In this document: positions 1 through 33,246 of the stretch, in pieces
Position numbering within the stretch: position 1 is the stretch's first letter
Layout: every line of letters begins with the position of its first letter
IMG/VR virus record: IMGVR_UViG_3300020057_000106
Coordinates: 1 to 33,246 of that record
DNA: 33,246 bases
From: a virus
Strand: one strand, 5' to 3'
Translations under genes and position numbers: made by a program
Notes under the pieces: model-generated
Database searches by the model: none
The model's input: the letters and a program-made list of their open reading frames with translations, nothing else
Told to the model about the DNA's origin: nothing

Positions 1-656
1 TGGTGGAGAGTATGTAGGATTACGAGCGTCTTCGACTCAGACCACTTATACGATTACTTTTCCTTCGGCCGCACCAGCTACGAATGCTTTACTAAAATAT
101 GATGGAGCCAATTATATTTGGTCTCTCCAAGGTGACGTAAGCGGCCCTGTAAGTTCTACAGATACAGCCGTCGCTAAATTTAGCGGCACTACGGGAAAGA
201 TTCTTCAAGACACCGGTGTTTTAATTGATTCTGGTAACAGCGTCACAATGAACAGGCTAGCCGTTGGTGGATCAGCACTATCTTCGAGTGGGATTTTAAA
301 CAACAGCCCGTCAGCTGTACAAAATCCTTTAAGTGGAGTTACTCAGAGAGCTTTCAGAACAAGCATGACCGGAACTTCTGCGGCCACCACAGAAGTAGTA
401 GGATTTAGTTCTGCGGTAAGCACTGAAGCTGCTGCATTTACCGCCGCGCTTCGAACACATTTTCACTTTGCAAATCAAACTAAAGGCGCTGGAAGCACCA
501 TTACAAGAGATCTAGGCTTCGGTGGAAGTATTCCAACACAAGGCACGAATAACGCCCTGCTCACTGATAATACTGCCTTTACAGGCGACTGGGTCATTAA
601 TAGTACTAGCGCCAGTGCGTCTCTTTTTTCTGGTTCTATGGAATGGAAGCAATTAG
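1..656. repeat. Left copy of the imperfect 656-bp terminal repeat
   Basis: Bases 1-656 align without gaps to 32591-33246. Bases 1-127 are identical. I count 28 mismatches over the remaining 529 bases. Both copies lie in the tail-fibre gene in the same reading frame. An identical stretch of exactly 127 bases equals a common assembler k-mer size, so this is more likely the join of a circular assembly carrying two strain variants than a biological terminal repeat. Confidence 0.85.
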
Positions 657-1489
657 CTACACCCTCCAACCCAGCAGCTGGAAACAATAGAATTTATTTT
701 AAGTCAGACGGTAATCTTTATAAATTAACGAGTGCTGGGGTTGAAACTGCTTTTGCTGCAGGAGGATCTGGAGACATTAATCAAGGTGGTAATAGTTTCG
801 GTACCACCATGACCATTGGTACGAATGATGCCTTTACTTTAGCCTTTGAAACAAACGGTGTAACTAACGGCTCCGTAACAAGCGCAGGAGCATGGGCCCT
901 TGGTGCTACAGGCTTCACTGGAACACATACTCTTAACGCTAACGTTGTTCGAATACTCCCTGGCTCTGGTGTGGACTCAACAATTTCAGCTAAGGCTGAT
1001 AATGCTGGATCACTCGCTTTAGCTGGAGCGTCTGGTTCATCAAACGGTGGAGTAATTATACTTAATGGAAACTCTCACGCATCAAAAGCGAATATCATAG
1101 AATTCCAAACAGCAGCATCAGGTAGAGGTTCCATTTCTGCTGCTGGTCTTTGGACCATTGGAACTGCAGCTGGAACAGAAGCCCATGTAGTTAACGGAAG
1201 TTTAGAGGTCTCAGGTGATCTTAAAGTAACCACGGCCGGTAAGGGTTTATTTGTAAAAGAAGGCAGTAACGCTAAAATGGGTGTATCTACACTCGTCGCT
1301 GGAACGGTAACGGTATCTACGACTGCCGTAACGGCTTCAAGTAGGATTTTCCTAACCAGTCAATCGGATGGCGGTACACCAGGATTTCAACGAATAACAG
1401 CGAGAACAGCTGCAACAAGTTTTGTAATTACATCATCTAATGGAGCCGATACGTCAGTCATCGCTTGGATGATCGTGGAGCCAGCATAA
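1..1489 (+). CDS. Tail fibre, C-terminal part (5' end lies beyond window start)
   Basis: The frame is open from base 2 to the TAA at 1487-1489. An internal ATG at 248 is not the real start, because the same frame is open upstream and the gene's N-terminal half is at 31098-33246. Joined across the circle (31098-32590 plus 1-1489) the gene would encode about 993 aa. The protein is rich in Gly, Ala, Ser and Thr with short beta-strand-like segments, typical of trimeric phage fibres. It contains a GDVSGP...KFSGTTGKILQDTG module, a form common in phage tail fibres and repeated in the N-terminal half. A second shared module, SSNGG followed by NGNSHASKAN, also recurs there (about 32430-32500). No S74 or other chaperone domain is visible at the C terminus. 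It is probably a host-recognition fibre; the receptor is unknown. Confidence 0.8.
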   Translation, partial: GGEYVGLRASSTQTTYTITFPSAAPATNALLKYDGANYIWSLQGDVSGPVSSTDTAVAKFSGTTGKILQDTGVLIDSGNSVTMNRLAVGGSALSSSGILNNSPSAVQNPLSGVTQRAFRTSMTGTSAATTEVVGFSSAVSTEAAAFTAALRTHFHFANQTKGAGSTITRDLGFGGSIPTQGTNNALLTDNTAFTGDWVINSTSASASLFSGSMEWKQLATPSNPAAGNNRIYFKSDGNLYKLTSAGVETAFAAGGSGDINQGGNSFGTTMTIGTNDAFTLAFETNGVTNGSVTSAGAWALGATGFTGTHTLNANVVRILPGSGVDSTISAKADNAGSLALAGASGSSNGGVIILNGNSHASKANIIEFQTAASGRGSISAAGLWTIGTAAGTEAHVVNGSLEVSGDLKVTTAGKGLFVKEGSNAKMGVSTLVAGTVTVSTTAVTASSRIFLTSQSDGGTPGFQRITARTAATSFVITSSNGADTSVIAWMIVEPA

Positions 1490-1524
1490 TTATGGAATCA
1501 TCAGAAGCGTAAGGAGAAAAATAA

Positions 1525-2157
1525 GTGGGTAATAACAATTTAAGAATTCTGGAACAGGATATTATGTCTTCGGCTCAGTCGGACGCAGCCGGAGGCGACA
1601 GTAGCATTATAGATTTAAATGGAGCTCTTAGGTTTAGCTGCCAAGCTACCTACGACGTTCTTTCCTATAACGCAGCCGCCGTCGCGTCAGCGGACGTTAC
1701 ACTTTCAAGTGATGGTACTAATCCAAGTTCTTTCATGAAAGCCGCTCACGGGCTGATCACGGGACTTAAGGTTCAAATAGCGACTAGCAGTACGCTACCG
1801 ATTCCATTTGTAGCGATTACTGATTATTTTATTATTGCGACAAGCGCCAATTATTTTCAATTGGCTACAACACTGGTGAATGCTCAGGCTGGAACTGCTG
1901 TAGCCATTACAAATGTGGGTGTTGGTACTCAAACCATTACGGCGGTGGCTTTAGCTGGTGCGTCGGTTACTTTTAATCGATCCAATGATCGAGTTAATTG
2001 GCTCACGATTCAAACGGCGACTACGGTTACCGTTGATGGTGGGGTAATGATCGAGCAAGCAAACGTTTCTTACAGATGGTTCAAAGTTACAAAAGCGGTA
2101 ACAGCAGGAGCTTTTGATTTAATTGCTTCAACACTTGTTATCGGAGATGGGGAATAA
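1525..2157 (+). CDS. Beta-rich phage structural protein, probably tail-associated
   Basis: The GTG start at 1525 is supported by AAGGAG at 1511-1516; the 210-aa product ends at TAA 2155-2157, three bases before the next ATG. The middle of the protein (about residues 70-135) has the pattern AHGLITGLKVQI...Y-F-I...A-NYFQLATT...AGTAVAITNVGVGTQTITA. This repeat-like beta fold recurs in many phage virion proteins, and a similar HGLTTGD segment occurs in the 3365-6244 protein. The C-terminal third resembles a small beta-sandwich. It lies directly behind the tail fibre and ahead of neck/tail genes, so a fibre-associated or tail-tip role is likely. The exact function is unknown. Confidence 0.65.
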   Translation: MGNNNLRILEQDIMSSAQSDAAGGDSSIIDLNGALRFSCQATYDVLSYNAAAVASADVTLSSDGTNPSSFMKAAHGLITGLKVQIATSSTLPIPFVAITDYFIIATSANYFQLATTLVNAQAGTAVAITNVGVGTQTITAVALAGASVTFNRSNDRVNWLTIQTATTVTVDGGVMIEQANVSYRWFKVTKAVTAGAFDLIASTLVIGDGE

Positions 2158-2159
2158 AA

Positions 2160-2420
2160 ATGGACAGATCAGAATTAGATATCATCAAAGAGTTGATGGC
2201 GGAATTGGAATCCAAAATGGAATACGGCGAGGAAGATTTTAATGAACGTCTTGGCCGTAAAAAACCAGAAGTGGAAGTTGTAAAGATGGAAGGCGAACTT
2301 CCGATGTCAGAAGAGGAAGAGGGCAGCGAAGACATGACGGATCTTCTTTCTGAAGAGATGGGAGAAGAGGAATCTGTCGAATCAAAGTTAAAAGCTAGAC
2401 TGATGAAACTACGTTCTTAA
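2160..2420 (+). CDS. Small acidic protein, unknown
   Basis: The 86-aa protein starts at ATG 2160, just after the previous stop. It is very rich in Glu with runs such as SEEEEGSEDM, and is predicted helical at its N terminus (LDIIKELMAELESKMEYGEEDF) and C terminus (VESKLKARLMKLRS). No enzyme motif is visible. The position between two virion genes suggests an assembly factor or minor structural protein. Codon use matches its neighbours. Confidence 0.6.
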   Translation: MDRSELDIIKELMAELESKMEYGEEDFNERLGRKKPEVEVVKMEGELPMSEEEEGSEDMTDLLSEEMGEEESVESKLKARLMKLRS

Positions 2421-2429
2421 GGAACAAAA

Positions 2430-3365
2430 ATGCTTCCACAATATAGCACCGAGCAGCTGATCGAAAATATTAAGAGAAGATGTACTGTTCCGACGAGTCA
2501 GCTGACTTATACGGAAAACGATTTTACATTACTCGCGAATGATGAGCTTCAAGGAAAATTAGTTCCTCTCATCATGTCTGCAAGGGAAGAATATTTTGTA
2601 GATGATTATGATGTCCTCGTGCCTTCGGATGGAATCATAGATTTTCCGGAGCATGCGATTGGGGCTAAGTTAAGATCTGTTTGTTATTTACAGCAGGCTA
2701 GTCCTCTTCTTTTGATTAATCTTCCGAGATTAGATTTGGATGTCATCGCGGGAGTTGGGTCGACGTTGGTCACTGGATTTTACATTGAAGGTAATACGCT
2801 TCGAATTTATCCGAGCACCGCGCTTCCAACGAATACGACTTTAAAGATTTATTTTTATCGAAGAACTTTAGTTTTAGCTGAACCAGCTCAATACGGTCAG
2901 ATTCTTTCTATCGATACAGGATCGAACACCGTGGTCATTTCTAGAACTCCCACCGACTGGGCAGTGGGGACGCAATTAAATACAGTTTCTCAAAAACCTA
3001 ATTTTGAAACGACTGCAGAACTTTTGACAGTAACGGCAGTGAGCGCACCGAGTGTTGTTCTCGATACTGTAGTAGGAATAGGCGTTGGGGATTATTTAAG
3101 TGGGTATGGTTATTCTGCGATTCCTCAGATTCCACTGGAGGCGCATGCTTATTTAGCACAGCTTACGGCGGCGATGTGTTTAAGGGGTTTAGGGGATCGA
3201 GAAGGCGCTAAATCTTTAGAAGTTGAAGCTGATCTTTTAAAGGTGGGGATGTTTACGATGATTTCTCAGCGTGTAGATGGATCGGTGAAGAAAGTAATTA
3301 ATCCAGACGGTGGCCTTCGAATGGGTATTGGTGGTCGATGGGGCGGAGCACGTGGAGGTTTTTAA
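2430..3365 (+). CDS. Putative neck / head-tail connector-type virion protein
   Basis: The 311-aa protein has its ATG at 2430, preceded by AAGGAAC at 2419-2425. The N terminus (STEQLIENIKRRCTVPTSQ, then a TYTENDFTLLANDELQ segment and YFVDDYDVL) follows a pattern I associate with podoviral connector or neck proteins that sit between portal and tail. The middle (FYIEGNTLRIYPS) is beta-rich. The C terminus is helical with a Gly-rich end (GGLRMGIGGRWGG). Its stop TAA shares a base with the next ATG (TAATG), so the two are probably translationally coupled. Family assignment is by pattern only. Confidence 0.55.
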   Translation: MLPQYSTEQLIENIKRRCTVPTSQLTYTENDFTLLANDELQGKLVPLIMSAREEYFVDDYDVLVPSDGIIDFPEHAIGAKLRSVCYLQQASPLLLINLPRLDLDVIAGVGSTLVTGFYIEGNTLRIYPSTALPTNTTLKIYFYRRTLVLAEPAQYGQILSIDTGSNTVVISRTPTDWAVGTQLNTVSQKPNFETTAELLTVTAVSAPSVVLDTVVGIGVGDYLSGYGYSAIPQIPLEAHAYLAQLTAAMCLRGLGDREGAKSLEVEADLLKVGMFTMISQRVDGSVKKVINPDGGLRMGIGGRWGGARGGF

Positions 3366-6244
3366 TGAGTCAGCAGCAGCTCGATCTCCAATTACGCGGG
3401 CTTTTTACTGCGGCGAATAATCTTTCAGGCGTTCCTGATGGTGCCTTACAGATTGCAAACAATCTTGTTATTAATTCAAAAAATTTAGCTGAAAGTCGCA
3501 GGGGCCAGACTCAATATGGAAGCGCCCTTGTTATTGGTGCTGATCAGGTCAATAAATTATTTAATTACTCTTCATCTTTGATTGCGAATTACGCCGATAA
3601 AATGGCTTATGATTCTGGGCTTGGTGTGTGGGTTAATTACGCGGGGACTTACGAGGCACCATCGGTGTCTAACAAGATTAGAAGTTTAGAAGCTTTACGA
3701 AATTTCTATTTTACATCGAGTACAGGGGTTTATAAAATTGACAGTTTGACTTCTGAGCCGAGAGCGTCTGGAGCTCCGAGAGCGTTAGGTGGAAGTTATG
3801 CTCTTTTAAGTACTCCTGGATTTTTAGTAGCGGACACGTCTGTAGCTTATCGAATTGTATGGGGCTACGTGGATGCGAATGAGAATTTAATTCTAGGAGC
3901 TCCGAGTCAAAGACTTGTGGTTGTGAATGATACGCTTAATTCTTATGACCCGACTCTCACGTTTTTAATTCCAGCGACGATTACCACAGAATATTTTTAT
4001 CAAATTTATAGAAGTAATGCATCGGCGACGGCAGCGGATGAGCCCTCCGACGAGCTTCAGCTGGTGATACAAGGCAATGCAACAGCTGGAGAGATAACGG
4101 CAAAGGCTTTTACGGTAATAGATCAAACGCCTTATTCTTTAATGAGGGCGTCTCTTTATACGAATCCTTCTCAGGAAGGGATAGCGAACAGTAATTTTCA
4201 GCCTCCTCTTGCAGCGGACATGGATATATTTAAGAACTCTGCTTTTTATGCCAATACGAAGCAGAAGCAGACCTTATCTCTCGCTCTTATTGCGGTGGAT
4301 AGTCCTTCTTTGGGCTATGTTGTCGATGCGTCGGTGGCTACGCATACTAATTTTATTTTAGATAGCATCACATCGACGACAAATTTGAGAGCGGGAATGC
4401 GAGCTGTTGGCACTGGCATTCTTTCGAATAGCGTCATTGTCTCTATCGATTCTGCTACCCAAGTAACATTGAATAAAGCGACCACAGCAACAGCAACGGT
4501 CTCCGTAGAGTTTCAGGATCGATTTAGTCTTGGGGGTGTTGATTACTGGGCTGGAACAACTCAAACGGTGGCCTCAAATACATTTCTCATAGATATCTCT
4601 TCTACACCTGGTCAGAACATAAATAACTCCGCCATTAATCTAGTAGAAATAATTAATACGTCGGCAAGTAACACTACTATTTATGCTTATTACATTTCAG
4701 CTTTAGAGGATCTTCCAGGACAAATGCTTTTTGAAGAAAGAGCGATTGGTGGCGGTACATTTATCGCGACTTCGACTATAGGGGCTTCTTTTAGTCCGAT
4801 TCTTCCTGATCAGTTACCGATTACTTCGAATACGCTAGCGAATCCAACGGTGGTGACATCTCTGGCTCACGGTCTTACGACGGGCGATAGTGTGACGATT
4901 TATGGATCCAATAGTACGCCGACGATAGATGGGGCGAGAGTGGTCACGGTTATTTCGCCGACAACTTTTTCAGTACCTCAGAACGTAACGGTAGCGGGAA
5001 CTTCTGGGTATTGGGTTCTTTCGGATGAGGTGGTGATTTCGAATAACAGCATTAATCAAAACAGAGTTTATATTTCTAAAAACTCTCAAGTAGAAGCTGT
5101 GCCGATTTATAGATTTTTTGATGTTGGATCGGCGAATTTTCCTATTCAGAGAGTGATTGCTTTAAGAGATGGAATTTTCTTTTTCAAGCAGGATGGAATT
5201 TATAGACTCTCTGGAGAAACCTTTGAATCTTTTACGGTAACTCTTCTGGATAACACAGTAGTACTTAAGGTGCCGGAATCTGCCGTACCGTTTAATAACC
5301 AGGTGTTTTGTTTTACGACTCAAGGCATTTGTGCCGTAACGGACACAGGGGTGAAGATTGTTTCAGTTCCGATTGAGACGGAGTTATTAGAACTTTCGAG
5401 CGATCAATTTACGTATTTTGAATCGGCATCATTTGGTGTCGCTTATGAATCGGCTCGTCTTTACATGTTTTTCACTGTTACGGAGGAAACGGACGAGTTT
5501 GCCACTCAGGCTTTTATTTATAATAGTCTCACGGATTCTTGGACTCGATGGATCATGAATCGAACGTGTGGGATTGTTAATTCGGCTGTGAATAAATTAT
5601 TCATGTCGGAGGCTGACTCAGGTCAAATCATGATCGAGAGGAAAGATTATACCCTGAGAGATTATGCGGATGAGCAATATTCTGTGACGGTTAATTCTAT
5701 CAATAGTGGAACGGAGATTACTTTAGCGAGTGCTACTAATGTGGTAGTGGGGATGACTTTAGTTAAAAATTCTAGGGATCTTTTAATTCTCGATGTGGTG
5801 GGAAATGTTTTAACTTTAGAATCTACAACAGGTTTGACGACGGGTGGTGGGATTGTTTATACGCCCATAGAGAATAAGATTCAGTGGGCTCCGATTGATT
5901 CAGGCAATCCTGGAATTTTAAAACAATTTAGTGAGCTTTCTTTATTTTTTAAAAATGCGGCGTTTTCTGAAATTCAAGTGGGTTTTAGTAATAATATTGT
6001 GAGTGGTTTTGAAGAGATTGATGTGGTGAGTCGTGGAACGGCCGGATGGGGGAATTTTAACTGGGGCCAAATTCCTTGGGGTGGAATTTTTGGTGGTGCA
6101 GCTGTTTTAAGAACTTATGTGCCGAAAAATTATCAAAGATGTTCATGGCTTTATTTGTATTTGAAAACAAATCAAGCTTTCACGGCTTTTAGTCTTCAGG
6201 GTGTCAGTCTGATGTTGAATCCGATGTCGAGCAGGATCAAATAA
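3365..6244 (+). CDS. Large podoviral tail protein, nozzle / DNA-stabilisation type
   Basis: The start is ATG 3365, overlapping the previous TAA; the in-frame codons upstream lie inside the preceding gene. The product is 959 aa. The N terminus (SGVPDGALQIANNLVINS, AESRRGQTQYG) and the central DGIFFFKQDGIYRLSG motif are typical of the large beta-propeller-like tail proteins of podoviruses that form the distal tube or nozzle (the role of T7 gp12 or P22 gp10). An insert near residues 490-555 has the same HGLTTGD...FSVP pattern as the 1525 protein. The C terminus is Trp/Gly-rich (GWGNFNWGQIPWGG). It would sit below the connector and close the DNA channel. The specific P22/T7 equivalence is inference. 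Confidence 0.65.
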   Translation: MSQQQLDLQLRGLFTAANNLSGVPDGALQIANNLVINSKNLAESRRGQTQYGSALVIGADQVNKLFNYSSSLIANYADKMAYDSGLGVWVNYAGTYEAPSVSNKIRSLEALRNFYFTSSTGVYKIDSLTSEPRASGAPRALGGSYALLSTPGFLVADTSVAYRIVWGYVDANENLILGAPSQRLVVVNDTLNSYDPTLTFLIPATITTEYFYQIYRSNASATAADEPSDELQLVIQGNATAGEITAKAFTVIDQTPYSLMRASLYTNPSQEGIANSNFQPPLAADMDIFKNSAFYANTKQKQTLSLALIAVDSPSLGYVVDASVATHTNFILDSITSTTNLRAGMRAVGTGILSNSVIVSIDSATQVTLNKATTATATVSVEFQDRFSLGGVDYWAGTTQTVASNTFLIDISSTPGQNINNSAINLVEIINTSASNTTIYAYYISALEDLPGQMLFEERAIGGGTFIATSTIGASFSPILPDQLPITSNTLANPTVVTSLAHGLTTGDSVTIYGSNSTPTIDGARVVTVISPTTFSVPQNVTVAGTSGYWVLSDEVVISNNSINQNRVYISKNSQVEAVPIYRFFDVGSANFPIQRVIALRDGIFFFKQDGIYRLSGETFESFTVTLLDNTVVLKVPESAVPFNNQVFCFTTQGICAVTDTGVKIVSVPIETELLELSSDQFTYFESASFGVAYESARLYMFFTVTEETDEFATQAFIYNSLTDSWTRWIMNRTCGIVNSAVNKLFMSEADSGQIMIERKDYTLRDYADEQYSVTVNSINSGTEITLASATNVVVGMTLVKNSRDLLILDVVGNVLTLESTTGLTTGGGIVYTPIENKIQWAPIDSGNPGILKQFSELSLFFKNAAFSEIQVGFSNNIVSGFEEIDVVSRGTAGWGNFNWGQIPWGGIFGGAAVLRTYVPKNYQRCSWLYLYLKTNQAFTAFSLQGVSLMLNPMSSRIK

Positions 6245-6648
6245 TGAAGTTGCCTACTCAGAAGGTTATTTTAAGGGAAGATTTAAAGGATGCGCCTTCT
6301 TATGTGGGTGGGATTATTGATCCAGTAAATTCTTTTATGCAGACGACTTACCAGGCTTTGAATAAAAACATAACGCTTCAGGAGAACATTGCTTCGTTTA
6401 TTAAAGAGATTGTTTATAAGACGCCGACTACTTATCCAGCTGGTGTTGAAGATGTAAGCTTTCAAAATTCTCTTCGGACGAGGCCGATTGGTGTTCAAGT
6501 TATGCAGGCCTATGAGAAAACGAGTTACGTACCTGCGGGCGGCCCTGTTTATGCGCCTTGGATTGAGGACGACGGAGACATTATTATTTCGACGATTACA
6601 GGATTAGCGGCATCGAAGACGTATGTAATAAGGTTTGTAATTTTTTAG
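6244..6648 (+). CDS. Minor virion protein, unknown
   Basis: The 134-aa protein starts at ATG 6244 and overlaps the previous TAA by one base, so it is coupled to the tail protein. It has an N-terminal helical part (GGIIDPVNSFMQTTYQALNKN) and a beta-rich C-terminal part with PAGGPVYAPWIEDDGD. Its size and place next to the nozzle-like gene suggest a small tail or fibre-attachment protein. I do not recognise a named family. It ends before an intergenic copy of the recurrent TAACACTTTA motif. Confidence 0.55.
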   Translation: MKLPTQKVILREDLKDAPSYVGGIIDPVNSFMQTTYQALNKNITLQENIASFIKEIVYKTPTTYPAGVEDVSFQNSLRTRPIGVQVMQAYEKTSYVPAGGPVYAPWIEDDGDIIISTITGLAASKTYVIRFVIF

Positions 6649-6652
6649 GGGT

Positions 6653-6662
6653 TAACACTTTA
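6653..6662 (+). promoter_or_regulatory. Recurrent TAACACTTTA motif, copy upstream of the ejection genes
   Basis: TAACACTTTA lies 18 bases upstream of ATG 6681, in the only non-coding gap (32 bp) between tail genes and ejection-type genes. It is followed by AAGTGTAGGAG, so ACACTT and AAGTGT form a short inverted repeat, and GGAG supplies the ribosome site. Matching elements occur at 13730 (minus), 22361, 25849, 28991 and 31070. A phage-specific promoter or leader signal is inferred. Confidence 0.5.
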
Positions 6663-6680
6663 AGTGTAGGAGTAAGAGAT

Positions 6681-8342
6681 ATGGCGTACTACGAAGAAAC
6701 TAAAGACGAAGTATTAGATCCGAGTGCGCCTCAGACGAGTGCTCAGGGTGGACTCATTAGCGGGCAGGGATCAGGATCCTCTTCGAATAAGTCGGCGGCG
6801 ACGCCGGATAATCCTCAGAACTTTGTCGGCATCACTCAATATTTGAATCAAAATAAACCACAGGCTGCGAAGTTAGCTGAGAATGTGGGTCAGTATGTAA
6901 GGGGTCAGGGAGAGGCTGCAAATACGGCTATTTCTGAGGGTCAGGGTTCTTTTAATAAGAGCGTAGACGACGGCCGGGTTGGTTTTAATCAAGATGTATT
7001 CGATCAGGCTGTGGCGAATCCTTATCAGGTCTCAGGCGATGCAAGTAAAAAGGCTGAGTTTCAAAAAATGAGAGATGCTGAGTATAAGGGTCCGAGATCA
7101 CTGGAAGAAGTGGATGGTTACACACCGATCAATTTAGCGGTTAAAAACGCTTTAGGGGCGTCGGAGAAAACTAAATCTTCAGAAGGTCGGGCTTCTTTAC
7201 TTTCGGATATTCTGAAAGCGAATAAGCAGAGAGTTTCACGTGGTGTATCCAATTTAGATGGAGCGCTTTTAAGTGTTTCACCTGACAGTAAAAACATTTT
7301 ATCTCAAGCGAGAGATTCTATAGCTCCGATTGATCAGAGATTAAAAGACGTATCGGCTGCGTCTACTTTAAAAGCACAAGCGGCTTTAAGCGAGACGGAT
7401 AAAACGAGACAGGCGATTCAGAATGCTTTTTCTGGTGATCAAGGTGTACAGAAGAGGTTAGAAAATTCTCTCAAAGAGAAAGCTTCAGCTGGTGTTTTAA
7501 AAGCGGATTCTGAGTCGGGTGCTCTTTTAAATAAACTTAAACAAGGAAGTAGTTTAACGGATTCGGAATTAAAATTATTAAATCTGACGAGACGTCAGTA
7601 TAAGGGCCTCGTAAGTGATGCGGCTTATTATAAGTCTTTGGGAAAAAGTACTCCGCTTAGTGATTTATCTTCTTTCGGTACAAAGCAAGAGGGTGCAAAT
7701 CAGATCAATCCACAGAATGTAGCGAGTGGAGACGATTATGCGAAATATAGTGCGCTCAATGATTTAATGGGCACTTCCAATAATTTTTTAAGTGATAAGA
7801 CTCAGGCTGGAAGGGCGAACTCGAACACGCTTAATTTTGATTATTCGAAGGCTCCAAATGCTGTGGCGGATCGAATTAATAATTTCACAAGTCCTGACCG
7901 GCTTGGGTCGAAGTCGTTTCCGGAAATTAACGAGGCTTACAATTTAAATACGGGCAACAAGCTTGGTGATCTGATTAGTAACATCGCTTACAGGAATAGG
8001 GATGGCGGTAATTCGTTAGGAAAATTCTACGACGATTTAAGTACCAATTTGCGGAATCAGTTAAGGGATTTGCAATCAGCCTACGACTCTTCGATAGGAA
8101 TTCCTTCTTCGTATTTATCAAGCGCCGATAAAAAAGTTCGGGCGGCTATGTCGACTCTTAATTCGAAAAGTAAAACACAAATAAAACCGAGTTCTCGTGA
8201 TTACGTAACAGCGGCCAAGATTGTGGCTTACACGACGTTTTTAGATGAAATTCAAAAGAATCCATCTTCAGTTTTTGAGACGAGTGTAAAGATGATGCCT
8301 CGTGGATACACACCACCACCTAATGGTCAGGTCTGGTTATAA
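6681..8342 (+). CDS. Putative internal virion / DNA-ejection protein
   Basis: This 553-aa hydrophilic protein starts at ATG 6681 with GTAGGAG upstream at 6667-6673. The first 90 residues are low-complexity Gly/Ser/Gln/Asn (GGLISGQGSGSSSNKS); the rest is mostly helical with many Ala, Lys, Ser and Leu. No enzymatic motif is visible. Length, composition and position (after the tail nozzle gene, before an S74-tailed helical protein) match the ejection or internal proteins of podoviruses, which are packaged in the capsid and pass through the tail with DNA. The role is inferred from context. Confidence 0.5.
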   Translation: MAYYEETKDEVLDPSAPQTSAQGGLISGQGSGSSSNKSAATPDNPQNFVGITQYLNQNKPQAAKLAENVGQYVRGQGEAANTAISEGQGSFNKSVDDGRVGFNQDVFDQAVANPYQVSGDASKKAEFQKMRDAEYKGPRSLEEVDGYTPINLAVKNALGASEKTKSSEGRASLLSDILKANKQRVSRGVSNLDGALLSVSPDSKNILSQARDSIAPIDQRLKDVSAASTLKAQAALSETDKTRQAIQNAFSGDQGVQKRLENSLKEKASAGVLKADSESGALLNKLKQGSSLTDSELKLLNLTRRQYKGLVSDAAYYKSLGKSTPLSDLSSFGTKQEGANQINPQNVASGDDYAKYSALNDLMGTSNNFLSDKTQAGRANSNTLNFDYSKAPNAVADRINNFTSPDRLGSKSFPEINEAYNLNTGNKLGDLISNIAYRNRDGGNSLGKFYDDLSTNLRNQLRDLQSAYDSSIGIPSSYLSSADKKVRAAMSTLNSKSKTQIKPSSRDYVTAAKIVAYTTFLDEIQKNPSSVFETSVKMMPRGYTPPPNGQVWL

Positions 8343-8358
8343 ACAAAGGAGTAAAACT

Positions 8359-9534
8359 ATGGGTTTTTTAAGCGGGCTAACAAACATATTAACGGGCGGC
8401 AACAGTAGTAAATCGGCTGATGCAAGTGCGAAAGCTTTAGAACAATTTAAAAATTTAGAGACTCCAGATATAGAGGGCATGCGGATTCGGCTAGAGGAGC
8501 TTATTGAGCAGGGTCAAATTTCTCCTGAGGAGGCGGAAGTTTATCTTCAATCTCAGAGTGAGATGAGTGGAATTTCTTTAGATCCACGTTTTAAGAATGC
8601 TCAATTGGATGCGCTTTCTTCTCTTCAAAATATTTCGGATAGTGGTGGGATAACAGCGGTAGACCGAGCTCAATTAAATAATATTCAATCTGAGGAAGAC
8701 ACAAGGGCGAGAGGATCGAGAGAGGCTATTCTTCAAAACGCGCAGGCGAGGGGTATTTCTGGATCTGGCATTGAGCTTTTATCTCAGATGCAGAATCAGC
8801 AGGACGGCGCAGGGAGAGCATCGAGAAGAGGTTTTGATGTAGCAGCGAATGCACAAGGAAGGGCTCTTCAAGCTTTAACGGATGCGGGTAGACTTGGTGG
8901 TCAATTAGAGTCGAATCAATTTGGGCAACAGGCGCAAATAGCTGGTGCTAACGATGCGATTAAGAAATTCAATACTTCAAATTTACAGAATCAATCTAAT
9001 TTAGGTGTAGCGAATCGAAATGAGGCTCAGAAAGCAAATTTAGCGGAGCGCCAAAGGGTGGCGGATAATAATGTGAAGACTAGAAACACCGAAACAGCGG
9101 CTAATGCGCAGTTAGCGCAGCAGGATTTTGAGAATAAATATAAGAAGGCCGCTGGGGCTGGTGGTGCGTATAATAATCAGGCTCAGAATTTTAATACAGC
9201 TGGTGGGCAGATTATGGGTCTCATTGGAGCTGGAATTGGAGCGGCGGGAGCTGCGGCGGCATCGGATGTAAATGTAAAAAAGAATATTGAGAAATTTGAT
9301 GCATCTGAATTTTTGGATAATTTAACGAGTTATAAATATAATTATAAGAATCCTAAGGAAGACGGCGAAGGTCAGCAGGTGGGAGTCATGGCTCAGGATT
9401 TAGAAAAAGGCGCTCCACAAATGGTTACGGACACACCGAACGGTAAGGTGGTGGATTATAACAAGGCAGGTGGTCCTTTGTTCGCATCTCTTTCCCATTT
9501 ACATGATCGTTTAAGAAAGTTGGAGGAGTCATAA
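8359..9534 (+). CDS. Helical virion protein with C-terminal S74 chaperone domain
   Basis: ATG 8359 is preceded by AAAGGAG (8346-8352). The 391-aa product has a long helical Gln/Asn/Ala-rich body, a short glycine-alanine hydrophobic segment (GLIGAGIGAAGAAAA), and then a 90-residue C-terminal Peptidase_S74 domain. In it, SDVNVKKNI places Ser302 and Lys307 five residues apart, as in the autocleaving Ser-Lys dyad of the endosialidase chaperone. GVMAQDLEKGAPQMV and VVDYNKAGGPLFASL follow, ending in a coiled-coil-like HLHDRLRKLEES. Known S74 domains help a trimer fold and then cut themselves off. Here it is on an ejection-type protein, not on the fibre gene. The tail of this gene is partly copied into the next one. 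Confidence 0.7.
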   Translation: MGFLSGLTNILTGGNSSKSADASAKALEQFKNLETPDIEGMRIRLEELIEQGQISPEEAEVYLQSQSEMSGISLDPRFKNAQLDALSSLQNISDSGGITAVDRAQLNNIQSEEDTRARGSREAILQNAQARGISGSGIELLSQMQNQQDGAGRASRRGFDVAANAQGRALQALTDAGRLGGQLESNQFGQQAQIAGANDAIKKFNTSNLQNQSNLGVANRNEAQKANLAERQRVADNNVKTRNTETAANAQLAQQDFENKYKKAAGAGGAYNNQAQNFNTAGGQIMGLIGAGIGAAGAAAASDVNVKKNIEKFDASEFLDNLTSYKYNYKNPKEDGEGQQVGVMAQDLEKGAPQMVTDTPNGKVVDYNKAGGPLFASLSHLHDRLRKLEES

Positions 9535-9800
9535 GATGGCTCTAGATTTTCATCCATTGAAGGTCGTACGCGCAACAGTTCCGAAGGAAAACGCAGTGGT
9601 CGGTATCCGTGCAGCGTTGATGGTAGATGATGTTAATGGGAATGTTTTAGTTATTCAAAGCGAAGTAAACCAACTTCGCATCAAGCTTACAGACCTTGTT
9701 GATTTTATCACCCATCAGGAAGCTCCTGAATATGGAGAGGCTGTAAATGTAAGAAAGAATATTGAGAAAGAGGAGTCATAAGATGGCGTTAGATTTTCAA
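9523..9800 (+). repeat. Duplicated gene junction (MALDF start)
   Basis: The block AGGAGTCATAAGATGGC followed by TAGATTTTCA occurs at about 9524-9552 and again at about 9770-9799, some 247 bp apart. It includes the stop of one gene, the RBS and the first codons of the next, so two successive genes begin MALDF. Just ahead, GTAAATGTAA followed by an AAGAATATTGAGAAA segment is shared between about 9268 and 9746. The arrangement looks like a partial tandem duplication that created a small gene between two larger ones. Confidence 0.7.
9536..9781 (+). CDS. Small protein apparently built from duplicated junctions
   Basis: The 81-aa protein starts at ATG 9536, with GGAGGAG of the previous stop region as ribosome site. 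Its first residues (MALDF) match those of the next gene, and its last residues (VRKNIEKEES) resemble two pieces of the preceding protein's S74 domain, VKKNIEK and LEES. The middle (VVGIRAALMVDDVNGNVLVIQSEVNQLRIKLTDLV) is its own and could be beta-rich followed by a helix. I do not recognise a family. It may be a small virion protein. Confidence 0.5.
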   Translation: MALDFHPLKVVRATVPKENAVVGIRAALMVDDVNGNVLVIQSEVNQLRIKLTDLVDFITHQEAPEYGEAVNVRKNIEKEES

Positions 9801-11027
9801 TTTAATAAAATGCGTGAGCTTTACCCTGATCTTTCGGAGGATGAATTTTTAACAAAGATGGAGGGGCCAGAAACTTTAATTACTTCTGCTTCTCCTCCTC
9901 AGGATGATTCTTTTAAGCAGATGGCTGTTGAGAAGGTACGTCAGAAATATTTAGGCGATAAGTATAATGATGGGGCTCGTCAGAAATTAGTAGATGCGAA
10001 TGCAAAGGAGGCTGGATCTTTCGACTGGTCAGCAGCTTTGGGAGGATTTGGGGCAGGGCTTCAGGGAAAGAGCGCTGTTGATGCAGCGTCGTCTATTCGA
10101 AATAAGAATCTTTCACGTGGTGAGAATTCGCTTCGAGATTTTGATCAGGGCAGAAACGCATTAGTACAAGATTTGGAGATGGGGCAAAAGCTTGAGAGGT
10201 TTGATAAGGATGCAGATCTTTTAGCGAGAGAAGAGGACGTCAATTCTGAGGAATCGGCGTTAGCACAAAGTTTAGCTCGTGAGATGGTACCTTCTCAAGA
10301 TTTTAGCGGATTCAGTGCATCTAAGATCAATAAAATGTTGCCTTCGATGCAAAAGATTTACGAGGGGCAGCAGAGACGTATGGAGCGGGGTGATTCTTTA
10401 GATTTACGAAGGTCTGAGCTTTTGGAGAAGAGAGCGGAGAGAGCGGATATAAGGGCGGATAAAAGGGATGCTTTGGAGGCGAAAAAAACGGAGGGGCTTA
10501 CGGAGGGGGAGAAGTCGGTAGATAAAGACTACGCCAAGCAATATAACGCCTACACAGCAAAGGGCAGAAGCAATGCGGTCAATACGATAGATAAGCTTGA
10601 TCGGCTTGCGGAAGAAGTTGGAAAGGACACGGGGATTGGAGAGTCTGGAGGAGGGCGTATAGGCTCTATGCTTCCGGATTCTTTTAGGTCAAGAACAGCG
10701 ATTCAGCGAAGAGACGATGCACGGAATTTTGCAAACACGACTTTAAAAGAGTTATTTGGTGGTCAGTTATCGGATGGAGAGCGGGAGGCAGCGGCGAGGG
10801 AGTATTGGAATGATTCTCTTGATAATGAGAGCAATTCGAAGCGGCTGAAGCAGAAGGTAAAGGAGTTACGGGATAATGTGGCGGCCGAAGATGCGAAGGT
10901 AAAGTATTACCAAGAGAATCGAGGTTTAAAGGGATTTGAGTTTAAGCCGCTAGATAAAAAGGCGAAGACGATTTCTCAAGGTGGGCATACTTACACATGG
11001 AATGAAAGTACGGATGAATATGAGTAA
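9783..11027 (+). CDS. Putative ejection-type virion protein
   Basis: ATG 9783 follows GAGGAGTCATAAG, the duplicated junction; in-frame codons upstream belong to the repeat. The 414-aa protein is highly charged and helical with long Arg/Glu/Lys stretches (residues about 120-330), and an N-terminal MRELYPDLSEDEFLTKM segment typical of small helical motifs in internal virion proteins. The C terminus (KTISQGGHTYTWNESTDEYE) looks like a short beta-hairpin. No catalytic motif is visible. It overlaps the next gene by 8 bases (ATGAGTAA). The function is inferred from the ejection-type cluster. Confidence 0.5.
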   Translation: MALDFQFNKMRELYPDLSEDEFLTKMEGPETLITSASPPQDDSFKQMAVEKVRQKYLGDKYNDGARQKLVDANAKEAGSFDWSAALGGFGAGLQGKSAVDAASSIRNKNLSRGENSLRDFDQGRNALVQDLEMGQKLERFDKDADLLAREEDVNSEESALAQSLAREMVPSQDFSGFSASKINKMLPSMQKIYEGQQRRMERGDSLDLRRSELLEKRAERADIRADKRDALEAKKTEGLTEGEKSVDKDYAKQYNAYTAKGRSNAVNTIDKLDRLAEEVGKDTGIGESGGGRIGSMLPDSFRSRTAIQRRDDARNFANTTLKELFGGQLSDGEREAAAREYWNDSLDNESNSKRLKQKVKELRDNVAAEDAKVKYYQENRGLKGFEFKPLDKKAKTISQGGHTYTWNESTDEYE

Positions 11028-12870
11028 GCCTAGGTTTGATCCGAGCAAGCCTTATGAGGTAGCGAAGCCTAAATTTGATCCGAGCAAGCCTTATGAGGTT
11101 GATTCTTCTGAGGGTGGAGATTTTTCTTCTTTGGAAGAGAGTGGACCTAGTCGAATGGAGTCAGCTTTACGTGGTGGATCTGAGGGTATTACTTTTGGAT
11201 TTCAAGATGAGCTTTCAGCGTATGCGGAGGAGGCGATAGCGAAGGTGGCAGGTGGGCTAGGGCTTCAGGATGCTCAGACGACCGAGCGATATAATGACTT
11301 AGATTATTCTCAATTAAGAGATACGTATCGCGATCAAAACAAGGTGGCAGAGAGAGCGAATCCTGGGAGTTTTTTAGCGGGACAATTTATAGGTGGTGGA
11401 ACGACGGCGGCTTTACCTGGATTAGCGGGAGCTTCGACAGTTCCGGCTCTTATTACTCAGGGAGCTTTGCAGGGGCTTGGTTCGTCTGAAGCGGATTTAA
11501 CGGATGGATCTTTGGATAGTTTAGGAAGTGCGGCTGTTGATACGGCTGTTGGTGGTGGTTTTGGTGCTGGCTTAGGGATGGCAGTGAAGGGGATTTCTAA
11601 AATTCCTGTCGGGAGCCTTTTAAAAAAGGGTGTTAATTTAGTAACTCCCGATGTGGTGAAGAACTCTATGAAGGAGGGCTTTAGGGGTACGAATCTCGCG
11701 TGGGGCGAAGTTGGTAAAAAAGGATTAGAGAAGCAGCTCATAGCGGGATCTGAGCGGGTGAGTAAAATTATAAAGGCTTCGTTGAATCGTCTTGGTCGTT
11801 TAAAGAATGCAGAAATTAATTCTGCCACGGGTGGTCGGGAAGTTTTGGGGTATGTAGATGAAACGGAGCGTGTGTTAAGGGCGCTTGATCCGACGACATC
11901 GAGTGACGTTTTGGCTGTAAAATCTGCTCTTGAGGAGATAGGTAATTTTAAAAAAAAGGTAACGACAACGGAATCGAGTACAAGGCCTATTCGGAGTTTG
12001 GAATATAAACCAGGGGCTAAGACAGCGGAAGCAGAGGTTATAAGGGAGGCGATGGATTTAGTACCGGATGGAGTGGGGGCTTCGGATGGTATTTTTAGGC
12101 AGGTGGATGTAGATATTCGGAATTCTTCACCTGGGATGATTCCTGTAGAGAAGACAGAGATTTATAATCGGCAGGCGGCAAAATCTTTAAATCCTAGGGA
12201 GTTAGATTCACTCAAAATGAGTGCGCAATCTTTACCGGAAACGTATGGGAGAGATTTTCAGCCTGGATATAAGACGACTCCTATTGAGCGTGGGGTTGAG
12301 TCTGCGTATAAGTCGTTAGCGAGTGATTTAAAATTAGCATTAGAGAGCAGTGTGGGTGGCGATCTTGGTCGAATAAATTCTACGTTTCATGAGATAGCGA
12401 AAGCGGCAGCAGAGATTCCGACGTCTCAGCAGACAAGTGCAGGATCGAGTGAGGGAGTTTCTATTGGTGCGAAGGAGGCTATTTCTCGGTTTGAAAAACT
12501 AATTGATTCGGTACCGGAATCTTCTTGGTCGGATTTTCTGAGTAACGTTCCTGAGCGGATTAGAGAGACTCTTAAAAAGAGCAAAGATAATATAAAGCTT
12601 TTAAAATCGGTGAATCAGAAGATGGGGTTGAATCCATCTAGTGTTGGTTCGTTGGTAACGAAGGCGGCAAATTTAGGCGGAGTTATTTCAGGAAACGCAT
12701 CACGAGCGGTGGGGCCGACTTTAGAGCAAATCATACCTAGAATGGGTAAATTTAGGGGTGTTTTAGAGGAGGCGGTGAAGCGCGGAGGAAATTCGTTAGG
12801 GGTGACGCATTATATTCTTCAATCGACTGATCTTGAGTATCAAAAACTTATGGAGCAAGAGAATGAGTGA
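11020..12870 (+). CDS. Putative ejection / internal virion protein
   Basis: ATG 11020 overlaps the upstream stop by 8 bases. The 616-aa protein begins with a perfect duplication of FDPSKPYEV (residues about 6-14 and 19-27), followed by SALRGGSEGITFGFQDELSA, a pattern I associate with internal or DNA-transfer proteins of podoviruses. Hydrophobic Gly/Ala stretches at about residues 110-195 (FLAGQFIGGGTTAALPGLAG and GFGAGLGMAVKGI) could insert in or cross a membrane. The remainder is helical. No lysozyme or transglycosylase motif was seen. It ends overlapping the next start (ATGAGTGA). Confidence 0.55.
   Translation: MSKPRFDPSKPYEVAKPKFDPSKPYEVDSSEGGDFSSLEESGPSRMESALRGGSEGITFGFQDELSAYAEEAIAKVAGGLGLQDAQTTERYNDLDYSQLRDTYRDQNKVAERANPGSFLAGQFIGGGTTAALPGLAGASTVPALITQGALQGLGSSEADLTDGSLDSLGSAAVDTAVGGGFGAGLGMAVKGISKIPVGSLLKKGVNLVTPDVVKNSMKEGFRGTNLAWGEVGKKGLEKQLIAGSERVSKIIKASLNRLGRLKNAEINSATGGREVLGYVDETERVLRALDPTTSSDVLAVKSALEEIGNFKKKVTTTESSTRPIRSLEYKPGAKTAEAEVIREAMDLVPDGVGASDGIFRQVDVDIRNSSPGMIPVEKTEIYNRQAAKSLNPRELDSLKMSAQSLPETYGRDFQPGYKTTPIERGVESAYKSLASDLKLALESSVGGDLGRINSTFHEIAKAAAEIPTSQQTSAGSSEGVSIGAKEAISRFEKLIDSVPESSWSDFLSNVPERIRETLKKSKDNIKLLKSVNQKMGLNPSSVGSLVTKAANLGGVISGNASRAVGPTLEQIIPRMGKFRGVLEEAVKRGGNSLGVTHYILQSTDLEYQKLMEQENE
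11035..11099 (+). repeat. 26-bp direct repeat encoding FDPSKPYEV twice
   Basis: Twenty-six identical bases occur at 11035-11060 and 11074-11099, offset by 39 bp (13 codons). They give two in-frame copies of a short peptide at the N terminus of the ejection-type protein. The lack of any synonymous difference suggests a recent duplication or slippage. Confidence 0.85.
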
Positions 12871-13129
12871 GACGTCTGATCATATGATTATTTCTCATTT
12901 AAATCGGATTGAAACTAAGGTGGACAAGGTGGATGAGAGATTGGACTCGGTGGAGAGAAGTCAGTCGTCACAGGCGGCACATTTAGAGGATTATAGGAGT
13001 AGAGCGGATCACACGAACATCATCATTCGGCCGATAGTTCGGGATCACACGATAGCTTGGGGTCTTTCTAAGATTATTTTAGGGATAAGTGTACTTCTTG
13101 GGGTGATGAAGATGATGGACATTCTTTAA
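12863..13129 (+). CDS. Small membrane protein with coiled coil and C-terminal TM
   Basis: The 88-aa protein has its ATG at 12863, overlapping the previous stop. Residues about 8-45 form a heptad-like coiled coil (HLNRIETKVDKVDERLDSVERS); residues about 66-88 (IAWGLSKIILGISVLLGVMKMMDIL) form one transmembrane helix close to the C terminus. This architecture resembles the small hemolysin XhlA-type or lysis-accessory membrane proteins of phages, but a virion role is equally possible because it closes the ejection gene cluster. The main lysis cassette is elsewhere (20.3-21.8 kb). Confidence 0.55.
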   Translation: MSETSDHMIISHLNRIETKVDKVDERLDSVERSQSSQAAHLEDYRSRADHTNIIIRPIVRDHTIAWGLSKIILGISVLLGVMKMMDIL

Positions 13130-13169
13130 TACATTTTTTTTTTAAGTGGGCTTCGGTATTCTTTTTTTG

Positions 13170-13487
13170 ATGGAGGAGACTGAAGGGGAATTTCAGAAGC
13201 GAGTTTTAGATCATCTTAGATTGGACAAAAGAATAGCGCTCATTTGGAGGCACGATTCAGATCGAGTGAGGGCGAGGAAGACGAGATCTAGAGATCGCAT
13301 AGGGCTTCCGGACATTCAGGGTTACACGTCAAAAGGGGAATCTTTCAATTTAGAATTAAAGCGACCGAGTGGTGGGAAGATGAGGCCTGCTCAGGAGGCG
13401 TTTATTTTAAAGTGCCAATCTCTTAAAATTAGGGCGGGTTTTGCGAGGAGTCTTTTAGAGGTAGAGGCTATTATTTTTGGTGAATGA
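13170..13487 (+). CDS. VRR-NUC domain nuclease
   Basis: The 105-aa protein (ATG 13170; an in-frame GTG at 13146 would add 8 residues, and neither has a clear ribosome site). It matches the VRR-NUC/PD-(D/E)XK pattern: GLPDIQGYTSKGESFNLELKRP, where the Asp of GLPD and the E and K of ELK form the expected metal-binding catalytic triad, followed by a Gln (PAQEAFI) and a C-terminal SLLEVEAII strand-helix. The length is right for a stand-alone phage VRR-NUC protein. Such enzymes cut branched DNA or act as structure-specific nucleases in phage recombination or packaging. The substrate here is unknown. Confidence 0.8.
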   Translation: MEETEGEFQKRVLDHLRLDKRIALIWRHDSDRVRARKTRSRDRIGLPDIQGYTSKGESFNLELKRPSGGKMRPAQEAFILKCQSLKIRAGFARSLLEVEAIIFGE

Positions 13488-13704
13488 GTGGGGTGGTGTG
13501 GTGTGTTTGTAATTTTTCTAATTTCTGGAGATCAGAGGCAATAGGTTTGAAGTGAGCGGCTGTGTATCTCATCCAGAGGGATATATTTCCGCCGGAGTAT
13601 TTTTTTGAGAGTTTTTTTATATCAAGCATCTCGCTCTCGAGGATTCGAATATTTCTGACGGTTGACTTATCTACGAGCGGTATTTTCGTTTTAATCATAT
13701 TCAT
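13471..13704 (-). CDS. Putative ribbon-helix-helix regulator
   Basis: Reading leftwards from ATG 13704 (a second Met lies two codons in) gives 77 aa. The part NIRILESEMLDIKKLSKKY then SGGNISLWMRYTAAHF has the strand-helix-helix layout of CopG/Arc-like proteins: a short beta strand, a helix starting at ESE, and a Gly-Gly-Asn-Ser turn leading into a WMRY helix. Longer upstream frames carry no such pattern. It is divergent from the gene at 13837, with AT-rich palindromes between them, as expected for a small DNA-binding switch. Its 3' end overlaps the convergent nuclease by 17 bases. No ribosome site is evident. Confidence 0.5.
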   Translation of the reverse strand: MNMIKTKIPLVDKSTVRNIRILESEMLDIKKLSKKYSGGNISLWMRYTAAHFKPIASDLQKLEKLQTHHTTPLIHQK

Positions 13705-13729
13705 ATTCAATAATACACGAGCTTCTTTG

Positions 13730-13739
13730 TAAAGTGTTA
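13730..13739 (-). promoter_or_regulatory. Recurrent TAACACTTTA motif, minus-strand copy
   Basis: On the minus strand TAACACTTTA lies 25 bases upstream of the ATG of the ribbon-helix-helix gene. It is the only copy pointing leftwards. Like the plus-strand copies it lies just 5' of a gene, which supports a directional role. Confidence 0.45.
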
Positions 13740-13753
13740 GTTCGTATGGACGC

Positions 13754-13839
13754 TGTATACAATATACACAAGCATTGATTATCATTGATCTTTTTGAGGG
13801 TATTGCATGTATATACAAGTCATGTATACTGAATATATG
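13754..13839 (+). promoter_or_regulatory. Promoter with palindromic operators; transcript may be leaderless
   Basis: TTGCAT at 13803-13808 and TATACT at 13825-13830 are separated by 16 bp, a good sigma70-type promoter. The predicted start, about 7 bases past the -10 box, coincides with ATG 13837, and there is no Shine-Dalgarno sequence, so the mRNA may be leaderless. The spacer contains an imperfect palindrome (GTATATACAAGTCATGTATAC region, 13809-13829). A related GTATACAATATAC lies at 13754-13766. These could be operators for the divergent ribbon-helix-helix protein. Confidence 0.55.
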
Positions 13840-14070
13840 GAAGATAACAGCACAACAAAAGAACAAGAAGAGAATCAAAAAAATCTTTTAAAAGCACAGG
13901 CCGAAGATTTGAAATCCTATGAACGTGCCTTGAATATTGTTTCTGGCACAGAAGAAGTCGCTTCTTTTTCGGATGAAGATAGTGAGTACATGAGACGACG
14001 ACTTCAACAACTTGGTCACTTCGATATAGCTCTCGATATAGAAGACAGAATGAAAGCAGGTGCAAAATGA
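13837..14070 (+). CDS. Small acidic helical protein, unknown
   Basis: The 77-aa product starts at ATG 13837, which sits at the expected transcription start of the promoter described for this region. The protein is charged and helical (KEQEENQKNLLKAQAEDLKS, then YMRRRLQQLGHFDIALDIED). No known motif was recognised. Its stop overlaps the next ATG (ATGA), so it heads a chain of four translationally coupled tiny genes ending at 14648. Confidence 0.55.
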   Translation: MEDNSTTKEQEENQKNLLKAQAEDLKSYERALNIVSGTEEVASFSDEDSEYMRRRLQQLGHFDIALDIEDRMKAGAK

Positions 14071-14309
14071 GTTTAAATCAAGATCAAATTTCGTCGATTT
14101 ACGATTGGCTTTACAATGACGGTGAGTCGACTGCCCTTTATGAACTTTACATGAACGATATGCCTTACGGCACGATGAAGGCGCGTGACGGAGACCCTGA
14201 TAATTGGCTTTCAGATCGGGCTTCAGACATTGAAAGCGACTTTCTGGAAGAAATGGAGCGAGAGGCTCTTCGAAGAGGTGAGCCGTTTCATACGAAGGAG
14301 CTTAAGTGA
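14067..14309 (+). CDS. Small acidic protein, unknown
   Basis: The 80-aa protein starts in an ATGA overlap with the previous stop. It is rich in Asp, Glu, Tyr and Trp (SIYDWLYNDGESTALYELYM, PDNWLSDRASDIESDFLEEM) and predicted to be helical and acidic. It could be a protein that mimics DNA charge or binds a basic partner, but nothing in the sequence proves that. It is coupled to the zinc-ribbon gene by a GTGA overlap. Confidence 0.5.
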   Translation: MSLNQDQISSIYDWLYNDGESTALYELYMNDMPYGTMKARDGDPDNWLSDRASDIESDFLEEMEREALRRGEPFHTKELK

Positions 14310-14440
14310 TCAGATTGAAAACGGGCGAAAGCGATATCTTCTACGTTTGCGCACATTGCGGCGCGGAATACTTAAAAGAAGATTTAACATGTCCAGTTTG
14401 TGGAAAAACATTTCCCGAGGAGTCTTATGAGCAAGAGTGA
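14306..14440 (+). CDS. 44-aa zinc-ribbon microprotein
   Basis: GTG 14306 overlaps the preceding TGA by 4 bases, and the frame ends at TGA 14438-14440. The peptide contains two knuckles, CAHC and CPVC, separated by ten residues, in the order FYVCAHCGAEY...LTCPVCGKTFPEE. This is the standard layout of a small treble-clef or ribbon zinc site. Overlaps on both sides (GTGA upstream, 14 bases with the next gene) make it a real member of the operon. Such microproteins often bind nucleic acid or a host factor; the target is unknown. Confidence 0.6.
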   Translation: MIRLKTGESDIFYVCAHCGAEYLKEDLTCPVCGKTFPEESYEQE

Positions 14441-14648
14441 GAAAATCAAAATGTTATCTGAATTCAAAGAACTTCAAGTTTTAAAGTTAGCGGCTGAAAA
14501 ACGCTACAAAGAGCTTAAGGCTGAAATAGAAGAAAACTTGGAGGCGGGACAATATGGAGACTACGCCTTAGGTTTTGAGTTTCGAGATGTGAAGGAATAC
14601 ACGGTATCAGCGAGAACCGACAAAATTATAAAAGTAATTAAAAAGTAA
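14427..14648 (+). CDS. Small coiled-coil protein, unknown
   Basis: The 73-aa product has its ATG at 14427, with CGAGGAG at 14416-14422 as ribosome site. The first 45 residues are a charged coiled coil (FKELQVLKLAAEKRYKELKA), followed by a strand-rich tail (GDYALGFEFRDVKEYTVSAR) and a basic helix. Proteins of this size and shape are common in phage early regions, where they often accompany recombination or host-takeover genes. No function is assigned. Confidence 0.5.
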   Translation: MSKSEKIKMLSEFKELQVLKLAAEKRYKELKAEIEENLEAGQYGDYALGFEFRDVKEYTVSARTDKIIKVIKK

Positions 14649-14696
14649 AAGTATTTTGTATTTACGATTAATAACAGAATTTTTGAAAGGGAGCTT

Positions 14697-15041
14697 ATGA
14701 AAACAAAAAACCGATTTAACCGAATAAACAGAGTCTTGGTGCTTTCTGCATTTTTGATGATTCCTTTTTTAGCGGAAGCATTTACATCCGATGATTTACT
14801 TCATCCTGTTGCTCATGGTGCTGGAAGTTATATGCTCACCCATGCTGGTCAGGTGGTGTGTAAAAAGATTACGAATTTAGAGAAGACGACCTGCTCAGTG
14901 GTTGCGGCAGTCGTCACTTTATCAGTAGGCGCTTTAGTCGAAGCGACGCAAAATCAGAGTGAAGGTAATTGGAAAAAGGGAATGCTTTATAACGCCTCTG
15001 GAGTGGCCCTATCGGTTGGAATTATGTCGTTTGATTTTTAG
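14697..15041 (+). CDS. Exported or membrane protein with signal peptide
   Basis: The 114-aa protein has ATG 14697 with AAAGGGAGC just upstream. Residues 1-28 form a signal peptide (basic start, then VLVLSAFLMIPFLAEAF with a plausible AEA cleavage site). The mature part begins with SDDLLHPVAHGAGSYMLTH, then a hydrophobic stretch (CSVVAAVVTLSVGALVEATQ), then GMLYNASGVALSVGIM. A D..LH..AH start followed by two hydrophobic segments and a conserved-looking E recalls the YfiM/DUF2279-type small envelope proteins, but this is only a resemblance. Two Cys could form a disulphide. The stop abuts the stop of the convergent 15042 gene with no gap and no terminator. Confidence 0.55.
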   Translation: MKTKNRFNRINRVLVLSAFLMIPFLAEAFTSDDLLHPVAHGAGSYMLTHAGQVVCKKITNLEKTTCSVVAAVVTLSVGALVEATQNQSEGNWKKGMLYNASGVALSVGIMSFDF

Positions 15042-15140
15042 TTAAGAGACGACGGCATAAAGCAGGCTTGCGATAAAAAGAATTAAGCCGATTAGGATAG
15101 AGCCTAAAAGCATAGACCATTTAACGGCATGAGAGCTCAT
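15042..15140 (-). CDS. 32-aa single-TM microprotein
   Basis: Reading leftwards, ATG 15138-15140 overlaps the TGA of the preceding gene by 4 bases (ATGA) and the frame ends at TAA 15042-15044. Almost the whole peptide after residue 9 is one transmembrane helix (MLLGSILIGLILFIASLLYA). The overlap supports translation. It could be a small holin-like or regulatory membrane peptide at the end of the leftward Dam operon. Nothing beyond the TM is recognisable. Confidence 0.5.
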   Translation of the reverse strand: MSSHAVKWSMLLGSILIGLILFIASLLYAVVS

Positions 15141-15439
15141 TTGATGATGATATTGAATGTAGGAAGCGGCCAACCAAATTGCTCACTGGCGATTCTGTTC
15201 AAAGATTCCTGCATGAGAGGATCCTTGGACGTGGTGGCCGCCTTTCTTAGGGCTGTAAAGGCCTCTAATATTTTGAAATAATCTTCTCCATCCACATAGT
15301 AGCGTTTGTCTATTTTTTCCCATCGAGTGCGAGCCAGCCAAGGGAGGTCTTCTGTCGTTATTTGTTCAAGAGCCTCACCGCATTTAATATTTTGAGGAGG
15401 CACTACAGATAGAAGTGCTCCGAGGATAATAGAGATCAT
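15137..15439 (-). CDS. Small protein with hydrophobic N terminus, unknown
   Basis: The 100-aa product starts at ATG 15437-15439 in an ATGA overlap with the Dam stop; AAAGGCG within the Dam tail is the ribosome site. Residues 1-13 (MISIILGALLSVV) are hydrophobic and short, consistent with a weak signal peptide or anchor. The rest is soluble, with a helical region (YFKILEAFTALRKAATTS). It starts with the same junction sequence as the 54-aa gene at 16426-16590, although the bodies differ. Function unknown. Confidence 0.5.
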   Translation of the reverse strand: MISIILGALLSVVPPQNIKCGEALEQITTEDLPWLARTRWEKIDKRYYVDGEDYFKILEAFTALRKAATTSKDPLMQESLNRIASEQFGWPLPTFNIIIK

Positions 15440-16416
15440 TTTTCGCCTTTCAGTTTTTTCAACGTGTGATTGGAAAATAAAACTTCTACGGCGGCTTCAT
15501 TGCCGAATAGTTTTTCGACCGACACGTTTTTTTCTTTTGTTTTTTTATTTCTTAGAGCCATGAGAGTTTTTATATCTTTTGGCGCATCGTACTCAGACAC
15601 AAAGACTGGCTGAGATTGTTTTTTAACCCACTGCCAAAACCTGTCGTGATCGAACTCCTTAAGATAGCCGGTCGTATTTTTATAAGGTGGGTCGCAATAG
15701 ATAATTGAGTTAGGTTTTATTTTTACCTGCTCATAGCTGAGACTGGTTATTTCAAGCGCCCCTAGATTCTCTATCTGCTCGAGCCGCTGTAGCCGCTCTA
15801 GCTGCTCTAGCTGCTGTAGCTGCTCTATCTGCTGTAGCCGCTCTAGCCGCTCTAGATGCTGTAGCCGCTCTATCTGCTGTAGATGCTGTAGCTGCTTTAG
15901 CTGGCCGCCAAGCTTTTTTGTCATAATATTCCGGCAGAGGAGCCTTCTGCCTCTGATCGAAAGATGCTCTGGCCATTTTTTAATACAAAGAAGTTTCATG
16001 GAGTTGTCATCAAATTCACCGAATACAACAGCGTTATGGAGTGATTTTTTATCACCTTCAATTTCTTTTCCGAACATATAGGTCCTCTGACCATTTCCGA
16101 AGCTCCAGAGGATGCGAGTATAAGGGCATGTATCTTTGTCACGAACGAACGTCTCTCTATCGATCCATTTTGGTTTGAAAACGTTGTAATTATATTTCCC
16201 TGCTATGGCTTCTTTAATGAGATCGCCGTTTCCTTTTTCAATTTCGTTAAAGTAAAAATGTTTATATTTAGAACGATGATGAAGGATCATGTAGTGAGTG
16301 ACAGAAAACCCGCCACCGAATAGGTCGTAGAAATGATCGGCCGAAGGAAAGATGGAGGTTATTTGATGAACGAGTTTATCTTTAGATCCTTGGTAGGGGA
16401 TTCCGTAGTTAGCCAT
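15436..16416 (-). CDS. dam: DNA adenine N6-methyltransferase, Dam/D12 type, with repeat insert
   Basis: The 326-aa protein has the order expected for D12-class adenine methylases: PYQGSK (residues 7-12) and DLFGGGFSV (31-39) for AdoMet binding, NEIEKG near 57-62, and the catalytic DPPY at 242-245, followed by SEYDAP. It would methylate adenine N6, probably protecting phage DNA or marking it for regulation; the target site cannot be read from sequence. Residues about 173-222, just before DPPY and in the region between catalytic motifs where specificity often lies, consist of [LI]-[EQ]-[QRH] triplets encoded by about fifteen 9-bp units. ATG 16416 follows GAGAGCGAAAA, a weak ribosome site. The C terminus KKLKGEK is repeated as a remnant at 16587-16649. 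Confidence 0.8.
   Translation of the reverse strand: MANYGIPYQGSKDKLVHQITSIFPSADHFYDLFGGGFSVTHYMILHHRSKYKHFYFNEIEKGNGDLIKEAIAGKYNYNVFKPKWIDRETFVRDKDTCPYTRILWSFGNGQRTYMFGKEIEGDKKSLHNAVVFGEFDDNSMKLLCIKKWPEHLSIRGRRLLCRNIMTKKLGGQLKQLQHLQQIERLQHLERLERLQQIEQLQQLEQLERLQRLEQIENLGALEITSLSYEQVKIKPNSIIYCDPPYKNTTGYLKEFDHDRFWQWVKKQSQPVFVSEYDAPKDIKTLMALRNKKTKEKNVSVEKLFGNEAAVEVLFSNHTLKKLKGEK
15771..15905 (-). repeat. 9-bp combinatorial minisatellite inside dam
   Basis: About fifteen 9-bp units run without interruption. In coding sense each unit reads (C/A)TA-(G/C)AG-(CAG, CGG or CAT), giving Leu or Ile, Glu or Gln, and Gln, Arg or His. Variation is nearly confined to one or two positions per codon and is almost always amino-acid changing; Leu is CTA and Gln is CAG throughout. 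Gain or loss of units keeps the frame. This is the most regular tandem repeat in the window. Confidence 0.9.
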
Positions 16417-16425
16417 TTTTCGCTC

Positions 16426-16590
16426 TCACTTTTTCCCTTTCAGTTTTTTCAACGCTTGAATGGTTTCCACACACAAGAACGATTGTCCTTTGAAGTCTTC
16501 GAGGCGGATCCGCTTAAGAGATTCTTTCATTTTGTAATGAAGATCCGGATATTCCCCGAAATAAATAGAGAAAGCGATAAGGAGCGTCAT
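16426..16590 (-). CDS. 54-aa protein, unknown
   Basis: The leftward ATG 16588-16590 is preceded by AAAGGCG, the same junction that precedes the 100-aa gene behind dam, and the frame ends TGA 16426-16428. The N terminus is hydrophobic (MTLLIAFSIYFGEYPDL), the middle basic (YKMKESLKRIRLEDF), and the C terminus ALKKLKGKK resembles the Dam tail (TLKKLKGEK). It may be a chimera of repeated junction pieces. It is separated from the dam ATG by 9 bp. No function is assigned. Confidence 0.45.
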   Translation of the reverse strand: MTLLIAFSIYFGEYPDLHYKMKESLKRIRLEDFKGQSFLCVETIQALKKLKGKK

Positions 16591-16649
16591 TTTTCGCCTT
16601 TTAGTTTGGTCAATGTGCGATGACTAAATTTGGTCACTGCTGAAGCATC
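16587..16649 (-). pseudogene. Remnant of a second Dam C terminus
   Basis: In a frame different from the overlapping 3' end of the fibronectin-like gene, the minus strand reads AVTKFSHRTLTKLKGEK and then TGA. This matches the real Dam end (VLFSNHTLKKLKGEK and TGA), including the ATGA overlap with the following start. The nucleotide stretch AAACT(A/G)AAAGGCGAAAAATGA is nearly identical in both. The simplest reading is that a second adenine methylase gene once lay here, or that a dam end was copied with its junction. Confidence 0.55.
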
Positions 16650-17332
16650 CGAAGTTCACTTGGAAGCGGAGGTAATTTAAACTCCCTTACGACAGGCTCT
16701 CGATTTGAAAATCTATCTTTAGGATGCATACCAGGGCGGTAGCGTAAGAAATGTTTCAACTTTTGCCACCGAGAAGCGGGTGAATAGGAAAGGCCCTTTT
16801 TTAACGGAATGAAGTCCGCTCCCGTTTTACTGGCAGCTGTAAGACTCAATCCTTTTTCTCTTAACTGAAAAAATAAATGAGGCTCGGTGGTATTAAACAT
16901 AATGGTGAGGAGATCGGAGCCGGCCACTCCAGAATGAACAGGAGCCCAGTTTATTAAATCCTCGGAGCCCATTACTTCGTAAACCATTCCTCGATAAACA
17001 TCGGATACCATGGTCATGACCACATTTGGACCATCCCTATGCTGCGAGATTTTAAAAGTTGGTTTTAAGAAATAATTTAGTTGGTTTGAAGGATCTGATT
17101 CTAATGAGTCTGTAGCCGCCGTCACGTGCCAGCTGTATCTTTGAGCAGGCTTAATTTCAAAAGTCACGGTGGTTTCGGTCGAAGGTACGCTCAGTTTATA
17201 GATGAGCTCCGTTTGATCTCCTGTCTTCTCATAAAGTTTATAACTGGTGATCCACTCAGCACTCGAAGAAGGGTCCCATGCAAGTGAAACCGAAGAAGCT
17301 GAAACAACAAATAAAAATAAAAATCCAAACAT
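16634..17332 (-). CDS. Exported fibronectin-type-III-like protein
   Basis: The 232-aa product has ATG 17332 preceded by TTAGGAG at the usual distance. Residues 1-18 (MFGFLFLFVVSASSVSLA) form a signal peptide. Residues about 18-88 fit a fibronectin III domain: AWDPSSSAEWITSYKLYE, then VPSTETTVTF, then YSWHVTAATDSLESDPSNQL. Residues about 105-155 (YEVMGSEDLINWAPVHSG, then PHLFFQLRE) resemble a second beta domain seen in bacterial surface proteins. The C-terminal 60 residues are basic and Pro-rich. It is odd for a phage to export a soluble FN3 protein; it could act at the host envelope (superinfection or adhesion). It heads the leftward operon containing dam. Confidence 0.6.
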   Translation of the reverse strand: MFGFLFLFVVSASSVSLAWDPSSSAEWITSYKLYEKTGDQTELIYKLSVPSTETTVTFEIKPAQRYSWHVTAATDSLESDPSNQLNYFLKPTFKISQHRDGPNVVMTMVSDVYRGMVYEVMGSEDLINWAPVHSGVAGSDLLTIMFNTTEPHLFFQLREKGLSLTAASKTGADFIPLKKGLSYSPASRWQKLKHFLRYRPGMHPKDRFSNREPVVREFKLPPLPSELRMLQQ

Positions 17333-17378
17333 AAAAATCTCCTAACTCCAAAACCCTTACCACCAAAACCCTGAGTCG

Positions 17379-17407
17379 TATATACAGATTATTTTAACTT
17401 CTGAAAT
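17379..17407 (-). promoter_or_regulatory. Weak candidate promoter for the leftward dam operon
   Basis: Leftwards, TTTCAG (17401-17406) and TATATA (17379-17384) are 16 bp apart, about 50 bp before ATG 17332. The -35 box is poor. It abuts the twin palindromes at 17407-17454, which would then be activator or repressor sites. Confidence 0.3.
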
Positions 17408-17454
17408 TGCACATTTCGGTGCATTTAATGGATTTTGCACATTTCGGTGCATTT
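17407..17454. repeat. Twin palindromic repeats, operator-like
   Basis: TTGCACATTTCGGTGCATTT occurs at 17407-17426 and again without change at 17435-17454, spaced 28 bp. Each contains the inverted repeat TGCAC-N6-GTGCA, typical of a dimeric DNA-binding protein's site. The pair lies between the leftward terminator and the start of the leftward operon, so it is placed to control that operon. Replication iterons are an alternative, but there are only two copies. Confidence 0.65.
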
Positions 17455-17460
17455 TTGAGT

Positions 17461-17510
17461 AAAAAAAAACTCCAAGAAAATCGCTTGCAGAAAGGGATCC
17501 TCTTGGAGTT
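17461..17510 (-). terminator. Strong leftward intrinsic terminator
   Basis: A perfect 10-bp inverted repeat (AACTCCAAGA at 17468-17477, TCTTGGAGTT at 17501-17510) with a 23-base loop is followed on the minus strand by nine T. It can only serve transcripts moving leftwards, that is, RNA made from the non-coding stretch to its right, since no leftward gene lies between here and 20.3 kb. Confidence 0.8.
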
Positions 17511-18041
17511 AAACTTCGTTTACGACAGAAGCTTGAAGGTCATTAAAACCACACAAGGTAAATATCAGCAAGCTTAATGTCGTCGTCTTTGTCTCCGGCT
17601 AGTCCAGTTTAGACGTAAAACTAAATCAGCCGGGCTGGTTACTCATAGGGTATGGGATAAGGATTTAATAATACGGCAGAATCACTTGAAAACTAGTTAC
17701 AAGGCCCCAAGTGAATTGATCCTTGGTTTCATAAATATAGTGTTAAAAAATAAGCAGAATTGAGAATAGGCGATAAGTATGCCGAGACTTCCTTACTAGT
17801 TTTCTTTGTCTAACTCTAAGAGGTTAATCCTCTAAGCTCCTAAAAGTACTTTCTTCTTTGAAAGGATAGCAGGGAGTAGTTCTTGAATTCTGTTTATCTA
17901 CGAATACGTTAACGTGCTTCTCTCCAGGTTTTCCTAAAAGGCTTCTCGTCTCTAAAACAAGGGACCAGAAATCATAGCAGCAGGAAAAAGGGGCCTACCT
18001 TGGCCTAAAGGTTTTCTCTAAATTCAATGACCCGAAAAGTT
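17461..18041 (-). ncRNA. Candidate structured leftward RNA, about 580 nt
   Basis: The stretch 17333-18075 (743 bp) has no credible gene in any frame that I can find. A TATACT box on the minus strand (18048-18053) could start a leftward RNA near 18041; the terminator at 17461-17510 would end it. Helices visible: 17522-17527 with 17578-17583 continuing as 17529-17535 with 17569-17575 (13 bp in all); 17595-17600 with 17628-17633 enclosing 17608-17612 with 17621-17625; 17688-17697 with 17795-17804 (10 bp); 17682-17688 with 17708-17714 (7 bp, crossing the former, so a pseudoknot or a switch); 17819-17823 with 17829-17833; 17837-17840 with 17873-17876 enclosing 17849-17853 with 17860-17864. I do not recognise it as tmRNA, RNase P or tRNA. 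Function is unknown. Confidence 0.5.
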
Positions 18042-18075
18042 TGACTTAGTATATACACCTGGCTAAGAGATTTTC
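18041..18075 (+). promoter_or_regulatory. Divergent start region of early genes and leftward RNA
   Basis: TTGACT (18041-18046) is a good rightward -35-like box, with TAAGAG (18064-18069) 17 bp on as a poor -10. The same bases, AAGAGA, are the most likely ribosome site for ATG 18076, so the real rightward start may lie further upstream. On the minus strand TATACT (18048-18053) is a good -10 with only a weak -35. The two promoters would overlap. Assignment is tentative. Confidence 0.35.
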
Positions 18076-18618
18076 ATGAAAGAAACTTTAAACGAAATAC
18101 TCGATCAGGCTCACCAAATAACCAAGGCCCTTATCTCCAGCGAAGGTGAAATTACCCCAGAAATCGAACTCCTCATTAACCTCCAAGAAATCTCTCTCCA
18201 CCAAAAAGTAGACGCTATCGCCTACATCGAAGCCCAACTCGAAAGTAATGCCGCCCTATTCAAAGCCAAAGCCTCCCAGTTCGCTTTAATAGCAAAAGGC
18301 CTAGAAAGATCTCAAGACTACCTCCGAAATCGCGTAAAGACCGAAATGCTTTCGCGTGGACTCAAATCCTTGGAAGGCTTGGATCACCGAATCACTCTTT
18401 CTGAAGCCCCCTCAAAAGTAGCCGTAAGCCCACTTACCGAAGACGACCGCCTAAACGCTAAAGCCCTCGGACTCCTCAGGGAACGAATTATCGAAGATCC
18501 CGATAAAGACATGATCAAAGCCTACCTATCCGCCGGACGCCCCCTCGCCTGGGCCCACTTAGAGCCCGTCCATAGCCTTAGAATCTCCGTTAACGCCAAA
18601 CCAAAGGAACTCTTATGA
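18076..18618 (+). CDS. Gp157-like phage protein
   Basis: The 180-aa protein starts at ATG 18076, with AAGAGA 6 bases upstream. Residues about 35-115 match the Sipho_Gp157 pattern: a K-D-A-Y segment (LHQKVDAIAYIEAQLESNAA), a coiled coil with Glu/Lys (FKAKASQFALIAKGLERSQD), then YLRNRVKTEMLSRGLKSLEG and a beta-rich LDHRITLSEAPSKVAV. Proteins of this family sit beside phage recombinases. Some family members were linked to phage resistance or recombination; the biochemical role is not established. Overlap with the ERF gene (ATGA) confirms coupling. Confidence 0.7.
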   Translation: MKETLNEILDQAHQITKALISSEGEITPEIELLINLQEISLHQKVDAIAYIEAQLESNAALFKAKASQFALIAKGLERSQDYLRNRVKTEMLSRGLKSLEGLDHRITLSEAPSKVAVSPLTEDDRLNAKALGLLRERIIEDPDKDMIKAYLSAGRPLAWAHLEPVHSLRISVNAKPKELL

Positions 18619-19262
18619 AAAGCGAAGCCACCGACGCTCTAGCCAAAGCCCTCTCCGACGCTCAGGCCGAAATGCCTAACCCAGAAAAAAATAAATCCGT
18701 CGATATCCTCACCAAAACCGGCCGTAAAATTAGCTTCAAATATGCCGACCTCGGCGCTCTTAAAGAAGTCTCCAAAAATGCCCTTAAAAAATATGAACTC
18801 TCCATCGTGAACTCTCTCGAACCACTCGGAGATAAAATGTACCTTAAAACAGAAATCCTCCACTCAAGCGGTCAGTGGATCAACTCCCTCTTTCCCCTCA
18901 CCGGCTCCGACGATATCAAAGAATTCGGTGGAGAAATAACCTACGCCAAAAGATACAATAAAGCCGCCCTCCTCGACCTCTTCGCCGATGACGATCAAGA
19001 TGGTGATGAACTCATAAGCCCTTCAAAAAAAATACCCCCAACACTCTCCAATGATTTGCCCAAATCCATCCACTCTCCCTTCCCAAAATCACTCGTCTCA
19101 GCCGATCAAATTAAAAGACTCTTCACCATCGCCTCCAAAGCCTATTGGTCTAATGAACAACTTAAAATGTTGATCTCCTCCTACGGCTATGAAAGCACCA
19201 AAGAAATCACTCGCGAAATTTACGATGAAATTGTCCAAAGAATTCAAGATGGGCACGCGTGA
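18615..19262 (+). CDS. erf: ERF-family single-strand annealing protein
   Basis: The 215-aa protein starts in an ATGA overlap. It shows the ERF pattern: FKYADLGALKEVSKNAL near residues 40-57, KTEILHSSGQWINSLFPL at 78-95, and the diagnostic GGEITYAKRYNKAALLDLFA followed by an acidic DDDQDGDE stretch. ERF proteins form rings that anneal complementary single strands in phage recombination and in joining genome ends. The C-terminal 60 residues (SADQIKRLFTIASKAYWSNE) are a separate helical domain often seen after ERF or RecT domains. Codons are strongly C-ending, unlike the left half of the genome. It ends DGHA at a junction repeated after the next gene. Confidence 0.85.
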   Translation: MKSEATDALAKALSDAQAEMPNPEKNKSVDILTKTGRKISFKYADLGALKEVSKNALKKYELSIVNSLEPLGDKMYLKTEILHSSGQWINSLFPLTGSDDIKEFGGEITYAKRYNKAALLDLFADDDQDGDELISPSKKIPPTLSNDLPKSIHSPFPKSLVSADQIKRLFTIASKAYWSNEQLKMLISSYGYESTKEITREIYDEIVQRIQDGHA

Positions 19263-19741
19263 AAATCTCCGTAAATAGTGATATTATTAAATCATTACTT
19301 CCTTGCGAAGATAGACTGGTTAATTATCTTAAACATTACAATGAGTTCAACTTTGATATTCTAGAATTCCTGGCTCTGGACAAAATAACCCCTGAAGATA
19401 AAATCTGGGTATCAGTTAGACTCATGCCTAAAGAATTAGTTCAAAGGTTTGCTATGGATTGTGCCTCTAGGGCTTCTACTTATGCAGCTAAGTCTGTTGA
19501 TGCTACTTATGCTGCTCAAGCTGTTTCTCATGCTTCTTATGCTGCTTCTTATCCTGGTCGCATTGATCTCTTTGCTTATGACGCTGCTTATTATGCTGAT
19601 CTCGCTTCTTATGATGCTGCTAGGGCTGCTTCTTATGCTGCTTCTTATGCTGCTCTCACTGCTGATCTCACTACTGAAGAACGAGAATTGCAATTGAAGT
19701 CTATTGCTCAATTAATCGAAACCCATGACGGGCACGCTTGA
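19259..19741 (+). CDS. Ala/Tyr/Ser repeat protein
   Basis: The 160-aa product starts at GTG 19259 in a GTGA overlap with ERF. Residues 1-67 are ordinary and helical (PCEDRLVNYLKHYNEFNFDI). Residues about 66-137 are a low-complexity repeat of Ala-Ala/Ser-Tyr/His/Asp units such as SYAASYAALTAD and YDAARAASYAASY, likely an extended helix with Ala/Tyr faces. The repeat DNA uses GCT, TCT and TAT almost exclusively, while flanking genes prefer C-ending codons. Related Ala-rich repeat proteins occur in many phages without known function. It ends DGHA like ERF. Confidence 0.6.
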   Translation: MKISVNSDIIKSLLPCEDRLVNYLKHYNEFNFDILEFLALDKITPEDKIWVSVRLMPKELVQRFAMDCASRASTYAAKSVDATYAAQAVSHASYAASYPGRIDLFAYDAAYYADLASYDAARAASYAASYAALTADLTTEERELQLKSIAQLIETHDGHA

Positions 19742-19944
19742 TTAATAACACTCATCCTCTAGAGCCGTTTTGCTCTACACTCACACCCATGGACTACAAT
19801 CAAGCCCTCCAAGATATCAAAGAATTGATCCTAAAAATCTCCACTCAAATCGAAGGCGTAGAAAATCAAAAAATCATCTACACCCTTATCTCCGAAATCC
19901 AAGCCCTTAAAAAAGAAAGACAAATAACTCCACCCTTGAAATAA
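19738..19944 (+). CDS. Small coiled-coil protein, unknown
   Basis: The frame can start at TTG 19738 (TTGA overlap with the previous stop, the same arrangement as its neighbours) or at ATG 19789, which would give 51 aa. The C-terminal part (YNQALQDIKELILKISTQIE, then IIYTLISEIQALKKERQ) is a clear amphipathic helix pair. The 17 residues before Met do not look conserved-like. No ribosome site favours either start. Confidence 0.4.
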   Translation: MINNTHPLEPFCSTLTPMDYNQALQDIKELILKISTQIEGVENQKIIYTLISEIQALKKERQITPPLK

Positions 19945-19951
19945 TCATTTC

Positions 19952-20296
19952 GTGGAGGAGGATGATGATTTTAAAAATTTCAATCCAAAAACTTTTTGGG
20001 CAGAAGCAAATAATGAATATATTCCAGGACCAAAAATAACCAATAAAGACTACCACCTCCTCGAATTACTCATCCGCTTCCTAAAAAATGAAAAAAGCAT
20101 CCTTCAAATTATCGAAAAATTAAATGTCAAACGCCTCGAAGTCCTAAGACTCCTCCACCTCTTAAGATCCCTTCACGGAATTTCTACCGACCGAATCGAA
20201 GCCAAAGGCACCATGTTCTATAAAGCTCACGACTCTCGGATAAATGATAAAATTGAAATTAAAAAAAAGAATCACGGGATGAGAGGCTGGTGCTAA
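19952..20296 (+). CDS. Putative winged-helix protein
   Basis: The 114-aa protein starts at GTG 19952 (no strong ribosome site; GTGGAGGAG may itself obscure it). Residues about 33-75 (YHLLELLIRFLKNEKSILQI, then NVKRLEVLRLLHLLRSLHGI) have the three-helix layout of a winged helix, with a possible wing at STDRIEAKGTMFYKA. It may bind DNA and regulate the early region. Its stop overlaps the stop of the convergent lipoprotein gene by three bases. Confidence 0.5.
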   Translation: MEEDDDFKNFNPKTFWAEANNEYIPGPKITNKDYHLLELLIRFLKNEKSILQIIEKLNVKRLEVLRLLHLLRSLHGISTDRIEAKGTMFYKAHDSRINDKIEIKKKNHGMRGWC

Positions 20297-20550
20297 TTCT
20301 TTTTACGATGCAAACAATAATCCATCGCAATCCCATAATCTTCCACAGGCATCATTACTAATTTATCAGGACATTCCATCATGTCAGGATAAAGAGGCGC
20401 ATTAAAAGAACACTCAAAAGGATTGTTCTTGTCGTCTACACAATGCGCTTTAGATCGAACCTTATCGTAAAGACAAAGAGTGATCGGCGGCATCTTCCGA
20501 CAAGAATTTAAAAATAATATAAAAAAACTACAAACCAAGAATCGAATCAC
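20293..20550 (-). CDS. Small lipoprotein, candidate outer-membrane spanin
   Basis: Leftward ATG 20548-20550; 85 aa. Residues 1-17 (MIRFLVCSFFILFLNSC) form a lipoprotein signal with lipobox L-N-S-C, so Cys17 would be lipidated and exported to the outer membrane. The mature part has several Cys and Pro (MPPITLCLYDKVRSKAHCVD). It begins inside the 3' end of the gene upstream, in another frame, as outer-spanin genes often do relative to the inner spanin. In Gram-negative phages the o-spanin/i-spanin pair fuses the two membranes at lysis. Usual o-spanins are more Pro-rich, so the call is tentative. Confidence 0.55.
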   Translation of the reverse strand: MIRFLVCSFFILFLNSCRKMPPITLCLYDKVRSKAHCVDDKNNPFECSFNAPLYPDMMECPDKLVMMPVEDYGIAMDYCLHRKKN

Positions 20551-20740
20551 GTAACTCCTTAACAGCTGTCTTATACTGCTCTTCCGTTATCGCATCCCTT
20601 GTGTCCTGAAGCGCTCTCGATTTCAGCTCCAACCACTTCAACTCATTGTTTCGCTGATTCGCGGCCACTAAAAGCTTAAAATTTTTAGAAATTTCTAAAA
20701 AAGCCTCCAGGGCCACTCGAATCAAAGCGATAATAGACAT
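20528..20740 (-). CDS. Candidate inner-membrane spanin
   Basis: The 70-aa protein (leftward ATG 20738-20740) has a hydrophobic N terminus (MSIIALIRVALEAFLEI) that could be a short anchor, followed by a charged helical region (NNELKWLELKSRALQDTRDA). Inner spanins have an N-terminal anchor and a periplasmic coiled coil. It overlaps the lipoprotein gene by 23 bp, the usual layout of two-component spanins. It is shorter than a typical Rz protein, and the anchor contains Arg and Glu, so certainty is limited. Confidence 0.45.
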   Translation of the reverse strand: MSIIALIRVALEAFLEISKNFKLLVAANQRNNELKWLELKSRALQDTRDAITEEQYKTAVKELRDSILGL

Positions 20741-20748
20741 CTTAAAAA

Positions 20749-20994
20749 TTAATCAACATCAGGTATAGATGCATCAATCTCTTTTGCTAAAAGATCTGCT
20801 TTCTTAAGAATCTCATCTTTCGATAAAAGACTCTCCTCCAATACCAAAATCTTAGCCGATAATTCTTCAATTTTTTTTAAAAGCTCCTCTACTCCAGGAT
20901 CTACATCCTCAATAGATTCCACTTTTGATCGAAGCACTCCTACACTGCCCTCAACCACTACCAATAACTCTTGTAATTCTGATTTTAATGACAT
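20749..20994 (-). CDS. Coiled-coil protein in the lysis cassette
   Basis: Leftward ATG 20994 is preceded by AGGGGAAAATATA; a longer frame from 21015 overlaps the holin stop but has no ribosome site. The 81-aa acidic protein is nearly all Leu/Glu/Ser/Lys heptads (LKKIEELSAKILVLEESLLS). No TM or signal peptide is visible. It lies between holin and inner-spanin candidates, so an accessory role in lysis is possible. Confidence 0.5.
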   Translation of the reverse strand: MSLKSELQELLVVVEGSVGVLRSKVESIEDVDPGVEELLKKIEELSAKILVLEESLLSKDEILKKADLLAKEIDASIPDVD

Positions 20995-21005
20995 TATATT
21001 TTCCC

Positions 21006-21215
21006 CTATTCCCAAATTAAAATCTTACCCGACGTCACTAAACGAAGCGTAAGACCCACGACAGATATACCACCCAAAACAACACTCGAATTCGCTTGTA
21101 CCCACTCATGAAGATTTGGAATAAATCCAAGCCCAGAAATGATCGCTAATAATCCAAGTAATGAATTGTAAATAACCGTTTTACTCTTCCAAAAACCCTT
21201 AGATTCCATTTTCAT
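21006..21215 (-). CDS. Two-TM holin-like protein
   Basis: Leftward starts at ATG 21215 or ATG 21209 are both plausible: AAGGAGG lies 3 bases before the first and 9 before the second, and the second spacing is closer to ideal. The 67-69-aa protein has FWKSKTVIYNSLLGLLAIIS, a loop with PNLHEWVQAN, and SVVLGGISVVGLTLRLVTSG, giving two TM helices and a basic turn. The pattern SKT..N near the start and LRLVT near the end is common in small phage holins. It lies directly after the muralytic gene. It would release the enzyme to the cell wall. Confidence 0.65.
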   Translation of the reverse strand: MKMESKGFWKSKTVIYNSLLGLLAIISGLGFIPNLHEWVQANSSVVLGGISVVGLTLRLVTSGKILIWE

Positions 21216-21263
21216 TGTCCTCCTTCTTTCAGTATTTAAAAAAAGTGTAACACGTGAAACCAT

Positions 21264-21812
21264 TCACACGATCGGTTTATTCGAAACTAACTGAGAATAA
21301 GTACTCAATGCCTTCTCCCCATATTTGATCACGGCCTCGTTAGGATGCTTTAAAGCCCCAAGACCTCCATTATAACAACGAAAAATACTCTCCGCTTTCG
21401 TCGCCCCACTCTTAATTAACGAATTGATATATTTAATCACAAAAGGAAGCGACCCCTCCAACTTCTGCAAATCCATCGGGTTAGAACTTAATGGAAACCC
21501 ATGCTCCCGTGCCACCACCCATAAAATCTGATGACACCCATACGACATCGCTGCCGTATCCCCCCAATAATCATGACCCTGCCGTAAAAGCGCCGATCGC
21601 CTATACGCTATCGAACTCCTCGAATACCCTGCCTCATACCTCGGCCGAGCCGCCGCCCCGTAAGACGACTCCATTTCCGCTATGCACATCAAAAGTACAA
21701 ACTTATCCCCCTCAAATTTTAAATGCGGTGCGTAAAAAAGCGTAGTCTCTCTTAAAATCTCACGCGTAACTAAACCATTCGATAACTCGTTAGATGAATA
21801 CGACATATCCAA
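21264..21812 (-). CDS. SLT-type lytic transglycosylase, likely endolysin
   Basis: The 182-aa product has the GH23/SLT pattern: LLMCIAEMESSYG around residues 41-51 with catalytic Glu (E48 in the MESS motif), SYGCHQILWVVAREHGF (90-106) for the G-x-x-Q-I motif, and YNGG (147-150). It cleaves the MurNAc-GlcNAc bond of peptidoglycan, releasing anhydro-muropeptides. No signal peptide is visible, fitting a holin-dependent endolysin. The start is uncertain: TTG 21812 and in-frame ATG 21806 both lie 16 or more bases past the strong AAGGAG site (21829-21834). It leads the leftward lysis operon. Confidence 0.75.
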   Translation of the reverse strand: MDMSYSSNELSNGLVTREILRETTLFYAPHLKFEGDKFVLLMCIAEMESSYGAAARPRYEAGYSRSSIAYRRSALLRQGHDYWGDTAAMSYGCHQILWVVAREHGFPLSSNPMDLQKLEGSLPFVIKYINSLIKSGATKAESIFRCYNGGLGALKHPNEAVIKYGEKALSTYSQLVSNKPIV

Positions 21813-21886
21813 ATACTGTTTAAGATATCTCCTTCTTAAATCAATGACTTTTTATCTCCCACACCCTTACAATTTCAATTAAGGGG

Positions 21887-22363
21887 ATGAACAAACCATT
21901 TATACCAAAAAGATTTCTAGGCGCTTTTAAGTGCGGTCACCGAGCATCCGCACGAGAATTCATCGATGAGTCACTCTCCTATAAACTCCTTAAAATAATC
22001 ATCGCTTCAAAATACTCGGATCAACAATCCATCCTCGAACTCGATTTCATCACCAAGTTTAATAACGAATACCATAAAGCTGTGATTAAAAAGGGCGATA
22101 AATCTGCCATGCACCGAAGTAAATACATGCGACAAGAACGCTACAGCGCTAATAATGCCAGAAATAGAGATGTCCTCTCCGTAGATAGAAAATCGTGCCT
22201 CCCACTCCAGTCCTTTAACCTAAAACCAAACCCTGATAATCTTCACTCAGATACCCACCTCATCCCACTCTCCGATATCTATAACAAACGTCACGAAACT
22301 ACCGTCATCAGCCTCCTCGATTATAAAAAATCCGCACGATTACAAAAAAAATATAAAGTCTAA
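21887..22363 (+). CDS. Basic protein, unknown
   Basis: The 158-aa protein has ATG 21887 with AAGGGG upstream. It is basic, with a Lys/Arg/His/Ser-rich core (YHKAVIKKGDKSAMHRSKYM, RQERYSANNARNRDVLSVDR), and likely binds nucleic acid. I do not recognise a family. It is divergent from the lysis operon. Its TAA stop is part of a copy of the recurrent TAACACTTTA motif. Confidence 0.5.
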   Translation: MNKPFIPKRFLGAFKCGHRASAREFIDESLSYKLLKIIIASKYSDQQSILELDFITKFNNEYHKAVIKKGDKSAMHRSKYMRQERYSANNARNRDVLSVDRKSCLPLQSFNLKPNPDNLHSDTHLIPLSDIYNKRHETTVISLLDYKKSARLQKKYKV

Positions 22364-22457
22364 CACTTTAATATCAGGCAGAGATAAGTTGATTGGATAT
22401 ACACTCTCAAAAAATACAGACAAAAAGAGGTGATTGATCCGCCCCAACTATCTGCCT
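22361..22457 (+). promoter_or_regulatory. Recurrent motif followed by a structured leader
   Basis: TAACACTTTA (22361-22370, sharing the previous stop codon) is followed at once by ATATCAGGCAGA. AGGCAGA (22376-22382) can pair with TCTGCCT (22451-22457), and GTTG (22388-22391) with CAAC (22445-22448), closing a hairpin with an inner CACTCT/AGAGGTG arm. The same CAGGCAGA and a different hairpin follow the motif at 28991. A 5' leader of the 22520 operon is inferred, perhaps regulatory. Confidence 0.45.
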
Positions 22458-22519
22458 AAAGTACCGCTTTTAAATGCCCACCCACTAACGGACGGCTAAC
22501 CAAAAGGATGCATACTAAA

Positions 22520-22804
22520 ATGAAAAATAATACCCCACCACCACCACCACCAAAAATGAACGAAGAACTCACCGGTATGGTAAACGCCATGAGAGCTCTT
22601 ACCGTCACTCACACACTCCTCACCAAAGGCGCTTTCGTAGGCTCAGACTTCCAAGCCGTCGTCGATTGCCAAGCCTTCATCCGCTCTCTTCACCAAGAAA
22701 TCACCTCCAGAGCCATTATCCATCCCGACGCCAATCAATTCGATGAACTTAAAAAAATAAAAGAGGCTCAGGCCAATCCAGAAAAAATAGAAAGCCCTCA
22801 ATGA
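22520..22804 (+). CDS. Small protein with hexa-proline, unknown
   Basis: The 94-aa product starts at ATG 22520; ATG 22508 in the same frame is also possible, but AAAGG would directly abut it. Residues 5-10 are six prolines, which would stall ribosomes lacking EF-P, then ELTGMVNAMRALTVTHTLLT and FQAVVDCQAFIRSLHQEI form helices. This second part resembles a family of short phage proteins often found beside packaging or lysis genes, without known role. It overlaps the next gene (ATGA). Confidence 0.5.
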   Translation: MKNNTPPPPPPKMNEELTGMVNAMRALTVTHTLLTKGAFVGSDFQAVVDCQAFIRSLHQEITSRAIIHPDANQFDELKKIKEAQANPEKIESPQ

Positions 22805-23097
22805 TAAAAACTAAATCTAAAAAATCAGACGTCATCCAAGAACCAATGTCTTTCGTCGGACAACCACAAGATCACATCCTTAAAATTATGTTCGATGGTT
22901 TAGATGAAAAAATCCCCGAAATAAAATCAATCGGCTATACGAGCCTCCCAGGTACCAATCGATTCTTTAGCTACATCATTACCTCAAAAGGTAGAGAAAT
23001 ATTAAAAATAGAAGTCCTAGAGCCAGACTTCAAAGCTATCGCTATGGACCAAACTAAAGTAAATTTCGAAATATTTGAATCGAGAGACCTCTCTTGA
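22801..23097 (+). CDS. Small protein, unknown
   Basis: The 98-aa protein starts in an ATGA overlap. After a basic N terminus (MIKTKSKKSD) it shows alternating strands (IPEIKSIGYTSLPGTNRFFS, REILKIEVLEPDFKAIAMDQ), like a small alpha/beta fold. No motif was recognised. It is coupled to the next gene through TTGA. Confidence 0.5.
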   Translation: MIKTKSKKSDVIQEPMSFVGQPQDHILKIMFDGLDEKIPEIKSIGYTSLPGTNRFFSYIITSKGREILKIEVLEPDFKAIAMDQTKVNFEIFESRDLS

Positions 23098-23495
23098 AAA
23101 TACTGAAATGGCTCAATCTACTCGATAAACAAAATCACCTCAGCCTTACTAACTTTGCCCTCTTCCTCTGCTTCGTCCGCCTCTCCATCCCAAAAGATCT
23201 CAGCCTCGCCGACGCTGCCATCTTCCTCGTTGCCGTCGCCTCCTACACTTATAAAAGATTCTCCGATAATAAAATGCAAACCCTCCAAAATACTCTTAAA
23301 AAAGAAATCTCTGAACTCCACCACCTCAATGACCAAAATCAATCCGCTATCGTAAATGTAGAAAATCAACTCGCCCTCTTTAAAGTCACTCAAGAACAAA
23401 TAAAAAAATCAGCCGAAGATATCCAAAAAGTAATCTCTACCAAAAATCTAACCAACGCTCTCTATACTCGATCCAAAAGAGAAACCACCTCCTAA
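23094..23495 (+). CDS. Membrane-anchored coiled-coil protein
   Basis: The 133-aa product starts at TTG 23094 in a TTGA overlap. Residues about 17-60 contain two hydrophobic stretches (LTNFALFLCFVRLSI, DAAIFLVAVASYTY), followed by a long coiled coil (LKKEISELHHLNDQNQSAIV) to residue about 115. It may sit in the inner membrane with the coil in the cytoplasm or periplasm. Context gives no firm role; an accessory lysis or superinfection function is possible. Confidence 0.45.
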   Translation: MKILKWLNLLDKQNHLSLTNFALFLCFVRLSIPKDLSLADAAIFLVAVASYTYKRFSDNKMQTLQNTLKKEISELHHLNDQNQSAIVNVENQLALFKVTQEQIKKSAEDIQKVISTKNLTNALYTRSKRETTS

Positions 23496-23511
23496 CTAAA
23501 AAGGAAACCCT

Positions 23512-24018
23512 TTGAAGATTTTCTGCCAATACCACGAACTCCTTAAAGTAGCCGACCTTCTCTTAAAACAATGGCCCAATAACCCGAATATACACTCCGA
23601 GCACTCCATTCAAAGACAAGCCACAGTCATGCTCTTAAACGGTGTTCGACAACCCATCGTTATCTCCAATCTCTCCCATAAAATAACCAAAGGTCATAAA
23701 AGACTAAAAGCAGCAGAACTTAACCAATGGACCGAATTCCCCGTTCAATACCAAGATTACGAAAATGAAGATCGAGAAAAAGCCGACGTCGCCGCCGATA
23801 ATGCCACCTCCCAAGAATCCTCTTTAAACCTCTCCGTCGTTAATTCATGGATCGCCGATCTCGACCCTACATTCGATATAGAAGCTTTCGGTATCCCCAA
23901 CTTCGCTTTGGACGTCTCCGATTTTGCAGAACCTACCCTTAAGAAAAATCCACAAGATAAAGACGCTTCTCTCCAAACCTGCCCCTCTTGTGGAGTTTTG
24001 ATAGAAACAAACAGGTAA
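23512..24018 (+). CDS. ParB-like nuclease-fold protein with zinc knuckle
   Basis: The 168-aa protein starts at TTG 23512 with AAGGAAA upstream. Residues about 25-100 match a ParB/Srx N-terminal domain: PNIHSEHSIQRQATVMLLNG, VRQPIVISN, then KITKGHKRLKAAELNQWTEF with the GHxR motif and PVQYQDYENEDREKADVAADN. The very C terminus has CPSCG, half of a zinc site. In phages such proteins commonly precede terminase genes or methylases and may nick or bind DNA, with CTP or ATP as ligand in related proteins. Activity here is unproven. Confidence 0.7.
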   Translation: MKIFCQYHELLKVADLLLKQWPNNPNIHSEHSIQRQATVMLLNGVRQPIVISNLSHKITKGHKRLKAAELNQWTEFPVQYQDYENEDREKADVAADNATSQESSLNLSVVNSWIADLDPTFDIEAFGIPNFALDVSDFAEPTLKKNPQDKDASLQTCPSCGVLIETNR

Positions 24019-24023
24019 CAGAA

Positions 24024-24443
24024 ATGGATACAGAAAAAATCGACAAACCATGGCGCTTTCAACCCGGACAATCCGGCAATCCATCCGGACGCCCTGTCAT
24101 TACTAAAGAAGAAAGGACCATGCGTGAAAACTTCCAAAAATCGTTTGCCATGTTGGGGACAAAATCAATCGCGGAGATTCAAGCCATCGCCAAAGATCCA
24201 AATCAGCCTGCTCCTTACGCTCTCGCTGCTAAAGCTCTTGAGTGGGCTTTCAAAAAAGGTAATCCAGCGCTTTACCGAGAAATATGGGACAGAACCGTCG
24301 GCAAAGTAAAACAAGATGTCGAATTCTCAGGTCACCTAGAAATGCGACCCTATAAAGAATTATCCGATGACGAACTCAGAAAACGAATTGAGGATGCTGC
24401 AGGAAGAACTATTATTCCGACTAGATCATCCAAAGAGTCATGA
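24024..24443 (+). CDS. DUF5681-type protein, candidate small terminase
   Basis: The 139-aa protein starts at ATG 24024. Its N terminus carries FQPGQSGNPSGRP (residues about 12-24), the signature of DUF5681, followed by helices (ALAAKALEWAFKKGNPALYR, EIWDRTVGKVKQDV). Such proteins sit directly upstream of large terminases and are often taken as the DNA-recognition subunit. It overlaps the large terminase frame by 77 bp. The small-terminase role is inferred from place and size. Confidence 0.6.
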   Translation: MDTEKIDKPWRFQPGQSGNPSGRPVITKEERTMRENFQKSFAMLGTKSIAEIQAIAKDPNQPAPYALAAKALEWAFKKGNPALYREIWDRTVGKVKQDVEFSGHLEMRPYKELSDDELRKRIEDAAGRTIIPTRSSKES

Positions 24444-25851
24444 GACTGCCTGGACAACAGGAAAACAAGGCGAACTTATTTTATCCAAAGCTCAGAAAAT
24501 TATCTGGGAGGGCTTTGAATTAAATAAAGATCCCACCTATGTTGTCGAATGCTCCAGACAATTAGGTAAAACTTATTTCGCCTGCTTCTTAGCCGATAAA
24601 GTAGCGAGAGAAAATCCAGGATGTCAGGTCAGACTTGCGACAGCCTTTTACGTCGACATCGAATCCATCATCATTCCAAATTATAAAAAAGTTTTAGAAA
24701 CGTGCCCGTCGTCTTTAAAACCAAAATATAAACGCGCCACCTGGAATTACGATAATGAATCTCAAGTGATTCTAGTCGGGTTAGATAAAAATCCGGATAA
24801 ACTTCGAGGCAATAGAATAAGACTCATCGTCATCGAAGAAGCCGGTTTCGTTGATTCCGATAAATTAGAATATGTTCTAGATTCGGTCGTTGCTGGTGCT
24901 CAGCTTCGGGAAAAACAGGCGCGCACCGTTCTCATCTCAACACCACCACCTGAAGGACAAGATCATCACTTCTCTGAAGTCGCAGATCTCATGCAATTAA
25001 GAGAAAGCTACATCAAACTTACCATCGATCAATCCGGACTTCCGATCGATCAGATCGAAGCCTTTGCAAAAAAACTCGGTGGTCGAGACTCCATTGCGTT
25101 TAGAAGAGAAGGCTTATGTGAGCGCGTGCTCGATGATACGAGAACCTTAATCGCGGAGTGGAAAGAGGAATTCATAGAGCTTCCACCTAAAGATGAGTAT
25201 TACTTCTACTACCATAAATATGTGGGCATGGATTTGGGTAGGAAAGATAAAACGGCTTTAATTTTTGGCTACTACGATTTTAAAAGAAATGTTTTATATA
25301 TTGAAGATGAGCACGCGATGGAAGGCGCTCTTTGGACGACCATCACCCTGAAAGACGATCTTCTTAAAAAAGAAAAAGAGTTGTGGCATGAAAGTAAGCC
25401 GTACCGAAGAATCTCGGATAATAATAATCCTCACCTCATTATGGATTTAAACAGTCTTCATCAGGTTTATTTTATCGAGACGACCAAAGAATCCTTAGAA
25501 GCGATGGTGAATGAGCTTCGTGTCATGGTCGCAAACGGTCAGCTTCGGGTGAGCCCTAAGTGTAAATCACTCCTCGGATGTTTACGCTACGGAGTATGGG
25601 ATAAACACAGGAAAGAATTTGCCAGATCAAAAGCTTATGGCCATTTCGATCATTTAGCGGCTTTAATTTATCTGGTAAGGAATCTCTTAAAAGGGGTTAA
25701 TCCCATTCCAGTCGATCATCAGAAGCCAAACCATCGGGCTTGGCTCGGTGGAGTGAAAGATCAGATGAAGTCTACTCCGAATAAAAGAGCCCTTGAGAAA
25801 GCGCTCATCCCACCAAGCTTGAGAAATAAACCTAAAAACAATGGCTTTTAA
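24367..25851 (+). CDS. terL: Terminase large subunit
   Basis: The 494-aa protein has an ATPase half with Walker A-like CSRQLGKTYF (residues about 62-71), Walker B LIVIEEAGF (about 153-161) and a coupling VLISTPPPEG segment, and a nuclease half with GMDLGRKDKTAL (first Asp), LIMDLNSLHQ and HFDHLAALIYL near the C terminus for metal binding. It would pump DNA into the prohead through the portal and cut the concatemer. ATG 24367 lies within the upstream gene; ATG 24394 is an alternative. The TAA stop forms part of a TAACACTTTA motif. Whether packaging is headful or site-specific is not visible. Confidence 0.9.
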   Translation: MTNSENELRMLQEELLFRLDHPKSHETAWTTGKQGELILSKAQKIIWEGFELNKDPTYVVECSRQLGKTYFACFLADKVARENPGCQVRLATAFYVDIESIIIPNYKKVLETCPSSLKPKYKRATWNYDNESQVILVGLDKNPDKLRGNRIRLIVIEEAGFVDSDKLEYVLDSVVAGAQLREKQARTVLISTPPPEGQDHHFSEVADLMQLRESYIKLTIDQSGLPIDQIEAFAKKLGGRDSIAFRREGLCERVLDDTRTLIAEWKEEFIELPPKDEYYFYYHKYVGMDLGRKDKTALIFGYYDFKRNVLYIEDEHAMEGALWTTITLKDDLLKKEKELWHESKPYRRISDNNNPHLIMDLNSLHQVYFIETTKESLEAMVNELRVMVANGQLRVSPKCKSLLGCLRYGVWDKHRKEFARSKAYGHFDHLAALIYLVRNLLKGVNPIPVDHQKPNHRAWLGGVKDQMKSTPNKRALEKALIPPSLRNKPKNNGF

Positions 25852-25871
25852 CACTTTAGAGATAGCAGGAG
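25849..25871 (+). promoter_or_regulatory. Recurrent TAACACTTTA motif before the portal gene
   Basis: TAACACTTTA (25849-25858) begins at the terminase stop and is followed by GAGATAGCAGGAG, which is the portal ribosome site. The 22-base span from AACACTTT to AGGAG differs at only three positions from the copy at 31070 before the tail fibre. Confidence 0.5.
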
Positions 25872-25876
25872 ATTTC

Positions 25877-27868
25877 ATGGATCAAACCGATTTGTTTAAA
25901 AAATATTGGGCGTCCGTTCCACAAAAGGGGATCGCTGACGAGATCCTTAATAAGGCGGATAAATATTATGATTATTTATCGCTCTCTGGAAGGCTTTCTT
26001 TCTATCGCCGTAGTTGGGCCTACTACTATAGAAGTCGATCCACCGGCGGAGCTCTTAACTTTGAAGGTAGCCAAAACGAACTAACGAGTATTTCGGTAAA
26101 TCATTACAGAAACCTACTGCTTCATTTGGAAACGATGACGTGCCAACAAAGGGCTGTGTTTGAACCGAAGGCGACGAACTCCGATGTAAAGAGTCAGTCT
26201 CAGGTTATCCTCGCCGCATCTCTCCTCGATTATTACATGAGAGAGAAGAAACTAAATCGCAATATTAAACAGGCTGTAAAAGACTGCCTCATTTTTGCAG
26301 AAGGCTTCGTTCGGGCTGAGTGGAATCCATCTTCGGGTGATACGTATGGAAAAACGGCTACAGGGGCCGCTGTTTATCAGGGCGATATGCAGTACACGAA
26401 TTACACACCACTCGATGTCATTCGTGATTTCACAAAGACATCCCCTCACCAAGACGATTGGTTTATTTTAAGAGATTTTCAAAATAAATATACACTGGCC
26501 GCGAAGTTTCCTTCTCTCGGAGCCGATATCTTAGAAGCTTCGGATGACATGCTAGAAATCGCTAGAACAACAACTCTCAATGCGCTCACTTTAGATGAGT
26601 CCGATAATATTCTAGTTTACACACTGATTCATAAGCCGACGCCTGCTTTACCCGAAGGCAGGTTTACGACATGTCTTGATAACGGAGTCGTCATGCTAGA
26701 TGGTCCGATTCCCTATAAAGAAACGCATGTCTATCGGATAGCCCCAGACGAAGAATCAGGAACTATTTTTGGTTACTCCGTTTCGGCCGATCTACTTCCC
26801 ATGCAAGAAGGCATTGATATTCTTTATTCTACGGCTCTGACCAACCAAGCCACTTTCGGAGTTCAAAACATTTTAATTCCTAAAGGCCATGATTTATCCA
26901 CATCTCAAATGGGCGGTGGATTGAACGTTATGGAATACGACCCAAAAATTGGTAAGCCCGAAGGACTTAACCTTACGTCGACTCCTCCTGAGATTTTCAA
27001 TTTCATGCAAATGATAGAGAAGTTGATGGAAACCATTTCAGGGGTGAACTCTGTGGCGAGAGGTAATCCGGAAGCCTCACTTAAGTCAGGTGCTGCTTTG
27101 GCTTTAGTTCAGTCGATGGCGATTCAGTTTTCGATGGGGCTTCAACAATCTTACGCACAGCTCGTAGAAGATTTAGGAACGGGGACGATAAAGATTCTTC
27201 AAGACTTTGCCGCCGTTCCGAGAGTGGCCGCTATTGCGGGGAAATCAAATCGTTCGCTCATGAAGGAATTTACGGGCCAAGATTTAAATGCGATTAACCG
27301 AGTGATGGTCGATATGGGTAATCCAATGACGGCGACAATCGCCGGTAAAACTAACTTGGCGGATCTTTATCTTGAAAAAGGCCTGGTTGAAAATCCTGAT
27401 CAATATGTGCAGGTCGTCACCACTGGAAGATTAGAGCCGATCATTCAAGGTAAGCAGTCTCAACTTCTTTTAATTAAGGGAGAGAATGAAGGATTAGCTG
27501 AAGGACGTCCTCAAAGAGCCGTGATTACGGATGATCATGCTAAACATGTTTTAGAGCATGGAGTGGTGAATGCCTCTTCAGAAGCGCGTGCAGATCCAGC
27601 TTCTCAGATCATGCAAGTCACCTTGGACCATATCCAAGAGCATTTAAATTTTGCCATGAGTCCTGGCTATCAAGCGATAGCTCAGATGCTCCAGCATCAA
27701 GTGATGTCTTTACCGCCTCAACCGGCAAGTAGCGAAGGAATGGGTGAGCCTTTAGCTCAAAATAATTTCGTGACGGCCGAAGCAGAGCAGGTTCAACAGC
27801 CTAATATGCCAAATCCACCAGAGAATACGGATGCAGCTTCCGCGGCTATTATCGAAGCCGCTCAGTAA
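25877..27868 (+). CDS. Portal protein
   Basis: ATG 25877 is chosen because AGCAGGAG lies 6 bases upstream; an ATG at 25841 lies inside the terminase. The 663-aa protein is of podoviral portal type: N-terminal helical ADKYYDYLSLSGRLSFYRRS, SISVNHYRNLLLHLETMT, then GFVRAEWNP and VIRDFTKTSPHQDDWFILRD, and later GYSVSADLLPMQEGIDILYS and VARGNPEASLKSGAALALVQ. The C terminus is Gln/Pro/Ala-rich (QVQQPNMPNPPENTD). Portals form a dodecamer at one capsid vertex and are the docking site of the terminase. Order terminase-portal-scaffold-capsid is standard. Confidence 0.85.
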   Translation: MDQTDLFKKYWASVPQKGIADEILNKADKYYDYLSLSGRLSFYRRSWAYYYRSRSTGGALNFEGSQNELTSISVNHYRNLLLHLETMTCQQRAVFEPKATNSDVKSQSQVILAASLLDYYMREKKLNRNIKQAVKDCLIFAEGFVRAEWNPSSGDTYGKTATGAAVYQGDMQYTNYTPLDVIRDFTKTSPHQDDWFILRDFQNKYTLAAKFPSLGADILEASDDMLEIARTTTLNALTLDESDNILVYTLIHKPTPALPEGRFTTCLDNGVVMLDGPIPYKETHVYRIAPDEESGTIFGYSVSADLLPMQEGIDILYSTALTNQATFGVQNILIPKGHDLSTSQMGGGLNVMEYDPKIGKPEGLNLTSTPPEIFNFMQMIEKLMETISGVNSVARGNPEASLKSGAALALVQSMAIQFSMGLQQSYAQLVEDLGTGTIKILQDFAAVPRVAAIAGKSNRSLMKEFTGQDLNAINRVMVDMGNPMTATIAGKTNLADLYLEKGLVENPDQYVQVVTTGRLEPIIQGKQSQLLLIKGENEGLAEGRPQRAVITDDHAKHVLEHGVVNASSEARADPASQIMQVTLDHIQEHLNFAMSPGYQAIAQMLQHQVMSLPPQPASSEGMGEPLAQNNFVTAEAEQVQQPNMPNPPENTDAASAAIIEAAQ

Positions 27869-27932
27869 TTTTATCCGGGCTATCCACAACGGACGCTCGA
27901 ACTGACCCATTTAAACGGTAAGGAAAAAATCA

Positions 27933-28964
27933 ATGTCTGAATCAGAAGCCCCTATGGGCAAAGCCATCAACGTTAAAGAAGCCACCGAATCGTCTGGCCA
28001 ACAATTCTCCAAAGAGAGTTCTGCTCCACCCTTAAATAAATCTGGCCCTGATTTGTCTAACATGACGGGATCTGAGGCGAAAGCTTATGTGGAATCGGAG
28101 AAGAAAAAGTTAGAGAAGAGTCCTCAGACAGCTAAAGACGCCATCAAAGAGGTCAGTATAAAGAAAGTGTCTCAGGTAAGTGAAAGGGAAGAAATCAAAG
28201 AAGCCATTCGTAAACATAAGGTCAAAGTAGATGGCCAGGATCTTGAGGTGGATGAGGAAGAATTAAAACGTGGGTATTCTCATCAAAGAGCGGCGAATAA
28301 AATTCTTCAGGAAGGTAAAACGGCTCGAAAGCAGGCGGAAGAATTTATTAACATGATGAAAGATCCAGATAAGTTTTGGGATGTGGCGAAACGTCTTGGA
28401 CATGATGATAGAAAGATGGCTGAAGAGCGACTGGGAGCGAGGCTTCAGGAAGAGATGATGGACCCACGGGATCGAGAGCTCAGAGATGCGAAGCTTCGAG
28501 TGAAAGAATTTGAAGATAGAGAGACGATCGAAAAAGATCGTATCGAGAAACAACGCAGTGATATTTTGAAAGAGAAGTATGCCAAAGAATATACGGAGCA
28601 ATTTACCCAAGCTTTGAGTGAGTCTCAACTACCTCCGACAAAAGCCATGGTTGCTGAAATGGCTCGATATATTCAACGCTCTGCAAAAATTGGCTTTCAG
28701 ATGACGGCTCATGAAGCGGCTAAACTTGTGAAAGAGGATCTTCTAGAAGCTCAAAAAAGACTCATTGGTAATTCAGATGGTGAGACATTAATTAAACTTT
28801 TAGGGCAGGAGACGGCGAATAAGATTCGTCAGTACGACACGAACAAGTTGAGGAATCCGGAGCAGAATTTAAGAACTCCCGAAGTTCAAGGGGAAGTTCG
28901 TGAGAGGAAGCCTCGAGATAAGCGCATGACGTCGGCCGAGTGGCGAGATTTCAATCGTAAATAA
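27933..28964 (+). CDS. Scaffolding protein
   Basis: The 343-aa product starts at ATG 27933 with GTAAGGAAAA upstream. It is highly charged and helical, with Pro/Ser-rich N terminus (SSGQQFSKESSAPPLN), a central VKVDGQDLEVDEEELKRGYS segment typical of phage scaffolds, long Glu/Lys/Arg coiled coils, and a basic C terminus (ERKPRDKRMTSAEWRDFNRK) that would bind the capsid protein. It lies between portal and major capsid. No protease domain was seen. Confidence 0.7.
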   Translation: MSESEAPMGKAINVKEATESSGQQFSKESSAPPLNKSGPDLSNMTGSEAKAYVESEKKKLEKSPQTAKDAIKEVSIKKVSQVSEREEIKEAIRKHKVKVDGQDLEVDEEELKRGYSHQRAANKILQEGKTARKQAEEFINMMKDPDKFWDVAKRLGHDDRKMAEERLGARLQEEMMDPRDRELRDAKLRVKEFEDRETIEKDRIEKQRSDILKEKYAKEYTEQFTQALSESQLPPTKAMVAEMARYIQRSAKIGFQMTAHEAAKLVKEDLLEAQKRLIGNSDGETLIKLLGQETANKIRQYDTNKLRNPEQNLRTPEVQGEVRERKPRDKRMTSAEWRDFNRK

Positions 28965-28990
28965 TCCGCAAAATAATTTTTCTTTTAGTC

Positions 28991-29040
28991 TAACACTTTA
29001 TATCAGGCAGATATGACGGCCCTCGGCCTATCCTTTTGCC
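28991..29040 (+). promoter_or_regulatory. Recurrent motif and hairpin in the capsid-gene leader
   Basis: TAACACTTTA (28991-29000) is followed by TATCAGGCAGA, nearly the same as at 22361 apart from one deleted base. A nested hairpin follows: GGCA 29006-29009 with TGCC 29037-29040, GATA 29010-29013 with TATC 29029-29032, and GGCC 29018-29021 with GGCC 29025-29028. The remaining leader runs to the GAGGAG ribosome site of the capsid gene. A promoter with an RNA-stabilising 5' hairpin is a reasonable inference. Confidence 0.45.
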
Positions 29041-29139
29041 AACGACAAACGTTTCAAAGGTCGCTACGGCCAAACCTTAGAGAAGTAAGTCACCAGATTC
29101 AAAACGACTAACTTTTAATTTCTTTGAGGAGAATTTCAA

Positions 29140-30444
29140 ATGGCTATTGATACAGGAACACTAAATGCACTTTATAAAGTTGCTTACGCTAAGGGCGTAG
29201 AAGATTTAATACCTAAAGCTAATAAATTATCAGACATGATTCCGTTTGTTTCTTCTGATCTTCAAAACGGCAAACATTATGAGCAACCAGTGGTGCTTTC
29301 TGCTGAAGCAGGTTTCACCTACTCACTCGATTCACAATCGGCTTATGATTTAAATGATTCTATTGGTATGAATATGGAATCAGCCGTTGTTCCAGGAGCG
29401 GATATCGTTCTTGATTCGACAATTGGTTATAATCAAGCTGCTCGTGCTTCTCACTCAGCGACTGCTTTCAAGAGCGTCATGAGTACTAAATTTGAGAACA
29501 TGTTGAAGTCAGCCGAAAAACGTCTTGAAATTGCAATGCTTTACGGCAATGGCAATATTGGTTCAGCCGCTCTTCAGGCTGTTGTCATCGCATCGTCAGA
29601 GCTTCCTATGGTTATTGACACCGCTAGCTGGGCAACAGGTATCTGGGCTGGTAGCGAAAATGCGAACGTTGTTTTCACTAAAGCTTCTGACAATTCCTCT
29701 GTTGATTCACTCCGATCTTTCAAGATTGCTAAAGTGGATGTCGACACACGTACGATTTATCTTGCGGCTGGAACTGCTGGAACCGCTGGTACTTTGAGCA
29801 CCTTAGAAACAGCTATTGAAGCCTATGCTTGCAATATCAATTTCTATGGATCTGTTTCCGGAAGTGCTGGAACGTTTGCCTATGCTGAAATGGCTGGCCT
29901 TAAGAAAATCATCACCAATACTGGAACTTTATTTGGTATTAGTGCTTCTAGTTATGATCTTTGGCAGGGTAATTCAGTGACTACCTCAGGTCAGCTGACC
30001 ATGGCTAAAGTATTGAGTGCCGTATCTCGTGCCGTTCAACGCGGTCTTGATTCAGATGCTACAGTACTTGTGAACCCATCGACCTGGGCCGATCTTGCAA
30101 GTAATTTAGCCGCTCTTCGACGATTCGATGGAAGCTACAGCCGAAGTAAAAACGTAAATGGTTCGAAAGAACTTGAATACGTTTCTCAAAACGGAGCTTT
30201 AAAGATTTGTTCTTACAACATCGTTAAAGAAGGCGATTGTTTCATCTTCCCTGAAGATAAGGTGATGCGAATTGGAGCACGTGAGTTGGGTCTGAACGAT
30301 CCTACTCGTCCTCAAGATGAAATTTTCTTCACTATTCCTGCAAAAGCTGGCGTAGGGGTGAGAGCTTACACTAACCAAGCGGTCTTCGTAGAAGCTCCTG
30401 CTCAGGCTGTGTATATCTCTGGGATTGTAAATAGCTTAGCGTAA
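29140..30444 (+). CDS. Major capsid protein
   Basis: The 434-aa protein has ATG 29140 with TGAGGAG about 9 bases upstream. N-terminal LNALYKVAYAKGVEDLIPKA and the helix FKSVMSTKFENMLKSAEKRL resemble the N-arm and spine helix of HK97-fold capsid proteins of podoviruses. A central domain (residues about 150-260) has alternating strands. DSDATVLVNPSTWADLASNL and KICSYNIVKEGDCFIFPEDK are typical of the P domain in this class, ending with GVGVRAYTNQAVFVEAPAQA. The size fits. It is followed by a strong terminator, as expected for a heavily expressed gene. Confidence 0.85.
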   Translation: MAIDTGTLNALYKVAYAKGVEDLIPKANKLSDMIPFVSSDLQNGKHYEQPVVLSAEAGFTYSLDSQSAYDLNDSIGMNMESAVVPGADIVLDSTIGYNQAARASHSATAFKSVMSTKFENMLKSAEKRLEIAMLYGNGNIGSAALQAVVIASSELPMVIDTASWATGIWAGSENANVVFTKASDNSSVDSLRSFKIAKVDVDTRTIYLAAGTAGTAGTLSTLETAIEAYACNINFYGSVSGSAGTFAYAEMAGLKKIITNTGTLFGISASSYDLWQGNSVTTSGQLTMAKVLSAVSRAVQRGLDSDATVLVNPSTWADLASNLAALRRFDGSYSRSKNVNGSKELEYVSQNGALKICSYNIVKEGDCFIFPEDKVMRIGARELGLNDPTRPQDEIFFTIPAKAGVGVRAYTNQAVFVEAPAQAVYISGIVNSLA

Positions 30445-30459
30445 TAAAAAATCAAAATG

Positions 30460-30491
30460 GAGTGGGGGAGTAAAAACCCCTACTCTTTTTT
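30460..30491 (+). terminator. Intrinsic terminator after the capsid gene
   Basis: GAGTGGGGG (30460-30468) pairs with CCCCTACTC (30477-30485) in a 9-bp stem with one G-U pair and an 8-base loop, followed by six T. It lies 15 bp after the capsid stop and before the ribosome site of the next gene, so it would reduce read-through from capsid into the next genes. Confidence 0.85.
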
Positions 30492-30510
30492 CTTTATAAG
30501 GAGAAAAACG

Positions 30511-31035
30511 ATGAGCTTACAAAGATTAATTATCAATTCAGATCTAAGCGCAGCAGGATTTAAATCCGTTTGTGATTTGGCTCCTGGACAACTTCCGGCA
30601 CTGAACAATTTTATTGCTTATCTCGCTGGCGTTTCAGGTGGCAATTACATGGGTCTTTTGAGTTTTCAAGTAGGGGCTGTAGAAGCGGCTGGAACTTTAA
30701 CGGTGGCTACCGGAGGATCTACCAACAATCAAACTTGTTCGATCGGCAATGTGACGTTGACGGCTAAAACAAGTTCAGTGTTGGATAACGAGTTTTCGAT
30801 TTCAGCGACGGCAGCTACTCAGGCGGCGGCAATGGCAGCAGCTATTAATGCTTCCACAACTCTCAAAGGAATTGTAACGGCAACAGCTCTCTTAGGGGTG
30901 GTTACGATTACTTCGGTAGTTCCAGGATTAGCCGGTAACGGACTAGAACTAAGTGCTGGCAATTTGTCGAACGTTACACTAGGAGCCATGGCTTCTGGTT
31001 TGGACGGCACAGCATATAGCCTTGATTTAAGGTGA
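30511..31035 (+). CDS. Putative head decoration or small structural protein
   Basis: ATG 30511 is preceded by AAGGAGAAAAACG; frames further upstream cross the terminator. The 174-aa product has an N-terminal LQRLIINSDLSAAG, then a beta-rich domain (residues about 55-165) with AGTLTVATGG, NVTLTAKTSS, an AAAMAAAINASTTLKGIVTA helix and VVTITSVVPGLAGNGLELSA. This domain is widespread in phage structural proteins. Position right after the capsid gene, and between two terminators, suggests a cement or head-fibre protein made in large amounts. Confidence 0.55.
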   Translation: MSLQRLIINSDLSAAGFKSVCDLAPGQLPALNNFIAYLAGVSGGNYMGLLSFQVGAVEAAGTLTVATGGSTNNQTCSIGNVTLTAKTSSVLDNEFSISATAATQAAAMAAAINASTTLKGIVTATALLGVVTITSVVPGLAGNGLELSAGNLSNVTLGAMASGLDGTAYSLDLR

Positions 31036-31040
31036 TGATG

Positions 31041-31067
31041 AGGGGCCCTTTACCGGGCCTTTTATTT
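31041..31067 (+). terminator. Intrinsic terminator before the tail fibre
   Basis: GGCCC (31044-31048) pairs with GGGCC (31055-31059), extended by G-U pairs, and is followed by TTTTATTTT. It sits directly after the 30511 gene, and the AACACTTT motif follows within 3 bases, an arrangement expected if a promoter restarts transcription. Confidence 0.75.
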
Positions 31068-31069
31068 TA

Positions 31070-31092
31070 AACACTTTGGAATTAGCAGGAGT
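31070..31092 (+). promoter_or_regulatory. Recurrent AACACTTT motif before the tail fibre
   Basis: AACACTTT (31070-31077) then GGAATTAGCAGGAG, ending 5 bases before the TTG start of the fibre. Compared with the copy before the portal gene, 19 of 22 positions agree. It follows the terminator directly. Confidence 0.5.
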
Positions 31093-31097
31093 TTATT

Positions 31098-33246
31098 TTG
31101 TCGATAGTTCTTACGATAAATGGTGTTGGATACGATTACCCGGAAACGGATGATCAAACGTGGGGCCCGGATGCGACCGAGTGGGCTATAGCCGTAACGG
31201 CTGGGATGCTTCAAAAATCTGCAGGGCTTTTTCAGGTTTTAGCTGAATTAGATTTTGGCTCTGCTTACGGAGTTAAAGCTCTTTATTATAAGACGCGCAC
31301 AACTAATATTGCGGACGCTGGTCAAATCAGACTTGCGAGAGCGGACACCATCGTTTTTAGAAACCAGGCTAATAGTGGGAATTTAGTTCTGGGTATCGAT
31401 ACAAGTGATCGACTGACTTATAACGGTAATCCGATTATTGATTCAGCGGCCTTAACGGCTTCGAGAGCTTTAGTTTCAAGTGCGGCTGGTGTCATTTCGG
31501 TGTCTTCTGTTACTTCCACAGAGCTTGGATATGTTGGAGGGGTTACGTCTTCGATTCAAACGCAGATTGATGCGATTTTAGCGGGAGATGTAGAAGGTCC
31601 CGTTTCTAGCACCGATAATGCCATGACTCGATTTGATGGAATCACTGGAAGGCTTCTTCAAAATTCAGGCGCTATTTTAGATGATTCAAATAATCTCACT
31701 GGTCTTACAAGTGTAGTAGCGAACGGCATTACGATAGGGAGTGCGGCTAACAGAATTTCTGGTTTAGCGACCATTATTAATTCTGGAACTCTGACATTGC
31801 CTACTTCGACCGACACGTTGGTTGGAAGGGCGACGACGGATACGTTAACGAATAAGACTTTAACGGCACCAGTGATTGCGACGATTGTTAATTCTGGGAC
31901 GCTCACTCTGCCCACATCAACGGATACACTTGTTGGAAGGGCGACGACGGATACGTTAACGAATAAGACGCTAGGTAGTCCTACATTTACAGGGCAGCTG
32001 AGTCTTCCAAACGGCACCGTAGCTGCGCCGACACTTTTATTTTCAAGCGCTGGTATTTATTCCACTGGTGCACAAAATATAGATTTTTCAGTTAACGGTG
32101 TTCAAACAGCTAATTTCAATTCGGCCTCAGCGATCATAAGAACGAATTTGCAGATTCAAGGTGGTGGAGCGGCTAGTCCGGGTTTGAACTTTCAAAGTAG
32201 CCCGGTGGCTGGCCTTTATATGACCACAGTGAACATTATAGGGTTTGCGACGGCAGGAGTTACAGCGGGGACCATTAATGCTTCTCAAATATGGAGTATA
32301 GGAGTTGGAACGGCGGCCACACAAATTATAAACGGTGGCGCACTTAGACTTCAATCGGGCGCTACCTCTGAGTTTGCCATCATTGGTGATTCAGGAAACG
32401 CCTCTTCTATTTCTTTAACGGGAGCGGGAGCGAGTTCAAACGGTGGTGTGGTTTCTGTTTATGGAAATTCTCACGCATCAAAAGCGAATGTCATAGAATT
32501 TCTAAATGCTGGATCGGCTAGTTCGAATTTTGATGCGAGTGGGCATTTAAATTTATTAGGTCAGCGGGCGCTTCGGCTACAAGATACGACTGGTGGAGAG
32601 TATGTAGGATTACGAGCGTCTTCGACTCAGACCACTTATACGATTACTTTTCCTTCGGCCGCACCAGCTACGAATGCTTTACTAAAATATGATGGAGCCA
32701 ATTATATTTGGTCTCTCGAAGGTGACGTAAGCGGTCCGGTAAGTTCTACAGATACAGCCGTCGCTAAATTTAGCGGTACTACGGGAAAGATTCTTCAAGA
32801 CACAGGTGTTTTAATTGATTCTGGTAACAGCGTCACAATGAACAGGCTAGCCGTTGGTGGATCAGCAATATCTTCGAGTGGGATTTTAAACAACAGCCCA
32901 ACAGCTGTACAAAATCCTTTAAGTGGAGTTACTCAGAGAGCTTTCAGAACAAGCATGGTTGGAACTTCTGCGGCCACCACAGAAGTAGTAGGATTTAGTT
33001 CTGCGGTAAGCACTGAAGCTGCTACATTTACCGCCGCGCTTCGAACACATTTTCACTTTGCAGATCAGGCTAAAGGCGCTGGAAGCACCATTACAAGAGA
33101 TATAGCTTTTGGTGGAAGTATTCCAACACAAGGCACGAATAACGCCCTGCTCGCTGATAATACTGCCTTTACAGGCGACTGGGTCATTAATAGTACTAGC
33201 ACAAGTCCGTCTCTTTTCTCTGGCCCTATGGAATGGAAGCAACAAG
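31098..33246 (+). CDS. Tail fibre, N-terminal part (runs off the window end)
   Basis: TTG 31098 is chosen because AGCAGGAG lies just upstream and no ATG follows for long; the frame is open to the last base and continues at base 2 of the window. The N terminus (INGVGYDYPETDDQTWGPDA, ATEWAIAVTAGML) is a short virion-attachment-like region. Then come fibre modules: GDVEGPVSSTDNAMTRFDGI (with LLQNSG), two copies of a 37-residue TLPTSTDTLVGRATTDTLTN unit, TFTGQLSLPNGT and NSHASKAN. These modules are frequent in tail fibres of unrelated phages. The last 656 bases are a variant of the first 656. Confidence 0.8.
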   Translation, partial: MSIVLTINGVGYDYPETDDQTWGPDATEWAIAVTAGMLQKSAGLFQVLAELDFGSAYGVKALYYKTRTTNIADAGQIRLARADTIVFRNQANSGNLVLGIDTSDRLTYNGNPIIDSAALTASRALVSSAAGVISVSSVTSTELGYVGGVTSSIQTQIDAILAGDVEGPVSSTDNAMTRFDGITGRLLQNSGAILDDSNNLTGLTSVVANGITIGSAANRISGLATIINSGTLTLPTSTDTLVGRATTDTLTNKTLTAPVIATIVNSGTLTLPTSTDTLVGRATTDTLTNKTLGSPTFTGQLSLPNGTVAAPTLLFSSAGIYSTGAQNIDFSVNGVQTANFNSASAIIRTNLQIQGGGAASPGLNFQSSPVAGLYMTTVNIIGFATAGVTAGTINASQIWSIGVGTAATQIINGGALRLQSGATSEFAIIGDSGNASSISLTGAGASSNGGVVSVYGNSHASKANVIEFLNAGSASSNFDASGHLNLLGQRALRLQDTTGGEYVGLRASSTQTTYTITFPSAAPATNALLKYDGANYIWSLEGDVSGPVSSTDTAVAKFSGTTGKILQDTGVLIDSGNSVTMNRLAVGGSAISSSGILNNSPTAVQNPLSGVTQRAFRTSMVGTSAATTEVVGFSSAVSTEAATFTAALRTHFHFADQAKGAGSTITRDIAFGGSIPTQGTNNALLADNTAFTGDWVINSTSTSPSLFSGPMEWKQQ
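31821..31969 (+). repeat. 111-bp tandem unit in the tail fibre
   Basis: A 38-base stretch at 31821-31858 is repeated exactly at 31932-31969, offset by 111 bp (37 codons); flanking bases are similar but carry several synonymous changes. The repeated peptide is the DTLVGRATTDTLTNKTL motif. The mix of exact and diverged parts suggests duplication followed by local gene conversion. Confidence 0.85.
32591..33246. repeat. Right copy of the imperfect 656-bp terminal repeat
   Basis: This copy is the counterpart of bases 1-656. Most of the 28 differences change an amino acid (for example Q/E, T/V, N/D, L/I, S/P), and none shifts the frame. Differences start at base 128 of the repeat and become denser towards its end. 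Confidence 0.85.

Follow-up and report, generated by a model that had tools for sequence, protein, structure and literature searches.

A gene-free stretch of an uncultured tailed phage with a strong leftward terminator and a three-hairpin domain, a candidate source of untranslated RNA

Results

A gene-free stretch between divergent genes

The window, the whole stretch of DNA analyzed here, is a virus record of 33,246 bases that encodes a tailed-phage structural cassette with a terminase and an SU10-like portal. Its sole long stretch without a credible gene separates leftward fn3/methyltransferase genes, which occupy 17332-15137, from rightward Gp157- and ERF-type early genes (Table 1). The first-pass annotation of this DNA had described 743 bp without a credible gene, and that description holds. 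It had also reported no leftward gene for more than 2 kb to the right of the terminator described below; the nearest is indeed 20293-20550, within a set of leftward lysis-like genes at 20293-21812, one of which carries a transglycosylase SLT domain.

A conserved protein within the stretch was looked for, and no match to Pfam or PHROGs was found in any of the six frames of 17333-18075. The minus strand of the same interval contains no ORF of at least 15 amino acids with a Shine-Dalgarno-like sequence. A pseudogene origin was rejected for want of a family match in the six frames.

Several other features of the window deserve record. The gene at 15436-16416 encodes a D12-type adenine methyltransferase whose usual domain is split by an inserted run of LQQLEQLERLQ-type repeats. 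The protein encoded at 19259-19741 has tandem repeats of the ASYAASYAA type and matches no family. The end of the record, 32850-33246, repeats with small differences the start of a fibre-like gene at 248-1489, which places the contig end within a gene that is duplicated.

Table 1. Coordinates of features in and near the gene-free stretch; folding z-scores are relative to shuffled sequences.
Feature	Position	Strand	Details
Gene-free stretch	17333-18075	none	743 bp; between leftward 16634-17332 (fn3-domain protein) and rightward early genes from 18076
GTATATAC palindrome upstream of leftward fn3 gene	17378-17385	none	over weak leftward promoter
Two identical 20-bp repeats, TTGCACATTTCGGTGCATTT	17407-17454	none	28 bp apart; each a small hairpin
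Structured domain, hairpins A, B and C	17457-17646	-	about 190 nt; closable by GAGUAA/UUACUC; z about -5.5
Hairpin C with T9 tail, strong leftward intrinsic terminator	17466-17512 (terminator 17461-17512)	-	-21.2 kcal/mol; z -5.3
Hairpin B	17524-17590	-	long stem, AAGCTTG/CAAGCTT arms, no T tail; for 17515-17590, z -2.5 minus, -4.2 plus
Hairpin A	17588-17635	-	CCGGCTG...TAGCCGG stem, no T tail; z -4.5 minus, -2.7 plus
5' two thirds of proposed RNA	17647-18045	-	no folding signal; z +0.8 minus, -0.8 plus
Promoter-like site, sigma-70-like, leftward	18048-18077	-	ATGAAA-18-TATACT; predicted start near 18041; rank 23 of 66,438 scored window positions
GTATATAC palindrome overlapping leftward -10	18049-18056	none	8-base
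GTATATAC palindrome copy in divergent gap at 13.8 kb	13809-13816	none	

A leftward terminator and a three-hairpin domain

Hairpin C is the most stable terminator-like hairpin detected in the window. On the minus strand it is a stable hairpin followed directly by a run of nine T, the arrangement of an intrinsic terminator, and there is no T run on its plus side; the earlier description of a strong intrinsic terminator that works leftward only is therefore upheld. Hairpins A and B are not terminators, because they lack T tails. Together the three hairpins make up a domain for which the minus strand scores z -5.4 to -5.5, with none of 200 shuffles equally stable and the minimum free energy structure identical to the centroid structure. 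For the plus strand of this interval the score is -5.7 to -6.4, and for the interval folded as DNA it is -5.2. Because hairpin A favors the minus strand, hairpin B the plus strand, and hairpin C neither, folding cannot show which strand acts, or that the action is by RNA; folding is about as strong on one strand as on the other and in DNA form, so an RNA role for the hairpins is not required.

Sliding windows confine the entire folding signal of the stretch to this domain. For the minus strand of 17455-18060 as a whole the z-score against shuffles is -1.9, and it weakens to -0.4 once the terminator is left out. The first-pass annotation had anticipated structure along the whole of an RNA of about 580 nt, including a pseudoknot; no such structure was seen in the comparison with shuffles, where the 5' two thirds lack a folding signal. 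The pseudoknot helices are present as letters, but 7-bp pairs are about as common in 17647-18045 as chance predicts (8 against 5.9 expected), and the single 10-bp pair is only weakly unusual (0.12 expected, with 7.8% of shuffles reaching it). With no folding signal in the 5' two thirds and no support for the pseudoknot, the proposal of a large structured RNA fails.

A promoter-like site, a recurring palindrome and direct repeats

A leftward promoter-like site stands at the right-hand end of the stretch. About half of one promoter of such score is expected by chance in the gap, so the evidence for it is modest. Overlapping its -10 element is one copy of the palindrome GTATATAC, of which the window has three copies where 0.16 would be expected, every one at a divergent or promoter-like gap. 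This pattern of recurrence suggests that GTATATAC is a candidate operator shared by one phage regulator. The ORF at 13471-13785, which adjoins the 13809 copy, is a candidate for that regulator; it has no family match, and an AlphaFold2 prediction made without an alignment was of low confidence and uninformative (pLDDT 52). The direct repeats TTGCACATTTCGGTGCATTT have the terminator on one side and the leftward fn3 gene on the other.

Searches for relatives

The first-pass annotation proposed comparing the stretch with homologs and with Rfam. No homolog emerged from structural-gene relatives, phages, plasmids, IMG/VR pattern searches, or about 700 bacterial genomes. DNA similarity searches of phages and plasmids returned chance-level matches alone. 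Hunts through IMG/VR with the ERF, Gp157, fn3 and TerL proteins found no relatives, and likewise none were obtained by way of a two-sequence portal alignment. A portal motif pattern retrieved 40 IMG/VR contigs, and the nearest genomes in this set, full or partial (G007, G010, G017, G037), have portals 69-72% identical to that of the window. The protein encoded at 29140-30444, in the position of a major capsid protein, is up to 83% identical in the closest relatives. These four genomes have the structural cassette in common with the window; their early genes differ, and no counterpart of the gap was found in them.

A single-sequence covariance model (R1) was built on the 190-nt domain. Searched against 41 related records, it found the window alone, at the modeled place and as a weak opposite-strand match (26 bits, 17376-17523), where the self-complementary terminator hairpin is read in the other direction. 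Three bacterial genomes, one phage, one contig and 398 genomes of one phylum gave no match to the model. A DNA search of 296 genomes of another phylum gave one 37-nt match with an E-value of 7e-4 per genome, unremarkable because it was found over 296 genomes. A degenerate pattern of hairpin B had no match in an IMG/VR pattern search, and a search with the 20-bp repeat led to one contig sharing just a 17-mer. The absence of relatives is weak evidence, as the searches span part of existing sequences. The stretch is an orphan candidate of unproven mechanism.

Discussion

Leftward transcription of the stretch probably yields an untranslated RNA in which folding exceeds chance over the last 190 or so bases alone. 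An untranslated leftward transcript of about 580 nt is plausible because the terminator is real, the promoter-like site at 18077-18048 fits that length, and protein signal is absent. What stays plausible of the new non-coding RNA first proposed is the transcript, but not its large structure. Taken as a whole, the explanation we tentatively prefer is that a phage control region gives rise to an untranslated RNA, either a leader or a small RNA.

We infer the following course of events. In this uncultured tailed phage the stretch would serve as a divergent control region, with a leftward promoter at 18077-18048 that would fire divergently from the early genes and would be gated by a putative regulator binding GTATATAC. 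The resulting untranslated RNA would run for about 580 nt to the terminator at 17461, with three hairpins formed by its last 190 nt or so. Most likely it would serve as a leader and termination zone ahead of the leftward fn3/methyltransferase genes. Most transcripts would stop at 17461, leaving those genes to a promoter of their own that is controlled through GTATATAC, and a stable small RNA consisting of the hairpin end may remain. Small and leader RNAs of phage divergent control regions include lambda oop and the HK022 put RNA, which likewise involve transcription beside early genes and hairpins ahead of an intrinsic terminator. Unlike those, the RNA proposed here has no long complementary target that an antisense search within the window could find.

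Somewhat less probable is an explanation without any dedicated RNA, in which the terminator halts leftward read-through from the lysis-like genes at 21812-20293, running antisense across the early genes, before it reaches 17332-15137; hairpins A and B would then be incidental or would slow the polymerase, and a leftward transcript of about 580 nt in the stretch could be the tail end of that read-through. The first-pass annotation held that the terminator implies a transcript with no protein product, a conclusion that is not forced: leftward genes exist at 20293-21812, no leftward terminator candidate of -9 kcal/mol or lower lies between 17989 and 21911, and the sole strong one is at 17469. Transcription that crosses early genes and stops short of 17332 would be ordinary phage design. 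Read-through does, however, leave hairpins A and B, with no T tails, unexplained, and likewise the coincidence of promoter-like site and palindrome at 18048-18077.

A rather unlikely alternative, a little behind read-through, is that the stretch acts as DNA, as a replication landmark or genome end (a fork meeting site, an origin, or the ends of a linear genome), with its inverted and direct repeats as protein-binding sites. One observation in this direction comes from base composition at 4-fold sites, measured over 2430-24443, the stretch itself having no coding sites. Plus-strand G as a share of G+C drops from 0.75 to 0.085 at 17.02 kb and rises to 0.50 at 24.60 kb, which puts one change point beside the gap. 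From 18.1 to 24.0 kb the bias is equal in plus-strand genes (G20:C278) and minus-strand genes (G5:C79), and this equality marks it as replication-type, against a simple transcription-coupled bias. An abrupt switch independent of gene direction points to a replication or genome-end landmark; related phages have weak skew only, and the switch may be a more unusual feature of the window than the RNA proposed for the gap. The DNA explanation would also accommodate hairpins that fold equally well on either strand and the two 20-bp direct repeats. Phage origin and packaging-end regions with iterons and inverted repeats are similar in being gene-free, with direct and inverted repeats and a skew switch. 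They differ in that no initiator was found here, and 6 kb separate the stretch from the terminase genes. The leading strand is usually G-rich (PMC3269016); on that rule forks would converge at the gap, which would then be no origin but a terminus or the place where a linear genome has its ends. The window shows no enrichment of DnaA boxes, with 62 near-matches against 67 expected and no cluster in the gap, and mosaic modules could account for part of the bias.

These three explanations, of leader or small RNA, of read-through insulation, and of a DNA site, stand close together and are partly compatible. We regard as improbable a fourth, an undescribed class of phage RNA of about 190-580 nt, repressor-controlled and placed at a switch of replication polarity, perhaps with a role in replicating the genome or in processing its ends.

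An RNA of the GOLLD/ROOL type, large, ornate and structured throughout its 580 nt or so, is very improbable, for all that length and phage setting speak for it, since shuffles fold as well as its 5' two thirds, the window has no tRNA genes, no homolog was found, and Rfam searches of the stretch at gathering and loose thresholds, even at E 5, returned no match, the GOLLD and ROOL models included. ROOL forms a homo-octameric RNA assembly. Both are phage-borne RNAs often found near tRNA islands, GOLLD often being longer than 800 nt with tRNAs nearby and ROOL having a highly complex secondary structure with multiple pseudoknots (PMC12286853). The RNA proposed here resembles them in being untranslated, phage-borne and of comparable order of size, yet it measures at most about 580 nt, has no tRNA genes beside it, and has pairs at chance level where the pseudoknot was proposed. 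With no model match, no tRNA genes and no extended structure, filing it under GOLLD or ROOL is unwarranted.

The main outcome is a correction of scope, from a structured RNA of 580 nt to a structured domain of 190 nt. If the RNA exists, it would be one more orphan among the many unsolved untranslated RNAs of phages. Should the stretch prove to be a replication site or a genome end instead, its very strong skew would make this phage a convenient case for studying the origin of strand asymmetry.
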